From Caulobacteraceae bacterium (GTDB taxonomy: Bacteria > Pseudomonadota > Alphaproteobacteria > Caulobacterales > Caulobacteraceae), in NCBI GenBank assembly GCA_947441065.1, contig CANESI010000002.1:1-64000 (forward strand): DNA of 64,000 nt, in the 5' to 3' direction. The position numbers and the translations under genes are program-made. Positions 1 to 64,000 of this stretch are shown here, piece by piece. A model generated the notes under the pieces. That model had not been told where the DNA came from, did no database searches, and saw only the letters and a list, made by a program, of their open reading frames with translations. Numbering within the stretch: position 1 is the stretch's first letter; each line of letters starts with the position of its first letter.

Positions 1-149
1 ATGCCAGCGCCTTATCCGGAGAGACCGGCGACCGCGCTGCGCAGCCTGGAGGCTCCGCGCGGACGCCTCTTGCCATACACATCAACGAAGGCTCAAATTA
101 CGATAGGATTCTCGTTATGGCTGGATGAGATGTTGGGGTCACGTCAGGG

Positions 150-317
150 TCACGTCAACGCCTTTGCGCGATACTCGGTGCCTTTGTACACGCGGAAAAT
201 CTCGAAACCCTCGGGCAACGAGATATCAAATCGGGGGTCGGACCAGCCGACAGCTGAAGACTGCACGTTCAAGGCCACCGCCGATCCATCTGCGACTCCT
301 AGGATTTTCGACAACAT
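150..317 (-). pseudogene. Short orphan ORF, possible gene remnant
   Basis: This minus-strand frame encodes about 55 residues from an ATG at 317 to a TGA at 150. It ends in a protein-like stretch (DISLPEGFEIFRVYKGTEY), which suggests the C-terminal part of a small beta-rich domain. An in-frame stop lies a few codons upstream of the ATG, so no longer version exists here. The rest of bases 1-532 shows no convincing coding frame on either strand. It may be a decayed gene or a real short gene. I do not recognise the family, and the call rests only on how the residues read. Confidence 0.25.
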
Positions 318-532
318 CTCACTCTCGATGCCCTACTTGGACGCCGGGCGGCCTAGATCGCTGCATATACATCGGCGGCTAAGCTAACTTAGCGCAGCAT
401 GCTCTCCTCGCATACGGCGGTTGGCCTGATGCGTTCCGTGGGATGCTGGATGGCTAGAAGCGAGAGTTCGCCTTCAGGCTCTCTTCCACCGCCAGTAACC
501 ATGGATATCGCGGCACACGCGGAGATTAGTCT

Positions 533-1054
533 TTGGCCACAAAAACCCGTGCTGACCTTTTGAAGCGGCTGAATCCCTATTGGAAAATGGAGGCCACAAA
601 TGTGCTGTTGGTGCCCGCATTTTTGCTCTGGTTAAACCAAGGGCAGATCAGCGTGATCACGGTCGCGCCGATGGCGGCGACCATACTGCTCCTCGTCATT
701 GGCACCCTCTATTGGCGCGGCAAGGTGCGACAGTTGCGGGGCGATGGTCGCAATTTCACCGGCCTGTTGCGCGCGATTGGCGTTTGGCAGCGGCCTGCCT
801 TGGTCCTGACGCTGTTGGGCTGCCTGACCGCTCTGGGCGGGTGGCTGGTCCCCGCTTGGTCGGCTGGGCTCGCAGACCGCAACATTGCAACCGGCTGCGC
901 AATCCTAGTGGTTCTGGAATATGTCAACTATTACCACCGCCAACTGCAGCATTTCGATAACCGCGAAGATTTCCAGCGCCTGCTCGCGGGCAAGGGTTTT
1001 CGAAAGTCTTGGCTGTCGCGGGACCTTGAGGCGCTAAGGAAAGTCTCAAGCTGA
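533..1054 (+). CDS. Small integral membrane protein, unknown function
   Basis: The product is 173 residues with about four hydrophobic segments (roughly residues 20-40, 44-62, 87-108 and 112-132). A charged cytosolic-looking tail contains YYHRQLQHFDNREDF and several basic residues. The start used is TTG at 533, preceded by a GGAG about 10 bases upstream. The ATG at 501 is in another frame. The 3' end overlaps the convergent oxidoreductase gene by 9 bases. No enzyme motif is visible and I do not recognise the family. Confidence 0.6.
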   Translation: MATKTRADLLKRLNPYWKMEATNVLLVPAFLLWLNQGQISVITVAPMAATILLLVIGTLYWRGKVRQLRGDGRNFTGLLRAIGVWQRPALVLTLLGCLTALGGWLVPAWSAGLADRNIATGCAILVVLEYVNYYHRQLQHFDNREDFQRLLAGKGFRKSWLSRDLEALRKVSS

Positions 1055-2089
1055 CAAAGACGGATCCGGCGCGATCTGGACCAGCATCTTGCCGAAATTA
1101 TCCCCTCTGAGCATTTCGGCGAAGGCGCTGGGGACGGCCTCGAGGCCTTGGCGAACATCTTCGCGATATCTGAGCTGACCCGAAGCGACGAGGGGCGCGA
1201 CCTCTTCTAGGAACTGGTCGTGGTGGTCTGGGACGAAGTCTCCGACAAACAGGTCCCCGACCTTGACGCCTCTGGCCTTAAAGATCGTATCGCCGCGCGC
1301 CATCAGGGCGGCCCTGGCATCGCTATTGTCCTCATCGCCATAGTGGGCGATCAGGCCGCAGATGGTCATCCGTGCGCCGTGATTGAACAGGGGCAAGACC
1401 GCATCAAAGACGGCGCCGCCGACATTTTCGAAATAGACATCGATCCCGCTCGGGCAGGCCTTGGCCAAGTCATCGGCAAGGGTGGGGCTGAGGTGAGAGA
1501 CACAGGCATCAAAGCCCAGCTCTTCGGTGACAAACCGGCACTTGGCCGCCTTGCCCGCTATGCCGACCACGCGCGCGCCGCGCAGCTTGGCCAGTTGGCC
1601 CGCGATCTGGCCGACGCCGCCCGATGCAGCGGAAATCACCACCGTTTCACCGGCCTTTGGCGCGGCCATCAAGATCAGGCCGGCATAGGCGGTCAAGCCC
1701 AACATGCCCAGCACGCCGACCGCCTGGGAAATACGCCCCCGCGCCGGATCAAGCCTGCGTGGCACCATATAGCCGGGACGCGGAACGCCCTCGCCCATCA
1801 GGCCATAGGCGGCCCAGCCATTGGTGTTGAACACCAGATCACCTGCGGCAAAGCCCTCCATCCGGCTCTCGATCACCTGCGACACGGTGCGGGCGTGGCA
1901 GGGGGTGCCGGGCCGGTCGACGCCGCGCCGCTTAAAGCCCCACTGATAGGGATCTAGCGAAATGTAGAGCGTGCGGGTCAGGGCCTGACCGGGGCCGGGC
2001 GAGGGGATCGGGGCCTCTCGCAGCACAAAGGTTTCAGCGTCTGGCCAAGCGCCAACCGGCTTGCCCGACAGGGTCCAAAATCGGTTCAT
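1046..2089 (-). CDS. NADP-dependent medium-chain oxidoreductase, zinc-independent
   Basis: This is a 347-residue MDR-family reductase of the leukotriene B4 12-hydroxydehydrogenase / CurA group. Members typically reduce the double bond of alpha,beta-unsaturated ketones or aldehydes with NADPH. The nucleotide-binding motif AASGGVGQ lies near residue 156. It is followed by GIAGKAAKC, which matches the NADP-phosphate-binding loop of the group, and by YFENVGG. The catalytic zinc ligands of classical alcohol dehydrogenases are absent. A strong AGGAGG sits five bases before the ATG at 2089, so I prefer it to the GTG two codons upstream. The natural substrate cannot be read from the sequence. Confidence 0.88.
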   Translation of the reverse strand: MNRFWTLSGKPVGAWPDAETFVLREAPIPSPGPGQALTRTLYISLDPYQWGFKRRGVDRPGTPCHARTVSQVIESRMEGFAAGDLVFNTNGWAAYGLMGEGVPRPGYMVPRRLDPARGRISQAVGVLGMLGLTAYAGLILMAAPKAGETVVISAASGGVGQIAGQLAKLRGARVVGIAGKAAKCRFVTEELGFDACVSHLSPTLADDLAKACPSGIDVYFENVGGAVFDAVLPLFNHGARMTICGLIAHYGDEDNSDARAALMARGDTIFKARGVKVGDLFVGDFVPDHHDQFLEEVAPLVASGQLRYREDVRQGLEAVPSAFAEMLRGDNFGKMLVQIAPDPSLSA

Positions 2090-2246
2090 GGCCACCTCCT
2101 ACTCGCTTGATCTTTAGGCTAGCGCTGCAGGCGTCGGCTGGCAATCGGCGCCGCCTTGGATCTGGCGCCTAGCGTCCCGACCAGAGGCATAATAGGCTTT
2201 CACCATCACGTCCCCACCGGGACCGCCAAGCAAGAGGGCAAGCCCC

Positions 2247-3698
2247 ATGACCCCACTTCATTTTCGCTCTGCCACCGCCATTGCCGCTGCCATTCGCAGC
2301 GGCGAGATCACGGCGCGCGCGGCGCTGGAACATTTCCTCGATCGGGTTGACCAGCATAATGGCCCGCTCAATGCGGTGATCTATCAGGACCGAGAGGGCG
2401 CGCGGGCCAGAGCCGATGCGGCGGACGCGGCCCGAGCAGCCGGGGACGAGCTTGGCCCCCTGCATGGCGTACCCATGACCATCAAGGAGAGCTACCAACT
2501 GCCCGGATCACCAACCACCTATGGCATTCCGGCCATGAAGGACAATGTCACCCAGCGCACGGCGGTGGCCATTTCGCGTCTGCAGGCGGCGGGCGCCAAC
2601 ATCTTCGGCAAGACCAATGTGCCGATCCGGCTGGCAGATTTTCAGAGCTATAACGACATCTACGGCACCACCAACAATCCGTGGGACCTGACCCGGACGC
2701 CCGGCGGCTCTTCTGGTGGGTCGGCCGCCGCCCTAGCGGCAGGTCTCACCAGCCTTGAGATGGGCAGCGATATTGGCGGCTCGATCCGCAATCCGGCCCA
2801 TTTTTGCGGTGTCTTTGGTCATAAGGGGACGTGGAATCTGGTGCCGCCTCGGGGTCATTCGCTCGATGACAGCGTGTCGCCCTCCGACATTTCAGTGGTT
2901 GGGCCGCTGGCCCGGTCCGCCGACGATCTGGAACTGGCCATGATGTTGGTGGCCGGAGACGATGATGCCGATTGGCGCGGCTTTAGCGACCAACTGCCCG
3001 GCTTGGACGGCCCCCTATCGGACCTGACCATAGGCATCTGGGCCTCTGACCCGATCTGCCCAACCTCGGCGGCGGTGGGGGCCAGGCTGCAGGCGGTCGC
3101 CGACGCCCTAGGCCGGGCAGGGGCCAAGATTGATGAGCACTCACGCCCAGACTTCTCAGCGGCCCACAGTTACGAGACCTTCAACGGCCTCCTGTCCTCA
3201 GCCATGTCAGCGCGGGCCTCGGATGAGGATGTCAAGCGGGCCCAGACCCGGCTCGCCACCCTCTCGCCCGATGATCAAAGCCCGCTGGCGAAACAGCTGC
3301 GCTGGCAGACCCTGAGCCTGCGCGACTGGTCGCGGCTCAATGAGGCGAGAAACAAGATCCGCTGGGCGTGGCATCGCTATTTTGGCGAGGTGGATTTCCT
3401 GATCACCCCCGTCATGCCAGTCACGGCCTTCCCGCACGATCATGGCCGCGAGGGGGCGCGCATGGTTGATATTGATGGAAAGGCCTTGCCCTATTTCAAC
3501 CAGACCTTCTGGGCCGGACTGGCCGGTGTCGCCTATCTGCCCGCCACCGTCTTCCCGGCGGGGTTGGCCACCGATGGGCTGCCGGTTGGGCTACAGATCA
3601 TTGGTCCCGCCTATAGCGACCTTCGCACCATCGGCCTGGCCCAGCGGCTCGAAGCCATGGGCTTTGGCTTCACCCCGCCGCCTGCCTATTCGGCCTAG
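2247..3698 (+). CDS. Amidase (amidase signature family)
   Basis: This 483-residue enzyme hydrolyses a carboxamide through the Ser-cisSer-Lys triad of the amidase signature family. The triad is visible: Lys80 in MTIKES, the cis-serine in the GGSSGGS loop (residues 153-159), and the nucleophile Ser179 in GSDIGGSIRNP. Length is normal for the family. It stands alone on the plus strand between a convergent kinase gene and a divergent reductase gene. It is not GatA, because no gatB or gatC is nearby and the substrate-binding region differs. The substrate is unknown; aryl or aliphatic amides are typical. Confidence 0.9.
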   Translation: MTPLHFRSATAIAAAIRSGEITARAALEHFLDRVDQHNGPLNAVIYQDREGARARADAADAARAAGDELGPLHGVPMTIKESYQLPGSPTTYGIPAMKDNVTQRTAVAISRLQAAGANIFGKTNVPIRLADFQSYNDIYGTTNNPWDLTRTPGGSSGGSAAALAAGLTSLEMGSDIGGSIRNPAHFCGVFGHKGTWNLVPPRGHSLDDSVSPSDISVVGPLARSADDLELAMMLVAGDDDADWRGFSDQLPGLDGPLSDLTIGIWASDPICPTSAAVGARLQAVADALGRAGAKIDEHSRPDFSAAHSYETFNGLLSSAMSARASDEDVKRAQTRLATLSPDDQSPLAKQLRWQTLSLRDWSRLNEARNKIRWAWHRYFGEVDFLITPVMPVTAFPHDHGREGARMVDIDGKALPYFNQTFWAGLAGVAYLPATVFPAGLATDGLPVGLQIIGPAYSDLRTIGLAQRLEAMGFGFTPPPAYSA

Positions 3699-3708
3699 GT
3701 CAGCCCGT

Positions 3709-4536
3709 TCAGGTGATCCCCATCTGATCGGCAAAGTCGCGCAGCAGGTCAGAGGTCAGTTCGACCCATGGCTCAACCCCTTCATGGCCTTCGAACCAGG
3801 CCGAATAGAGCGCGCAAAGACAGGTTGTCCAGGCCAGAAGACGCGGCGCTGACAGACCTGCCATCGCCGCGACCACCGGGACCCTGCGGGCCACATCGAC
3901 GGCCTTTGCGGGACCCTCCGCGGGCGCGTCGGGATTAAGACAGAGCATAATCGCATAGTCGTAGGTTGGATCGCCCATCAGGCCCTTGGGATCGATCGCC
4001 AGCCAACCGCGCGCGCCGCCATCGTGCAGGTTGCCGTGATGCAGATCGCCATGCAGCGGAACGGTCCTGTCCGTGCTCGCCAGAAGCCGCGACAGCAGAT
4101 CGGCGGCCTCGGCATAGATGCCGCCCAGTCGCTCTGCTGTGAGCGGCAAGGCACTGAACCAAAGGTCCATAGAGATCGGCGCGGGATCAAAGGGTCCGAC
4201 TGTAGCGTGAAGAACCGCTAACTGGTCGCAGAGAACCTGGAGGGCAGCGGGTTCATCGGCCTCAAGCACGATATGGATAAGGTGCCGGGGTCCCGTCGCA
4301 CGCTCCATCAAAACAGCGTCAGCGTCTCGCTCATAGACATGAACCGCGCCGCGTCCTCCATAGGTCGCCAGGAAGGCCGAGCCCTGCACCTCCTGCTCGG
4401 CCATATGGGCCTTGAGCATCATGGCGTGACCCTCGCGCCGCACCGGTAACAGCTGGCTCCATCTGCTGGCAAAGGGCGCGCCATCGACTTCAAGATGCCA
4501 ACGCGTCAACCATGGCTCAAAATCCGATAGGTCCAT
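3709..4536 (-). CDS. Streptomycin 6-kinase-like phosphotransferase (APH(6)/hydroxyurea kinase family)
   Basis: The 275-residue product has the kinase-like fold of the aminoglycoside/hydroxyurea phosphotransferase family. The Brenner motif PLHGDLHHGN supplies the catalytic Asp and Asn, and IDPKGLMGDP carries the metal-binding Asp. Family members phosphorylate streptomycin or related small molecules. Chromosomal copies in environmental bacteria often have no shown resistance role, so resistance is only a possibility. I chose ATG 4536, which has GAGG upstream; a GTG at 4563 would add nine residues. The promoter region is shared with the divergent tetR-like gene. Confidence 0.82.
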   Translation of the reverse strand: MDLSDFEPWLTRWHLEVDGAPFASRWSQLLPVRREGHAMMLKAHMAEQEVQGSAFLATYGGRGAVHVYERDADAVLMERATGPRHLIHIVLEADEPAALQVLCDQLAVLHATVGPFDPAPISMDLWFSALPLTAERLGGIYAEAADLLSRLLASTDRTVPLHGDLHHGNLHDGGARGWLAIDPKGLMGDPTYDYAIMLCLNPDAPAEGPAKAVDVARRVPVVAAMAGLSAPRLLAWTTCLCALYSAWFEGHEGVEPWVELTSDLLRDFADQMGIT

Positions 4537-4610
4537 GGATGCCCCCGCCTCAATCGGTCGCACGCCAACCCCACCGCGTCAAGATTGACAAGGGGTCAGC
4601 GGGGCGTAAA

Positions 4611-4626
4611 TTGTCAGTTCTGACAA
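4611..4626. promoter_or_regulatory. Palindromic operator candidate for the TetR regulator
   Basis: TTGTCAG-TT-CTGACAA is a perfect 7-base inverted repeat with a 2-base centre. It lies 21 bases before the tetR-like ATG and in the gap shared with the divergent kinase gene. Size, symmetry and position fit an autoregulatory TetR operator. Confidence 0.55.
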
Positions 4627-4647
4627 TATTGGTGTAGGGCTCTGCAT

Positions 4648-5259
4648 ATGGCGCGTCCCAAGGTCTCCGAAGAACGACGCGAAGCCATTTTACAGGCCTT
4701 TGAGCGCTGTATCCTGCGCAAGGGCTTGGCAGAGACCACCCTTGAGGATGTTGCCGCTGAGGCCGCACAGCCGCGCTCTTTGGTGCGCTATTTCATTGGC
4801 AATCGCGAGGCGATGATCACTTGCCTGATCGAGCGATTGCTGGAACGCGGCCAGGCCAAGATCGACCTGTCTCTGCGACGGATGGTCGAGGGTCAGCCTG
4901 CCTCGGTTGTGAGGCTCCTGTTTGATGAGGTGTTCGCCGATGAGGTGACCAACATCACCATCATGGAGCTCTGGCACCTGTCGCTGCGGGACCTAGCCCT
5001 GCGCGAACGACTGGCGGCGATCTATCACCGGCTTGTCTTCGAGGTCGCCGCATCCCTCGGCAAGGGTCAGAGGCAGCAGGATGGGCCGGACTGTTTCGAC
5101 ACCGCCTATTCGACCGTGTCGCTAGCCTTTGGCACAGCTTTCTTGAGCCATCTCGGCGTCAAGCCCCACAACCCCCAAAGGGTTCGCCAGATAGGGGCGC
5201 AACTGATCGCAAATGGGGCGAGCACCCCAAGAGCCCTAAAGGAACCGACCCTTTCATGA
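4648..5259 (+). CDS. TetR/AcrR family transcriptional regulator
   Basis: This 203-residue regulator has a classic N-terminal TetR helix-turn-helix (about residues 8-50, with TTLEDVAAEA and RSLVRYFIGNREAM). The helical C-terminal ligand domain resembles the BetI-type subset. A palindrome just upstream (4611-4626) is its probable operator. The stop overlaps the start of the downstream serine hydrolase gene in an ATGA arrangement, so the two are co-transcribed and translationally coupled. It probably represses itself and the hydrolase, and perhaps the divergent kinase. The inducer is unknown. Confidence 0.88.
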   Translation: MARPKVSEERREAILQAFERCILRKGLAETTLEDVAAEAAQPRSLVRYFIGNREAMITCLIERLLERGQAKIDLSLRRMVEGQPASVVRLLFDEVFADEVTNITIMELWHLSLRDLALRERLAAIYHRLVFEVAASLGKGQRQQDGPDCFDTAYSTVSLAFGTAFLSHLGVKPHNPQRVRQIGAQLIANGASTPRALKEPTLS

Positions 5260-6410
5260 CCAACCCACCCTCAGGATCTCTGACCGACTTCAACCTCTTC
5301 AGCGGGGAGCCGCAGCACGATAATTTTGCACGGCTGAAGGACCATGTGCCAACGGCTCGGCTGGCTCCGGCCCAGAAGACCTTCAGTTGGCCACAAGGAC
5401 AGGCCGCCATCTTTCCTGCCACCTATGACTATGAGGGCCAGACCCGGTCTTCAGAGACCTTCTTTACCGAGACCGATACGGCGGGCCTTTTGGTGCTCAA
5501 GGACGGTCTTGTGCGGATCGAGCGCTATGCACTCAGCGGCGGGCCCGCAGTGCCTTGGATCTCGATGTCGGTGGCCAAGAGTTTCATCTCGGCTCTGGTC
5601 GGTATCGCCGTCTCAGAGGGCCACATCGCATCGATCGAGGACCCCATCAGCGCCTATATCCGGGTTGATCCGGGCTCGGCCTATGACGGGGTGGCGATCC
5701 GGAACGTCTTGCAGATGTCATCCGGAGCCCGCTGGAACGAGGACTATGCCGACCCAAACTCAGATGTGCACCGCCTAGCGGCGGCAATGGTCGGGGCAAT
5801 TAGCCATGATGACTTCATCGCTGGGATGGTGCGTGAGACTGAGCCGGGGACGGTCTGCCGCTACAATTCCGGTGATACCCAGGCGCTAGGCCACCTGCTC
5901 GTCAAGGCCACGGGGCGCTCGATAACCGACTATATGCAAGACAAGCTGTTTGAGCCCCTCGGCATGGTCGATCCGGGCTATTGGCTGATCGATCGGACCG
6001 GCATGGAAATGGCCTATGCGGGTCTAAACCTCACGGCCCGCGACTACGCCAAGCTTGGCGAACTCTATCGCTTGGGCGGTAAATGGAACGGTCAGCAGAT
6101 CGTCCCGGCCGATTGGGTCAAGGCCTCGGTCCGATGGGACGCGCCGCACCTCTTGCCCGGCTGTCCGATCCTCAGCGACCACACCCTGCCCTTTGGCTAT
6201 GGCTATCAATGGTGGCTACCGGACGGCACCGATGGCGAGTTCTCGGCCATCGGCATCTATAACCAGTTCGTCTATGTCGACCCCTCGCGCGGGGTGGTCA
6301 TTGTCAAACAATCAGCCAACCGCGCCTATGGCACGACCATGGATGAGGCAACTAATCGGGAAGACGAGACCATCGCCTTCCTGCGCGGCATTGCGCGGCA
6401 ACTGGTTTAG
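5256..6410 (+). CDS. Serine hydrolase, beta-lactamase class C-like
   Basis: The 384-residue product belongs to the penicillin-binding-protein-like serine hydrolases (class C beta-lactamase / 6-aminohexanoate-dimer hydrolase / EstB group). The nucleophile motif is S105-V-A-K108. A conserved Tyr sits near 203 in YNSGDTQALG. No signal peptide is obvious, which argues for a cytosolic amidase or esterase rather than a beta-lactamase. It overlaps the tetR-like gene by four bases and should be controlled by it. The substrate is unknown. Confidence 0.85.
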   Translation: MTNPPSGSLTDFNLFSGEPQHDNFARLKDHVPTARLAPAQKTFSWPQGQAAIFPATYDYEGQTRSSETFFTETDTAGLLVLKDGLVRIERYALSGGPAVPWISMSVAKSFISALVGIAVSEGHIASIEDPISAYIRVDPGSAYDGVAIRNVLQMSSGARWNEDYADPNSDVHRLAAAMVGAISHDDFIAGMVRETEPGTVCRYNSGDTQALGHLLVKATGRSITDYMQDKLFEPLGMVDPGYWLIDRTGMEMAYAGLNLTARDYAKLGELYRLGGKWNGQQIVPADWVKASVRWDAPHLLPGCPILSDHTLPFGYGYQWWLPDGTDGEFSAIGIYNQFVYVDPSRGVVIVKQSANRAYGTTMDEATNREDETIAFLRGIARQLV

Positions 6411-6421
6411 GAGCGGCCCCG

Positions 6422-7585
6422 CTAGTTCTGAGGCTTTTTCAGTCCAAGACGGATGGCGATCTGTACCGAGGCCCCATCGACCGGCGCGCCGTCGGAGGAC
6501 CAGGGGTTCATCTTCATGGTCGAGGCCAAGAGGGCGGCGGCCTCTGAAAAGCCTAGGCCCTCGGGTTCTGCGGCCTGAGGCTTACAGTTGGTCAAACTAC
6601 CGCCGACGGTGACCCGGCAAAGGACGACGCCTCGGCCTGTGGAGACCCCTTGGGCCACCGCTTCAGGTGGAAAGACCTTGGGGGCTCGCTCGGCATCAAA
6701 GCCATAGGTCCATTTGGGCGAGTCGATCATGCGCTCTTCGCCCCGGTTCGGCGGCGCAAAGCGGATGGGTACGTCGACCCAGACATCCTCACCGCGCCGG
6801 GGCTTGGCCAAGTCCGGGGTCAGTTGGAACTTTCGCGTCAGCAAGAGGGCGGCATTGCCAAAGCCAAGCTTGGTGGGGGTTTCCTTGGTGATCTGACAGC
6901 GCGACAGGCCGCCAAACTTGACCACCTGACAGTGGGCGACCGCATAGCCCTCCGCATTGCCGGCCTCAGCAGGATAGGCTTGGTTCCAGTCCGCCGTGCT
7001 GGGGGCCTGAGCCCAAGTCGGATGGTCCAACATGGTGATCAGGCGCCGAGGCAAGGGGTTGTTCTTGATCCAACTGGTCGGACAGGGCTTGCCCCCCATG
7101 CCGCACTCTCCAGGCATGGCCGAGGATGAGGTGGGCATGGTGTCAAACTGAGGGTTGGGTGCCTTGAAATTGATGGCGATGCGCATCATCGAGCGGACCG
7201 GACCCTTGGGACCCATGGCGGGAGGAACCTTGAAGGTCGGGCGCAGGGTCATGGCCGCGCGGCCAAAATTCTTGCCCTCAGGAGTCTCAGACAGGACCTC
7301 GCACCATTCTGCCAGCCCATAGATATCCACATCGCAGTTCAGCGTCACCTGACCGCTGACCTTGGCTTGAAAGGCCCCGTCTGGATAGACCGAGACAAAT
7401 TGGCCGATGGCGCTGTCGTCGGTTTGCATATCGATGGTGACTGCAGGCGGCGGTAGCTTTTCGCCCTTGCGCGCACCCGTCACCGTGATTTGAGAGACGG
7501 GGCCACCGTCACCGCCACCCTGTGAAGGTTGCGCCTGAGCCACAGAGGCGACTAGGGCCGTCGCCAAGATTAATCTGACAAACAT
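6422..7585 (-). CDS. Secreted protein with three TonB-C-like modules
   Basis: The 387-residue product starts with a signal peptide (MFVRLILATALVASVAQA). It carries three copies of a domain resembling the C-terminal domain of TonB energy transducers. Each has a pattern such as YPDGAFQAKVSGQVTLNC, then W/G-x-x-C, then a GFGxAAxxL-type helix. Paired cysteines inside each module suggest disulfides, so the modules are probably periplasmic. There is no N-terminal TonB membrane anchor or proline-rich spanner. The start at 7585 has GAGGAG six bases upstream. Its role is unknown; a periplasmic binding or scaffolding function is inferred. Confidence 0.7.
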   Translation of the reverse strand: MFVRLILATALVASVAQAQPSQGGGDGGPVSQITVTGARKGEKLPPPAVTIDMQTDDSAIGQFVSVYPDGAFQAKVSGQVTLNCDVDIYGLAEWCEVLSETPEGKNFGRAAMTLRPTFKVPPAMGPKGPVRSMMRIAINFKAPNPQFDTMPTSSSAMPGECGMGGKPCPTSWIKNNPLPRRLITMLDHPTWAQAPSTADWNQAYPAEAGNAEGYAVAHCQVVKFGGLSRCQITKETPTKLGFGNAALLLTRKFQLTPDLAKPRRGEDVWVDVPIRFAPPNRGEERMIDSPKWTYGFDAERAPKVFPPEAVAQGVSTGRGVVLCRVTVGGSLTNCKPQAAEPEGLGFSEAAALLASTMKMNPWSSDGAPVDGASVQIAIRLGLKKPQN

Positions 7586-7636
7586 AGTCCGCTCCTCGTA
7601 CTTCATTAGGCTGCCGGGCCGAACCCGTTAGACCCC

Positions 7637-10030
7637 CTATGGCAACGAATAGGCAATCACATAGTCGCCCTTGGCCCTCGTCATGCGCGCGCCACCAGCC
7701 GAGACCACGACATATTGCTTGCCGGTCTTGGGTGAGACATAGCTGGAGGGCGTGCCGCCAACGCCGACGGGCAAGCGGCCTGCCCAAAGCACCTTGCCGG
7801 TCTCATTGTCATAGGCCCGCAGATAGGGGTCCATGGTCGCAGCATGGAAGGTCAAACCGCCTGCCGTGGTGATCACCCCGCCCAGCCCCATGGTGCCAAT
7901 CGGCAGCGGGATGTGAGATGCAAGGCCCAGAGGTCCGGCCGTCTCTGCTGTGCCAACGGGAACCTGCCAGACGATCTTGCGGCTCTTTACATCAATAGCC
8001 GTCATCATGTTCTGGGCCGGTTGCAGGCAGGGCGTGAACAGGGGACTGACCATCCATTTGCTAACCGCCTTATAGGCAACACCCTTGAGGCTGGCCTCGG
8101 GACGATCCTTGGCCCGGCTCAGCTGGATATTGGGCTCGTTCGAGGGCACGAGACTCACGGTCTGAGGGATGCGGACATCGGTCATTAGCAAGAGGCCCCG
8201 GCGCGGATCAAAGGCGCCAGACCCCCAATTCATACCGCCGCCATTGCCCGGAGACTGTAGCGATGCCTTCTCGCCGCCGGGCGGTGTGAAGTCGCCATCA
8301 TAGCGCACGCTCTTAAAGCTGATCCGGCAATAGAGCTGGTCGAGCGGGGTTGCGCCCCACATCATTTTTTCGGTTATGCGGCCCGCGCCAACGGTGGGCA
8401 TATCGACCGAATAGGGCTGGGTGGGCGAGAGCCACTCGCCCGGCTGGGGCCCGCCCGGAACCTTGACCTCAACCACCTTGGACAGGGGTGTTCCATCGCG
8501 CCGGTCGAGGACAAAGATCTGGCCGCGCTTGGTCATCTGGACCACCGCCGGGGCGGAACCGCCCGCAACAGGGAAGTCGATCAGCATCGGCTGAGATGGG
8601 ACATCATAATCCCAAATATCATGGTGCACGGTCTGGAAGTGCCAGCGCACCTTGCCGGTCACCGCATCGAGCGCCACCACCGAGGAGGAATAGACCTCGC
8701 TCAGGCGCGAGCGGTGCGATCCCCAATAGTCGGGCGTTGCATTGCCGGTGGGCAGATAGATCAGGCCAAGCTCTGGATCAAAGGCCGGGGTCGACCAGAC
8801 ATTGGGCGTGCCGCGCGTATAGGTCTGGCCCTCAGGCGGCAGCTTGCTGATGGCCGGATTGCCCAGATCCCAAGCCCAAGACAGTTCGCCCGTCACCACA
8901 TCAAAGGCCCGCACGACGCCTGAAGGCTCGGACAGTTCTTGATTGTCCGCGACCCAGCCACCAAGAACCACCCGATTGCCAATCACGGTCGGCATAGAGG
9001 TCTGGAAATAGAAGCCGGTCTTGATCGGCCCGATCCCGGTCGTGAGGTCCACCTTGCCGCCCTTGCCAAAGCCGGGGCAAAGCGCCCCCGTATCGGCATC
9101 TAGCGCGATGAGCTGCGCATTGATGGTTGAGCTGATAATGCGCCGTGCGCACAAGCCCGTCGCGGGCGGTGCCATCTTTGCGGTCGAGGCAGGGTCCAAA
9201 CTCTTGGCTAGGGCGACCTTAGGCTGGGCACCGTCCCAATAGCCCACGCCACGGCAACGGTTCCAGAAACCCGGCTTGACCTTCGGATCATGACGCCAGA
9301 TCTCCTTGCCACTGTCGGCATCGAGCGCGATGACGACATTGGTCGGGGTGCAGAGATAGACCTTATCGCCAATCTGCATCGGCGTGCTTTGATCTTCTGA
9401 GCCGCGATGGGGAGCCTCTCGCGTTTGGAAAGTCCAAGCGACCTTGAGGCCTGAGACCGTCTCGCGATTGATCTGATCGACGGGCACATAGCGCGCGCCG
9501 CCCGGATCGCGGCCATAATAGCGCCAGTCAGAGCCCGCCTCAGCCGGCGGTGCACCCTCGGTAATCTTGGCCGGGGTGGTGGCTTGGCCTTGGCTAAAGG
9601 TGCCCGGAATGGCGATGGCCATAACCAGCAGACAGACCGCCGACATCAGCGCCGTCGCCCGTCCGGCCCGGTCACGGTCTGCGCCCCGAGGGGCTGTGGG
9701 CAGGACCAGCAGCAAGAAGAGACCCAGAACGGCGGGAGCGACCAGCCGGGGCACCAGAGGCCAAAAGACCAGTCCGCTTTCCCAAAGGGCCCAAGGCAAG
9801 GTGACGGCGAGAACCGCGGCATAGACCAGACCGGCCAGAGGCCTGCGCCGAACCAGCAAGACCCCCGCTGCCGTCACGCCAGCCCCTGCGAGCAGGTAAT
9901 AGGCCGAGCCGCCGAGCTGCACCAATCGGCCACCGCCAACCAGCAAAACCAGACCGACAAGGGCGATGAGCCCGCCACCGATCGCGGCCCACAGGCGCGT
10001 GGAGATCTTTACGTCTATTTTGGTCGCCAT
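7637..10030 (-). CDS. gcd: Membrane-bound PQQ-dependent dehydrogenase, glucose/quinate/shikimate type
   Basis: The 797-residue protein has five N-terminal membrane helices (residues about 10-140), as in membrane glucose dehydrogenase. An eight-bladed quinoprotein beta-propeller follows, facing the periplasm. Typical blocks include SDWRYYGRDPGGARYVP, HHDIWDYDVPSQP and WGSGAFDPRRGLL near the end. Such enzymes oxidise an aldose or quinate/shikimate to the lactone or keto acid and pass electrons to ubiquinone. No PQQ biosynthesis gene is in the window, so the cofactor must come from elsewhere in the genome or from outside. Family assignment is firm, but glucose versus quinate specificity is open. 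Confidence 0.9.
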   Translation of the reverse strand: MATKIDVKISTRLWAAIGGGLIALVGLVLLVGGGRLVQLGGSAYYLLAGAGVTAAGVLLVRRRPLAGLVYAAVLAVTLPWALWESGLVFWPLVPRLVAPAVLGLFLLLVLPTAPRGADRDRAGRATALMSAVCLLVMAIAIPGTFSQGQATTPAKITEGAPPAEAGSDWRYYGRDPGGARYVPVDQINRETVSGLKVAWTFQTREAPHRGSEDQSTPMQIGDKVYLCTPTNVVIALDADSGKEIWRHDPKVKPGFWNRCRGVGYWDGAQPKVALAKSLDPASTAKMAPPATGLCARRIISSTINAQLIALDADTGALCPGFGKGGKVDLTTGIGPIKTGFYFQTSMPTVIGNRVVLGGWVADNQELSEPSGVVRAFDVVTGELSWAWDLGNPAISKLPPEGQTYTRGTPNVWSTPAFDPELGLIYLPTGNATPDYWGSHRSRLSEVYSSSVVALDAVTGKVRWHFQTVHHDIWDYDVPSQPMLIDFPVAGGSAPAVVQMTKRGQIFVLDRRDGTPLSKVVEVKVPGGPQPGEWLSPTQPYSVDMPTVGAGRITEKMMWGATPLDQLYCRISFKSVRYDGDFTPPGGEKASLQSPGNGGGMNWGSGAFDPRRGLLLMTDVRIPQTVSLVPSNEPNIQLSRAKDRPEASLKGVAYKAVSKWMVSPLFTPCLQPAQNMMTAIDVKSRKIVWQVPVGTAETAGPLGLASHIPLPIGTMGLGGVITTAGGLTFHAATMDPYLRAYDNETGKVLWAGRLPVGVGGTPSSYVSPKTGKQYVVVSAGGARMTRAKGDYVIAYSLP

Positions 10031-10157
10031 TTTGGCCTGTTCCCTACCCTATGGACCAAAGCCTAGACCCGCAGAGCGATCTTGGCAATTTTCGGGCGCG
10101 AAGGTCGCCGCCGGTTTGGATTAGACGGCCCAGCTTGTGGTCTGATAGGCTTTGACC

Positions 10158-10952
10158 ATGACCCAGCAGCGCACCCTCATTGCCTACAATACCGCCACCG
10201 CCAGCGAGAACCGCATCCATGCCGATGATATGGCGGGGAAATTTGGCTTTACCGGCGGTCTGGTGCCCGGTGTCGATGTCTTTGCCTATATGGCCCATGC
10301 GCCGCGCGCCCAGTGGGGGCTTGATTGGCTGAGTGAGGGCCGGATCAAGGCGCGGTTTGGCAAGCCGGTCTATGATGGTGACGAGACCACCGTCACAGCC
10401 GAAGACCAGCCGGGCGAGACCCTGTCCATCGCCGTTCAGGCGCGCGGCCTTGACTGTGCCAGCGGCACGGCTTGGCGCAGGGATGACAGCCCCCTGCCCG
10501 CCCTCCTGCCCGAGGCCGAGGTGCCGCGCCCGGAAGATCGGCCTGATGCCAGCATGGAGAGCCTGCCGGTCGGCAAGGTCTTGGGCACATTGAAGGAAAT
10601 CTTCTTTGCCGATGTCGGCCTGTCGAACCTGCAAAATACCCGCGAGGACCCGGCCCTGTTTGACGGCGGCAATCTGGTCAGCCCCGGCTATATGCTGCGC
10701 CGCGCCAACTATGTGCTGGCCCGCTCGGTCAAGCTCGGCCCATGGATCCATGTCGAGAGCGATGTGCGCTTACATGGCTTGATCAGCGACGGTGACCTCT
10801 TAGAGACCCGCGCCATCGTCGTGGCCAATGAAGAAAAGAACGGCCACCTGATCGTCACGCTCGACTTTACCGTCGCCTGCCGTGAGCGACTGGCCATGTC
10901 CGGTCGGCACTGGGCCATCTATGCGCCCCGGCAGGTCCGCCAACTGGGCTAA
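10158..10952 (+). CDS. Hot-dog fold protein, MaoC-dehydratase-like
   Basis: The 264-residue product looks like a double hot-dog protein. The N-terminal part contains NRIHADDMAGKFGFTGGLVPGVDVFAYMAH, split across the typical MaoC/R-hydratase hydration motif. The C-terminal half ends in LIVTLDFTVACRERL, a common terminal strand of acyl-binding hot-dog folds. It probably acts on an acyl-thioester, but the usual catalytic Asp-His pair is not clear to me. ATG 10158 is preferred over TTG 10152. It is transcribed away from the PQQ dehydrogenase, with a short shared promoter region (10031-10157). Confidence 0.6.
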   Translation: MTQQRTLIAYNTATASENRIHADDMAGKFGFTGGLVPGVDVFAYMAHAPRAQWGLDWLSEGRIKARFGKPVYDGDETTVTAEDQPGETLSIAVQARGLDCASGTAWRRDDSPLPALLPEAEVPRPEDRPDASMESLPVGKVLGTLKEIFFADVGLSNLQNTREDPALFDGGNLVSPGYMLRRANYVLARSVKLGPWIHVESDVRLHGLISDGDLLETRAIVVANEEKNGHLIVTLDFTVACRERLAMSGRHWAIYAPRQVRQLG

Positions 10953-11009
10953 GGCCGCTCACGGCCCGCCCCTATCCTTGATTTTACCCCCCAATTGGAC
11001 AGGCCCCCC

Positions 11010-12041
11010 ATGGACCTTTCGCGCTTTCCGCGTCGTACCTATACCCCCTTCCCCACGCCGCTGGAGCGGGCGCCACGGTTCTCAGCAGCCTTGGCGGCCA
11101 GTTGCCCCGGTGGGACCGGGCCCGACATCTGGTTCAAGCGCGACGATATGCTGGGCCTCTTTCCCGGCGGCAATAAGACCCGCAAGCTGGAGTTCCTGAT
11201 GGGCGAGGCGCTGGCCCAAGGCGCGGACACCATCATTACCTGCGGCGCGCCCCAGTCTAACCATTGCCGGATTACCCTGACCGCCGCCGTGCGCGAGGGG
11301 CTCAAATGCCGCTTTGTCATCGAAGAGCGCGTGCCCGGCAGCTATAGCCAAACCGCCAGTGGCAATAATTTCATGTTCCATCTGATGGGCATCGAAGCCA
11401 TCACGGTCGTTCCCGGCGGCAGCGACATTGCCGCCGCCATGGCCTTGATGGCCGATCAGGTCCGAGCCGAGGGCGGTAAGCCCTATGTTATCCCGGGCGG
11501 CGGCTCGAACGCCGTGGGCGGGCTGGGCTATGTCGCCTGCGCGCAGGAACTTCAGCAGCAACTCTTTGACCAAGCCATCCAGATCGACCGCGTCGTCGTC
11601 GGCTCTGGCAGTTCAGGCACCCATGGCGGTCTGGTCGCGGGCTTTTTGGGCAACCATATCAAGATCCCCATTGTCGGCATCGGCGTTAGCCGCGACCCCG
11701 CCGATCAGGAGCCTCTGGTCTTTAAGGAGGCGCAGGCCGTCGCCGACCTGCTCGATGTCGGCCTGACCATCCCGAGGGACGCCGTGGTCAGTGTCGGCGG
11801 CTATTGGCAGCCGAAATATTCCATCCCCAATGCTGCCATGGTCGAGGCTGTCCAGATGCTGGCCCGTACCGAAGGCATCCTTCTGGACCCGGTCTATACG
11901 GGCAAGATCATGGCTGGCCTGATCGGTCTGGCCCGCGAGGGCTATTTCAAGCCCAGCGAACAGGTCCTGTTCCTCCACACCGGCGGCCTACCCTCGCTGC
12001 ACGCCTATGAGGATGTGGTTCTGGGCCGGGTGGGGGTTTAG
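11010..12041 (+). CDS. dcyD: D-cysteine desulfhydrase / ACC deaminase-family PLP enzyme
   Basis: This 343-residue fold-type II PLP enzyme matches D-cysteine desulfhydrases and 1-aminocyclopropane-1-carboxylate deaminases. The PLP lysine lies in GGNKTRKLEF, followed by CGAPQSNHCR. The phosphate-binding loop is VGSGSSGTHGGL. D-cysteine desulfhydrase releases H2S, ammonia and pyruvate. The two activities cannot be separated with confidence by eye; the LHTGGLPSLHAY end fits both. Start ATG 11010 is preferred over TTG 10995. Sulfide release near a selenium locus is a coincidence unless shown otherwise. Confidence 0.82.
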   Translation: MDLSRFPRRTYTPFPTPLERAPRFSAALAASCPGGTGPDIWFKRDDMLGLFPGGNKTRKLEFLMGEALAQGADTIITCGAPQSNHCRITLTAAVREGLKCRFVIEERVPGSYSQTASGNNFMFHLMGIEAITVVPGGSDIAAAMALMADQVRAEGGKPYVIPGGGSNAVGGLGYVACAQELQQQLFDQAIQIDRVVVGSGSSGTHGGLVAGFLGNHIKIPIVGIGVSRDPADQEPLVFKEAQAVADLLDVGLTIPRDAVVSVGGYWQPKYSIPNAAMVEAVQMLARTEGILLDPVYTGKIMAGLIGLAREGYFKPSEQVLFLHTGGLPSLHAYEDVVLGRVGV

Positions 12042-12062
12042 CGCCCTCAAACCTCCGCTAAA
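12037..12062. terminator. Hairpin between convergent genes
   Basis: TTTAGCG and CGCTAAA form a 7-bp stem around a 12-base loop at the junction of the convergent desulfhydrase and PhyH genes. It overlaps the stop of the plus-strand gene and can act on both strands. It lacks a long U-tract. Confidence 0.35.
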
Positions 12063-12991
12063 TTCTCCACGCGCGTCAGCCAATAGTCGGCGTCGTAGGT
12101 GGGGTCGTCGGTCAGATAGCGCCAGAGGCGGATGCGGTTGAGGAACTCAAGGCGGCCTGTGTCCTGCTCGAACCAGGGCTCGGGGGTCATCAGGGTCTGT
12201 TCGACGCTGGGGGGCAAGGGGCCCTTGAGGTAGAAGATCGGGCGCTGCTGATTTTGCGGCACCAGGGTCGAGACATCGAACTGGCGCACCTGTGTGCGGC
12301 TAGACCTTGGATTGGGATTGATCCGGATCTTGAACATGGTGCGGGTGCGGTCCGACAGATTGACCCCGCCGCCGTGCCAGATGCCTGAGTGGATGAAGAG
12401 CAAGGTTCCGGGCTCGCAAACCATATGCTGCTGGCCGCGAATATTCTGATAGCGGCCCAAGGCCACCTCACTGACCCGGCGCAGGTGGGTGCCGGGGACA
12501 AAGCGGGTGCCGCCCATCTCGCGCGTCACCGCATGGGGATAGTACATGATCTGGACGTCAAAGGCCGTGCGCGGGTCGATGGTGGAGTCCTGATGGGTGT
12601 GCTGAGAGACATTCTCGCCGCCGCTGGCCTCGTGATAGGCAGGCGGGAAGGTGACGTGCAGGAAATGATGGTCAAAGATCGGGTCCTCGCCGACCAGACT
12701 GCGGATCGCGCCCGCCACCACCGGCAACTGAACCAGCTTGGCCAGCGCCGAGCCGTCCTCATAGGCCTGATCGAGCGGGGTCCCCGCCGCGACCTCGGGC
12801 ACACCGGCCTTGGCCAGCATCTCGCCATAGGTGCGCATCAGGCCCCGGCCCGGCACGGGCGGCGCGATCTCGCCCATCTCTTGCAAGAACTGCGCATTCA
12901 GCGCCTCAGGCACCACCCCATCAAGACGCAGGAACCCGCGCGCAACGAACTGGGCCATCTGCTGGGCATTGAGCAGGGGCAAATGGGTCAT
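12047..12991 (-). CDS. Phytanoyl-CoA dioxygenase (PhyH) family protein
   Basis: The 314-residue non-haem iron, 2-oxoglutarate-dependent oxygenase belongs to the PhyH family. The iron-binding HxD is in SQHTHQDSTID and the distal His in IHSGIWHGGG. A conserved block with GGTRFVPGTHLRR precedes it. Bacterial PhyH proteins hydroxylate varied small molecules, so the human phytanoyl-CoA role should not be assumed. Its start overlaps the stop of the upstream 91-residue gene (ATGA), so the two form an operon. Confidence 0.85.
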   Translation of the reverse strand: MTHLPLLNAQQMAQFVARGFLRLDGVVPEALNAQFLQEMGEIAPPVPGRGLMRTYGEMLAKAGVPEVAAGTPLDQAYEDGSALAKLVQLPVVAGAIRSLVGEDPIFDHHFLHVTFPPAYHEASGGENVSQHTHQDSTIDPRTAFDVQIMYYPHAVTREMGGTRFVPGTHLRRVSEVALGRYQNIRGQQHMVCEPGTLLFIHSGIWHGGGVNLSDRTRTMFKIRINPNPRSSRTQVRQFDVSTLVPQNQQRPIFYLKGPLPPSVEQTLMTPEPWFEQDTGRLEFLNRIRLWRYLTDDPTYDADYWLTRVENLAEV

Positions 12992-13263
12992 GGCTGCACC
13001 TCAACCAACTGTTCAAAGAAGAACTCATATTTCAGATAGGCCAGATCAAACTCCTCGCCGCGCGCATGGGGTAAGAGTTGAGCGGCCTGGATCAGGCGCC
13101 ATCCATCCTTGAGCGCATCCACGCCGGTGCGATAGGGCGGCTCATCCTGATCCCCCGCCATGGGCCGGGTCTGACCCGTGCCATCATAGACCGACCAGCC
13201 AATGACCGGAGAATCCAAGGCCGAATTGGCCGTATAGAGCACCAATATCTTTTGTCTTTGCAT
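12988..13263 (-). CDS. Small conserved-looking protein upstream of PhyH gene
   Basis: This 91-residue protein starts at ATG 13263 (MQRQKILVLYTANS). Its stop overlaps the PhyH gene start by four bases. It contains YRTGVDALKDGWRLIQAAQL and ends in EFDLAYLKYEFFFEQL, which reads as a compact alpha/beta protein with no membrane segment. Tight coupling suggests a shared function or complex with the dioxygenase. I do not recognise the family. A longer frame to 13380 exists but would run into the divergent acetyltransferase promoter. Confidence 0.65.
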   Translation of the reverse strand: MQRQKILVLYTANSALDSPVIGWSVYDGTGQTRPMAGDQDEPPYRTGVDALKDGWRLIQAAQLLPHARGEEFDLAYLKYEFFFEQLVEVQP

Positions 13264-13370
13264 GGTTCTGATCGTCCACCCTTGCCCAATCATGCCCCAA
13301 AGACGGCGATAGTCCAGCCTTTGGTGAGCCCCCCCTTGCGCGCCTCGCCATTGTCTTCGAGACTGGAGCC

Positions 13371-13982
13371 ATGAGTGCACCGCCCAAGACCGTTCTGACC
13401 ACCACCCCCAAGGAGGAGGCCGCGATCCGCCAAGCGGTGCGGTCGGCGGACCTGTCTTTGCTAGGGCCCGGCGCGCGGATCGCGGGGCCGTCCCATATTG
13501 AGGGGCTGGTGGCTCTGCTCAGTGATCCAGCCGTGTCAGCCCCGATCTATGACCTGCCCCGCCCGATCAATCCTCAGACCGTTGGGGCTTGGATCCAAGA
13601 GACCGCAAGGCTTCAGGCCCTCGGCGAGGCCGTGCTGGTCGTGACCCTCGATAGCGAGGGACAGGTGGCAGGCTATTCGCGCTTTACCGTCTGGCCAGAC
13701 CGCGCCTCTGCTGAAATTGCCGGGGCAAGGCGGGCGGACCTGCAAAATCTCGGCGGTGGTAAGTCCGGCGCTGCGGGCAGCTTTAACTGGATGTTCGAGG
13801 CCCTTGGCGTGCGCCTGATCGGTGTCACCGCCGCCACCGACAATCCCCGCTCGGCCAAGGTCATAGAGGCGGCAGGCTTTGTCTCCATGGGCCAGCGCGA
13901 CGCCATCCGCCCCGACGGCACGGTTAGGGCTTCGTTTTACTGGGAACTGACCCGCGAGGCTTGGATGGCGCGCAGAGGCTAG
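13371..13982 (+). CDS. GNAT family N-acetyltransferase
   Basis: The 203-residue product has the pattern of a GNAT acetyltransferase. A central strand (AVLVVTLDSEGQVAGYSRFTVW) is followed by a short acetyl-CoA-binding region. The C-terminal part GVTAATDNPRSAKVIEAAGF is the typical motif B with the N-x-R-S/A. GGAG lies six bases before ATG 13371. It ends four bases inside the convergent enoyl-CoA hydratase gene. The acceptor substrate is unknown. Confidence 0.75.
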   Translation: MSAPPKTVLTTTPKEEAAIRQAVRSADLSLLGPGARIAGPSHIEGLVALLSDPAVSAPIYDLPRPINPQTVGAWIQETARLQALGEAVLVVTLDSEGQVAGYSRFTVWPDRASAEIAGARRADLQNLGGGKSGAAGSFNWMFEALGVRLIGVTAATDNPRSAKVIEAAGFVSMGQRDAIRPDGTVRASFYWELTREAWMARRG

Positions 13983-14788
13983 GGCCAATCCGGCGGGCGT
14001 TTGGCCAAGAACGCGCCGATGCCCTCTTCGGCTTCGGGGCCGAGCATGTTGAGGGTCATGACCTGCGAGGCCAGATCATAGGCCGCGTTCAGCGGTATCT
14101 CGACCTGCTGATAGAAGGCCTGTTTGCCGACCTGAAGGGTGGCGCGGGCCTTGCTGGCGATCTTTTGGGCGAGGGCCAGGCTTTGGGCCTCGATCTGGTC
14201 GGCGGGGACGATGCGGTTGATCAGGCCGATGCGCAGGGCCTCGTCGGCGCCGGTCATGTCGCCGGTCAGGAGCATCTCCATCGCCTGTTTTCGGCCCACA
14301 GCGCGCGACAGGGCCACCATCGGGGTCGAGCAGAAGAGGCCCAGATTGACCCCCGGCGTGGCGAACCGCGCCTCTGGGGTGGCGAGCGCCAGATCACAGC
14401 TGGCGACCAGCTGACAGCCCGCTGCCGTGGCCAGCCCCTCGATCTGGGCGATGATCGGCAGGGGGTGGTGGACCATGGCCTGCATCAGGTCCGAGCAGCG
14501 GGCAAAGAGTTGCTCGTAAAACCCTTTGCCGCCATCGGGATCTTGGCGATGGGCGGTCATCTCCTTTAGATCGTGACCGGAACAAAAGACGCTTCCCACC
14601 CCTTTGAGGATAATGACCCGCGCCTTGGGGTCCTTGGCGGCGGCGTCAAAGGCCTCTTGCAGCCGCGTAATCATCTCAAGGCTCAAGGCATTGCGAGCCG
14701 CAGGATGGTTGAGGGTCAGGTGCAGGACCCCGTCCTGATCCATCTGCGACAGGAGCATGGTGTTTGAGAGAAGCGCGGTCTGGTCCAT
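13979..14788 (-). CDS. Enoyl-CoA hydratase/isomerase family protein
   Basis: This 269-residue crotonase-fold enzyme hydrates or isomerises an acyl-CoA. The first oxyanion-hole segment is NHPAARNALS and the second CSGHDLKEM. LVASCDLALATPEARFATPGVNLGLF is the standard core with the catalytic acidic region. ATG 14788 is preferred because the longer upstream frame lacks family similarity and would run towards selB. It is divergent from selB, with about 98 bases between the starts. Exact pathway is unknown. Confidence 0.85.
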   Translation of the reverse strand: MDQTALLSNTMLLSQMDQDGVLHLTLNHPAARNALSLEMITRLQEAFDAAAKDPKARVIILKGVGSVFCSGHDLKEMTAHRQDPDGGKGFYEQLFARCSDLMQAMVHHPLPIIAQIEGLATAAGCQLVASCDLALATPEARFATPGVNLGLFCSTPMVALSRAVGRKQAMEMLLTGDMTGADEALRIGLINRIVPADQIEAQSLALAQKIASKARATLQVGKQAFYQQVEIPLNAAYDLASQVMTLNMLGPEAEEGIGAFLAKRPPDWP

Positions 14789-14886
14789 GGCCAAAGGGTG
14801 ACGCAACTTTGCGCGCCTGCCAAGCCCGGGGTTGGAGATGGGCGCCCAGTGGTGACCGCTGAGACAGTTCCTGTATAGATCAGGCC

Positions 14887-16848
14887 ATGACCCGCGAGGC
14901 TGATCTTTCGTCTGAAGGGGTGCAAGGAGCGCCAACACCGTCCGTGAGCTTGGCGGTGATCGGCCATGTGAACCATGGCAAGACGGCGCTGGTTCGGGCC
15001 TTGACTGGCATGGAGACCGACCGGCTCAAGGAAGAGATCGAGCGGGGCCTGTCCATCACGCTCGGCTTCGCCCATGCCGCGCAGGGCGGGGTCATGTTCG
15101 ACCTGATCGATGCCCCCGGCCATGAGGACTATATCCGCGCCATGGTCAGCGGCACGGCGGGGGCGCGGGCCGTGCTGTTGGTCGTCTCGGCTACAGAGGG
15201 CTTTGGCCGTCAGACCTTTGAGCATCTGGCGATCGCGGCGGCGCTCGGTCTAGAGGCCGGGCTGGTGGTGGTGACCAAGGCCGATCTGTTGGGGCCGGGA
15301 GACGAGGCGGCGGTCATCAGCCAAATCACCGCCGATCTGCGCGGCACCATCCTTGAAGGTCAGCCCATCATCCTCTGTTCGGCCCATAGCGGCGCGGGTC
15401 TTGAGGCCGTGCGAGAGGGGCTGCAGGCGCTCGCCGATCGATGCCCTCTGCCGTCCCCGCTCACCGGAGCCTTCTTGCCCATCGACCGGGCCTTTAGTCT
15501 GACCGGCGCAGGGACCGTGGTGACCGGCACCTTGCAGGGCGCAGGCCTGAGGGTCGGTGAGGCGGTCGAGCTTTGGCCGTCGGGCCAGAGGGCCAGCGTG
15601 CGCCAGCTTCAAGTCCATAACCAAAGCGTGGGCCATGCCGAACCGGGGGGCCGGGTCGCGGTCAATCTGCGGGGTCTATCGGCCAAGGATGTGGCCAGCG
15701 GCGAGGTGCTCTGCCGCGCCGGCGCCTTTGCGCCCAGCACCCAAGTCGATGTGATGATCACCCTATCGGTGCAGGCCTCGAAGGGCCTGAAACATATGGA
15801 CCAGATCAAGGTCCTGTGGGGGGCTCGGCAAGATATGGCCAGCCTGCGTCTGATGGAGGCCGGCACCCTTGCGCCGGGGCAAAGGGCGCTGGCTCAGCTT
15901 CGGTTTGCAACGTCCGTCGTGGCCTATGGCGGTCAAAGGGCCGTCCTTCGCCGCCCCTCTCCGGTTGAGACGCTGGGATCGATTAGGGTACTGGATCCGC
16001 TCGCGCCGCCGATGAAGGGGCGATCTGGGCCAAGGCTTGCTCTTCTTGCCGCTGTGGCCTCAGGTGAGGTGGAAGCGATTGTCCAAGCCCTCGCGGACTG
16101 GAGCGGTGGCATCCTGTTGGTCGCCGAGGCCGCGAGACTGACCCGCCGAACGGTCAGCGATCTTTTGCCCCTTTTGGTGACGGACTATCAGCCCCTTGGC
16201 GAGGGTCAGCTTGTCCGGCGCGCTGATGTGGCAGCGGCAAAGCAGGCCTATGTCGTCGCCCTAACAACCGCCCACGCGCTCGCCCCGATGCATGCCGCAG
16301 CTTCACTCGCAGAGGTTCGCAAGGCGCTGGCCAAGGACCATGGCCGGGACCTTATCGCCCATGCCGAACAGGTCTTGGCGCTAGAGGGTTTGATCCGGCT
16401 CGAGGGGGCCAAGGTCGCGCTGGCGAGTCACGACCCCCTGACCAGCCTGACCGCCGATAGCCTTGTCCGCCTTGGCGAGATCGAGGCGCGGCTCCTCCAA
16501 GCCGGGCTCATGCCGCCCGATGTGGCGACCGTCGCGGGCGATGATGAGGAGGCCACAGCCCTGATGACGCTTTTGGTAGAGACCGGGCGGGCCGTCGCCT
16601 TGCGCAATGGGGCCCTTCGCCAAACCCTGACCTTTCATCACCAAGCCCTGTTGGATGCCGCGCCCAAGCTTCGAAGCCACTTTGCGCCGCCGCAAAGCTT
16701 CACGACCGGGCAGGCGCGGGCAGCGCTGGAAACCACTCGCAAATATATCGTCCCGGTGCTGGAATATCTCGACCGCCTCGGCCTGACCCGCAGAGAGGGG
16801 GATGTGCGGCAGGTCCTGAGTGAGGGTGACGTACCCACCGCTCCCTAG
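14887..16848 (+). CDS. selB: Selenocysteine-specific elongation factor SelB
   Basis: This 653-residue translational GTPase delivers Sec-tRNA to UGA codons marked by a SECIS element. G1 is GHVNHGKT (residues 26-33), G3 is DAPGHEDY (75-82) and the guanine motif is TKAD (130-133). EF-Tu-like domains 2 and 3 follow. The C-terminal half (about 390-653) holds the winged-helix repeats that bind the mRNA hairpin, ending in KYIVPVLEYLDRLGLTRREGD, a typical last SelB winged helix. The gene lies 74 bases upstream of the tRNA-Sec gene and heads the co-directional selenium block. selA is not adjacent, unlike the common selAB arrangement. Confidence 0.96.
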   Translation: MTREADLSSEGVQGAPTPSVSLAVIGHVNHGKTALVRALTGMETDRLKEEIERGLSITLGFAHAAQGGVMFDLIDAPGHEDYIRAMVSGTAGARAVLLVVSATEGFGRQTFEHLAIAAALGLEAGLVVVTKADLLGPGDEAAVISQITADLRGTILEGQPIILCSAHSGAGLEAVREGLQALADRCPLPSPLTGAFLPIDRAFSLTGAGTVVTGTLQGAGLRVGEAVELWPSGQRASVRQLQVHNQSVGHAEPGGRVAVNLRGLSAKDVASGEVLCRAGAFAPSTQVDVMITLSVQASKGLKHMDQIKVLWGARQDMASLRLMEAGTLAPGQRALAQLRFATSVVAYGGQRAVLRRPSPVETLGSIRVLDPLAPPMKGRSGPRLALLAAVASGEVEAIVQALADWSGGILLVAEAARLTRRTVSDLLPLLVTDYQPLGEGQLVRRADVAAAKQAYVVALTTAHALAPMHAAASLAEVRKALAKDHGRDLIAHAEQVLALEGLIRLEGAKVALASHDPLTSLTADSLVRLGEIEARLLQAGLMPPDVATVAGDDEEATALMTLLVETGRAVALRNGALRQTLTFHHQALLDAAPKLRSHFAPPQSFTTGQARAALETTRKYIVPVLEYLDRLGLTRREGDVRQVLSEGDVPTAP

Positions 16849-16922
16849 ATCGCTAAAACGCTCGCCTCGGCACAAAAGCCCTTCAACTTTTCACGAAGGT
16901 ACCGCTACTGTTCGAGACCTTC

Positions 16923-17017
16923 GGAGGCGACTGGGGTCTGGTGGCCTCCCTGGTCTTCAAAACCAGTGACACGTCCACAAGGCGTGTGGTGGGTTCGATT
17001 CCCATCCGCCTCCGCCA
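16923..17017 (+). tRNA. selC: tRNA-Sec (anticodon UCA)
   Basis: The 95-base gene has features particular to selenocysteine tRNA. The acceptor stem GGAGGCG pairs with CGCCTCC. A six-pair D stem is formed by GGGGTC and GGCCTC around a four-base loop. The anticodon arm is CTGGT / ACCAG with loop CTTCAAA, giving anticodon TCA at 16957-16959. A long variable arm (ACACG / CGTGT) precedes the T arm with TTCGATT. The discriminator G and CCA (17015-17017) are encoded. It sits between selB and the thioredoxin-fusion gene. Confidence 0.96.
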
Positions 17018-17069
17018 TCCCCTCGGCTCGATCTGGGGGAGCTATAGATCAATGAGCGAGGAAAGACCC

Positions 17070-18656
17070 ATGAGCGCGGCCCCATCCGGATTTTCCCTGA
17101 CCGATCAGAACGGCCAGACCCGCGTCTTTCCGACAGGGCGACCCAGCCTGATCTGTTTCCTGAAAGAGGACTGCAACACCTGTAATCTGGTCGCACCGAT
17201 CCTTGAGGCCTTCCATCAGGCTTGGGGCGAGCAGGCCGATATTTGGGTCTTGGGCCAGTCGAAGGACGGCAATCAGATCTTGCAGGACCGCCATGGCCTG
17301 ACCTTGCCCGTGCTCGATGATAGCGCCCTAAAGACGTCCTTCGCTTGGGGCTTTGAGATTGTCCCGGCCGTCTATTGGTTGGATGCGGAGGGCCAAGGCG
17401 GGCCCTGTGTCGAAGGCTTTGTGCGCACCGAATGGCAGGCCTTGGCATCGCAGATCAGCGCCGATCTCAAGGCTTCGGACTGCGGCGTGGTCTGGGCCGA
17501 CCTTCCCGACTGGCGGCCGGGCTGCGGCTCCAAACATCTGGACCGCGAGATCCATGACCGCCTGTTGGCCGAGGCCAACAATAGCCCCATCCGGGCGCGC
17601 CGGATCGAGATTGCCAGCAGCGATGATCTGGACGAGTTCATGTTCGATCAGGGCTTTAGCGACGGCCTACCTTTGGTCCCACCCACGCCAGAGCGGGTCC
17701 TGCGGATGCTGAGCGGCACACAAAGGGGCTCGCAAGAGATCGTCGCGGTGGTGCCGCCAAACATGGCCCCAGCTACGGTCGAGAAGGTCGCGATCAATGC
17801 GGTGATGGCCGGCTGCCGCCCCGAATATCTGCCGGTCGTCATCGCCGCGTTAGAAGCGGTGTGTACGGACGAATTTAACATGCACGGCGTCACAGCCACG
17901 ACCATGGGGGCCTCACCGGTCCTGGTGATTAACGGCCCGATCCGACAAAGGCTCGGCATGAATATGAAGCTCGGGGCTCTTGGGCCTGACAATCGGGCCA
18001 ATGCGACCATCGGGCGGGCCTTGCGGCTGATCATTCGCAATGTTGGCGGGGCCAAGCCGGGCGGCGTTGATCGCTCGACCCTCAGTACACCGATGAAATT
18101 TACCATGTGTTTTCCGGAATGGGAGGAGGGCTCGCCTTGGGAGCCGCTGCATGTCGAGCGCGGCTTTGCACCAAGCGACAGCGTCGTCACCGCCTTTGCC
18201 ATGACCAGCGGTCCGGTCCAGATCGTCGATCAGGAATCGCGCCAGCCCGACCAGATCGCCGGAACCCTAGGCCTGGGACTGGAAGGGATGTTCCTGTCCA
18301 AGATCCACCGCATGCCCGTCGATGCCCTGCTGGTGGTCTGTCCCGAGCATATCAAGACCCTGCTCAGCGATGGGCCCTATTCAAAGGCAAGACTTCGCGA
18401 TCGGATCCAAGAGGTCACGCGCAGGCCCCTGCGCGACATGGTGGCCAATGAGATCTCCGGCGCGGGCATCCCTCTGGCCAGCGCCGCCAAGATGACCGAG
18501 GCTCAACTGGATATGCTGGTACCAAAATTTTCCAGCGATCAGCATATTCACATCGTTGTGGCCGGATCAGAGGCGGGCAAGTTCTCGGCCGCCTTCCACG
18601 GCTGGGTGACCGGGCCAGCCGGTTCAGTCTCTGTTTCCAGAAAAATAGAATGCTGA
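17070..18656 (+). CDS. Thioredoxin-fold fusion protein, partner of the UGSC selenoprotein gene
   Basis: The 528-residue protein has an N-terminal thioredoxin-like domain (about residues 8-135). Its CxxC is C35-N-T-C38, and a VP at 98-99 sits at the cis-proline position. A second cysteine motif, PGCGSK, lies at 150-155. The large C-terminal region has no catalytic motif I recognise. It contains FSDGLPLVPPTPERV, MAGCRPEYLPVV and HGVTATTMGASPVLVINGP, which read as a conserved enzyme-like domain. ATG 17070 has GAGGAAAG just upstream; an ATG at 17052 is possible. The selenoprotein gene starts 29 bases after the stop, so co-transcription is likely. The last codons are Cys-UGA-UAG, which leaves open a C-terminal Sec. 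Confidence 0.8.
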   Translation: MSAAPSGFSLTDQNGQTRVFPTGRPSLICFLKEDCNTCNLVAPILEAFHQAWGEQADIWVLGQSKDGNQILQDRHGLTLPVLDDSALKTSFAWGFEIVPAVYWLDAEGQGGPCVEGFVRTEWQALASQISADLKASDCGVVWADLPDWRPGCGSKHLDREIHDRLLAEANNSPIRARRIEIASSDDLDEFMFDQGFSDGLPLVPPTPERVLRMLSGTQRGSQEIVAVVPPNMAPATVEKVAINAVMAGCRPEYLPVVIAALEAVCTDEFNMHGVTATTMGASPVLVINGPIRQRLGMNMKLGALGPDNRANATIGRALRLIIRNVGGAKPGGVDRSTLSTPMKFTMCFPEWEEGSPWEPLHVERGFAPSDSVVTAFAMTSGPVQIVDQESRQPDQIAGTLGLGLEGMFLSKIHRMPVDALLVVCPEHIKTLLSDGPYSKARLRDRIQEVTRRPLRDMVANEISGAGIPLASAAKMTEAQLDMLVPKFSSDQHIHIVVAGSEAGKFSAAFHGWVTGPAGSVSVSRKIEC

Positions 18657-18685
18657 TAGCCTCCCCTCAGGACTGGAGAAAAGCC

Positions 18686-19204
18686 ATGACCACCATCTTG
18701 GACCCGACCGATGAGCGGGTCCCCGTCGAACGGCAGATCACCGCGCGAACCGGAGATATTTCCGGCATTGTCGGCCTGCTCGATATTCATAAGCCGCGTG
18801 GCAATATCCTGCTCGATGAGCTCGAGCTTCTGCTGGCGACGCGCTATCCCAAGGTCGAGCTGAGGCGCTATACCAAGCCGACCTTCGCCAAGCCTTGCCC
18901 GCCTGATCTGCGCCTGCAGATCCGCTCAGAGTGCGACTATCTGGTCGAAGCCCTAGCCGATTGAGGATCATGCACGACGTGCAGTTTGCACGACACTGTA
19001 TGGTTTGAAATCCAAGGTCTTCCCGCCGTCTCCATCGCCTCTAGCGAATTTGCTGAAGCGGCCCAAACCCAACGAAAAGCGCTGGGCATGGAGGGCGCGC
19101 GCTATGTGCTGGTGGATCATCCGATCCAAGACGCCACCGATGACGAGATGCGGGGCAAGGCCAGAGCCGTGCTCGATCAGGTCATTGCGGCCCTGACGGT
19201 CTGA
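18686..19204 (+). CDS. UGSC-family selenoprotein (in-frame UGA read as selenocysteine)
   Basis: The frame runs from ATG 18686 to UGA 19202-19204 and gives 172 residues if the UGA at 18962-18964 is read as Sec93. The local sequence is then ALAD-U-GSCTTCSLHD, which carries the U-G-S-C signature of the UGSC (seleno)protein family. Sec93 and Cys96 form a UxxC-type redox pair, with Cys99 nearby. Protein-like sequence continues in the same frame on both sides of the UGA. A SECIS-like hairpin lies just downstream (18978-18992), and selB and selC are within 4 kb. GGAG lies about nine bases before ATG 18686. A frame from ATG 18650 is open too but has no ribosome site. The reaction is unknown; a thiol/selenol oxidoreductase role is inferred. 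Confidence 0.92.
18965..18997 (+). promoter_or_regulatory. Bacterial SECIS-like element
   Basis: Directly after the in-frame UGA, CGTGCA (18978-18983) pairs with TGCACG (18987-18992) around a GTT loop. The loop begins 19 bases after the UGA, inside the usual bacterial window of roughly 16-37 bases, and has G first, as bacterial SECIS elements require. Only the six-pair upper stem is clear; lower pairing is weak. Confidence 0.75.
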
Positions 19205-19228
19205 CCCTTAACCCCAAGGACCCAACCC

Positions 19229-19819
19229 ATGACCTTGTCTGCGCGTCAGATTGCTGTCGGGGCCTTGGCTCTGGTCTATGGGCTGTTCTTTGTCTGGTTT
19301 GGAGGGAACGGGAAACCGGTCTCTGTGGAAGAAGGCGCGCGCTATCTGGCAGCCATTCGGACCTCGCCCTCGGCGCCGCTCCATCCTGAGATCGCCATCA
19401 ATCTGGCCAAGATCATTGCCGCCGATGATGGCAACACCTTCATCATGGTCAATATGGAGACCCAGATCCCCGGTGCCGAAGCCCGCGCCGAGGCCATGGC
19501 CTATGCCAAGATGGTGCTGCCAGCCATGGTCCGCCGCGCCTCCTTCCCGGTCTATATCGGCCCGGTGCGCGGCACAGTGATTGGCAGCAAGACCGAGGGC
19601 GCAACCAGCGTCGCTCTGGTTCGCTATCGATCCTTGCGCGACTTTCTAGAGATCTTCACCGATCCGGCCATGCATAAGGGCGTTGGCCATAAGTTCGCGG
19701 GCTTGAAGGGGGCGGAATCCATCTCCAGTACCCCAATCCTGCTGGCCACGCCGATCCGCCCGCTGGTGGGGCTAGTCTTTTTGCTCATTGGCCTGCTGAT
19801 CTGGCGCAAAAACCCCTAG
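19229..19819 (+). CDS. Membrane-anchored DUF1330-like protein
   Basis: The 196-residue product has one membrane segment at each end (about residues 7-25 and 175-193). The soluble domain between them reads like the DUF1330 ferredoxin-like fold (IMVNMETQIPGAEARAEAM, then VALVRYRSLRDFLEIFTDP). The final residues WRKNP suggest a cytosolic tail, so the domain probably lies in the periplasm. It starts 24 bases after the selenoprotein stop, so it is very probably in the same transcript. Function is unknown. Confidence 0.75.
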   Translation: MTLSARQIAVGALALVYGLFFVWFGGNGKPVSVEEGARYLAAIRTSPSAPLHPEIAINLAKIIAADDGNTFIMVNMETQIPGAEARAEAMAYAKMVLPAMVRRASFPVYIGPVRGTVIGSKTEGATSVALVRYRSLRDFLEIFTDPAMHKGVGHKFAGLKGAESISSTPILLATPIRPLVGLVFLLIGLLIWRKNP

Positions 19820-19881
19820 CCGAGCGCGGCGCTTGTCGCCAAAGTGAGGGAAAGCGAAAAATAAGCGACGGGAGACGCGCC

Positions 19882-21318
19882 ATGACCACTCAAACCTCTT
19901 ACACCATGACCATTGGTGGTCAGGCCGTATCCGGAGCCACCAGCTTCGAGGTGCTCAATCCCGCCACCGGCCAGGTCATTGGTTCGGCGCCCGACTGTAC
20001 GCCAGAGCAACTGGACGCCGCCGTCGCTGCGGCCCGCAAGGCCTTTCCTGCTTGGTCCGCCACCCCCATCGAAAAGCGGCGCGAGGCCCTGCTCGGTATT
20101 GCCGGGGTTTTGGGCGGTAATGTCGAAGAGTTAAAGCGGCTCCTGACCTCCGAACAGGGCAAGCCTCACGAGGGCGCAATGGGCGATGTGCTCGGCGGGG
20201 CCTATTGGTGCCAAGCCACCTCGACCCTTGAGATCCCCGAAAAGGTCGTTGAAGACAGCGCCGAGCGTCACGGCATTACCCGCCATGTGCCCATCGGCGT
20301 GGTTGGGGCCATCGCGCCTTGGAACTTCCCGATCATCTTGGCCATGTTCAAGGTCGCGCCCGCCCTTCTGGCTGGCAATACGGTGGTCTTGAAGCCCTCG
20401 CCCTTTACGCCCCTGACCACCTTGCGTATGGGCGAGCTCTTGCGCGGCGTCCTGCCTGATGGGGTGCTCAATATTGTCACTGGCGGCGACGCCTTGGGCC
20501 CTTGGATGACCAGCCACCCCGGCATCGACAAGATCAGCTTCACAGGCTCCAGCGCCACCGGCCGCAAGGTCATGGCCAGCGCTTCTGAGACCCTCAAGCG
20601 CGTGACGCTCGAACTGGGCGGCAATGATGCGGCCATCGTTCTGCCCGATGTCGACATCGCCGAGGTCGCCGAAAAGCTGTTTTGGGCCGCCTTTGGCAAT
20701 TCTGGCCAGATCTGCATCGCCACCAAGCGCATGTATGTCCACAAGGACATTTACGAGCCGCTGAAAACCGCCATTGTCGACTATGCCAAGACGGTCAAGA
20801 TGGGCGACGGGGCCGAGCAGGGTACCCAGCTAGGGCCCATCAACAACAAACTGCAATATGAGCGGGTTCTCGACCTGATCGCCGATTCCAAGGCCAAGGG
20901 TTACAAGTTCCTGATGGGCGGCGATGTTTCGCCCGCGCCGGGCTATTTCGTGCCCATCACCATCATCGACAATCCACCTGAAAATTCCCGCATTGTCCAA
21001 GAAGAGCAGTTCGGCCCTGTCCTGCCGCTGCTGTCCTTCGACACGCTGGAAGAGGCCATCGACCGGGCCAATGCCAGCCCCTACGGCCTTGGCGCTTCGA
21101 TCTGGACAGCCGATGAGGCCAAGGCGCTGGATATCAGTTCGCGCATTGCCGCTGGCACGGTCTGGATCAATGAGACCCAGCACCTGTCCCCACTGGGCGC
21201 CTTTGGCGGTCACAAACAGTCGGGCCTTGGCTCCGAAGGGGCGCTGGAAGGTCTGCTGGAATATACCAACACCCAAACGGTCTATGTCAAAAAGCCCGCT
21301 GTCGCCGCCGCCCAATAG
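19882..21318 (+). CDS. NAD(P)-dependent aldehyde dehydrogenase
   Basis: The 478-residue product is a typical ALDH. It has the GAIAPWNFPI cofactor segment, the FTGSSATGRKVM Rossmann turn, the catalytic Glu in LELGGNDA and the catalytic Cys in NSGQICIATKR. It oxidises an aldehyde to a carboxylate. Its place in the selenoprotein transcript, followed 24 bases later by a dioxygenase gene, suggests these enzymes share a small-molecule pathway. The substrate cannot be told from sequence. Confidence 0.92.
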   Translation: MTTQTSYTMTIGGQAVSGATSFEVLNPATGQVIGSAPDCTPEQLDAAVAAARKAFPAWSATPIEKRREALLGIAGVLGGNVEELKRLLTSEQGKPHEGAMGDVLGGAYWCQATSTLEIPEKVVEDSAERHGITRHVPIGVVGAIAPWNFPIILAMFKVAPALLAGNTVVLKPSPFTPLTTLRMGELLRGVLPDGVLNIVTGGDALGPWMTSHPGIDKISFTGSSATGRKVMASASETLKRVTLELGGNDAAIVLPDVDIAEVAEKLFWAAFGNSGQICIATKRMYVHKDIYEPLKTAIVDYAKTVKMGDGAEQGTQLGPINNKLQYERVLDLIADSKAKGYKFLMGGDVSPAPGYFVPITIIDNPPENSRIVQEEQFGPVLPLLSFDTLEEAIDRANASPYGLGASIWTADEAKALDISSRIAAGTVWINETQHLSPLGAFGGHKQSGLGSEGALEGLLEYTNTQTVYVKKPAVAAAQ

Positions 21319-21342
21319 GCTAGGCCCACTCAGGAAACCAAA

Positions 21343-22200
21343 ATGACCCAGCTCGTCGGCAGCCTTGTCCTTGATGGACTGACCCTCACGCCCCTGACCC
21401 CAACCATCGGGGCCGAGGTTGGCGGTATTGATCTGCGCCAACCCCTAGAGGCTGGACAGGTCGCCGCGATCAGGCAAGCGCTGCTGGACTGGAAGGTGCT
21501 GTTCTTTCGCGATCAGGAGATCACGACCGATCAGCATCTAGCCTTTGCCCGCAATTTCGGCGGCTTAGAGGTTCACCCCTTCGCGCCGGAAAAGCCGGGC
21601 TATCCTGAGGTCCTCGCCCTGACCCACAATCGCGAAAGCCGGGGCAAGGAGAACTTCTGGCATAGCGATGTGACCTGGCGTGAAAAGCCTTCGCTCGGGT
21701 CGATCCTGCGGGCCATCGAAATCCCGCCGGTTGGCGGCGACACCCTCTTTGCAGACATGTATGCGGCCTATGATGGCCTATCGGACGAGATCAAGGCCAA
21801 GATCGAGGGGGCCTATGCGGTTCACGACTTTGCCCATTTCCGTAAACTCTTAGTCAAGCAAGGCAAGACGCCTGAAGAGGTCGAGGCCTTCAACAAACTC
21901 TATCCGATGATGGAGCACCCCGTGGTCCGCACCCATCCAGAGACGGGGCGCAAGGCCATCTATGTCAATGTCGCCTTTACCCAGCACATTGTCGGGATGG
22001 ACAAGGCCGAAAGCGACGTGCTGCTCAAGCATCTCTATGCCCAAGCCGCGATCCCGGAATATCAGTGCCGATTCCGTTGGCAGCCCCATTCCATCGCCTT
22101 TTGGGACAATCGCGCCAGCCAACACTATGCCGCCTCCGACTATTGGCCCGCCGTGCGTCGGATGGAGCGGGTGACCATCCTTGGCGATCGGCCGGCCTAG
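21343..22200 (+). CDS. TauD/TfdA family 2-oxoglutarate dioxygenase
   Basis: This 285-residue Fe(II)/2-oxoglutarate oxygenase shows the iron ligands H107-x-D109 (WHSDVTW) and the distal His261 (SQHYAASDYW), with the 2-oxoglutarate-binding Arg272 eleven residues on. Family members oxidise taurine, 2,4-D, alkyl sulfates and other acids next to a heteroatom, releasing an aldehyde or ketone. An aldehyde dehydrogenase gene lies immediately upstream, which fits a two-step oxidation. The gene closes the co-directional selB block. Confidence 0.88.
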   Translation: MTQLVGSLVLDGLTLTPLTPTIGAEVGGIDLRQPLEAGQVAAIRQALLDWKVLFFRDQEITTDQHLAFARNFGGLEVHPFAPEKPGYPEVLALTHNRESRGKENFWHSDVTWREKPSLGSILRAIEIPPVGGDTLFADMYAAYDGLSDEIKAKIEGAYAVHDFAHFRKLLVKQGKTPEEVEAFNKLYPMMEHPVVRTHPETGRKAIYVNVAFTQHIVGMDKAESDVLLKHLYAQAAIPEYQCRFRWQPHSIAFWDNRASQHYAASDYWPAVRRMERVTILGDRPA

Positions 22201-22226
22201 CGTCGCGTAAGGGTTTTTGCCTCACG

Positions 22227-22241
22227 TTAATTGACCGCTAA
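22227..22241 (+). promoter_or_regulatory. CtrA-like box candidate before efflux operon
   Basis: TTAA-N7-CTAA differs in one base from the CtrA full-site pattern TTAA-N7-TTAA known in Caulobacterales. It lies about 75 bases before the efflux adaptor start. Chance is possible. Confidence 0.25.
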
Positions 22242-22316
22242 GGTTGCGAATACTATTGTCTTAACGTTGACCCGGCCTATCACTGTGATGGGCAGGACGG
22301 CAAGATCGAGTTTCAC

Positions 22317-23402
22317 GTGCAAAATAATCGTCTTACAGCGACCGGCCTGTGGGTCATCCTGGGTCTAACCCTGCTTTCCGGATGCGGCGGCAAGGACAAG
22401 GCGGGGGTCGAAACGCCCTTGCCGACCGTGGAAATCGTTGCCTTGATGGCCCCCAATAGCGGCCAAACCCTATCGGTGACTGGCGCCCTGCGCCGTCAGC
22501 GCGAGATGGTGCTGTCGTTCCGCATTCCGGGCGTCATAACCGGCCTATCGGTAGACGAGGGTGACAGCGTTAAGGCCGGCCAGGTCTTGGCCCGACTGGA
22601 TCCCGCCGCCGTGGAGTCGCGCCTTCGCCAGACCACTGCCGACCTCGACCGTGCCCGCAAGGATGAAGCGCGCTACGTCAAACTAGCTGATGCCGGAATT
22701 GTCAGCCGTCAAAGGGCCGAGGCCCAGAGCGCGGCTGCGACCTCGGCTCAGGCCGCCTACGATGCCGCTGCCTTTGATCGGCGCTGGGCCAATCTGATCG
22801 CCCCGTCCAAGGGCGTGATATTGACCCGCAATGCTCAGGCCGGAGAGGTGGTTCAGCCTGGCCAAGCGGTGCTCAGTCTCGCCGACGAGGCCAGCCCTCT
22901 GGTCCTGCGCGTGCCCCTCTCTGACCGCGATATTGGCAAGATCCGGCTAGGGGCTAGCGCCGCCATCACGCTCGATGCCCTGCCCAATCAGACCCTAACC
23001 GGGTCGGTCAGCCGCATTGGCCAGCGCGCGGGGGCCCAAAGCGGGGCCATTGATATTGAGATCACCCTGCCGCCGACGGCGGGCCTTCGCAGCGGCCTGA
23101 TCGCCAGCGCCAAGATCGAGGCCACTAGCTCGGCTTCGGCCAGCGCCGCAAACGCCTATTTGCGCGTTCCAGCCGAGGCCATTATGGAGGCCGATGGCAA
23201 GACCGCCCTTGTCTTACGATTTGACCCCAAAGACGGTGTCGCCAAGCAAACCAAGGTCACGTTCGGCGGCTTTGACGGTGATGACGCCCTGATCCAAGGC
23301 CTTGCGCCGGATGCCAAGGTCATTACCGCTGGGGCCGGATTGGTCGCCGATGGCCAAAAGGTCCGGGTGATTGATCGCGCCTCTATTGGCCAAGCCAAAT
23401 GA
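22317..23402 (+). CDS. RND efflux periplasmic adaptor lipoprotein
   Basis: The 361-residue membrane fusion protein begins with a lipoprotein signal, with lipobox LLSGC near residues 19-23. The hairpin and lipoyl segments follow (SVDEGDSVKAGQVLARLDPA and ILTRNAQAGEVVQPGQAV), then the beta-barrel and membrane-proximal domains. It should link the inner-membrane pump to an outer-membrane channel. The start is GTG at 22317. The stop overlaps the permease start (ATGA). No outer-membrane factor gene is next to it. Confidence 0.9.
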   Translation: MQNNRLTATGLWVILGLTLLSGCGGKDKAGVETPLPTVEIVALMAPNSGQTLSVTGALRRQREMVLSFRIPGVITGLSVDEGDSVKAGQVLARLDPAAVESRLRQTTADLDRARKDEARYVKLADAGIVSRQRAEAQSAAATSAQAAYDAAAFDRRWANLIAPSKGVILTRNAQAGEVVQPGQAVLSLADEASPLVLRVPLSDRDIGKIRLGASAAITLDALPNQTLTGSVSRIGQRAGAQSGAIDIEITLPPTAGLRSGLIASAKIEATSSASASAANAYLRVPAEAIMEADGKTALVLRFDPKDGVAKQTKVTFGGFDGDDALIQGLAPDAKVITAGAGLVADGQKVRVIDRASIGQAK

Positions 23403-26400
23403 GCTTCAATCCCGCCACCTTCTTTGTGCGCCGTTGGCAATTTACGCTGGTCGCCTTCGCCCTGATGGTCCTTCTGGGCCTCAACTCCTTAAGCAGCATC
23501 TCGCGCTCCGAAGATCCGCAGTTTCCCTTTCCCTTGGTGACGGTCAGAGCCGCCCTGCCCGGTGCGACACCGACAGAGATGGAACAGCTCGTCGCCAAGC
23601 CTTTGGAAGATGCCCTGAGCGGGCTCGATAATGTCAGTGAGATCCGGTCGACCAGCTTTGATGGCGGCGCGGTGGTTATTGTCGAGTTTAATTGGGACGT
23701 CGACCCGGACCGCAAATATGACGAGGTGATCCGCGAGGCCAATGCCCTGCGCCCCTTCTTGCCCCAAGGCCTTGCCGTGCTTGAGGTCCGCAAGGTCGGC
23801 ACCAACGAGGTCTCGTTCTTCCAAGCGGCTCTGGTCAGTGATGTCTTGCCGATGAGGCGGCTGGAAAAGCTCGCCCACAGCCTGCGTGACAAGGTCAATG
23901 CCGTCCCCGGCGTCAAGGAGGCCCGCTATTGGGGCGCGCCCGACAGTCAGGTTCAGGTTGCCGTCGATTTGGCCAAGCTGGCGCAACTTCGCCTATCGCC
24001 CACCTCTGTGGCGGACGCCCTGCGCGGGGCTGGGGCCGAAGCGCCAATCGGTGCGGTCCATGCCGGGGATCGCCGTTTCAATGTCAAGTCTGGCGGCGCC
24101 TTTAAGACCCTCGACGAGGTCGGGGCTGTGAATGTCGCCACCCTCAACGGTCAGGTTGTGCGGGTGCGCGATGTGGCGGCCGTCAGCTGGGCCGAAGAAG
24201 AACCCCAACATCTGACCCGTTTCAATGGCCACCGCGCCCTGTTCATTACCGCCACCCAAAAGGACAATACCGACGTCACCGACATTACCGATGGCGTAAA
24301 GACGGTGCTGGACGAGTTCAAGGCCAGCCTGCCCCCCGGCGTTCGTCTAGAACCCGCCTTCTTCCAATCGGACAATGTCAAACACCGGCTGAACAACCTC
24401 TATCGCGACTTTGCCATCGCCGTGGCTCTGGTGCTGCTGACGCTTCTGCCCCTAGGGCTCCGCGCCGGAATGGTGGTGATGATCTCAATCCCCCTGTCCT
24501 TGCTGATCGGGGTGATGGTGCTGAAGCTGTTCGGCTTTAACCTGAACCAGCTCTCCATTGCCGGGCTCATCCTGTCCCTTGGCCTACTGGTCGACGATTC
24601 TATCGTGGTCACCGAGAACATTGCACGGCGGCTGCGCGAGGGTGAGGATCGCACCACCGCGGCTATCAATGGCACAGGCCAAATCGCCCTCGCCGTTGTC
24701 GGCTGCACCGCCTGTCTGATGCTAGCCTTCTTGCCGCTCATGGCCCTTCCGGGTGGGGCCGGGGCCTATACGCGGTCCTTACCCGTGGCGGTCTTCTGTA
24801 CGGTCGGAGCGTCCTTCATCGTCTCCTTGACCGTCATTCCCTTCCTCGCCAGCCGTATGTTGCCAAAACACGAGGCCGCCGAGGGCAATCGGCTTTTGCA
24901 GGCGGTCAATAACGGCATCCAGACCTTCTATCGGCCCATTTTACATGAGGCCCTGGCCAAGCCCTGGCGCGCGCTGGGCGTCATCATGGCCATCTGCCTG
25001 CTTAGCTTCCCGATGCTCAAGGCCATCGGATCGAGCCTCTTTCCGCCTGCCGAAACGCCTCAGTTTCTTGTTCGGATCGAACTGCCTGATGGTGCGGTTC
25101 AGGCCCGCACAGATGAGGCGCTGAAATATGTCGAGGCCAAATTGGCCAAGGTGCCGGAAGTGGTCTGGTTTGCCTCCAATCTGGGACGCGGCAATCCGCA
25201 GATCTTCTATAATGAGGTACAGGGTGCCAACAGCCCCTCCTATGCCGAGGTCTTTGTGGCACTCGAGGCGTGGAAGCCGGGTAAGAGCGAGGCGGTGGTC
25301 GATGGCCTGCGCAAGGACTTCGCCCTCTATCCGGGCACCCGCATCACGCTCAAGACCTTTAGCAATGGCCCGCCTATCGATGCCCCCATCGCGGTTCGTC
25401 TGAAGGGCGAGGACTTGCTGGTCCTCAAGGCCTTGGCCGGACAGGTTGAAAAGGTGCTGAACGACACGCCAGGCACCCGCGATGTGATCAATCCGGTGCG
25501 CATCGATCGGACCGACCTCAATCTTGGCATTGACGCCGACAAGGCCGCAGCGCTGGGCATTCCGGCGGGGCTGGCGCGCCGGGTCGTGCGCCTGGCCCTA
25601 TCAGGCGAAGATTCTGCCAGGTTCCGCGACGAAGACGGCGATGACTATGCCGTCACAGTCCGCCTGCCTCTAAGCCAGACGGCGAGCGGAGGACGCAGCG
25701 ACCTCTCAGCACTGGACCAGATCTATATTCCTTCGGCTCAGGGACAGGCGACGCCGCTGTCGGCCATTGCCAGTCCTGTCCTCCAGTCCAGCCCCGCGAT
25801 GGTGGATCGCTATCAAAAGGCGCGGCAGGTCACGATCGTCTCCTATACCCAGACCGGGGCCCTAACCTCCAAGGTCACTGAAGAGGCCCTCAAGCGGATC
25901 CAAAAAGAGGTCCCTCTGCCGCCGGGCTATAGCCTGTCACTTGGCGGGGAGGCTGAAGCTCAATCGGAAAGCTTCTCCGGCCTTGGCGCGGCGATTACCA
26001 TTGCGGTTCTGGGGATTTTGGCGGTTCTGGTGCTGGAGTTTGGCCGTTTCCGCAGCGCCATCGTCGTGGCCGGGATCATTCCACTGGGCCTTTTTGGCGC
26101 CGTCACCGCCCTGTGGCTGACCGGCAATTCCCTGTCCTTTACCGCGACCATCGGCATTATCGCCCTGATCGGTATCGAGATTAAGAACTCGATCCTGCTG
26201 GTCGATTTCACTGAGCAACTGCACCGAGAGGGCGTGGGGTTGGCCGAAGCCATCGAGAAGGCCGGCGAGGTTCGGTTCTTGCCCGTGCTCCTCACCTCAG
26301 TCACGGCCATTGGCGGTCTATTGCCGCTGGCCTTTGAGCGGTCAGGCCTCTATTCGCCTCTGGCCATTGCCATCATCGGCGGTCTGGTCTCATCAACCCT

Positions 26401-26479
26401 GCTGTCGCGGATCGCCACGCCGGTCATGTATTGGCTGGTGGCACGGGGCGACGAGCCTAAGACGGCGATCGCCGCTTAG
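23399..26479 (+). CDS. RND family efflux permease (HAE1/AcrB type)
   Basis: This 1026-residue proton-driven transporter has the twelve-helix RND layout with two large periplasmic loops. The proton-relay Asp pair lies in GLLVDDSIVV on TM4, and the TM10-12 region is IGIEIKNSILLVDF. It overlaps the adaptor by four bases. Typical exports are drugs, dyes, bile-like compounds or solvents; the real substrate is unknown. Length is normal. The gene ends in a short tandem repeat shared with the convergent ABC permease. Confidence 0.94.
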   Translation: MSFNPATFFVRRWQFTLVAFALMVLLGLNSLSSISRSEDPQFPFPLVTVRAALPGATPTEMEQLVAKPLEDALSGLDNVSEIRSTSFDGGAVVIVEFNWDVDPDRKYDEVIREANALRPFLPQGLAVLEVRKVGTNEVSFFQAALVSDVLPMRRLEKLAHSLRDKVNAVPGVKEARYWGAPDSQVQVAVDLAKLAQLRLSPTSVADALRGAGAEAPIGAVHAGDRRFNVKSGGAFKTLDEVGAVNVATLNGQVVRVRDVAAVSWAEEEPQHLTRFNGHRALFITATQKDNTDVTDITDGVKTVLDEFKASLPPGVRLEPAFFQSDNVKHRLNNLYRDFAIAVALVLLTLLPLGLRAGMVVMISIPLSLLIGVMVLKLFGFNLNQLSIAGLILSLGLLVDDSIVVTENIARRLREGEDRTTAAINGTGQIALAVVGCTACLMLAFLPLMALPGGAGAYTRSLPVAVFCTVGASFIVSLTVIPFLASRMLPKHEAAEGNRLLQAVNNGIQTFYRPILHEALAKPWRALGVIMAICLLSFPMLKAIGSSLFPPAETPQFLVRIELPDGAVQARTDEALKYVEAKLAKVPEVVWFASNLGRGNPQIFYNEVQGANSPSYAEVFVALEAWKPGKSEAVVDGLRKDFALYPGTRITLKTFSNGPPIDAPIAVRLKGEDLLVLKALAGQVEKVLNDTPGTRDVINPVRIDRTDLNLGIDADKAAALGIPAGLARRVVRLALSGEDSARFRDEDGDDYAVTVRLPLSQTASGGRSDLSALDQIYIPSAQGQATPLSAIASPVLQSSPAMVDRYQKARQVTIVSYTQTGALTSKVTEEALKRIQKEVPLPPGYSLSLGGEAEAQSESFSGLGAAITIAVLGILAVLVLEFGRFRSAIVVAGIIPLGLFGAVTALWLTGNSLSFTATIGIIALIGIEIKNSILLVDFTEQLHREGVGLAEAIEKAGEVRFLPVLLTSVTAIGGLLPLAFERSGLYSPLAIAIIGGLVSSTLLSRIATPVMYWLVARGDEPKTAIAA

Positions 26480-26513
26480 GTTGCCCCGCCTAGGTCGCCC
26501 CGCCTAGGTCGCC
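26477..26513. repeat. 14-bp tandem repeat at a convergent junction
   Basis: The unit TAGGTYGCCCCGCC occurs at 26477-26490 and 26491-26504, with a partial third copy to 26513. It supplies the TAG stop of the RND permease on the plus strand and lies at the stop of the minus-strand ABC permease. Confidence 0.8.
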
Positions 26514-27688
26514 AAGGCCAGGAGCGGACGTTGCCGTGAGGCGCGAAGGCCCGGGAAGATGCCGCCAATCAGGCCGATGATCAGGGCCAAGGTCACGGCC
26601 TGACTGATGATGTCCGGCCCGATCTGGAGCCGGAAGGCCACTTGGGTAAAGCCTGCGCCAAGGGTTGAGGCCGACAGCCCGTTAAAGCCCACCGAACAGA
26701 TGGCAACGCCGACCAAGGCCCCAAGGGCAGACAGAACCAAGGCCTCAACCATCGTGCCGACAAAGGCCGAAAAACCGCTAAAGCCAATGACCCGCAAGGT
26801 TGCGATCTCTGCCGCACGGCTCGAGACCGAGGCATACATGGTGTTCAGGGCCCCAGCGAGGGCGCCAATGGCCATTATGATGCCCAGTGGCCAGCCGAAA
26901 TATTTGATCAATAGACCAGAGCGCTCGGCCTGATCGGCAAAATAGGTCTGCTCGCTCTGGGCCTTCAGTTGCAGGCGCTGTTCGTCCTTCACATATTTCA
27001 CAAAGGCCGGCATGGCCGCTGGACTGGTCAGGCCCACGCGCGCGGTTTGGAAGGTGCTGCCGCGCTTAAAGAGGCTCTGGATCACGGGCGCATCGGCCCA
27101 AAGCTCAGACTCAAACACCGTGCCTGGGGCCTCGAAAACGCCAACCACTTTCCAAGTCTGGGCCCCGAAACGCAGGGTCTTGCCAAGCTCGAAGCCCGAA
27201 AATTCCCGCAGAAGGCCTGCACCAACGACGATCTCGTTCGATCCGGGCGTGAACATGCGGCCTTGGGTGATCTTGGCTTGAGGGCGGACCAACAGGCCGT
27301 TGGAACCAATACCGCGCAGGGGCATATTGGCCTTGGTATCGGTAGACTTCTTGATGCCGTCAACAATCAGGACCAGCTCAGCGGAAATCAGCGGGCGACC
27401 ATCTGGGCCAGCCCGAACGCCGGGGCCTTGGCCCAAGAGATCGATCTGTTCGCGCGAGATGACGCTATTGAGTTCGGCGGCCGAACCATCGCGCAGGGCA
27501 ATGGCCACATCCGGCGCGCCAGAGCCTTTGAGCGTTTGATTAAAACCGTTGGCCAAGGCCAAGAAGCCGAGCAGCACCGCCACCACAAGGGCGATGGAGC
27601 CAACCGTGGCCAAGGACATCCATAGGCGCTGAGGGATGGACCGCACATTCATGGCGATCACAGAGCCGGTCTGATTGAGCAAACTCAT
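26504..27688 (-). CDS. ABC transporter permease, FtsX/MacB type
   Basis: The 394-residue permease has one N-terminal helix, a large periplasmic domain (about 50-260) and three C-terminal helices. The last part ends LIGLIGGIFPGLRASRQRPLLAL, the usual FtsX-like tail. It forms the fourth gene of the minus-strand exporter operon (adaptor, ATPase, two permeases) and lies 10 bases after the first permease. Such DevBCA/MacAB-type systems export lipids, peptides or antibiotics across the envelope rather than import. Substrate is unknown. Confidence 0.88.
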   Translation of the reverse strand: MSLLNQTGSVIAMNVRSIPQRLWMSLATVGSIALVVAVLLGFLALANGFNQTLKGSGAPDVAIALRDGSAAELNSVISREQIDLLGQGPGVRAGPDGRPLISAELVLIVDGIKKSTDTKANMPLRGIGSNGLLVRPQAKITQGRMFTPGSNEIVVGAGLLREFSGFELGKTLRFGAQTWKVVGVFEAPGTVFESELWADAPVIQSLFKRGSTFQTARVGLTSPAAMPAFVKYVKDEQRLQLKAQSEQTYFADQAERSGLLIKYFGWPLGIIMAIGALAGALNTMYASVSSRAAEIATLRVIGFSGFSAFVGTMVEALVLSALGALVGVAICSVGFNGLSASTLGAGFTQVAFRLQIGPDIISQAVTLALIIGLIGGIFPGLRASRQRPLLALAT

Positions 27689-27698
27689 GACTGGGGTC

Positions 27699-28868
27699 CT
27701 ATCCGCGATTCAAGGCTTCAATGATGCTCATCCGCAAGGCCGAGAGGGCCGGGATAGCACCGGTAACCAGACCCAGACTGACGGCGAGCGCCAAGCCGGA
27801 CAGGGCCACCACCGGCGACATGGACAGATCACCAAAGCTCGATCCGACCGGCGATTTTGATAGGCCCGTCAGGATAAAGGCCGAAGTTCCTAACCCAAGG
27901 ACGGCACCGAGGCTGGACAGAAGCACCGCCTCGCCCAGCACCATGCGCAGGACGCGGGGGCTAGAAAAGCCGAGGGTCTTCATGACCCCAATCTCTTTGG
28001 TCCGCTCTCTCATGGCCGAGACCAAGGTCGTCGAGACAATCATCAGGATGGCAGCAAAGGCGGCAGAGACCACCATGGTGACGATGAAGTTCAAATCCCC
28101 CGCCTGTTTCAAGAAGGCGCGGCTGAAGGTCTTTTCATCGACGGTCGAGGTCTCAGCCGGAGAGTTGGCAAAGTTGGCATCAATGGCCTTAGCCACCTGA
28201 TCATTCTGGTCGGGCGAGGCCGTTACCACCGTAATGGTGCCCACCTGATCGCGTTCAAAGGTGATGGTCTCGTTCATATAGTCATAGTGAAAATAGATGG
28301 CCGTGGTTGGGTCGGTCGGCTTGGCGCCGGTAAAGATGCCGCTGATCTTCATGTCCCAACTGCGCCGACCATTGGCCTGACTATAGATGTTGGAGCTGAT
28401 TGGGATGGTTTGACCGACCCTCCAGCCATAACGGTCGGCAAGGCTCTTACCGACAATGACCCCGGTACGTTCGCTCAGGAAAGCCTGACGTTCGGCATCG
28501 GTCAGGCGCGCTTCATCTCGGAAGATCGCCATATAGGTCTCTGGATCAACAGCAAAGCCGACGAACCGGCTGGTCCTTTGGTCCTGATAATAGGCCCCGA
28601 ACCAGTTTTGATAGGTGACTGCCGTCACGCCCGGTATGGCCGCGACCCGATTGACATAGGCATAGGGCATGGACTGGGTGAAGTTGATCTTGTTGGACAC
28701 CACCAAGCGATTGCTCGCCGAGCCAGACTCCGACGCCCGATCCAGCGCCACATTCAGGCTGGTTAAGATCCCGAAGATCAAAAAGGCCATAAAGATCGAG
28801 ACCGTCAGCAGAATGGTCCGCAGCGGCTTTCGAAACAGGTTTTTCCAAACCAGGTCGAAATCGGTCAT
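27699..28868 (-). CDS. ABC transporter permease, FtsX/MacB type
   Basis: The 389-residue permease is similar in layout to its neighbour, with an N-terminal helix (TILLTVSIFMAFLIFGIL), a large periplasmic region and three C-terminal helices. It overlaps the ATPase gene by four bases. The two permeases probably form a heterodimer. The block RERTKEIGVMKTLGFS is the typical FtsX coupling region. Confidence 0.9.
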   Translation of the reverse strand: MTDFDLVWKNLFRKPLRTILLTVSIFMAFLIFGILTSLNVALDRASESGSASNRLVVSNKINFTQSMPYAYVNRVAAIPGVTAVTYQNWFGAYYQDQRTSRFVGFAVDPETYMAIFRDEARLTDAERQAFLSERTGVIVGKSLADRYGWRVGQTIPISSNIYSQANGRRSWDMKISGIFTGAKPTDPTTAIYFHYDYMNETITFERDQVGTITVVTASPDQNDQVAKAIDANFANSPAETSTVDEKTFSRAFLKQAGDLNFIVTMVVSAAFAAILMIVSTTLVSAMRERTKEIGVMKTLGFSSPRVLRMVLGEAVLLSSLGAVLGLGTSAFILTGLSKSPVGSSFGDLSMSPVVALSGLALAVSLGLVTGAIPALSALRMSIIEALNRG

Positions 28869-29548
28869 TGGGTGACCTCGGCAAAGACGCCCTTGTCCAG
28901 ATGTAAGGTGCGCTTGGCAAAGCGCGCGGCCTCAGGGTCGTGGGTGACCATGACAATGGTCTTACCCATTTCCTGATTGAGCTGCTGTAGCGTACCGAGA
29001 ATATCGTTGGCCGTGTTGCGGTCCAGATCGCCCGTTGGCTCGTCACAGAGCAGGAACTTGGGGTCAGACACGATGGCCCTGGCAATGGCCACGCGCTGTT
29101 GCTGACCGCCGGACAGCTCCTTGGGCCTGTGCTTGGCGCGGTCCCAGAGCCCGACAATCTTGAGGGCCGTTTCGACATTGGCCCGGCGCTTACCGGCCGA
29201 GAGCTTGGTCAGCATCAGCGGCAGCTCAACATTCTGAGCGGCATTGAGCACCGGCATCAGATTGTAGAACTGGAAGATGAAGCCGACAGAGCGGGCACGC
29301 CATCCGGCAAGCTGCCCCTCATTATAACCATCGATGCGCTCACCGTCGAAATTGATCTCGCCGCTGTCGCTACGATCGGTGCCGCCAAGCAGGTTGAGCA
29401 AGGTGGTCTTGCCCGAGCCGGAAGGGCCCATAATGGCGACAAAATCGCCCTGCTCGATGGTTAGGTTCAAGCCATCAAAGATGGTGATGCTTTCCTTGCC
29501 GCGCTTATAGGTCTTTTTGACATTCTTTAGCTGGATCAGGGCGCTCAT
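28865..29548 (-). CDS. ABC transporter ATPase, LolD/MacB type
   Basis: The 227-residue nucleotide-binding subunit shows Walker A GPSGSGKTT, the signature LSGGQQQRVAIARA and Walker B FLLCDEPTGDLD, all intact. It should drive the two FtsX-type permeases encoded directly downstream. The overall shape is closest to LolD/MacB/DevA ATPases. Position in the operon is second, 23 bases after the adaptor gene. Confidence 0.95.
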   Translation of the reverse strand: MSALIQLKNVKKTYKRGKESITIFDGLNLTIEQGDFVAIMGPSGSGKTTLLNLLGGTDRSDSGEINFDGERIDGYNEGQLAGWRARSVGFIFQFYNLMPVLNAAQNVELPLMLTKLSAGKRRANVETALKIVGLWDRAKHRPKELSGGQQQRVAIARAIVSDPKFLLCDEPTGDLDRNTANDILGTLQQLNQEMGKTIVMVTHDPEAARFAKRTLHLDKGVFAEVTQ

Positions 29549-29571
29549 GTCGGGGGTCCTATCGGTCGATC

Positions 29572-30579
29572 TTAAGATTTAGCGTCAAGAAAGGTGACCT
29601 TAACGGCCATCTCAGGAAGGATGCGGGCGTCTTTGCCGTCAAATCCGATACGGACCCGAACAGTGGCCTTGTCGCGGCTGGCCGTGGGGATCTTGGCGAT
29701 CACGTAAGCGGCCAGCACGGTGTCCGGATAGGCATCCATAACCGCCTCGACCTTTTGGCCCTCTGAAACCCGGCCAATATAGGCCTCGTTCACATCCACC
29801 TCGATCTCGATACTGTCCATATCCACGATGGTGCAGATACCGGTACGGGTGAACCCGCCGCCTGCCGACAGGGGCGAGATGATTTCGCCGGGTTGGGCGG
29901 CCTTATCGATGACAATGCCGGTGAAGGGCGCGCGGATCTCATATCGACCAAGCTGAACACGGCTGCGATTGGCATCGGCCTGGGCGGCCACCAGTTGCGC
30001 CTGTGACAGGGCCACTTGGGTTTGCGCCACCCGCGCCTTGAGCCGCGCCGATTGAACATTGGCGTCGCTGACATAGCCGGTTGAGGCGAGGGACTCATAA
30101 CGGGCCAGATCGCGCTGGGCCTGAACATATTGCGCTTGGGCGGAGTCTGCCGCGGCCTGGGCCGACAGGGCCCGCGCTTGGCTGGAGGCGGCATCGACCT
30201 TGGCCAAGGACCCATCGAGAATGGCCAAGACCTGCCCAGCCTTCACAGCCTGACCCTCTTCGACGCGCACCTCAACCACGCGCCCCGTCACTTCCGAGGC
30301 AATGGTGGCACGGGTGCGGGCCACGACATAGCCCGAAGCGGTCAGTCCGCCGGGGCGGACAACGCCCTTATTGGCGCCCATGGGCGCGGCGGCAACCACC
30401 ACAGGCTTAACCTTAGGCGCAGGCTTAACCACCCAGCCGAGGGTTCCGCCAATCACAAGGGCGCCCGCGACAATACCGGCAATGAGCAGAGGCGGCATGG
30501 ACGCGCCGCCCTCAGTGTCCGCCCCTGCAGAACGATCAATGCTCAAAGAACGAAGCAGTTCGGACCTATCCACGCACAA
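29572..30579 (-). CDS. Periplasmic adaptor (HlyD/MacA/DevB type) of the ABC exporter
   Basis: The 335-residue membrane fusion protein has one N-terminal membrane helix (about residues 29-50). Lipoyl halves follow (EVRVEEGQAVKAGQVLAIL and APFTGIVIDKAAQPGEI), around an Ala/Gln-rich coiled coil (about 120-205). It is the first gene of the four-gene exporter and links the permeases to an outer-membrane channel. No channel gene is present nearby. The start at 30579 fits the membrane helix. Confidence 0.88.
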   Translation of the reverse strand: MCVDRSELLRSLSIDRSAGADTEGGASMPPLLIAGIVAGALVIGGTLGWVVKPAPKVKPVVVAAAPMGANKGVVRPGGLTASGYVVARTRATIASEVTGRVVEVRVEEGQAVKAGQVLAILDGSLAKVDAASSQARALSAQAAADSAQAQYVQAQRDLARYESLASTGYVSDANVQSARLKARVAQTQVALSQAQLVAAQADANRSRVQLGRYEIRAPFTGIVIDKAAQPGEIISPLSAGGGFTRTGICTIVDMDSIEIEVDVNEAYIGRVSEGQKVEAVMDAYPDTVLAAYVIAKIPTASRDKATVRVRIGFDGKDARILPEMAVKVTFLDAKS

Positions 30580-30700
30580 TCCACCCTAAATGAAGCCGTC
30601 CATTAGCCCCCACTATGGCGGGATAATCGCGCCTATACCAATTACAAATTAGCCAGACTGTGCCCCGCGACAAGGTCAGGACCCTCAGATGGCTAGAACC

Positions 30701-32323
30701 CTAACGAGATTTTGTCGCCGCCGGCGTTTGGCTTGGAACGCCGAACCGCGCGGAATGGATTTTCCGCAGCAAGGCCATCTTGTCGGCCAAGACGTCATCC
30801 TTGACCGCGACCGTCTCGCCAAACACCATCCAGTGCGGTTGGTCGGGGGTGGATTTGGGCCAAGGGGGCTCAGTCCCACCATTGGGATCGCCGGTCTTGA
30901 TGAAGTTTAGCCAATAGCTTCTCATCGCCTTGCCGGGGTTGCCCGCCGCCAAGCTGGCTGGCGTACGTCCGCCCCATTGGAGGAGGGGGGTCTCGCCCGC
31001 ATGGAAGGTGCCCGGTTGGGTCGCCCGGCGATCCGGCTCGACATAGGTGACATAGTAAAGATAGGCCGGTTGACGGCGCGACACGGACGAGACCATGGCG
31101 GCGCTCGAAAAGACATAGCGCATGTCGCCAAACATTCGGCTGATGCCCCGCGCTTCGCTGACCGCGAAATCATCGGCATAGAGCGCCCTCATGGCGGGGG
31201 CCTGATCGCCCAGAAGCGCGACCACTGCCTCTGGGGTCACGCCGGAACTGGGAAAAACACTGCCCTCATAGCTGTTGCCCCCCGTCATGACCGGGACAGG
31301 GTGGTCATCACCCTTTGAGAACAGAGTCACAGGATCATCGAGAAGCGTCACCCCATCGATCACAGGCAACTGAAAACCTTGGATCGAGGCCAATAGCGCC
31401 TTGACCTCTAGGGCCCGCATCTCGTCTAGGCCAGTTGGTTCTTTGCCGCCATTGGCCCGCAAGATGGTTTCGCTGCCGAGCCGAACGGCCTCCGCTGGGC
31501 CACCATCAACCGCAGGCGTGGAGCGCGGCAAGGGCCAGGCCGTATAGCCGCTGGAGGAAATAGCCCTAGCAAAGAGGCCTTGGGTGCCCGGCATCAGTTG
31601 AAGGAGCTGCACGCCCTCACCGCCCGCTGACACGCCGGTCAAGGTCAGGTTGGCCGGATCACCGCCAAAGGCGGCAATATTGCGGTGGGTCCATTCAAGC
31701 GCCGCCTTCATATCCAAAAGCGCGAAATTGACCGGCTGCGGCCGACCTGCCGCCTCAGCCATCAATAGGGGGTGGGCTAGGACGCCAAGGGGGCCAAGCC
31801 GATAGTTAAAGGTGACCAGGATCACCCCTTCTGGGTTCCAGACCTCGGCGGAATGTTCTAACGGGCCTGAGCCGCCGACATAACCACCGCCATGGATGCG
31901 AAACAGCACGGGCAACTTGGCGTCCGGTGTCGTGCCGGTGGGGACGGAAATATTGAGGGTCAGGCAGTCTTCAGACCGGGGCGTGGAAGAAGGGCCGCCC
32001 GGTTGAGGGCAGATCGGACCGAAGGCCTCCGCCACGCGCTCTGTTGTCCAGACACTCGCTGGCTGCGGCGGCTTCCACCGCAAAGGCCCGACCGGGGGCG
32101 CTGCATAGGGAATGGCTAAAAAATTGACCGATTGACCCTTAACCACACCCCGGACCGGCCCCAACTCGGTACTGCGCACGACCGTCACCGGCGCGGGAGG
32201 GGCGGCGGCTACCGGCTGAGCGGCAACCTGCGCGGCCACGGGGCCCGAAAATGCGATAAGCCCCGCCATCAGGGCAAGGGCGCCGACGGAACCCATGCGG
32301 TTTAAACGGCGAAAGCTCAGCAT
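30701..32323 (-). CDS. Secreted type B carboxylesterase
   Basis: The 540-residue alpha/beta hydrolase has a signal peptide ending near GPVAAQVAAQP. The nucleophile elbow is GVSAGGEG, with the oxyanion motif RIHGGGYVGGSG before it. The catalytic acid and His regions are FYEGSVFP-like (NSYEGSVFPS) and TFHAGETPLL. It hydrolyses carboxylic esters in the periplasm or outside. ATG 32323 (MLSFRRLNRMG) is preferred; the frame is open to 32443 but those residues read as non-coding. It is divergent from ilvD. Confidence 0.88.
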   Translation of the reverse strand: MLSFRRLNRMGSVGALALMAGLIAFSGPVAAQVAAQPVAAAPPAPVTVVRSTELGPVRGVVKGQSVNFLAIPYAAPPVGPLRWKPPQPASVWTTERVAEAFGPICPQPGGPSSTPRSEDCLTLNISVPTGTTPDAKLPVLFRIHGGGYVGGSGPLEHSAEVWNPEGVILVTFNYRLGPLGVLAHPLLMAEAAGRPQPVNFALLDMKAALEWTHRNIAAFGGDPANLTLTGVSAGGEGVQLLQLMPGTQGLFARAISSSGYTAWPLPRSTPAVDGGPAEAVRLGSETILRANGGKEPTGLDEMRALEVKALLASIQGFQLPVIDGVTLLDDPVTLFSKGDDHPVPVMTGGNSYEGSVFPSSGVTPEAVVALLGDQAPAMRALYADDFAVSEARGISRMFGDMRYVFSSAAMVSSVSRRQPAYLYYVTYVEPDRRATQPGTFHAGETPLLQWGGRTPASLAAGNPGKAMRSYWLNFIKTGDPNGGTEPPWPKSTPDQPHWMVFGETVAVKDDVLADKMALLRKIHSARFGVPSQTPAATKSR

Positions 32324-32537
32324 TGACTTAACCCACAACGACCCATTGAGAGCCGCAACGGTTTCACCTTTTGCCTCAATCGCCAAGGCATAGCGGGCGT
32401 GGAGCCGTGATAAATCGAGCACTTGGTGGGCTATGGCCGCCAACCGACGATTTTTCGGCGGCGCGGGATGAAAATTTGGGGCATGTATCCCATCTAAAGA
32501 GCCCTATCTCGTTTGACCGATCGCCTTAGGAACCATC

Positions 32538-34418
32538 ATGCCTCCCTATCGTTCACGCACCACGACCCACGGCCGCAACATGGCAGGCGCGCGCGGCCTT
32601 TGGCGCGCCACCGGCATGAAGGATAGCGATTTTGGCAAGCCGATCATAGCGGTGGTCAATTCCTTCACCCAGTTCGTGCCCGGTCACGTCCACCTCAAGG
32701 ACCTTGGCCAGCTGGTCGCGCGGGAAATTGAGAAGGCGGGCGGCGTTGCCAAAGAGTTCAACACCATCGCCGTTGATGACGGGATCGCCATGGGCCATGA
32801 CGGCATGCTCTACAGCCTGCCCTCACGCGAACTGATCGCGGACAGCGTCGAATATATGGTCAATGCCCACTGCGCCGATGCCATGGTCTGTATCTCCAAC
32901 TGCGACAAGATCACGCCGGGAATGTTGATGGCCTCCATGAGGATCAATATCCCCTCGGTCTTCGTCTCGGGCGGACCGATGGAGGCCGGTAAGGTCATCC
33001 TTAAGGGTAAGGAAGTGGCGCTGGATCTGGTCGATGCCATGGTCGCGGCCGCAGACGATTCCTACAGTGACGAAGAGGTCGCCACCATCGAGCGCTCGGC
33101 CTGTCCGACCTGCGGCTCCTGCTCGGGCATGTTTACGGCCAATTCGATGAACTGTTTGACCGAAGCCTTGGGCCTGTCCCTACCCGGCAATGGTTCGGTC
33201 CTCGCGACCCACTCCGACCGCGAGCAACTGTTCCTTCAGGCCGGTCGCACGGTCGTGGATCTGGCCAAGCGCTATTACGAGGGCGATGATGACCGGGTCC
33301 TGCCGCGCTCCATCGCCTCCTTCGAGGCCTTTGAAAATGCCATGAGCCTCGACATTGCCATGGGCGGATCGACCAATACGGTGCTGCACCTGCTGGCCGC
33401 CGCATCAGAGGGCGGCGTGCCCTTTACGATGGACGATATTGACCGCCTGTCGCGCAAGGTGCCCTGCCTTTGCAAGGTCGCGCCCGCCAAGAGCGATGTT
33501 CACATGGAAGATGTCCACCGCGCGGGCGGCATCATGTCGATCTTGGGCGAGCTTGATCGCGGCGGGCTCCTGCACACCCATCTGCCGACCGTCCATTCCC
33601 CCACCCTCGGTGACGCCATCAAGCGCTGGGACATTGTCCAGAGCCAGGACGAAGATGTGCACCACTTCTTCCGTGCGGCGCCCGGCGGCGTGCCCACCCA
33701 AACCGCCTTTAGCCAATCGCGCCGCTGGGAGGCTGTGGATACGGACCGCGCCGAGGGCGTGATCCGCGATGTCGAGCATGCCTTCTCTAAAGATGGCGGC
33801 TTGGCCGTGCTCAGCGGCAATCTGGCCCTTGATGGCTGTATCGTCAAAACAGCGGGCGTGGATGAGAGCATCCTGACCTTTGCCGGTCCGGCCCGCGTGT
33901 TCGAGAGCCAAGACGATGCGGTCAGCGCCATCTTGACCGGAAAGATCGTGGCCGGGGACGTTTTGGTCATCCGCTATGAGGGTCCACGCGGCGGGCCGGG
34001 CATGCAGGAGATGCTCTATCCGACCAGCTATCTGAAATCCAAGGGACTGGGCAAGGTCTGCGCCCTGATCACCGACGGCCGCTTTTCGGGCGGCACATCA
34101 GGCCTGTCGATCGGCCATGTTTCACCAGAGGCCGCAGAGGGCGGGCTAATCGCGCTGGTTCACGAGGGCGACCGGGTCGAGATTGATATTCCCAACCGCT
34201 CGATTGTTCTGGCCGTTTCCGAGGCCATCTTGGAAGAGCGCCGCACGGAGATGAACGCACGCGGCGCCGATGGCTGGATGGCCCATGGGCGCAAAAGGAA
34301 GGTCACAGATGCCCTGCGCGCCTATGCCGCCTTCACCACCAGCGCGGCACGCGGTGCGGTTCGGGATGTGGATCAGATCCGAGCGGCGCCAAGTGGGGTC
34401 TCACCGTCAAGAAAGTGA
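32538..34418 (+). CDS. ilvD: Dihydroxy-acid dehydratase
   Basis: This 626-residue Fe-S dehydratase converts 2,3-dihydroxy-isovalerate to 2-oxoisovalerate in valine, leucine and isoleucine synthesis. Cluster ligands are in [12 protein letters not shown] and [17 protein letters not shown]. The C-terminal signature [22 protein letters not shown] is complete. RBS AGGAACC precedes ATG 32538. The stop lies within an intrinsic terminator hairpin. It is a single gene without other ilv genes close by. Confidence 0.97.
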
Positions 34419-34426
34419 GACCTTTT
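34397..34426 (+). terminator. Intrinsic terminator after ilvD
   Basis: GGTCTCAC (34397-34404) and GTGAGACC (34415-34422) form an 8-bp stem with a 10-base loop, followed by TTTT. The ilvD stop codon is inside the 3' arm. Confidence 0.75.
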
Positions 34427-34600
34427 GGTGTTATCGAAGCTTTGGCCTCATTGCGGTCTTGGTCACATCTCATTAGGGTGACGCCGCTATAAGATCGGGT
34501 TCCGATTGAAGATTTTTTCTGATATCGGACAGATATCAAGTTCTAATGGGCGACATGGGTGCAAACCCTACGCTGAGTTCAGTTTCGTGGAGAGGGTCCC

Positions 34601-35215
34601 ATGTTCGTTTCAAAGTCTGCCGGCATCGCCGTTGGTGCCATGGCCATTGCGCTCGGCCTGAGCGGTTGCGCTACCCAAAAATATGTCGACCAGCAGGTTG
34701 CTGGCCTCGAGTCGCGTCAGGGCACGGCTCTGAACGAGCAGGGCACCAAGATCGGTGGTCGTATTGACGGCCTGGAGACACGCCTGAACCAGGTCGATCA
34801 GACCGCTCGCGACGCGCTCGCCCGCGCCATCGCCGCCGGCAAGCTGGCCGAAGGCAAGTTCCTCTATTCGGTGGTCATGACCACGGATGGCTCGATGACC
34901 TTTGCCAGTGGCAAGGCCATCCTTTCCGACGACAGCCAAGCCAAGCTTTCGGCGCTCGCCGCGCAGCTGAAGTCTGACAACCAAAATGTCTATCTCGAAA
35001 TTCAAGGCCACACCGACGCTTCTGGCTCGACCAAGGCCAATGAGCAGGTCGGCATGAACCGCGCCAATGCGGTACGCGCCTATCTGGCCAAGCAGGGCGT
35101 GCCCCTGTCGCGCATGTCGAGCGCCACCTATGGCGAAGAGGCCCCTGCGGCTGACAATGCCACGCGCGCTGGCCGTGCAGCCAACCGCCGTGTCGTCATC
35201 GTCGTTCTGAAGTAA
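34601..35215 (+). CDS. OmpA-family peptidoglycan-binding lipoprotein
   Basis: The 204-residue lipoprotein has lipobox LSGC near residues 19-22. A coiled-coil-like segment follows (about 28-90, heptads like GLETRLNQVDQTARDAL). The C-terminal OmpA-like domain contains EIQGHTDASGSTKANEQVG and RAGRAANRRVVIVV, with the Asp and Arg that bind diaminopimelate. It probably tethers the outer membrane to the wall, somewhat like Pal or Lpp. GGAGAGGG lies before ATG 34601. A strong hairpin follows the gene. Confidence 0.9.
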   Translation: MFVSKSAGIAVGAMAIALGLSGCATQKYVDQQVAGLESRQGTALNEQGTKIGGRIDGLETRLNQVDQTARDALARAIAAGKLAEGKFLYSVVMTTDGSMTFASGKAILSDDSQAKLSALAAQLKSDNQNVYLEIQGHTDASGSTKANEQVGMNRANAVRAYLAKQGVPLSRMSSATYGEEAPAADNATRAGRAANRRVVIVVLK

Positions 35216-35224
35216 AATATCTGA

Positions 35225-35257
35225 GGATCACGCTGGCCATTCAGGGCAGCGTGATCC
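35225..35257. terminator. Strong bidirectional terminator hairpin
   Basis: GGATCACGCTG (35225-35235) pairs perfectly with CAGCGTGATCC (35247-35257) around an 11-base loop, between the convergent OmpA-like and Sel1-like genes. A T-rich stretch (ATATTTTAC) follows on the minus strand. Confidence 0.75.
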
Positions 35258-35275
35258 ATCAGCATCTTTGTGGCC

Positions 35276-35806
35276 TTAGCGCCAAAGATGCCACTTGGGG
35301 TGCCAAGCCTTAATCCGGGCCTTGGCTTCAAGCTGTTGTTCGGGCGTCAATTCCAGCCCAACCATGTCCCTCATGCGCTCGGCCTTCTTCTTTTCCCGAG
35401 GGTCATCGGCCCTGTTGGCAGAGATCTCGAACCACCTATAGGCCTCTACATAGTCATCCTTGGGGATGCCTAGGCCGTTGGCGTACATCAGGCCCACATT
35501 ATAGAGAACCCGCGGGTTTCCCTCTTTCGTCAGGGGCAGCCAAATCGACAGGGCCTCCTCATAGTTCTTTTGGTCATAGGCCTTTGCGCCGCGCGCAAAT
35601 TCGGCCTCAAGTTTCTTTGAAATTTTTGCTGGGCGCTTTGCCGCTGGAGCTGGTGCCGCCAGGGTCGCGGGGGCTGCTGCGGGAGCCGCAAGCTCAACAG
35701 GCTTTTCCTGCGGTGCGTTGGGGGTCTGTTCTTGTGCCCTTGCCGATCCAAGACAGGCCATGGTCAGCACTGCCGCAAGGGTCCCCGGGATAAGAAACGT
35801 TCTCAT
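35276..35806 (-). CDS. Secreted Sel1-like repeat protein
   Basis: The 176-residue product has a signal peptide ending in LGSARAQ, an Ala/Pro-rich linker (about 30-60), then Sel1/TPR-type helical repeats (FARGAKAYDQKNYEEALSIW, VLYNVGLMYANGLGIPKDD). Such proteins are periplasmic protein-protein adaptors. No partner is evident; it is the only gene of its transcript. Confidence 0.82.
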   Translation of the reverse strand: MRTFLIPGTLAAVLTMACLGSARAQEQTPNAPQEKPVELAAPAAAPATLAAPAPAAKRPAKISKKLEAEFARGAKAYDQKNYEEALSIWLPLTKEGNPRVLYNVGLMYANGLGIPKDDYVEAYRWFEISANRADDPREKKKAERMRDMVGLELTPEQQLEAKARIKAWHPKWHLWR

Positions 35807-35898
35807 CGCTTAACTCTGTCTCCATAGGCGGTGATCATCAGCCCGATCCTTTGCCCAAATTTTGAGGCAATTTTCGGGCGATTTGGGCCGGACTAAGC

Positions 35899-35923
35899 GC
35901 CCCCACCCGCGCAGGGCGGGGGC
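35899..35923 (-). terminator. GC-rich hairpin after MFS gene
   Basis: GCCCCC-A-CCC pairs with GGG-C-GGGGGC with one mismatch, just downstream of the MFS gene. There is no U-tract, so termination is only likely. Confidence 0.35.
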
Positions 35924-35933
35924 CAGGCCTAGG

Positions 35934-37307
35934 CTAGACGTAACCGATGGCAGTCTTTTGATCTTCGATGATCGTGCGCGCAGCCATCCAATAGTGCCAC
36001 GTGGCCCAAAAGCCCGTGGGGGCCAAGACCAGCAGGGCAAACCGAAGCGACGAAGCCTCATCCACCCCCACAAAGCCCGCGAGATTTGCACCCAACCAAC
36101 TGACGCCCGGAATGAAGGACGCAAAGTCAGGGTTCTTCTGCAGAGCGGCGATGAAGTCGCTGAGCCAGCCCACGCACTGCGGCGCGACAATCAGGTTAAA
36201 GACATTGGCGATCAACAGGGCGATGGCCGTGAACATGGCGCGCATCCTCGGCGGCGCGAGATTTTGGCCCAGGGCAAAGGCGGGGCCGATGTAGAAATAG
36301 ATCGCGGGAATGAAGATCCACAACATGGCGGTGGCCATAGACAGAGAGTGGGTCCAGTAGGCGAGAATGGAAGGGATGGTCGCAAGGGCCGTGACAACCG
36401 CCAAGAGCTTCACAATGCGGCGCGGGTCAACAAAGGACGGGCGCGACAAAAGCCAAGCGGTGAGCAATGAGGCCGAAATGCCCATGACCAGATGGATCGG
36501 CCCCACCAAGCCTCCGGCTTCACCGACATTCAGACCATAGGCGCGCTGGAGGAAGGTTGGCGTAAACCACATCAGGCCCCAGCCCCAAAGTGCGGAAACG
36601 CCACTGCCCATGATCACATGGAAGGCCGCCTTCTGTTTGAAGAAGAAGGCCACGGTCGTGGCTAAGCTTGGCGCTTCCTCGGTTGAGACCGCATCAAGCC
36701 GACCCCGCTTCGGTTCCTTGATCGTCAACATGATCACGCCTGCCAGCAAGATCCCCGGAATGCCTAGGACCAAGAAGGCTGCATGCCAGCCATATTTATT
36801 GGCGACAAAGCCTGCCATGTCCGCGCCAAGCCAAGCGCCGATAGGGGCGCCCAAGGCAAAGATGGTCATGGCCATGGGGCGGCGGTCGGCTGGGAAATAG
36901 TCACCGACAATGGCATTGCAGGAGGGCGTCCCACCCGCCTCGCCAATGCCAACCCCGATACGGGCCAACAGAAGCTGAAGATAGGTGGTCGATAGGCCAC
37001 AAAAGGCGGTCATGGCCGACCAGACCGTGATGGAAATGGCCAAGAGGTTGCGGCGGTTATAGCGGTCGGCGATCCAAGACAGGGGGATTCCCATTGTCAC
37101 ATAGAACAGGGCCAGCGAAACGCCCGTCAAGAAGGCTACACCGCCATCGGTGAGCTTCAGCTCCAACCGGATCGGCTCCAGCACGGTCGACATGACATAT
37201 CGGTCGGCAATGTTGATCGTATAGGCCAACATCATGATGAACAGGACGTACCAGCGCGCGCCCAGAGAGTAGGTCTTGTCGTCTTCGACCGGTGTTGCGG
37301 TGGTCAT
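35934..37307 (-). CDS. MFS transporter, spinster-like
   Basis: The 457-residue twelve-helix transporter belongs to the major facilitator superfamily. It has the spinster/ACS-like start YVLFIMMLAYTINIADRYVM, the loop motif ADRYNRRN and GIGEAGGTPSC in helix 4. It moves a small organic solute by secondary transport. It begins 10 bases after the TPR-sulfotransferase gene and is co-transcribed with it. Substrate is unknown. Confidence 0.9.
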   Translation of the reverse strand: MTTATPVEDDKTYSLGARWYVLFIMMLAYTINIADRYVMSTVLEPIRLELKLTDGGVAFLTGVSLALFYVTMGIPLSWIADRYNRRNLLAISITVWSAMTAFCGLSTTYLQLLLARIGVGIGEAGGTPSCNAIVGDYFPADRRPMAMTIFALGAPIGAWLGADMAGFVANKYGWHAAFLVLGIPGILLAGVIMLTIKEPKRGRLDAVSTEEAPSLATTVAFFFKQKAAFHVIMGSGVSALWGWGLMWFTPTFLQRAYGLNVGEAGGLVGPIHLVMGISASLLTAWLLSRPSFVDPRRIVKLLAVVTALATIPSILAYWTHSLSMATAMLWIFIPAIYFYIGPAFALGQNLAPPRMRAMFTAIALLIANVFNLIVAPQCVGWLSDFIAALQKNPDFASFIPGVSWLGANLAGFVGVDEASSLRFALLVLAPTGFWATWHYWMAARTIIEDQKTAIGYV

Positions 37308-37317
37308 CTTGTCTTCC

Positions 37318-39351
37318 TCAACCTTTGGCCAGCTCTGGACCCAGAACCTGTCTTAGCGGATCCAGATAGGGGGAGAAGTTCTCCCACTGGTCTAGGCCAC
37401 TGGTGAAAATCGGCTGCCTGACCTGCTCTGAGCTGGCGGTTCGCACGGCGCGATCATTCTTATGGAAAGTGATACAGCCCTCTTCGAAGGGAAGGCCACA
37501 GAAATCGAGCAGACGGCGCACTTGAGGTTCAAGATCGGCCACCACGTCCTCATAGTTTACCCGCAGAACCTTACCCGGCAAGACGCGGTCCCAGTGGTCC
37601 ATCAGGGCCACATAGTCTTTGTAGTAATGACCAATCTCTTCGAGGCCGTAGGTAAATTCCTGCCCCTCGGCAAAGAGCTGCTTAAAGCCGCTGAAGCAGC
37701 AACCCATGGCCCCGCGCCGCGCATCAATGATCTTGGCGTTGGGCAAGATCATGTGAATCAAACCTATATGCCTGAAATTGTTCGGCATCTTGTCGATGAA
37801 GAAGGGGGTGCCCCTCTTGCGATGGATTTGGGTGTCGCGCAAAAAGGCCTCGCCAAAGGCGGTTAGGTCCTTGGGCGATAGGGCTCCAACATTGGCCGGA
37901 TAGGCCGGTTCTTCTTCAACGCGCCGGCGGCCATTGATCCGGTGCGCCAAAGCCAAGATATTGGGCAGCTCCATCGTGCCCTCGACCTGACTGTGCGAAG
38001 CAAGGATCTGTTCCAGCAGGGTTGATCCGGCGCGCGGTAGGCCAACAATGAAGATCGGGTCGGGCGCGGGGCAGCCCGAACCCGCCTTGGCTTCAAATAG
38101 GGCCGGATTGCAGTGCTCGACCTGCAGGTCCATTTCGCGGCTGATCCGGCGCCAATCATAGCCCAGCTCTTCGCGCTTGAGGCGGTTCCCGCGCTCATAG
38201 GCCTCAAAGGCTTGGGCGTAATCACCCCGATCCTCGAGCCCCTTGGCGAGGGCAAAACAGAGGTGGTAGCGGTCAACAAGCGCGGTCGCAGGCTCCGCCT
38301 CCATCGTCCTCATAGACTCGATCTGATCGTCGGTAAAACGATAGGTCTTGAGGTTGGCAAGGCTCCAATAGGCATCGCCAAAGTCGGGGCGGATCTGGTA
38401 GGCGCGGCTATAGGCAGCGATCGCATCGGGCTGGCGACCGACGGTCTTGAGGGCATGGCCACGCGTCAGGTGGATGGTCGGATTGTTCGGCGTTTCCTTG
38501 GCCAGTTTCCCGTAGACACCGAGCGCCTCATCGAAATTGCCGACAGCCAGATTTTCATTAGCATAGAGCAGTTCGATCTGCGGCACGCCTTTGGATTTTT
38601 TGCGCAAGACCGTCGCCTGCTCAAGCGCCTTGGCGAACTTTTGCCGCTTATGGAGAACGTCAACATAGTCAAGGTGAGCGCTGGTATTGTCGGGCTCGAG
38701 CACGAGGCAGGATTCGAGCAGGAACTCAGCCTCTTCAAAGGAATTGAACTTGGTGCCGATCTCAGCGAGGAACCGCATCGCCTCGACATTATGGCCCTTG
38801 GTCTGCAGAAAATGTCGGCAGACCTGCTCGGCCCGCAAGAACCGTCCCTCTTGGATTAGATTAGCGACGCTCAAAAGTTCATGCGGCAGGCCATTGAGAT
38901 AGTCAAACTGATCCTTGGCAAACTCCGCCGCAGCCCGTGCGCCGGTGGCGCGTTGAAGCTCTGACAGCATCTGCCAACTGGCCACGAGGGCAGCATTGTT
39001 GGCCACAGCGCTTTGATAGGCCATCAGCGCGCCACGACGATCGCCGGTGTCGCGCAGACAGTGACCTCGTTCCTGATAGGCGCGGCCAAAACCGGGATCC
39101 ATGGCAATGAGATGATCGTTGGTCGCCAGCGCCCGCTTAAAATCGCCTTGATAGCGATAGGTCACAGCCAGGGTGTAGAGCGCATCCTTGTGCTTTGGAT
39201 CAGCGTCTAGAACCTGTTGGCAAAATGCGGCGGCTTGCGGGAATTTCGTCTGTTGCAACATGTCCCGCGCGCGACCGAGAAGGTCGTCAATCTGGGCTGG
39301 AGACAGTGCAGCTTGGGTCACTCGTCGATCCTTATCATTCGGCTCAATCAT
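37318..39351 (-). CDS. TPR-repeat sulfotransferase family protein
   Basis: The 677-residue protein has about ten tetratricopeptide-like repeats (residues about 15-380). A C-terminal sulfotransferase domain follows, with the PAPS 5'-phosphosulfate loop in FIVGLPRAGSTLLEQIL. Similar proteins are common in Caulobacterales and sphingomonads next to TonB receptors. The acceptor is unknown. It is first in a two-gene operon with the MFS transporter. Confidence 0.88.
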   Translation of the reverse strand: MIEPNDKDRRVTQAALSPAQIDDLLGRARDMLQQTKFPQAAAFCQQVLDADPKHKDALYTLAVTYRYQGDFKRALATNDHLIAMDPGFGRAYQERGHCLRDTGDRRGALMAYQSAVANNAALVASWQMLSELQRATGARAAAEFAKDQFDYLNGLPHELLSVANLIQEGRFLRAEQVCRHFLQTKGHNVEAMRFLAEIGTKFNSFEEAEFLLESCLVLEPDNTSAHLDYVDVLHKRQKFAKALEQATVLRKKSKGVPQIELLYANENLAVGNFDEALGVYGKLAKETPNNPTIHLTRGHALKTVGRQPDAIAAYSRAYQIRPDFGDAYWSLANLKTYRFTDDQIESMRTMEAEPATALVDRYHLCFALAKGLEDRGDYAQAFEAYERGNRLKREELGYDWRRISREMDLQVEHCNPALFEAKAGSGCPAPDPIFIVGLPRAGSTLLEQILASHSQVEGTMELPNILALAHRINGRRRVEEEPAYPANVGALSPKDLTAFGEAFLRDTQIHRKRGTPFFIDKMPNNFRHIGLIHMILPNAKIIDARRGAMGCCFSGFKQLFAEGQEFTYGLEEIGHYYKDYVALMDHWDRVLPGKVLRVNYEDVVADLEPQVRRLLDFCGLPFEEGCITFHKNDRAVRTASSEQVRQPIFTSGLDQWENFSPYLDPLRQVLGPELAKG

Positions 39352-39437
39352 AGCGTTTCAGTGGGCCAAGGTAAGGATGTTTATTGGTCTTTTGATCCCG
39401 TTCTGTGTCGGAATCGATAGGGGCAGCATAAATGCAA

Positions 39438-39463
39438 TGGGCCCCCGAACGAACGGGGGCCCA
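39438..39463 (-). terminator. Terminator after TonB receptor gene
   Basis: TGGGCCCCCG pairs with CGGGGGCCCA around AACGAA, 12 bases past the receptor stop. On the minus strand a short TTTAT follows. Confidence 0.7.
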
Positions 39464-39474
39464 CCACAGTTTGG

Positions 39475-42147
39475 TTAGTTACGGACCGAAAGACGGACAC
39501 CGAAGGTTTGTGGACGTGACGTGGTCACGCGCAGTTCACCGTCATTGCCGAACTTATAGAGCTCTGGGCGGGCGTCGGTGAGGTTTTCACCGAACAGTTC
39601 CACGGTCCAGTTGTCCTTAGAAGCGCCAACCGACGCACTAAGCGTGGTGTAGGACTTTTGCTTCAAGGAACCCTGCAGAGGAACGATCACGTCGCCTGGC
39701 TTCACCGTCACACCATTATAGGTGATTGGCACTTGCGCCGCATAACCTGCCGTAGCGTTGGAGCCTGGCAGTCTGATGCTGACATTGTCGATGTCCGACG
39801 AGATGCTGGAATCGACAAAGTGGAAGCCACCTTGCGCGAACGGACGCAGGCCCGACGTGGTTTCGGTCTCATAACGCATCCGGATATTGCCCTGGAACTT
39901 GGGGCTCAGAGCCAGAGGGCTACCAAGCGGCACCAGAACGGTTGCGGCCTTGCGATATTTGGTCAGCTCAGAGTCATTGTAAGAGAAGCCGCCATTGACG
40001 GTCAGTTCTTTTGTCGGACGCCAAGCCACATCACCCTCAAGGCCACGGATGCGAGCATCAGTGAAGTTGGTGGTGAAGGTCTGGTTGGAGATGTTCTGGT
40101 CGAACACCGTCATTTGGATGTTTTCCCAGTCGATCTGATAGGCCGCTGCGTTGAACTGCAGGGTCCGGTCGAGCAGGGCCAACTTCCAACCAATTTCGTA
40201 GTTGGTCACAGTGTCGGGCACATAGGCCTTCAGGCTGTTACAGGCTGGGCTAACCACGTTACAGGGCTTGCGGTTGAAGCCGCCGGGACGGAAGCCTTCC
40301 GAATAGGTCGCATAGATGAGCGAACCGTCATTGATCTTGTAGGTCAGGTTGCCCTTCAAGATCGTGCCCGTATATTTCGCAGGCGACAGGCCCTTAAGGG
40401 TCGTGGCGAGATTTGCGCTGATCCCATAGTACTTTGGTGGGGTGGCAACGGCGCTGTAGGTTCCCGTGACAGGATCATACTTACCGCGTGAACCATAGCC
40501 GAAGCTCGAGTTGGACGAACCGGTCATCGAGGCTTCTTCGTCATAATAACGGGCGCCGCCGGTGATGGTCAGTTTGTCCGGGATGATGTCGTAAGAGGCT
40601 TCACCATAGACGGCCAACTGACGGTCCTTGCGGGTCACGTCGTTAAAGAAGCCGACATTGACGCCCTTAGGGCTTGGATCATGGGCGTTGACGCTTGGAT
40701 CGGGTGCGCGGGTATAGATGAAGCCCGCCGCCTGCTGGGAATAGAACCAGTCGGTGTTGTCGTAGAGGGTGTTTTCATCAAAGAACAGGCCGCCGGTGGC
40801 GCGCAGGCGCTTATCGGAAGGCGTCGTAACCCGGAACTCGTGGGTCGAACGGGTGTTCTCGTTCTTGACCTTGTAGCTCTTGTTTGGCGTGTAGCAGGTC
40901 TTACCAATGTTGCCGTTATAGGCAGCGGTATAGTAGACGCCGCGATCGCACTCATAATAGGGCAGATAGAGGCCGATATTGGAGTAGGACGCATAGTCCG
41001 CCTGCTGGACAGCGGTGTGGTTCAGATAGGATCCGGTATAGATCATATCCAACATGCCCAAACGGCCGTTCACCGTCAGGGTCGTTGCATCGAACTCATC
41101 GCGCAAGGTGTTCGGATTGAACTGGGTGACCTTCAGGTCGCCCACGCCGGGCTCATAGCTGAACACGCCATTGGTCTTGAGGTTCTGACGCATATGCATC
41201 AGGTCGACGGACCAGTTGTCGTTAATTTCATAGGCCAGGGCCAAACGGGCGCCAGTATAGGCGGCATCGTTATAGTTGTTCTCAACAAAGCGGTCATTGT
41301 TGATGGTCTGGCGAGTTGGCACCTTGTACTGGCTGCCGGTGCAGTTGGCGACGCCCGAGCAGGATTCCAGAGCGCGGATCACCAGCAGTGGGTTGCCGGT
41401 TGGCAGCTTGCCAGCTTGGCCGACCTTGCCGTCAAACGGCATCTGATAGGTGCCAGCAACATTGTCGATATAGCCGCCCTGTTGGTCATTATAGATGACC
41501 AAACGTGCCGCCAACTTGCCCTCGATCAGGGGGATATTGATGAAGGCATCGCCTGCAGCGCTCGGCGCGCCGCCCTTGGTCATGGCATAGCTGCCATTAA
41601 AGCCTGACTGGTATTGGGTCAGGTTTGGCTTGTTGGTGATGTAACGCACAGCGCCGCCCATGGCGCTCGCGCCAAACAGGGTGCCCTGAGGACCGGCCAG
41701 CACTTCGACGCGCTGAAGGTCAACGGCGTAGACGTCGAGATTGCGACCCGGCATCGAGCTTGGTGCGTCGTTCAGATAGAGCGCGACGTTGGGCTGAGCG
41801 CCAGCGGTGCCGGTGATTTGCAGGCCAGGGGTGTCGGTGGACAGGCCGCGAATATACATGGCCGAGGTGCCGGGGCCTTGCGAGGCCGTGCGGACGTTCG
41901 GCAGATATTCAACCAGCTTTTCAAAATTGACGACATTCAGCTTCTGGAGCGACTCGCCGCCGAGCGCCTGAATGGCCACGGGAATCTTGTTGACCGCCTC
42001 TTCACGGCGCGTGGCCGTCACGACGATGTCTTCAATGGCGCGATCGTTTTCGGCCGCTGCAGCTGGCGCATCGGCTGCGAAGGCGGCTCCTGCCCCCATC
42101 GAGACCAGCACCGCCGCGGCGGTGGAGACCATTAGGTGTGCTTTCAT
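39475..42147 (-). CDS. TonB-dependent outer-membrane receptor
   Basis: The 890-residue receptor has a signal peptide (MKAHLMVSTAAAVLVSMGAG and on), a TonB box-like DIVVTATRRE and a plug domain (about 40-170 with RGLSTDTPG and PQGTLFGASAMGGAVRYIT). A 22-strand barrel follows, ending in a terminal aromatic strand (FGVRLSVRN). It imports a large or scarce substrate. ATG 42147 has a GGGGA site; an upstream in-frame ATG at 42177 is weaker. It belongs to the DUF-type receptors without a known siderophore signature. It lies just upstream of the TPR-sulfotransferase and MFS genes. Confidence 0.93.
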   Translation of the reverse strand: MKAHLMVSTAAAVLVSMGAGAAFAADAPAAAAENDRAIEDIVVTATRREEAVNKIPVAIQALGGESLQKLNVVNFEKLVEYLPNVRTASQGPGTSAMYIRGLSTDTPGLQITGTAGAQPNVALYLNDAPSSMPGRNLDVYAVDLQRVEVLAGPQGTLFGASAMGGAVRYITNKPNLTQYQSGFNGSYAMTKGGAPSAAGDAFINIPLIEGKLAARLVIYNDQQGGYIDNVAGTYQMPFDGKVGQAGKLPTGNPLLVIRALESCSGVANCTGSQYKVPTRQTINNDRFVENNYNDAAYTGARLALAYEINDNWSVDLMHMRQNLKTNGVFSYEPGVGDLKVTQFNPNTLRDEFDATTLTVNGRLGMLDMIYTGSYLNHTAVQQADYASYSNIGLYLPYYECDRGVYYTAAYNGNIGKTCYTPNKSYKVKNENTRSTHEFRVTTPSDKRLRATGGLFFDENTLYDNTDWFYSQQAAGFIYTRAPDPSVNAHDPSPKGVNVGFFNDVTRKDRQLAVYGEASYDIIPDKLTITGGARYYDEEASMTGSSNSSFGYGSRGKYDPVTGTYSAVATPPKYYGISANLATTLKGLSPAKYTGTILKGNLTYKINDGSLIYATYSEGFRPGGFNRKPCNVVSPACNSLKAYVPDTVTNYEIGWKLALLDRTLQFNAAAYQIDWENIQMTVFDQNISNQTFTTNFTDARIRGLEGDVAWRPTKELTVNGGFSYNDSELTKYRKAATVLVPLGSPLALSPKFQGNIRMRYETETTSGLRPFAQGGFHFVDSSISSDIDNVSIRLPGSNATAGYAAQVPITYNGVTVKPGDVIVPLQGSLKQKSYTTLSASVGASKDNWTVELFGENLTDARPELYKFGNDGELRVTTSRPQTFGVRLSVRN

Positions 42148-42177
42148 CTTGTTCCCCGTTTGAATCCTTTGGTTCAC

Positions 42178-42518
42178 CCAAAGGTTATCGAAATGACTTT
42201 AAATCGTGTTCGCGGGGTTTGATGTCAGCAATTGACCAAAATTTGGGGATTGGTAAATTTAATTGTGAATTATGAGCCTTTTGTCACCAGCAGGACGCAG
42301 GGGCGTAATAAATTTAATATATTCAATGCGTTGTATCGTCGCATAAGAGGCGCGACATGAGGGCCACAGTTGACGGCAAACCGCCTTCGGCCCGGCGTCA
42401 AAATGGCATGCCTCTATGATTTTTTTGCAAAAGGAGCCTCGCCCGTCGGCTCACCAATGGCCTCAGGGCCCGCACTTCGGCCCGCAGGCCTCACCCTAGA
42501 CTATCAGAAGATCGACAT
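42178..42518. promoter_or_regulatory. Intergenic region, probable TonB-receptor promoter with repeated AT-rich element
   Basis: This 341-base stretch holds no convincing gene. It is AT-rich next to its surroundings. The ten-base palindrome-like element TAAATTTAAT occurs twice, at 42254-42263 and 42309-42318, 55 bases apart. These could be regulator sites for the receptor gene. Confidence 0.3.
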
Positions 42519-42593
42519 TGGAGCGGGCGAAGAGATTCGAACTCTCGACCCCAACCTTGGCAAGGTTGTGCTCTACCACTGAGCTACGCCCGC
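42519..42593 (-). tRNA. tRNA-Gly (anticodon GCC)
   Basis: The minus strand gives a complete cloverleaf. Acceptor GCGGGCG pairs with CGCCCGC, D arm carries AGCTCAGTGGTAGAGC, anticodon stem CAACC / GGTTG holds loop TTGCCAA (anticodon GCC, forward 42559-42561), and the T loop is TTCGAAT. CCA is encoded (42519-42521 on the complement). Confidence 0.97.
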
Positions 42594-42698
42594 GCTCCAG
42601 GACACCAAAATGTCCGCGTCGAGGGCGGGCTTATGACAGAGGGGCTAAGGCTTTGCAAGGCCCTTCTCGACCTTGTGACCGGAAGTTTCCCCCATCAC

Positions 42699-43442
42699 TC
42701 AGAGCTTCACGCGGGTCGGGGCAAGACGGCGGCGATTGACGTGGTCGGTCGGCGCGGTTCCCAGCGCTTCGGGGATTTCACCTTTGAAATAGTATCTCTG
42801 CCACGCCTCCTTGACCGCCGCAGGATCATGCCGAGCCAAGCGCTTGTTGAAGTCGGTGCGCTCGCGGTTCCAAGCCTCATATTGCCCGCGCAGAACAGGC
42901 TCTGAATCGAGCGACCTGATGACCGGCTCAAAGGCCTCCAGCGCCTTATCCTGGACCAGAGTGAAGAAACAGAATGGCTCACCGCGCTCAAACCGCACCT
43001 TTCCGGGTCGGGTAAAGGCCCAGTTCATGGTGAAGGGAAAGGGCAGCCAATCGGTCTCGACCAGACCCGACAGGGCTTGGAGGCCGTCTTTGATGAGGTT
43101 CGGCGGACCCTGAACCATCATTGACCACTTCAGGGGCGTGCGGAACATATAGCCCGGATGGAAGGTCATAATGCCTTGGGTAAAGTGCGACACCACAAAC
43201 TCATGAAAGCCGACATAGGGCGTGTCGGGCCGAAAGGTGATGTCACCCTTATGGGGACCGCCATTCCACTCCGCCGTAAAGCCAACGGGGTTTAGAATTT
43301 CCCAGCCGCTAGTATTGGCCATGGTCAGGGGTAGGCAGCGATAGGGGTGACGCTCAGAAAAGGCGTCCATCCAATCGCGGTTGGGCCGTCCCGGCACGAT
43401 CTCAGGCGGGCGACTCATGGTGGGGAAGCACTCTAGATCCAT
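42699..43442 (-). CDS. DUF6065 family protein
   Basis: The 247-residue protein reads as a member of DUF6065, a family of unknown function. Characteristic segments are PYRCLPLTMANTSGWEI near residue 34, WNGGPHKGDI and a central FHPGYMFRTPLKWS. No signal peptide or membrane segment is seen. Such genes often occur beside oxygenase or glycan genes, but here it stands between a tRNA and the YbaK-like gene. Confidence 0.75.
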   Translation of the reverse strand: MDLECFPTMSRPPEIVPGRPNRDWMDAFSERHPYRCLPLTMANTSGWEILNPVGFTAEWNGGPHKGDITFRPDTPYVGFHEFVVSHFTQGIMTFHPGYMFRTPLKWSMMVQGPPNLIKDGLQALSGLVETDWLPFPFTMNWAFTRPGKVRFERGEPFCFFTLVQDKALEAFEPVIRSLDSEPVLRGQYEAWNRERTDFNKRLARHDPAAVKEAWQRYYFKGEIPEALGTAPTDHVNRRRLAPTRVKL

Positions 43443-43566
43443 CGGGTGAGCCTCTCATGGCGCAGATCGGGGCAAGATCTCTGACTAACCGGGCCGATGG
43501 CCCATCGTCCAGTGCCAAGCGCTAATCGGTCTTGAGCATTGGGGCCTGTCGCCCTAAATCAAGCCC

Positions 43567-44070
43567 ATGACCCAAGCCTCTCCCCAAGACCTCTTCGCCC
43601 TCCTTGATGGACTGGGCATCGCCCACACCACCTTCGAGCATGAACCGGTCTTTCGGGTGGAAGAGGGGGCCCATATCAAGGCTGCCCTTCCCGGCGGCCA
43701 CAGCAAGAACCTGTTCTTAAAGGACCATAGGGGCCAGATCTGGCTGATCTCGGCGCTGGACAGCACCCAGATCAATCTCAAGGCCTTGCCCAAGGCCATC
43801 GGGTCGGGGCGCCTATCCTTTGGCTCGGAGGCCCTGCTGCTTGAGGTTCTCGGCGTGAAACCCGGTTCGGTCACGGCGCTGGCCCTCATCAATGATAAGG
43901 AAGGCCGGGTGCGGTTCGTGCTCGATAGCGCCTTGGCCGCCAAAGAGCCGGTCAATTTTCACCCCCTGCATAATGGCGCGACCACCGGCCTCTCAACCGA
44001 AGGCCTGATGATTTTCCTGAATGCGGTGAACCACGAACCGATGATTGTTGATCTGGAAATGGCCGTTTGA
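43567..44070 (+). CDS. YbaK/ProX-type aminoacyl-tRNA deacylase
   Basis: The 167-residue protein matches the prolyl-tRNA synthetase-associated editing domain (ProX/PrdX-like), which hydrolyses mischarged Ala-tRNA-Pro. Typical parts are [30 protein letters not shown] and the end [13 protein letters not shown]. It starts the co-directional run with cnoX, the Lon-N gene, the Trm112-like gene and the DUF971 gene. Confidence 0.88.
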
Positions 44071-44162
44071 TCGTAACCAGTCTGATCCTCGACATTGCAC
44101 TGAGCGCCCACCGAGACCATCTTAAAGACTGATCTCCTGACCAAAGACGACAAGGACGGACC

Positions 44163-45071
44163 ATGCTGGGACTAACCCCCGCCTCCCCCGCCAAACCCAA
44201 TGGCGCTAGCGATGGCATAATCAAGGACGGCACCGACGCCAGCTTCATGGCCGATGTGATCGAGGCCTCAAGGGTCCAACCGGTCATTGTCGATTTCTGG
44301 GCAACCTGGTGCGGCCCCTGCAAGACCTTGACCCCCGCCATTGAAAAGGCGGTCCTAGCCGCCAAGGGCGCGGTGAAGCTGGTCAAGATTGATGTCGACA
44401 AGAACCCTGCCTATGCCGGTCAATTGCGCGTTCAGTCGATCCCCGCCGTCTATGCCTTCGTCAATGGTCAACCGGTCGACGGCTTTATGGGCGCGGTGCC
44501 CGACAGCCAACTCAAGGCCTTTATCGAAAAGCTCGTTGGCCCAGCAGGTCCCACCGACATTGATGAGCTACTAGCCGAGGGGGCAGCCTTTCTCGCTGAG
44601 CAGGACCTAGCCGGCGCCGGACAGGCCTTTGCACAGGCCCTCGAAATTGACCCCGAAAACGTCAAGGCGCTGGCCGGCCTCGCCCGCTGCTATCTCCAGA
44701 GCGGCGATCTGGAGCGCGCCGCCGAACTGATTGCCATGGTCCCGGCGGGGGCCAAGGATGCCAGCCTTGACAGCGTAAAGGCCGCGCTCGCCCTCGCCTC
44801 AGCGCCACAATCGGAAACCTCTGGCCTTGAGGCCCAGATCGCGGCCAATCCCGATGACCATGAGGCCCGGTTTACGCTGGCCAAGGCCCTCGCGGCCCAA
44901 GGCGATCTGGCCGCCTCTGCCGACCACCTCTTGATCATCATAGAACGCGACCGGACTTGGAACGATGAGGCGGCGCGCAAACAGCTTTTGACCGTGTTCG
45001 AAGCCGCTGGTCCCATGTCAGATGTAGCCAAGCAAGGGCGGCGGCGGCTGTCCTCCATCCTATTCTCCTGA
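44163..45071 (+). CDS. ybbN: Thioredoxin-TPR co-chaperone CnoX (YbbN)
   Basis: The 302-residue protein has an N-terminal thioredoxin domain with active site WCGPC (residues about 48-52) and a C-terminal TPR region (about 140-300). This is the CnoX/YbbN layout. Alphaproteobacterial homologues commonly keep the CxxC, as here. It is thought to hold clients under oxidative stress and pass them to chaperones. The following Lon-N gene starts 13 bases after the stop. Confidence 0.92.
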   Translation: MLGLTPASPAKPNGASDGIIKDGTDASFMADVIEASRVQPVIVDFWATWCGPCKTLTPAIEKAVLAAKGAVKLVKIDVDKNPAYAGQLRVQSIPAVYAFVNGQPVDGFMGAVPDSQLKAFIEKLVGPAGPTDIDELLAEGAAFLAEQDLAGAGQAFAQALEIDPENVKALAGLARCYLQSGDLERAAELIAMVPAGAKDASLDSVKAALALASAPQSETSGLEAQIAANPDDHEARFTLAKALAAQGDLAASADHLLIIIERDRTWNDEAARKQLLTVFEAAGPMSDVAKQGRRRLSSILFS

Positions 45072-45084
45072 TCTGGAGGCCCGA

Positions 45085-45753
45085 ATGACCAACGGTAAGT
45101 TTCGAAACATCTCTGATCTGCCGCCGGTCATCCCGGTCTTCCCGCTGAGCGGCGTCTTGATGTTGCCCCACAGCCAATTGCCGCTGAACATTTTCGAGCC
45201 GCGCTATCTGAACATGTTTGACGATGCCATGGCCAACCATCGGGTCATTGGCATGATCCAGACCGTTCCAGGCAGTGATCGCACTCGCCCTGATCTGGTC
45301 AAGGTCGGCTGCTTGGGCCAGATCAACAGCTTTTCCGAGACCTCGGACGGTCGCTACGAGATAATCCTCACCGGTCTTTGCCGTTTTCAGATCGCCGAAG
45401 AACTGTCGGTCTTGACCCCGTACCGACAGGTGAGGGCGGACTATCGTTCCTATGAAGATGATTTTCTCCCCCTAGAGGACCGATCAGATTTTGATCGTCC
45501 CAAGTTTCTCGCCGCCCTCAAGAGGTTTCTCGACCATCACGGTCTTGAGATTGATTGGAGTGGGGCCAAGGCTGCGCCGTCTGAGCCGCTGATCACCAGT
45601 CTCGCCGCCGCCCTACCCTTTTCGCCCGCTGAGCGTCAGGCCCTGCTAGAAGCGCTCAGCCCTGCCGATCGACGGGAGGTCTTGATGGCGTTGATGCAGA
45701 TCAATGCCGCTGAACCGCGCGGCGACGACGACGCCCCCACGTCCCTGCAATAG
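45085..45753 (+). CDS. LON peptidase substrate-binding domain protein
   Basis: The 222-residue protein consists of the Lon N-terminal domain only ([23 protein letters not shown] at the start). It lacks ATPase and protease domains. GGAGG precedes ATG 45085. It is co-transcribed with cnoX and the Trm112-like gene, a neighbourhood common in alphaproteobacteria. Role is unknown; client recognition is inferred. Confidence 0.9.
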
Positions 45754-45761
45754 GATCTGCC

Positions 45762-45959
45762 ATGACCCAATCGCTACAAAATGATGTTGACCCGCGCCTG
45801 CTCGAGGTCTTGGTCTGCCCCATTAGCCATGGTCCGCTCGACTATGACCGCCAAAAGGGCGAATTGATCAGCCGTAAGGCGGGTCTGGCCTATCCGATCC
45901 GCGGCGGTGTGCCGGTCATGCTGGCCGAAGAGGCGCGGACCCTCGACGAGGGCGAATGA
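45762..45959 (+). CDS. Trm112-like (UPF0434) protein
   Basis: This 65-residue protein is a Trm112-family zinc-ribbon-like protein ([16 protein letters not shown], then [11 protein letters not shown]). Only one Cys is seen, so metal binding is uncertain, as in many bacterial members. It overlaps the DUF971 gene by four bases. It may activate a methyltransferase. Confidence 0.9.
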
Positions 45960-46315
45960 CCACCCCCTGGCCCACAGACCTAACCCTGCTGCGCCGCGAG
46001 GGCCAGCTTCAAGTCACCTATGACTCAGGCGAGCAGCACCGCATCGGGGCGGAACTCTTACGGGTCATGACCCAGAGTGCGGCAGACCGCGGCCATGGAT
46101 CAGGACCGGGTAAAACCGTATTTGGCAAGTCTGAGGTCGGCATCGTCAATCTGACGCCCATTGGTCGTTATGCGGTGCGGCTAGAATTTTCAGACGGCCA
46201 CCAGTCGGGCCTCTACACCTGGGATCAGCTTTATGATCTGGGCCAAAACCGAGACCAGATATGGACCGCCTATCTGGCGCGTCTCGCTGCCGAAGGGCTG
46301 AGCCGAAACCCCTAG
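45956..46315 (+). CDS. DUF971 domain protein
   Basis: The 119-residue protein matches the DUF971 / gamma-butyrobetaine hydroxylase N-terminal-like domain ([21 protein letters not shown] and ... [21 protein letters not shown]). The fold is linked with iron-sulfur or Fe-binding proteins. It overlaps both neighbours by four bases: the Trm112-like gene in the same direction and the UbiH gene convergently. Confidence 0.88.
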
Positions 46316-47589
46316 AGGGGTTCGCCGCGCAAGAGCTTGGGTAGGTCCCCGACCGCGCCGCCCGCCTCCTGCATAAAGAACTTGCGGGCCGGGCCAATCA
46401 GATTGACCACCGCCATGCCTGCGCCACGGACGAATCGCAGCATCGGATTATCGTTCGAAAAGAGCCGCACAAAGACATCGGTCGCCGCCGCCAGCATGAC
46501 ATTGTCAAACCGCCGCCAAGCCGCGTAGCGCTCCAAGACCACGAAAGAGCCAATATCTTCGCCAAGGCGGATCGCGTCGGTCAGGACTTCGGCCAAGGCG
46601 GCGGCATCCTTTAGACCCAGATTGAGCCCCTGACCGGCAATGGGATGAACCCCGTGGGCCGCGTCTCCCATCAGCACCAGTCGGGGCGCGGCCATATCCT
46701 CGGCCAACTGCAGCGACAGGGGATAGACAAAGCGAGGCCCCAAGACCTCAATCTCACCCAGAAAATCACCAAACCGGCGACGCAGATGGGCTTCAAAGAC
46801 TTCGGGTCTGGCGCTGCGAAGGGCCTCGGCCCGGTCGGTCTTTTCGGTCCAGACCAGACTGGCGCGATTGCCGGTCAGGGGCAGGATGGCGAAGGGGCCA
46901 GAGGGAAGGAAATATTCATGGGCCACGCCCTCATGAGGCTTGGCCATAGCCACAGTCGCGACCACGCCGCTCTGTGCATAGTCCCATCCCACGGTGCCAA
47001 TCTTGGCTGCTTGGCGAATGATCGAGTGACGACCCTCGGCCCCCACCACGAGGGGGGCTCGAAGAACCCGTCCGTCGCTGAGCGTGACCTCGGCCGCCGC
47101 CGCATCGACGCTGGCTGAAACCACCGTTGCCGGGGCCAGAACGGGGATGGCTGCGTCCATAACCGCTTGCGCGAGGGCGGCGCGAATGGAGCGGTTTTCT
47201 AACATATAGCCCAGAGGCTCACCGTCCGTACGGTCGGCGATCTCAGCAGAGTCAAAGCGCAGGAAGAACGGGCTGGCGGCACCATTGGCCGCGCCGGGCG
47301 TTCGACCATCGGTGACAAGGATCTGCTCAATATTTTGCGCCTTAGACACCAGAGCCTCACCCACGCCGATGGCCTTCCAGAGCCGAAAGCTTGAATAGGC
47401 GATGGCTGAAGAGCGGCCATCAAACTCCGATGCCAGTTGCGCATCAAAGGTCTGGGGGTCGATCAAGAGGGGCCGCAGGCCGCCACTGACCAAGGCGAGC
47501 GCGAGGGTCATACCCGCCATGCCCGCGCCAACGATAATGACATCGGCATCGAAATTGGGCTGAGACGGTGCGGGCGCGTTCAAGGTCAT
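46312..47589 (-). CDS. UbiH/UbiF-family FAD-dependent hydroxylase
   Basis: This 425-residue flavin monooxygenase acts in ring hydroxylation of ubiquinone precursors. The FAD dinucleotide fold is DVIIVGAGMAGMTLAL, with the GDAAHGVHPIAGQGLNLGLKD motif near residue 310. Which ring position it modifies cannot be told. It is divergent from ftsK. Confidence 0.9.
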   Translation of the reverse strand: MTLNAPAPSQPNFDADVIIVGAGMAGMTLALALVSGGLRPLLIDPQTFDAQLASEFDGRSSAIAYSSFRLWKAIGVGEALVSKAQNIEQILVTDGRTPGAANGAASPFFLRFDSAEIADRTDGEPLGYMLENRSIRAALAQAVMDAAIPVLAPATVVSASVDAAAAEVTLSDGRVLRAPLVVGAEGRHSIIRQAAKIGTVGWDYAQSGVVATVAMAKPHEGVAHEYFLPSGPFAILPLTGNRASLVWTEKTDRAEALRSARPEVFEAHLRRRFGDFLGEIEVLGPRFVYPLSLQLAEDMAAPRLVLMGDAAHGVHPIAGQGLNLGLKDAAALAEVLTDAIRLGEDIGSFVVLERYAAWRRFDNVMLAAATDVFVRLFSNDNPMLRFVRGAGMAVVNLIGPARKFFMQEAGGAVGDLPKLLRGEPL

Positions 47590-47676
47590 GATTGCTTATG
47601 TCGTTCGGAACCGGCCGCCGTCCAGAGGGGATTTGACGCATCTGTGTGAAGCCATCCGCGCGACCGACAGGCGATG

Positions 47677-47692
47677 GTAAACAGGCCTTAAC
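47677..47692 (+). promoter_or_regulatory. CtrA-like box before ftsK
   Basis: GTAA-ACAGGCC-TTAAC is one mismatch from the TTAA-N7-TTAAC CtrA recognition pattern known in Caulobacter. It lies 61 bases before the ftsK ATG at 47753, in the divergent ftsK/ubiH promoter region. Confidence 0.45.
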
Positions 47693-47752
47693 CCTCTTGG
47701 CGTAAAATCAGGCCCTAATGGACACCGATTTGGTCTGGGTGGAGTGCGATAT

Positions 47753-50116
<2,364 letters not shown>

Positions 50117-50188
50117 TGAGCGGTTTGACCTTTGGTCATATCCTCGCCCGGATTGGCAGATAGGGTCGATCTGGTTAGAGGATAGGCC

Positions 50189-50878
50189 ATGATGATCCAA
50201 TCGCCCCCACGCCCAAAGACCCGCTCCATTAAGATATTGAGCCTTATCGCGCTCCTCTGTCTTGGCGCGCCCGCTGTCACGTCGGCTCAGCCGGTCCGGT
50301 CAAGCGCGGTTGCCCTCTCGGCAGACGATAGGGCCTTGGTCGCAAAGGCCAGCGCCTATCTGCAATCGCTGGGACAGGCGCGGGGCCGGTTTGTTCAAAC
50401 CGACCCCTTTGGCACCAAGAGCAGAGGTGATCTTTACCTCAAGCGACCCGGCAAGATGCGCTTTGCCTATGATCCACCGCTTGGGCTGCTGGTTGTGTCT
50501 GACGGTTTCAATGTCTCCATTGCCGATAGCCGGCTCAAGACCTTTGATCGCTATCCCCTTGGCACCACCCCCTTGGCGCTGCTTTTGGCGCGAGAAATCC
50601 GCTTGGATCGCGGGGTGATCATCGACCGGGTGACCCGCAGCGCCGACGGCTTTGCCATCACGGCCCGTGACGGCCGCAAAGAGGCCGAAGGGCGCATTGT
50701 TTTGGCCTTCTCTTCGAACCCCGTCGCGCTCAAGTCTTGGGCCGTCACCGACGCTCAAGGCCAGACCACGCGCATTGATTTAGAACAGTTTTCCTCTGTA
50801 TCCGGCCTAGACCCCGCCCTGTTTGTCTTGGTCGACCCCCGTAGTCTCGCGCCCGGATCGGCTAAGACGCGGCGCTGA
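50189..50878 (+). CDS. lolA: Outer-membrane lipoprotein carrier LolA
   Basis: The 229-residue periplasmic chaperone shuttles lipoproteins from LolCDE to the outer membrane. A signal peptide is followed by YLQSLGQARGRFVQTDPFGTKSRGDLYLKRPGKMRFAYDPP, split here over the typical LolA N-half. The gene follows ftsK by 72 bases, the standard alphaproteobacterial order ftsK-lolA-xthA. Confidence 0.92.
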   Translation: MMIQSPPRPKTRSIKILSLIALLCLGAPAVTSAQPVRSSAVALSADDRALVAKASAYLQSLGQARGRFVQTDPFGTKSRGDLYLKRPGKMRFAYDPPLGLLVVSDGFNVSIADSRLKTFDRYPLGTTPLALLLAREIRLDRGVIIDRVTRSADGFAITARDGRKEAEGRIVLAFSSNPVALKSWAVTDAQGQTTRIDLEQFSSVSGLDPALFVLVDPRSLAPGSAKTRR

Positions 50879-50921
50879 ACTGTGACAAATTAACGACAAG
50901 CAAGGAAAACCGTGATTCACC

Positions 50922-51079
50922 TTGACTTTATCTAATAGCGTGTCCATAAGGTCACACAAGGCGGCGGCATATTCCCCTGTGTCGCTTGATCCTGTGTCGG
51001 ATTACATCCCCTCCCGGCATCGGTGTGAACGTCTATTCCTTAGCCCGGTGCCGGTTTGACCCGCTCCGGGCTTTTTTTT
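50922..51079 (+). ncRNA. Candidate small RNA between lolA and xthA
   Basis: The lolA-xthA gap has no gene but reads like a transcription unit. TTGACT (50922-50927), a 17-base spacer and CATAAG (50945-50950) form a possible promoter. About 120 bases later, AGCCCGG (51042-51048) pairs with CCGGGCT (51066-51072) and is followed by a run of T. It could instead be the lolA terminator only. Confidence 0.35.
51042..51079 (+). terminator. Intrinsic terminator upstream of xthA
   Basis: A 7-bp stem AGCCCGG / CCGGGCT with a 17-base loop is followed by eight T residues including the last stem base. This is the clearest factor-independent terminator in the window. Confidence 0.85.
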
Positions 51080-51131
51080 GGGCGGCGAACAGGCCTATAG
51101 GGGATGAACAGCCAGCCCTCGGACCCTTGCC

Positions 51132-51938
51132 ATGCGCCTTCGTCTCGCCACCTGGAACATCAATTCGGTCCGCCTACGCCTCGACCAGATCGCGCGTTTT
51201 GTCGCCGAACAGGCACCCGACGTCCTCTGTTTGCAGGAGATCAAATGTCAGAATGGCGAGTTCCCCACCGAGGCCTTTGAGGCCATGGGCCTGCCCCATC
51301 TCGTGATCCGGGGCCAAAAGAGCTATCACGGCGTCGCCATCGCCTCTCGCCTTCCCATCGAGGAGGGCATGGATCTGGACCTGTGCCGCGAGGGCCATGC
51401 CCGCACTGCCGCCGTCAAGGTGGCGGGGGTCGAGATCCATAACTTCTACATCCCAGCGGGCGGCGATGAGCCAGACCGCGAGGCCAACCCCAAGTTCGAC
51501 CACAAGATGGACTTTTTCGAGCGCCTGACCGCCGACATGGCCAAACGTGACCCCAAGGCCCCCCTGATCCTGACCGGCGATCTCAATGTCGCGCCGGGGG
51601 ACAATGATGTCTGGAGCCACAAGCAAATGCTCAAGGTGGTTAGCCATACGCCGGTTGAGATCGAGGCCATGGCCAAGCTTAAGGCTTCGCTCGGCTTTCT
51701 GGACCTTCCGCGCGAAGCGGTGCCGGAGCCGGAAAAGCTCTTTTCATGGTGGAGCTATCGATCCGCAGATTTCCGCGCCTCTAATCGCGGCCTTAGGCTC
51801 GATCACATCTTGGCCAGTCCGGGCCTAAGGGACGCGGCCTTTGCGCAAGGCTCTGTCTCTTCAATGGTGCATGACACGGTGCGCGAATGGGAGCGGCCCA
51901 GCGACCATGTTCCGGTCACCGCCGACCTGATGGTCTAG
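51132..51938 (+). CDS. xthA: Exodeoxyribonuclease III
   Basis: This 268-residue DNA-repair AP endonuclease / 3'-5' exonuclease has all EEP motifs: the N-terminal NINSVR, LQEIKCQ with the metal Glu, LTGDLNVAP and GLRLDHILAS, with the final His in PSDHVPV. It cuts abasic sites. The stop overlaps the convergent response regulator by four bases. Confidence 0.95.
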   Translation: MRLRLATWNINSVRLRLDQIARFVAEQAPDVLCLQEIKCQNGEFPTEAFEAMGLPHLVIRGQKSYHGVAIASRLPIEEGMDLDLCREGHARTAAVKVAGVEIHNFYIPAGGDEPDREANPKFDHKMDFFERLTADMAKRDPKAPLILTGDLNVAPGDNDVWSHKQMLKVVSHTPVEIEAMAKLKASLGFLDLPREAVPEPEKLFSWWSYRSADFRASNRGLRLDHILASPGLRDAAFAQGSVSSMVHDTVREWERPSDHVPVTADLMV

Positions 51939-52621
51939 GGCGCGAGGCGGTAGCCGCCGGGCTCGGTCAGGAGCAGCTTCTGTGACCCAGCCTCCGGCTC
52001 GATCTTTTGGCGCAGGCGATAGACATGGGTTTCTAGCGTGTGAGTGGTCACCCCCGCATTATAGCCCCAAACCTCGGCCAAGAGCTCCTCGCGCGACACA
52101 GACTTGGTGCCGGCGCGATAGAGATATTTCAGGATATTGGCTTCCTTTTCTGTCAGCCGAATCTTCTTTTGCTTGGCATCGACCAAGAGCTTGGCTGACG
52201 GACGAAACTCGTAGGGGCCAAGGCGATAGACGGCATCTTCCGACTGTTCGTGGGCGCGGAGCTGGGCGCGGATACGGGCCAGCAGGACCTGAAACTTAAA
52301 GGGCTTGGTGACATAGTCATTGGCCCCAGACTCTAGACCCCGAATCGTGTCTGTGTCTGCATCGGCCGCGGTCAACATGATTACGGGAGCCGTCACACCG
52401 GACTGGCGCATCTGCTGGCAGGCATCGCGGCCATCCATATCGGGCAGATCGACATCTAACAGGATCAGATCGGGCTTAATCTCTTGGGCCAAACGCAGGC
52501 CATCGGTGGCATTTTGCGCCTGAACCGTGTTGAATTCGTCATGCAGGTCCAATTGCTCGGCGAGGGCGGAGCGCAGGTCTTCATCGTCGTCGATGATCAG
52601 CAGGGTCTTATGTTGAGCCAT
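51935..52621 (-). CDS. OmpR/PhoB-type response regulator
   Basis: The 228-residue product has a receiver domain with acidic pocket DDDED and phospho-acceptor Asp in LLDVDLPDMDG, Lys in KPFKFQVL, and a C-terminal winged-helix DNA-binding domain (LTEKEANILKYLYRAGTKSVSREELLAEVWGY, split here). No histidine kinase gene is adjacent, so it is an orphan in this window. ATG 52621 (MAQHKT) is preferred; an ATG at 52633 adds four residues. Confidence 0.92.
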   Translation of the reverse strand: MAQHKTLLIIDDDEDLRSALAEQLDLHDEFNTVQAQNATDGLRLAQEIKPDLILLDVDLPDMDGRDACQQMRQSGVTAPVIMLTAADADTDTIRGLESGANDYVTKPFKFQVLLARIRAQLRAHEQSEDAVYRLGPYEFRPSAKLLVDAKQKKIRLTEKEANILKYLYRAGTKSVSREELLAEVWGYNAGVTTHTLETHVYRLRQKIEPEAGSQKLLLTEPGGYRLAP

Positions 52622-52672
52622 GGGATAGAACATGCACCGGTCTGGACGTTTGGCAAAGGGCAGAGGTGAGCC

Positions 52673-53176
52673 ATGATCTTCACGGCTTCGTCAGATGGGC
52701 AGTTTATCCTCAATGGCCGCGCGGTTCCATGCGCGATCGGCCGCAGCGGCATGATCGCGGCCGCCGAAAAGCGTGAGGGGGATGGTGCAAGTCCCATCGG
52801 GATCTGGCCCATTCGCCGATTTGTCTATCGCGCCGACCGTCTGTCTTTGCCACAGACCCTGCTGCCCATCGCCGCGACGCAGGCTCAGGACGGCTGGTGC
52901 GACGGCGCAGACGATCCGCTTTATAATCAGCCCGTTATCCTGCCCTATCCCGCCAGTACCGAGCAGATGTGGCGCGAGGATCATGTCTATGATCTGGTCG
53001 GGATCTTGGGGCACAATGATGACCCGCCGGTGGCGGGCATAGGCTCGGCGATCTTTTTACACCTCGCCCGCCCCGGTTTCACACCGACAGAAGGCTGCAT
53101 TGCCTTAAGCCTTGAAGACATGCTCGAGGTCATGCGCCTAGCGGAGCCGGGGGCGGCTATCGAGATCAGGCGCTAG
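52673..53176 (+). CDS. L,D-transpeptidase family protein (YkuD domain)
   Basis: The 167-residue protein carries the L,D-transpeptidase signature with catalytic Cys in FTPTEGCIALS and the His in IFLHLARPG. Such domains crosslink peptidoglycan or attach proteins to it, but no signal peptide is seen, so this member may act differently. It is divergent from the response regulator gene. Confidence 0.85.
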   Translation: MIFTASSDGQFILNGRAVPCAIGRSGMIAAAEKREGDGASPIGIWPIRRFVYRADRLSLPQTLLPIAATQAQDGWCDGADDPLYNQPVILPYPASTEQMWREDHVYDLVGILGHNDDPPVAGIGSAIFLHLARPGFTPTEGCIALSLEDMLEVMRLAEPGAAIEIRR

Positions 53177-53184
53177 GGCGAGCC

Positions 53185-53844
53185 TCAATAGGTCCTTGCG
53201 CCAAAGAGGGCCGAACCCACCCGAACCGATGTAGCACCGTGGGCAATGGCGGTCTCGAAATCGCCGCTCATACCCATGGAGAGCTTGGTTAGGCCATTGC
53301 GGGCCGCGATCTTGGCGAGCAGCGCAAAATGCATGCCGGGGGGCACGCCTTCGGGCGGAATGGCCATCAGGCCCTCAATCGGCAGGCCTAGGGCACGGCA
53401 TTCAGCGATGAAGCCGTCTGCAAGCGTCGGCGATACCCCGGCTTTTTGCGGCTCTTCGCCGGTATTGACCTGGACATAGAGGCGCGGCATCCGCCCCTGC
53501 CGCGCGGCCTCTTCGGCCAAGGCCTTGGCCAGTTTGGGGCGATCCAACGTCTCGATCACATCAAACAGGGCCACAGCATCGCGGACCTTATTGGTCTGTA
53601 GCGGACCAATCAGGCGCAGTTCCAATCCCTCCCGTCGATCAGCCCAGCGCTCTTGGGCCTCTTGAACCCGGTTCTCGCCGAAAATAAGCTGTCTTTCGGC
53701 CAAAACCGGTGCAATGGCCTCCCATGGCTGTTGCTTGGAGACGGCGACGAGGGCCACATCCTCTGGCGACCGACCCGCCGTGCGGGCTGCGGATGCCATT
53801 CGGGTCAGGATCGTTTGACGGGGCGAGATTTGAATATCGGTCAT
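53185..53844 (-). CDS. yggS: YggS-family PLP homeostasis protein
   Basis: This 219-residue alanine-racemase-like TIM barrel keeps free PLP low and in balance. Lys lies in ALVAVSKQQPWEAI, followed by FGENRVQEAQERW and the end LSMGMSGDFETAIAHGATSVRVGSALFG, split here. Its start is only six bases from the start of the divergent ThiE-like gene. Confidence 0.93.
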   Translation of the reverse strand: MTDIQISPRQTILTRMASAARTAGRSPEDVALVAVSKQQPWEAIAPVLAERQLIFGENRVQEAQERWADRREGLELRLIGPLQTNKVRDAVALFDVIETLDRPKLAKALAEEAARQGRMPRLYVQVNTGEEPQKAGVSPTLADGFIAECRALGLPIEGLMAIPPEGVPPGMHFALLAKIAARNGLTKLSMGMSGDFETAIAHGATSVRVGSALFGARTY

Positions 53845-53850
53845 GATGCC

Positions 53851-54495
53851 ATGGAACTGAAGCGGCGCGGCCTGATCGCCGAAGCGGCGAAGCTAGGCCG
53901 TCTGGCCCAAAAGCGAAAGCCTCCTAAGGGGCTCGGCGCGAGATCTCTAGCCCTGCCCCACCTTTGGCTGATGACGGATCCTGACCGATTGCCCGATCCG
54001 GTCAGAACGGCTCGCACCCTGCCGCGCGGAAGCGGGATCATCTATCGTAGCTTTGGCCGTCCTCAGGCGCTGGTAGAGGCTTTGGCCCTAGCCCGCCTGG
54101 CCCGCCAGCGGGGTCTGACACTCTTGATCGGCGCGGACGATGGCTTGGCCCGCCGGGTTGGGGCCGACGGGGTCCACCTGCCAGAGCGGATGATGGGTCA
54201 GGCCAAAAGGCTGCGGGCGCGCCATCCAAACTGGATCATTACCACGGCGGCCCATAGCCCTCGCGCCATCGCCAAGGCGGCGCGGCTCGGACTGGATGCG
54301 GCGCTAATTTCACCGGTTTTCGTCAGTCAAAGCCCGTCAGCCGGTCGGCCTCTAGGGCAGACGCGGGTCGCTGATTGGGCTTATAGGGCTAAACTGCCGG
54401 TCATCGCGCTGGGCGGCATAGGCCACAAAAATGCCCGCCTCCTTGCGGGGACGGGCGTCTGGGGGATTGCAGCGATTGACGGCCTTAGAACTTGA
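53851..54495 (+). CDS. Thiamine phosphate synthase-like protein (ThiE/TenI fold)
   Basis: The 214-residue TIM barrel matches ThiE/TenI: LWLMTDPDRLPDP, GADGVHLPERMM, TTAAHSPRAIAKAARLGLDAALISPVF (split), and VIALGGIGHKNARLL. It has a basic 35-residue N-terminal extension before the canonical start, or the true start is the Met near residue 41. The usual PxFPT pyrimidine-site motif is changed to PVFVS, so ThiE activity is uncertain. It ends 11 bases inside the convergent ntrZ gene. Confidence 0.8.
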   Translation: MELKRRGLIAEAAKLGRLAQKRKPPKGLGARSLALPHLWLMTDPDRLPDPVRTARTLPRGSGIIYRSFGRPQALVEALALARLARQRGLTLLIGADDGLARRVGADGVHLPERMMGQAKRLRARHPNWIITTAAHSPRAIAKAARLGLDAALISPVFVSQSPSAGRPLGQTRVADWAYRAKLPVIALGGIGHKNARLLAGTGVWGIAAIDGLRT

Positions 54496-54895
54496 AGGCG
54501 GTCTCTAGGCGCACGCGCGGGGCGCGATCTTGCGGCGCACTATAGCGATTGATCTGAGACGAGTCGCCGAGCGCCACGGCACCGCCGACGCGCAAGGAGG
54601 GCGAGAGCCGATAATAGGCTCCAGCCTGAATGTCTTTAAGCTGCATGTCACGACGCGCAGGCTGGTTTAGGTCCAACTTGACGCCCCAACGGGCCTTATC
54701 GTCCCATTGTAGCGACCGGCGGGTCGATTGAGCGCCCCACTGGTTCTGGTCCTTAGCAAAGGCATCGGTCGCGGGAGCCAATTCCGTCGTCACCGTTGCC
54801 TTGCCGCGCGGCGCGTCAGCGGCATGAGCCGTCAGCGCCATCCCCGAGAGGATAAGCCCGACCGTGCCAGCAGCGATGGTGCGCGACAGAGACAT
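54485..54895 (-). CDS. ntrZ: NtrZ-family periplasmic regulator
   Basis: This 136-residue periplasmic protein has a signal peptide (MSLSRTIAAGTVGLILSGMA and on to AHA). The C-terminal half contains RWGVKLDLNQPARRD, AGAYYRLSPSLRVGGAVALGD and ends PRVRLETAFKF, the pattern of NtrZ. In Caulobacter crescentus NtrZ acts on the sensor kinase NtrY. ATG 54895 is preferred over an upstream ATG at 54970. The ntrYX genes are not in the window. Confidence 0.82.
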   Translation of the reverse strand: MSLSRTIAAGTVGLILSGMALTAHAADAPRGKATVTTELAPATDAFAKDQNQWGAQSTRRSLQWDDKARWGVKLDLNQPARRDMQLKDIQAGAYYRLSPSLRVGGAVALGDSSQINRYSAPQDRAPRVRLETAFKF

Positions 54896-55201
54896 AATGA
54901 AACCGAGTGAACCTATAATCTTTGAAGCGGATAGATCGTCATCGAGGGAGACGCAAATCATCCTCGACATGATTGATTAAAGGCTTCTTTTCCCTGGGGT
55001 CAACTCGGAGTCTGTTGCCCGCCATAAGATTCATCCCCCTATTGAGTGCTAAAGATGATTCTGTGGCGCTTTAGTCACGTGATTCCTGTTTGGTGGCAGC
55101 GTCGCCATGCTATAGACCGCGATGATGACAGTTTGAGGCGGTCGGGGGCGACAGTGCTAATCCGGACAGTACGGATTGGCCAATGAGTGGAGCGATTTAA
55201 T

Positions 55202-55711
55202 ATGGCGTTTATGCGTAAGGCGTCTTTGGTGGTCGCAGCCGTGGCCCTGGTGGCGGTTGCAGGCTGTTCGACCCTTAAGATGGGTGGTTCCAACGGTCCG
55301 GCCGTGTTCCAAACCCAAGAGGAGGGTGGCTTTAACCCCTTCCGTCGCAAGGCGGCTGTAGCCGCTGAGGCTGGCAGCCAGATCGGCGTCAATAGCTATC
55401 TGTGGCGCGCCTCGCTCGACACCCTGTCCTTCATACCGCTGACCTCGGCCGATCCTTGGGGCGGCGTGATCATTACCGACTGGTATACCAGCCCAGAAAA
55501 GCCCGATGAGCGCTTTAAGGTCACGGTCTATATTCTCGACACCCGCCTTCGCGCCGATGGCCTGAATGTCGCGGTGTTCAAGCAGGTTAAGGATGCGTCC
55601 GGTGCCTGGGCCGACTCCGCCACGGCCGCGCAAACCGAGACCGATATGGAAAATGCGATCCTGACCCGCGCGCGTCAGCTTCGTCTGTCGACCATTAACG
55701 CCAAGGGCTAA
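55202..55711 (+). CDS. DUF3576 lipoprotein
   Basis: The 169-residue lipoprotein has lipobox VAGC near residues 17-20. The DUF3576 core is [31 protein letters not shown], here over about residues 60-92. The C-terminal half is an alpha/beta segment. Found in alphaproteobacteria, often upstream of leuS; function is unknown. GGAG lies about nine bases before ATG 55202. Confidence 0.9.
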
Positions 55712-55808
55712 ACGGGGCGGCCTCGCCGCTCCGACCTATCCTTCGATCCCCTCCGGCATCGTTCGCGCGGTGCCCCCACCCCTTCCATCTGCCAAAGCCG
55801 CCATCGTC

Positions 55809-58406
55809 ATGCCCCGTTACAATCCAAAAGAAGCTGAGCCCAAATGGCGCGCCGCTTGGGATGATGCGGGGGTGTTCACCACCGTCGCGCCCGAAGCGGC
55901 GGGTGACCGTCCCAAATATTATGTGCTGGAGATGTTCCCCTATCCGTCGGGGCGCATCCATATGGGCCATGTCCGCAACTATGCCATGGGCGACGTGGTG
56001 GCACGGTTCAAGCGAGCAAGGGGCTATAATGTCCTGCATCCCATGGGGTGGGACGCCTTTGGTATGCCGGCCGAAAATGCGGCGATGGAGCGCGGGATTC
56101 ACCCCAAGGGCTGGACCTACGACAATATCGACGCCATGCGCCGACAGCTTAAGCTTTTAGGCCTGTCCGTTGACTGGTCCCGCGAGTTTGCGACCTGCGA
56201 TCCGGACTATTACGGCAAGCAACAGGCTTGGTTCCTAGAACTGCTCGCCAAGGGGCTCGTCTATCGCAAAGAGGGCGTGGTCAATTGGGATCCGGTCGAT
56301 ATGACCGTTCTGGCCAATGAGCAGGTCATTGACGGCAAGGGCTGGCGCTCCGGCGCGGCGGTTGAAAAGCGCAAACTGACCCAATGGTTCTTGCGCATTA
56401 CCGACTATGCTGACGCCCTGATCGAGGGCCTTGGTGGCCTAGACCGTTGGCCGGACAAGGTCCGCCTGATGCAAGAAAACTGGATCGGTCGGTCCAAAGG
56501 CCTGCGCCTGACCTTTGATTTTTCGGGGGCGGTTCCGACCGGCTTTGAGAGCGGTTTAGAGGTCTATACCACCCGTCCTGACACGCTCTATGGTGCGAGC
56601 TTTTTGGCCATTGCGCCAGATCATCCGTTGGCGGAGCAATTGGCCGCCGCAGGCCCCAATACGGCCTCTTTTGTCGCTGAATGCCGTCACGGCGGCACCT
56701 CTGCGGCAGACATTGAGGCGGCTGAGAAAAAGGGTCTCTATACCGGCCTATCCGTCACTCATCCCTTTGATTCGACAAAGACATTGCCGGTCTGGATCGC
56801 CAACTTTGTTCTGATGGACTATGGCACAGGCGCGATCTTTGGCTGTCCTGCCCATGATCAGCGCGATCTGGACTTTGCCCGCAAATATGACCTGCCGGTC
56901 CGGTGCGTGGTCCTCCCCAACGGTGAAGATGCTGCGACCTTCGCCGTCGACAAGGAGGCCTATATTGGTCCCGGCAAGATCTATAATTCTGAATTTCTGA
57001 ACGGTCTTGAGATTGAAGCGGCCAAGGCTGCCGCCATTGACCGGATCGAGGCCCAGAACCAAGGCAAGGGCGCAACGGTTTACCGGCTGCGCGACTGGGG
57101 CGTCTCACGCCAGCGCTATTGGGGCTGCCCGATCCCGATCATCCATTGCGAGGCTTGCGGCCCCGTCTCGGTCCCAGCCGACCAGCTGCCGGTCGTCTTG
57201 CCTGATGATGTCGAGTTTGACCGTCCCGGCAATCCATTGCTGCGCCATCCCACTTGGCGCCACGTCTCCTGCCCCTCCTGCGGCGGCAAGGCGGAGCGCG
57301 AAACCGATACGCTCGACACCTTTGTTGACAGTTCTTGGTATTTTGCCCGGTTCGCTGATCCCAAGGCTTCCGACCCGGTCAACCGGGCGGCGGCGGACTA
57401 TTGGCTACCGGTCGATCAGTATATTGGCGGCGTCGAACATGCGGTGCTGCATCTGCTCTATGCCCGCTTCATCACCCGCGCCCTCAAGGACACTGGCGCG
57501 CTGGGCGTTGAAGAGCCGTTTGCGGGGCTCTTTACCCAAGGCATGGTCACCCATGAAACCTATCGGCTTGCCGACGGCAGCTGGGTTGAGCCCCAGGCGG
57601 TCGATATTGTCCACGAGGGCAATCAAAGGCTGGCTCGCCTGATTGACGGCGGCGATGCTGTGACCATCGGCGATATCGAAAAGATGTCGAAGTCCAAGAA
57701 GAACGTCGTCGCACCGGAAGACATCTTTGACGCCTATGGTGTCGATGCGGCTCGCCTCTTTGTCATGTCCGATAGTCCGCCTGAGCGCGACGTCCAATGG
57801 ACCAATGGCGGGGTTGAGGGCGCTTGGCGCTTTGTCCACCGGGTCTGGAACGAGTTTGATGGCCAGCCAGAAGGCCCAGCGCCCAAGGCGGACTATAGCA
57901 GCGATCCGAAATCGCTTGAGGTCATCAAGGCCGCTCATCGTCTGATCGGTAGTCTGACCGACTCTATTGAGGGTTTCCGCTTCAATGGTGGCATTGCACG
58001 GCTCTATGAATTCTTGAATATTTTGAAGGGTCTACCCGTTGCGGGGGCAAGCGACGCTGCGCTGGCGGCGCGGGCTGAGGCCCTATCGATCCTGGCGCGC
58101 CTGATCGCACCCTTTACGCCCCACCTGGCCGAAGAATGTTGGGCACGTCTGGGCGGCGAAGGTTTGGTCGTCGATGCGCCTTGGCCGGTCTATGATCCCG
58201 CGCTCGCTGCCGAGGATCAAAGGACCTTGCCGGTTCAGATCAACGGCAAGCGCCGCGGCGAAGTGACGGTTGCTGCGGGCCTTGGTGAGGCCGAGGTCGA
58301 GAAAATAGCGCTGGCGGACGGCGACGTTGCGCGCCACCTTGAGGGCCTGACGGTGCGCAAGGTCATTGTCGTCAAGGACCGGATCGTCAATATCGTCGCC
58401 AACTGA
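55809..58406 (+). CDS. leuS: Leucyl-tRNA synthetase
   Basis: This 865-residue class I synthetase has the HIGH-equivalent HMGH in [14 protein letters not shown] and the KMSKS loop KMSKSKKNV. The CP1 editing domain with [10 protein letters not shown] and a zinc-like Cys segment (CEACG / CPSCGG) are present. ATG 55809 ([13 protein letters not shown]) is the canonical start; an in-frame ATG at 55770 adds 13 residues. It leads into lptE and holA. Confidence 0.97.
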
Positions 58407-58441
58407 ACGACCGCTGCGGATCATCGAGGCTAGGGGATCAC

Positions 58442-58966
58442 TTGGAACATCGGATCGTCACATCAGGCCCAACGGGGTGGCTAGCGCTGGGGGCGGCCCT
58501 GATGGGCTGCCTTAGCCTCGCGGCCTGCGGTTTCACACCCCTCTATGCCTCACCGGGCGTGGCGCCGGGGCTGTCGGCAATTGTGACCGATGTCGCCCAA
58601 GGACGAGCAGGCTATCTGCTGCGCGAAGATCTCGATGATGCCTTTGGTCGCGACGCCGCCATACCCCCAGCCTACCGGCTCAAGGTCGTGGTGGAAGAAA
58701 AGCGCCTGCCGCGCGGTCTTCGGGTCGACAATGTCGCCAACCGCTACGAACTTCAGCTGAAGGTCACCTACAGCCTCACTGATGCCCAGACCCGAGCCAT
58801 CCTAACCTCTGGGCTGGTTCCCATCGCCGTCACCTACGATTCCGCCGATGCTCCCTATGGCGGGATCTCCGCTCAGCAGGATGGTCAAAAGCGTGCGGCA
58901 TCTGAGGCGGCTCAACAGATCCGGCTCGAGATTGCGCGCTATTTCGCCAGCACTAAGGCGCCCTAG
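58442..58966 (+). CDS. lptE: LPS-assembly lipoprotein LptE
   Basis: The 174-residue outer-membrane lipoprotein has lipobox LAAC (AACGFTPLY is the typical mature start). It works with LptD to place lipopolysaccharide in the outer leaflet. The start used is TTG 58442. leuS-lptE-holA is the usual order. holA starts four bases after its stop. Confidence 0.88.
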   Translation: MEHRIVTSGPTGWLALGAALMGCLSLAACGFTPLYASPGVAPGLSAIVTDVAQGRAGYLLREDLDDAFGRDAAIPPAYRLKVVVEEKRLPRGLRVDNVANRYELQLKVTYSLTDAQTRAILTSGLVPIAVTYDSADAPYGGISAQQDGQKRAASEAAQQIRLEIARYFASTKAP

Positions 58967-58970
58967 ACCG

Positions 58971-60026
58971 ATGATTTTGGCCAAAAAGCCCGATATTGAT
59001 CGGTTTTTGGCCCAGCCGGGGTCTGATATCCGGGCCGTCCTGCTCTATGGCAAGGACCGCGCCGTTGTCCGCGAACGGGCCGATCTGGTCGCGGCCAAGT
59101 CTACGCAAAATCCTGACGATCCGTTTGACGTCGCCGTCCTGACTGAAAGCGACCTGTCTAACGATTCCGCCAGGCTGGTCGATGAGTTGGCGGCCCTGTC
59201 ACTGATGGGCGGGCGACGGCTCGTGCGGCTCAAGCTCACAGGCGAAAAGGGGCCCGTCGATAAGGCCGCCGCTGACGCCCTCAAACAACATGTCGATGGC
59301 CTCCTCAATGGCGAGGCCATGCTCTTGATCGAGGCCGGGCCATTGGCCAAGGACTCTGCCTTGCGCAAGGCCGCCGAACAGGCCAAGACCGGGGCCGTGG
59401 TCATACCCTGCTATGAGGACGACACCGGCGATGTGGCCCGGCTGGTCCGCGACCTTCTAAGCAAGGACCGGGTTGGTCTGAGCGCCGACGCCCTTGATCT
59501 GGTCGTGGCACGGTTGCCAAGGGAGCGCGGCGTGGTTCGCCAAGAGATTGAGCGGCTGGTCCTGTTCCTCGGTCCCGGCAGCGGTGTGAGCGCGACGCCC
59601 GCCGATCTGGCCCCCTTTCTTGGAGTAGAGCCAGAGGCCTCTCTCAGCGACGCGGCCGCCGATGCCTTTGGCGGGCGGCTCGGTGCGGCGCAGGCTGGAT
59701 TACGCCGCGCCTTTGCCGAGGGTGAAAATGGTCCTGCGGCGGTGCGGGCGATCAGCTTCTATATGGGTCGTCTTCGCCGGGTGCTCACATTGCACAAGAG
59801 CGGGGCGGGCCTGCAGGAGGCCGCCAAGTCTTCAGGCATCTTTTGGAAACAGGAGCGCGAGTTCTTGCGGCAAGCCCGGGCTTGGAGCCTCGACCAACTG
59901 GCCGACCTTCAGCCCGACCTATTGAACGCCGACCGGGCCTGCAAACAGACCGGCTCGCCTGATACGCTCATTGCCGAAAGACTCGCCTTAACAATCGCGG
60001 GTCGGGCGCGTCGTCTCGGGCTCTAG
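58971..60026 (+). CDS. holA: DNA polymerase III subunit delta
   Basis: The 351-residue clamp-loader subunit opens the beta clamp. Typical parts are RAVLLYGKDRAVVRERADL near the start, ELAALSLMGGRRLVRLK, and a C-terminal helical collar region. ATG 58971 (MILAKKPDIDRFLAQPG) is chosen; the upstream frame lies inside lptE. Confidence 0.94.
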   Translation: MILAKKPDIDRFLAQPGSDIRAVLLYGKDRAVVRERADLVAAKSTQNPDDPFDVAVLTESDLSNDSARLVDELAALSLMGGRRLVRLKLTGEKGPVDKAAADALKQHVDGLLNGEAMLLIEAGPLAKDSALRKAAEQAKTGAVVIPCYEDDTGDVARLVRDLLSKDRVGLSADALDLVVARLPRERGVVRQEIERLVLFLGPGSGVSATPADLAPFLGVEPEASLSDAAADAFGGRLGAAQAGLRRAFAEGENGPAAVRAISFYMGRLRRVLTLHKSGAGLQEAAKSSGIFWKQEREFLRQARAWSLDQLADLQPDLLNADRACKQTGSPDTLIAERLALTIAGRARRLGL

Positions 60027-60099
60027 GGCGAAAACACACCATATCTGGTGGTGATAATGCTTTGGTTTCAATATCTTGTAGAAATCTCGCGAAATGAAC

Positions 60100-61026
60100 C
60101 TAATCGCGCGTACCTAAGCCCGCCGCTGTGCGCGTCAGACGACGACACAAATCATCCAATTGCTCGAGCGTGGCGTAGGAAATTCGGATTTCGCCCGCGC
60201 CGTCGCGGTCAAGGATTTCCACGTCGAGACCGAGTATGTCGGACAGGTCCGATTCCAGCGCACGCGTGTCTGCATCCTTAAATCCACCGGCCTTGCCTGG
60301 GCGAGCCGGGCGAGAGGCCGAGCTGGAACCACCCTTGCGAACCAAGGCTTCGGTCGCCCGAACCGAAAGCCCGTTATCGACGATTTGACGGGCGAGGCCA
60401 GTGGGATCGGATGCGGACACGATGGCGCGCGCGTGGCCTGCGCTGAGGGCGCCGGACAAGAGGAGGGATTGAACCTCATCGGGAAGGGAGAGCAGGCGCA
60501 GAGCATTGGCAACATGGCTGCGGCTCTTGCCCACCGTCTGGGCCACAGCCTCCTGCGTGCGTCCGAACCGTTCGATCAGGGCGCGGTAACCTAGGGCCTC
60601 TTCCACCGGATTCAGATCGGCCCGCTGAACATTCTCAATAATGCCGATTTCAAGAACCGCCAGATCATCCAGCTCACGGACCAAAATCGGGACGGTCTTA
60701 AGCCCCGCCATCTGGGCTGCGCGCCAGCGCCGCTCACCGGCAACGATCTGATAGTCTCCCGCAGAGCCCGGGGCAGGGCGAACGAGAATAGGCTGCAGGA
60801 TGCCAACCTCACGGATGGAGTCGGCCAGTTCGTTTATGTCACCCTCTATAAACTGCCGGCGCGGCTGATCTGGATTGCGGCGTAGCAGCTCGATCGGCGT
60901 TTCGCGCGCGGCGGCAGAGGCCACGGCGCGGTCGGCATCACGCGCCTCGGCGCTGGCCAATTCAGCCTCTGATTCCCCCAAAAGAGCCGATAGTCCTCGG
61001 CCCAAACCCCTGCGGCCCTCAGCCAT
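60100..61026 (-). CDS. parB: Chromosome partitioning protein ParB
   Basis: This 308-residue CTPase and parS-binding protein starts GLGRGLSALLGESE. The arginine patch region has GERRWRAAQMAGL, and the helix-turn-helix lies in TVGKSRSHVANALRLLSLP. A C-terminal dimerisation domain ends the protein. It loads SMC and segregates the origin with ParA. It lies 29 bases downstream of parA. Confidence 0.97.
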   Translation of the reverse strand: MAEGRRGLGRGLSALLGESEAELASAEARDADRAVASAAARETPIELLRRNPDQPRRQFIEGDINELADSIREVGILQPILVRPAPGSAGDYQIVAGERRWRAAQMAGLKTVPILVRELDDLAVLEIGIIENVQRADLNPVEEALGYRALIERFGRTQEAVAQTVGKSRSHVANALRLLSLPDEVQSLLLSGALSAGHARAIVSASDPTGLARQIVDNGLSVRATEALVRKGGSSSASRPARPGKAGGFKDADTRALESDLSDILGLDVEILDRDGAGEIRISYATLEQLDDLCRRLTRTAAGLGTRD

Positions 61027-61055
61027 CTGTCTGTCTTTCCTTCAAGGTGGTCACG

Positions 61056-61877
61056 TCACGCCGCCTGGGTCTGGCGCGCCCGCTCACGGGCCACCACTTC
61101 CTTAGCCAGCTTCAAATAGGCTTGGCTACCGGCGCATTTGAGGTCGTAAATCAGGACGGGCTTACCGAATGAAGGGGCCTCAGAGACGCGGACATTGCGC
61201 GGAATGACCGTCTCATAGACCTTGTCACCAAAGTGGCTACGCACATCCAGCGCCACCTGTTCGGACAGACTATTACGCTTGTCATACATGGTCAGAACCA
61301 CGCCTTGAATTTCGAGGGTCGGATTGAGACTGCCACGTACCAGATCGACGGTGCGCATGAGCTGGCTAAGGCCTTCGAGCGCAAAGAACTCGCACTGCAG
61401 CGGCACCAGAACGGCGTCCGCAGCGGCCATAGCATTGACGGTCAAGAGGTTCAAAGAGGGCGGGCAGTCGATCAGCACATAGGTATAGCGATCGGGGCTC
61501 GTATCGGCGCGCAAGCTGGCTAGGGCATCGCGCAGCTTGAAGGAGCGACCAGCGACCTGGGCCAATTCCATCTCAACGCCTGACAGATCGGCATCAGACG
61601 GCACAATATGCAGGCCGGGCAGGGCGGTTTCGACGGCGGCTTCCAAGATCGGGCGCTCGCCCAGCAGCACATCATAGATGGTTGTCGTCCGCTTTTGGCG
61701 CGGCACGCCAAGACCCGTCGAAGCGTTGCCTTGCGGATCAAGGTCGAGGATCAGCACGCGCTGTCCAACGGCGGCCAAGGCGGTACCGAGATTGATGGCC
61801 GTCGTTGTCTTACCGACGCCGCCCTTTTGGTTGGAGATCGACAGAACACGCAGGGCCAGGATGGGACTATTGGGCAC
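61056..61877 (-). CDS. parA: Chromosome partitioning ATPase ParA
   Basis: The 273-residue Walker-type ATPase shows the deviant Walker A KGGVGKTT near residue 18, DLDPQGNASTGLG, and LIDCPPSLNLL. It moves ParB-bound origins. Sequence closely resembles Caulobacter ParA in blocks such as LVPLQCEFFALEGLSQL. It overlaps the rsmG 3' end by 11 bases. Confidence 0.98.
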   Translation of the reverse strand: MPNSPILALRVLSISNQKGGVGKTTTAINLGTALAAVGQRVLILDLDPQGNASTGLGVPRQKRTTTIYDVLLGERPILEAAVETALPGLHIVPSDADLSGVEMELAQVAGRSFKLRDALASLRADTSPDRYTYVLIDCPPSLNLLTVNAMAAADAVLVPLQCEFFALEGLSQLMRTVDLVRGSLNPTLEIQGVVLTMYDKRNSLSEQVALDVRSHFGDKVYETVIPRNVRVSEAPSFGKPVLIYDLKCAGSQAYLKLAKEVVARERARQTQAA

Positions 61878-62535
61878 GATAGAGCCTCTTTATCTCGACG
61901 ATGCGGCCACGAGGATCGCTTCCGCTCGGAAACTGTCTGGCTTGGAAGGTCCAGTCTTTGGCGGCCAATTCCAGTTCGGCGTCGACCCCTTCGCCCTTGA
62001 GGAACAGACCCACCGCCCCAAGCTTGAAATAGGGTTGGGCAAAGGTCAAAAGCCGTTCCATAGGCGCAAAGGCCCGCGCCGTAACGCGGTCAACCCTAAG
62101 ACCAATGCTTTCCGCGCGCACATTATGGACAATGGCGGGAAGGTCGAGCGCTTCGACCACAGCCTCCAAAAACCGGCACCGCTTAGCCATGCTCTCAACC
62201 AGATGGACCTCACCGTCGGGGTCGTTTTTGAGCAGGATAGCAAGGATCAGTCCGGGAAATCCTGCGCCCGCCCCCAGATCGGCCCAGACCTTGGCCTCAG
62301 GTGCCAAGCTAAGCAGTTGGGCGCTATCAAAGGCGTGGCGGCCCCAAAAATCGGCCATGGCCGAGGGGCCGACAAGGTTCATGCGCGTGTTCCAGTCGGC
62401 GAGGATTTGGCGATAGGTCTCGATATCGGCGATCTGAGCGTCTGTTGCGCCGGTCGCGGCCTGAAAGCTCGCCGCATCTGTAACGGAATGGGGGGTGCTG
62501 GGGTGATCAAGCGGCATGGGTCGGCCTGCGGACAT
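61867..62535 (-). CDS. rsmG: 16S rRNA (guanine527-N7)-methyltransferase
   Basis: The 222-residue SAM-dependent enzyme methylates G527 of 16S rRNA. Typical segments are [25 protein letters not shown] (SAM loop) and SRAFAP-like [15 protein letters not shown] 62535 lies inside the mnmG 3' end; ATG 62517 is an alternative. It is part of the mnmG-rsmG-parA-parB chain. Confidence 0.95.
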
Positions 62536-64000
62536 GGGCGAGCAAGGCGGTCAAGGCCCCGGGTGTAACGCCTTCAATACGGGCCGCTTGGCCAAGGGTC
62601 TGGGGCTGAACGCGGATGAGCTTTTCGCGAACCTCGTTGGAGAGGCCGCCAACAAGGCCATAGTTGAGGTCGGCGGGCAGGGTGAGATTTTCGTCCCGGC
62701 GGAAGGCTTCGACATCCGCCGTTTGACGGTCGAGATAGCCGCTATAGGTCGCATCGATCTCGACCTGTTCGCGCACATCAAGGCTCCATTGCGCGATCTG
62801 TGGCCAGACCTGCGTTAGGGCCTCAAACGAGAACTCCGGATAGGCCAGCAGGTGCTTGAGGCTGCGTCTTTGGCCATCAGCCTTAACATAGAGGCCGTGG
62901 CGACCAGCCTCCTGCGGCGTCAAGGTCAATTGATCGGCTTGGAGTCGTGCGTTCCGCAGGGCGTCTGCCTTAATGGCAAAGCGCTCTGCCCGCTCTGGTC
63001 CGACACAGCCAAGGGCCAGACCGCGTGCTGTGAGGCGTTGATCGGCATTGTCGGCTCGCAAGGTGAGGCGATATTCGGCACGGCTGGTGAACATGCGATA
63101 GGGCTCGGTCACGCCACGTGTAACCAGATCATCGATCATGACGCCAATATAGGCCTCATCCCGCGCAAAGGTCACCGCATCGGCCCCAGAGGCCTGACGA
63201 GCGGCATTGAGGCCCGCCACCAGACCCTGAGCGCCCGCCTCTTCATAGCCCGTCGTGCCGTTGATCTGACCGGCCAGATAGAGACCCGGCAGGCGCTTGA
63301 CCTCCAAGGCGGGGGTCAGTTCACGCGGATCGACATAGTCATATTCGATGGCATAGCCGAACCGGCGGATGACGACCGATTCAAGACCTGGAATGGTGCG
63401 CAGGAACAGGGTCTGGGTCTCTTCGGAGACCGAGGTCGAGACGCCATTGGGATAGACCGTGTCGTCATCAAGGCCCTCAGGTTCCAAGAACACCTGATGG
63501 CTGGTCTTGTCGGCAAAGCGCACGACCTTGTCTTCAATAGACGGGCAGTAGCGCGGCCCAACGCCGGTGGTCCGGCCACCATAGACCGCCGATTCCGTCA
63601 GGCGCTCGGCAATGATCTTGTGGGTCTCTTGATTGGTGAAGGTGATGCCGCAAGCAATCTGCGGCGTCGTGATCTTGTCCGTCAGGAACGAGAAGGGCAC
63701 GGGAGGATTATCAGCCTCCTGCATGTCCAGCTGGTCCCAATGGATGGTCGAGCCATCGAGCCGGGCAGGCGTGCCTGTCTTGAGGCGACCCATGCTCAGG
63801 CCCAATCCGTACAGGCGGTCAGCCAGGCCGATGGCGGGCTGATCCCCCACGCGTCCCGCTGGAATGCGCTTTTCGCCGAGATGGATGACGCCCTTCAAGA
63901 AGGTGCCCGTCGTTAGGACGATCCGTGAGGCGCGATAGGACTGGCCAGTAGCGCCAATCACTCCGGCGACACGGCCCTCTTCGATGATCAGGTCCTCGAC
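62507..64000 (-). CDS. mnmG: tRNA uridine-5-carboxymethylaminomethyl modification enzyme MnmG, 5' end missing
   Basis: About 497 C-terminal residues of the FAD-dependent tRNA U34 modification enzyme are present. Seen are [50 protein letters not shown] (split) and [17 protein letters not shown]. The frame is open to 64000, so roughly 120 N-terminal residues with the FAD GxGxxG lie outside the window. It works with MnmE. It is first in the chain with rsmG, parA and parB. Confidence 0.97.

Follow-up and report, generated by a model that had tools for sequence, protein, structure and literature searches.

The selenoprotein gene and its neighbours

The window (the whole 64 000-nucleotide stretch of DNA analysed here) carries on its forward strand, in this order, selB (14887–16848; TIGR00475, 272.1 bits, cut-off 242.25), a tRNASec gene with anticodon UCA (16923–17017; found by ARAGORN, and by Rfam RF01852 with 77.2 bits), a partner gene, P2 (17052–18656; 534 codons from ATG 17052), which joins a thioredoxin (Trx)-like domain to a second domain, P2C, and a gene of the UGSC selenoprotein family (18686–19204; 172 codons including that for selenocysteine, Sec). 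A GGAG can be seen by eye 7 nt 5' of the ATG at 18686, and translation places the terminal stop of the UGSC gene at the TGA of 19202–19204. The first-pass annotation had reported this last gene and, a short way upstream, selB and tRNASec, both of which are borne out by the searches just cited.

When translated, 18686–19204 yields 172 residues with a single internal TGA, codon 93 (18962–18964), in the context ALAD-U-GSC-TTC. PF24696 matches the read-through product from residue 3 to residue 171 (E = 3.5e-48; 164.4 bits, cut-off 25) and NF041046 from residue 29 to residue 171 (167.5 bits, curated cut-off 125), while residues 93–96 form the UGSC motif, which is the same in all 80 named relatives (L012–L091, the best 80, by similarity, of 284 confirmed). 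The gene encodes a UGSC-family selenoprotein, as had been proposed; the family as such is already known. The family models match the read-through product on both sides of the UGA, in agreement with the earlier view that the frame specifies one protein.

Translation table 11 breaks this frame into two ORFs (18650–18964 and 18986–19204). The warning that gene callers would do so is borne out once in a deposited record: on Paracoccus ferrooxidans plasmid pFER4 (L123, 4399–4968) the UGSC gene appears as two hypothetical proteins, one on each side of the UGA. On the same plasmid selB lies a few genes from UGSC.

The named relatives are 68–99% identical to the window protein, the nearest being uncultured Caulobacteraceae bins and then MAGs named Phenylobacterium, from which the window probably belongs to a Caulobacteraceae MAG; loci L001–L005 are repeat genomes or near neighbours of this set. 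It had been suggested that homologues be aligned through the UGA to see whether they have Sec or Cys there, and they do. The site codon is TGA in all of the best 80 of 284, in an alignment that crosses the site, and over all 90 aligned rows there are 87 TGA and 3 TGC, two of the latter (L008 and L011) being one place. On the 3' side of the UGA, 53–82% of the codons that differ from those of seven chosen relatives are synonymous in the read-through frame, as against 6–22% and 0–5% in the other two frames. A UGA aligned with Sec or Cys in homologues, with coding constraint continuing past it, is the pattern of a bacterial selenoprotein.

A SECIS-like hairpin had also been noted 3' of the UGA, and folding, stem conservation and synonymous entropy uphold it. 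The 45 nt from the UGA fold with −16.2 kcal/mol (z −2.76), a value equalled or bettered by 3 of 200 shuffles; for a 79-nt piece the fold is unremarkable (z 0.21). The apical stem-loop of the putative bacterial SECIS (18978–18992) has the loop GUU, whose first base lies 20 nt past the UGA, and its six pairs are kept in 59 of 59 sequences drawn from the best 80 of 284 relatives, with one compensatory change, G-C to A-U. The longer stem (18965–19006) comes from energy folding of the window sequence only and is often broken in relatives, the lower stem being broken in many of them with 81% of cells paired. Alignments A4, A5 and A6 comprise 59, 51 and 58 of the 80 named loci, respectively, each plus the window. 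Normalised synonymous entropy is 0.20 at codons 98–103 and 0.78 on either side of them, and of 69 six-codon windows the three with the lowest values begin at codons 97–99 (n = 75: the window and the 74 of 77 loci L015–L091 that meet the pattern). Covariation is thin because the apical stem hardly varies, and the synonymous freeze is therefore the stronger argument. A bacterial SECIS, as described in the excerpted text of PMC1088965, is a hairpin directly after the UGA with a small apical loop containing a G; the window hairpin has these features, though the longer fold is not unusual.

Genes for SelA and SelD lie elsewhere in the genome, selD as the C-terminal end of a 755-residue frame, so that SelA, SelB, SelD and tRNASec, the machinery for making selenoproteins, are all present. 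Formate dehydrogenase alpha (Fdh-alpha) has three matches in the same genome, none with a TGA, and so offers no alternative reason there for the Sec machinery. At locus L148 (6145–9457) selD appears by eye to be fused behind an apparent FAD/NAD-dependent oxidoreductase domain, and the fusion adjoins a gene that by eye resembles a tRNA 2-selenouridine synthase.

Taken at face value, the two table 11 ORFs would make the UGA a genuine stop, or an assembly error, and the halves separate genes or remnants. This is extremely improbable, and we reject it: all of the best 80 of 284 relatives have the TGA at this codon, the synonymous pattern stays in frame past it, the hairpin codons are nearly frozen, and tRNASec, SelB, SelA and SelD all occur in the genome. 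Judged from these comparisons, UGA codon 93 is almost certainly read as Sec, as first suggested from the conceptual translation.

Among the best 80 of 284 relatives, 64 loci have at least 4.5 kb of upstream sequence, and SelB is found in 61 and tRNASec in 62 of these. The order selB–tRNASec–P2–UGSC holds in most loci, the exceptions being L075 and L081, with SelB on the other strand (counted among the 61), L078, with tRNASec further upstream and SelB absent, and L085 and L087, with neither. The genes 3' of UGSC in the window are not conserved; TM196, ALDH and TauD lie near UGSC in 2, 3 and 2 of 72 relatives, respectively (again within the best 80 of 284), and we rejected them as parts of the system. 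The segment selB–tRNASec–P2–UGSC is a conserved block, which is new with respect to the family literature as far as the excerpts of it extend. Overall, the first-pass interpretation stands with regard to family, Sec, hairpin and selB/tRNASec; the partner gene at 17052–18656, the conserved block and the relation to GrdB/PrdB described below go beyond it.

The partner gene P2 and its P2C domain

Under table 11 the longest P2 ORF begins with GTG 16941, which lies within the tRNASec gene, so that 16941–17051 precedes ATG 17052. An alternative start, ATG 17070, corresponds to a Met found in several relatives, and P2 more probably begins at 17052 or 17070 than at the GTG. The N-terminal domain (17070–17471, residues 7–140) is Trx/TlpA/ResA-like, with CNTC at residues 41–44. 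Its predicted model superimposes on 3gl3_A with a VIA-align Z of 17.0 and an rmsd of 1.8 over 133 aligned residues, and a phmmer search of PDB sequences with P2 gave mainly thioredoxins, the best matches among them (E = 0.0059), with weak others besides. The modelled N-terminus of P2 thus has a Trx fold with a CxxC, as in the thioredoxin/TlpA group.

P2C (17598–18653, residues 183–534) belongs to an unnamed family. At E 0.01 neither Pfam nor NCBIfam matched P2, and nothing in Pfam, NCBIfam or the PDB sequences linked P2C recognisably to a known family; a PDB sequence search with the P2 alignment gave no match, and the structure-match lists for whole P2 were filled by the Trx domain. In viral contigs, none of 53 pattern matches to P2C was confirmed. 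Five residues, D204, P211, G295, R322 and E356, are invariant in 23 P2C sequences.

A P2 relative adjoins UGSC in 77 of the 80 named loci (best 80 of 284), and the three without it start within 6 bases of a contig end. UGSC is sparse, occurring in 6 of 60 close relatives and in 5 of 398 genomes of the phylum; a further count, 4 of 299, is from the same phylum and not independent of the latter. P2C occurs in the same five of the 398, the window's own genome included, the two draws of 398 genomes having been equated from equal counts and handles, with few candidates scored per genome and E limits of 0.001 (UGSC) and 1e-10 (P2C). The chance of such full overlap is 1 in C(398,5), about 1e-11, if shared ancestry is ignored.

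P2C is also found on plasmids of haloarchaea, Actinomycetota, Bacillota and Pseudomonadota (24 records). We examined 19 of these records (all except H3, H17 and H22–H24; L114 and L123 are near-identical), and UGSC was adjacent to or fused with P2C in 18, the remaining locus, L117, having P2C without UGSC. HMM scores in these loci are inflated because the same sequences trained the model; PF24696 and NF041046 are independent. One-frame UGSC–P2C fusions occur at L006, L108, L115, L121, L122 and L124. The site residue in the 18 plasmid UGSC proteins is Cys in 13, Sec (TGA) in three and Met in two. In three haloarchaeal plasmids (L112, L118 and L119) UGSC is flanked on both sides by a P2C paralogue. 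For Neorhizobium galegae VafX2 (L120, 4368–6036) the annotation gives the fusion as two genes that overlap in different frames; in its relative L124 it is one frame.

The two Met forms are the fusions of Sporomusa termitida (L108, 6431–8155) and Vibrio europaeus (L115, 6362–8047), in which MGTS replaces Sec/Cys-Gly-Ser-Cys. Both keep the two domains, lie near aconitase X and DUF126 genes, and perhaps represent a non-redox branch of the family.

From this adjacency, fusion and co-occurrence, UGSC and P2C very probably function as a pair. P2C as a partner of UGSC, whether adjacent or fused, is new relative to the excerpted family literature.

The predicted fold of UGSC and its similarity to GrdB and PrdB

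The UGSC family is listed or counted in excerpts of PMC9312934, PMC5330540 and PMC5029168; a term search of PMC8124441 did not find it. In the excerpted 2026 review (PMC13188914) it stands among largely uncharacterised families, in a sentence that ends with a Trx-like fold, perhaps for its last items only, and the earlier remark that the reaction of the family is not established agrees with this source. Excerpts of the UGSC literature yielded no link to GrdB/PrdB, to a thioredoxin–P2C partner or to a selB–tRNASec block.

The proposal in print that UGSC is a Trx-fold thiol oxidoreductase, a general redox or antioxidant protein, would suit the UxxC, which can be read as a redox motif, and the Trx domain encoded next door. 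Yet in the predicted model of UGSC (pLDDT 91.6) five strands alternate with helices, which is not the Trx arrangement, and Sec93 lies between strand 85–91 and helix 94–109. Its Foldseek matches are weak (TM about 0.5 or less) and include, among those listed, azoreductases, flavodoxins, lumazine synthases and receiver domains; no Trx appears among the 50 matches in either of two lists, which by itself excludes nothing. Comparison of UGSC with the Trx domain of P2 by hhalign gave a score of 22.6, marginally more than the highest of the shuffled controls in the PrdB-like comparison below (22.2), but a probability of just 3.9. Of two PDB sequence searches with UGSC, one gave no match and the other three, the best (E = 0.045) being a designed P-loop protein. 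On the strength of the predicted model and the low hhalign probability we set the Trx fold aside as improbable for UGSC and regard its predicted fold as Rossmann-like. Generic flavodoxin or Rossmann matches at low TM mean that the fold speaks against Trx and does not alone prove kinship with GrdB.

We scanned 27 UGSC members against 18950 NCBIfam models. UGSC_fam matched all 27, and the next most frequent were GrdB TIGR01917 (6/27, best E = 0.0091), GrdF (4/27) and PrdB TIGR04483 (3/27, best E = 0.011), with TIGR01918 and GrdH matching one member each. Five unrelated models were matched once each, and the unrelated TIGR00150 reached E = 0.0014 in one member, better than any GrdB/PrdB match. 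Ten members were examined closely, and in six the GrdB/PrdB matches (E = 0.0091–0.13) span the UGSC motif, covering profile positions 327–423 of GrdB and 128–222 of PrdB; the other four (L106, L107, L114 and L006) had no such match in NCBIfam, nor did the window's own protein. Across the 27 members these single-model scores are far under all curated cut-offs, the best being 14.9 bits against 602.2. Pfam GRDB (PF07355) matched none of the 27 at E up to 5; in a search of the window's own genome it gave no match, but no control matched either. Because single-model matches are weak and PF07355 is unmatched, the case for kinship rests on comparison of profiles.

For this we used a set of 10 PrdB-like proteins from Pseudomonadota, two of them with Sec; the set is uncharacterised and narrow. 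Three of its proteins, when scanned, matched TIGR04483 with E = 4.7e-20 to 6.3e-24, under the cut-off, and a PDB sequence search with a PrdB-like protein gave no match. Aligned by hhalign, UGSC (27 rows) and the PrdB-like set gave a probability of 86, a score of 45.7 and E = 4.9e-6 (for a single comparison) over 92 columns, with Sec/Cys placed on Sec/Cys. Masking both motifs did not lower the score (49.5). Column-shuffled controls (200) reached at most 22.2 and reversed ones 12.8 and 13.1, while ten small families of unrelated proteins, Rossmann-like ones included and each with 2–5 sequences as against 10 in the PrdB-like set, scored 11.3–19.2. A probability of 86 with Sec/Cys on Sec/Cys makes remote homology likely, not certain, and on this profile evidence UGSC and the GrdB/PrdB catalytic domain are probably remote homologues. 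The excerpts of the family literature make no such connection, which to that extent is new.

Besides genes for PrdB-like proteins with an in-frame TGA (L134 and L141; UPVCHQ), genome G195 contains two UGSC genes along with three P2C stretches.

A proposed reductase and its place among known systems

We propose that UGSC and the product of 17052–18656 may form a two-component, thioredoxin-fed reductase, in which UGSC, a one-domain protein, would be related to the GrdB/PrdB catalytic domain. Sec93 would follow a beta strand of the Rossmann-like sheet, at the N-terminal end of a helix, with Cys96 of the UxxC as the resolving residue. The Sec93 selenol would attack the substrate and take up a leaving group or carbon fragment, the bond broken by the two electrons being C-N, C-S, C-O or similar. 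The resulting Sec93–Cys96 selenenylsulfide would then be reduced by the Trx domain of P2 or, in some relatives, by TrxA/TrxB encoded nearby.

In clostridial reductases the partner is a pyruvoyl proprotein of the GrdE/PrdA type, and GrdE and PrdA hold the substrate. P2C would be a substrate subunit in the same sense, though one with no detectable sequence relation to them: no GrdE/PrdA model was present among the NCBIfam matches of 23 P2/P2C members, and we rejected P2C as a GrdE or PrdA on that count.

Genes near the pair are in keeping with such an electron supply. Six candidate reductase genes were scanned in the 19 plasmid loci, and five (Roseovarius, Arthrobacter, with trxA, two strains of Variovorax, and Haloterrigena) match TrxB, three of these over the cut-off; trxB-type genes adjoin the pair or lie within two genes of it, by eye also at two Neorhizobium loci. 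Some Cys forms neighbour TRAP/TTT transporters and CoA-transferases, a hint that the substrate may be an organic acid.

Taken as a whole, a thioredoxin-fed selenol/thiol reductase akin to the Stickland reductases, with P2C as its substrate subunit, is the account that we favour by a modest degree of confidence; the binding of UGSC to P2 and of substrate to P2C, the chemistry and the electron path are those that we infer. The absence of a match to a pyruvoyl-type partner in the 23 members and the occurrence of P2C without UGSC at L117 count against it. So do the Sporomusa and Vibrio fusions: with Met at the Sec/Cys site, selenol or thiol attack at that site is impossible, and these two relatives weigh most heavily against a role that is purely redox.

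The same fusions, which keep P2C and the UGSC domain without Sec or Cys, would be explained if catalysis took place in P2C itself (as a lyase, isomerase or hydrolase, for instance), with UGSC as a binding or regulatory part in which Sec/Cys serves only to pass on electrons or to shield the site. The five invariant P2C residues (23 sequences), the pairs of P2C genes around a single UGSC in three haloarchaeal loci and the solitary P2C of L117 would fit as well. We nevertheless consider this arrangement unlikely, since every one of the 80 close relatives (best 80 of 284) retains Sec, with SelB and tRNASec alongside in 61 and 62 of 64 loci, a cost hard to explain for a bystander, and since the trxB-type neighbours and fused Trx domain point to redox chemistry.

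A freshwater bacterium encodes a UGSC selenoprotein beside a partner, and the selenoprotein appears distantly related to the enzymes of glycine- and proline-splitting fermentation. If the reductase model is right, chemistry of anaerobic fermentation would be present in common water bacteria. A partner, a likely reductant and a mechanistic relative make the orphan assayable and provide a first testable lead on the UGSC reaction.

Compared with the UGSC family as defined by PF24696 and NF041046, the window protein itself shows no difference: both curated cut-offs are exceeded and the UGSC motif is present. A conserved domain fused to UGSC also appears in the excerpted text of PMC2398784, as the UGSC/'Unknown_1' fusion of the GOS metagenome; 'Unknown_1' could possibly be P2C, at a guess. 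With respect to D-proline reductase, the UGSC match to PrdB (TIGR04483) is under the cut-off and P2/P2C has no PrdA-like match, and in genome G195 PrdB-like and UGSC proteins are encoded by separate genes. GrdB, GrdF and GrdH (TIGR01917, TIGR01918 and PF07355) have profiles of 431–435 positions, as against 172 residues for UGSC, which falls under all of their cut-offs, and P2C matched no NCBIfam model of the GrdB system. What UGSC and GrdB have in common is a UxxCxxC motif (for GrdB as given in the excerpted PMC13188914), with weak sequence similarity around it, the third Cys being kept in close relatives of the window protein, not family-wide; in the GrdB system, according to the same excerpts, thioredoxin is the reductant.

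We tentatively suggest that the pair could be a separate Stickland-type class that extends across aerobic bacteria and haloarchaea. In it a GrdB/PrdB-like Sec/Cys domain without a pyruvoyl partner would act with a new substrate domain and a thioredoxin source of its own to cleave a bond in a small organic acid; in these Alphaproteobacteria the pair would be accompanied by selB and tRNASec as a portable Sec kit.
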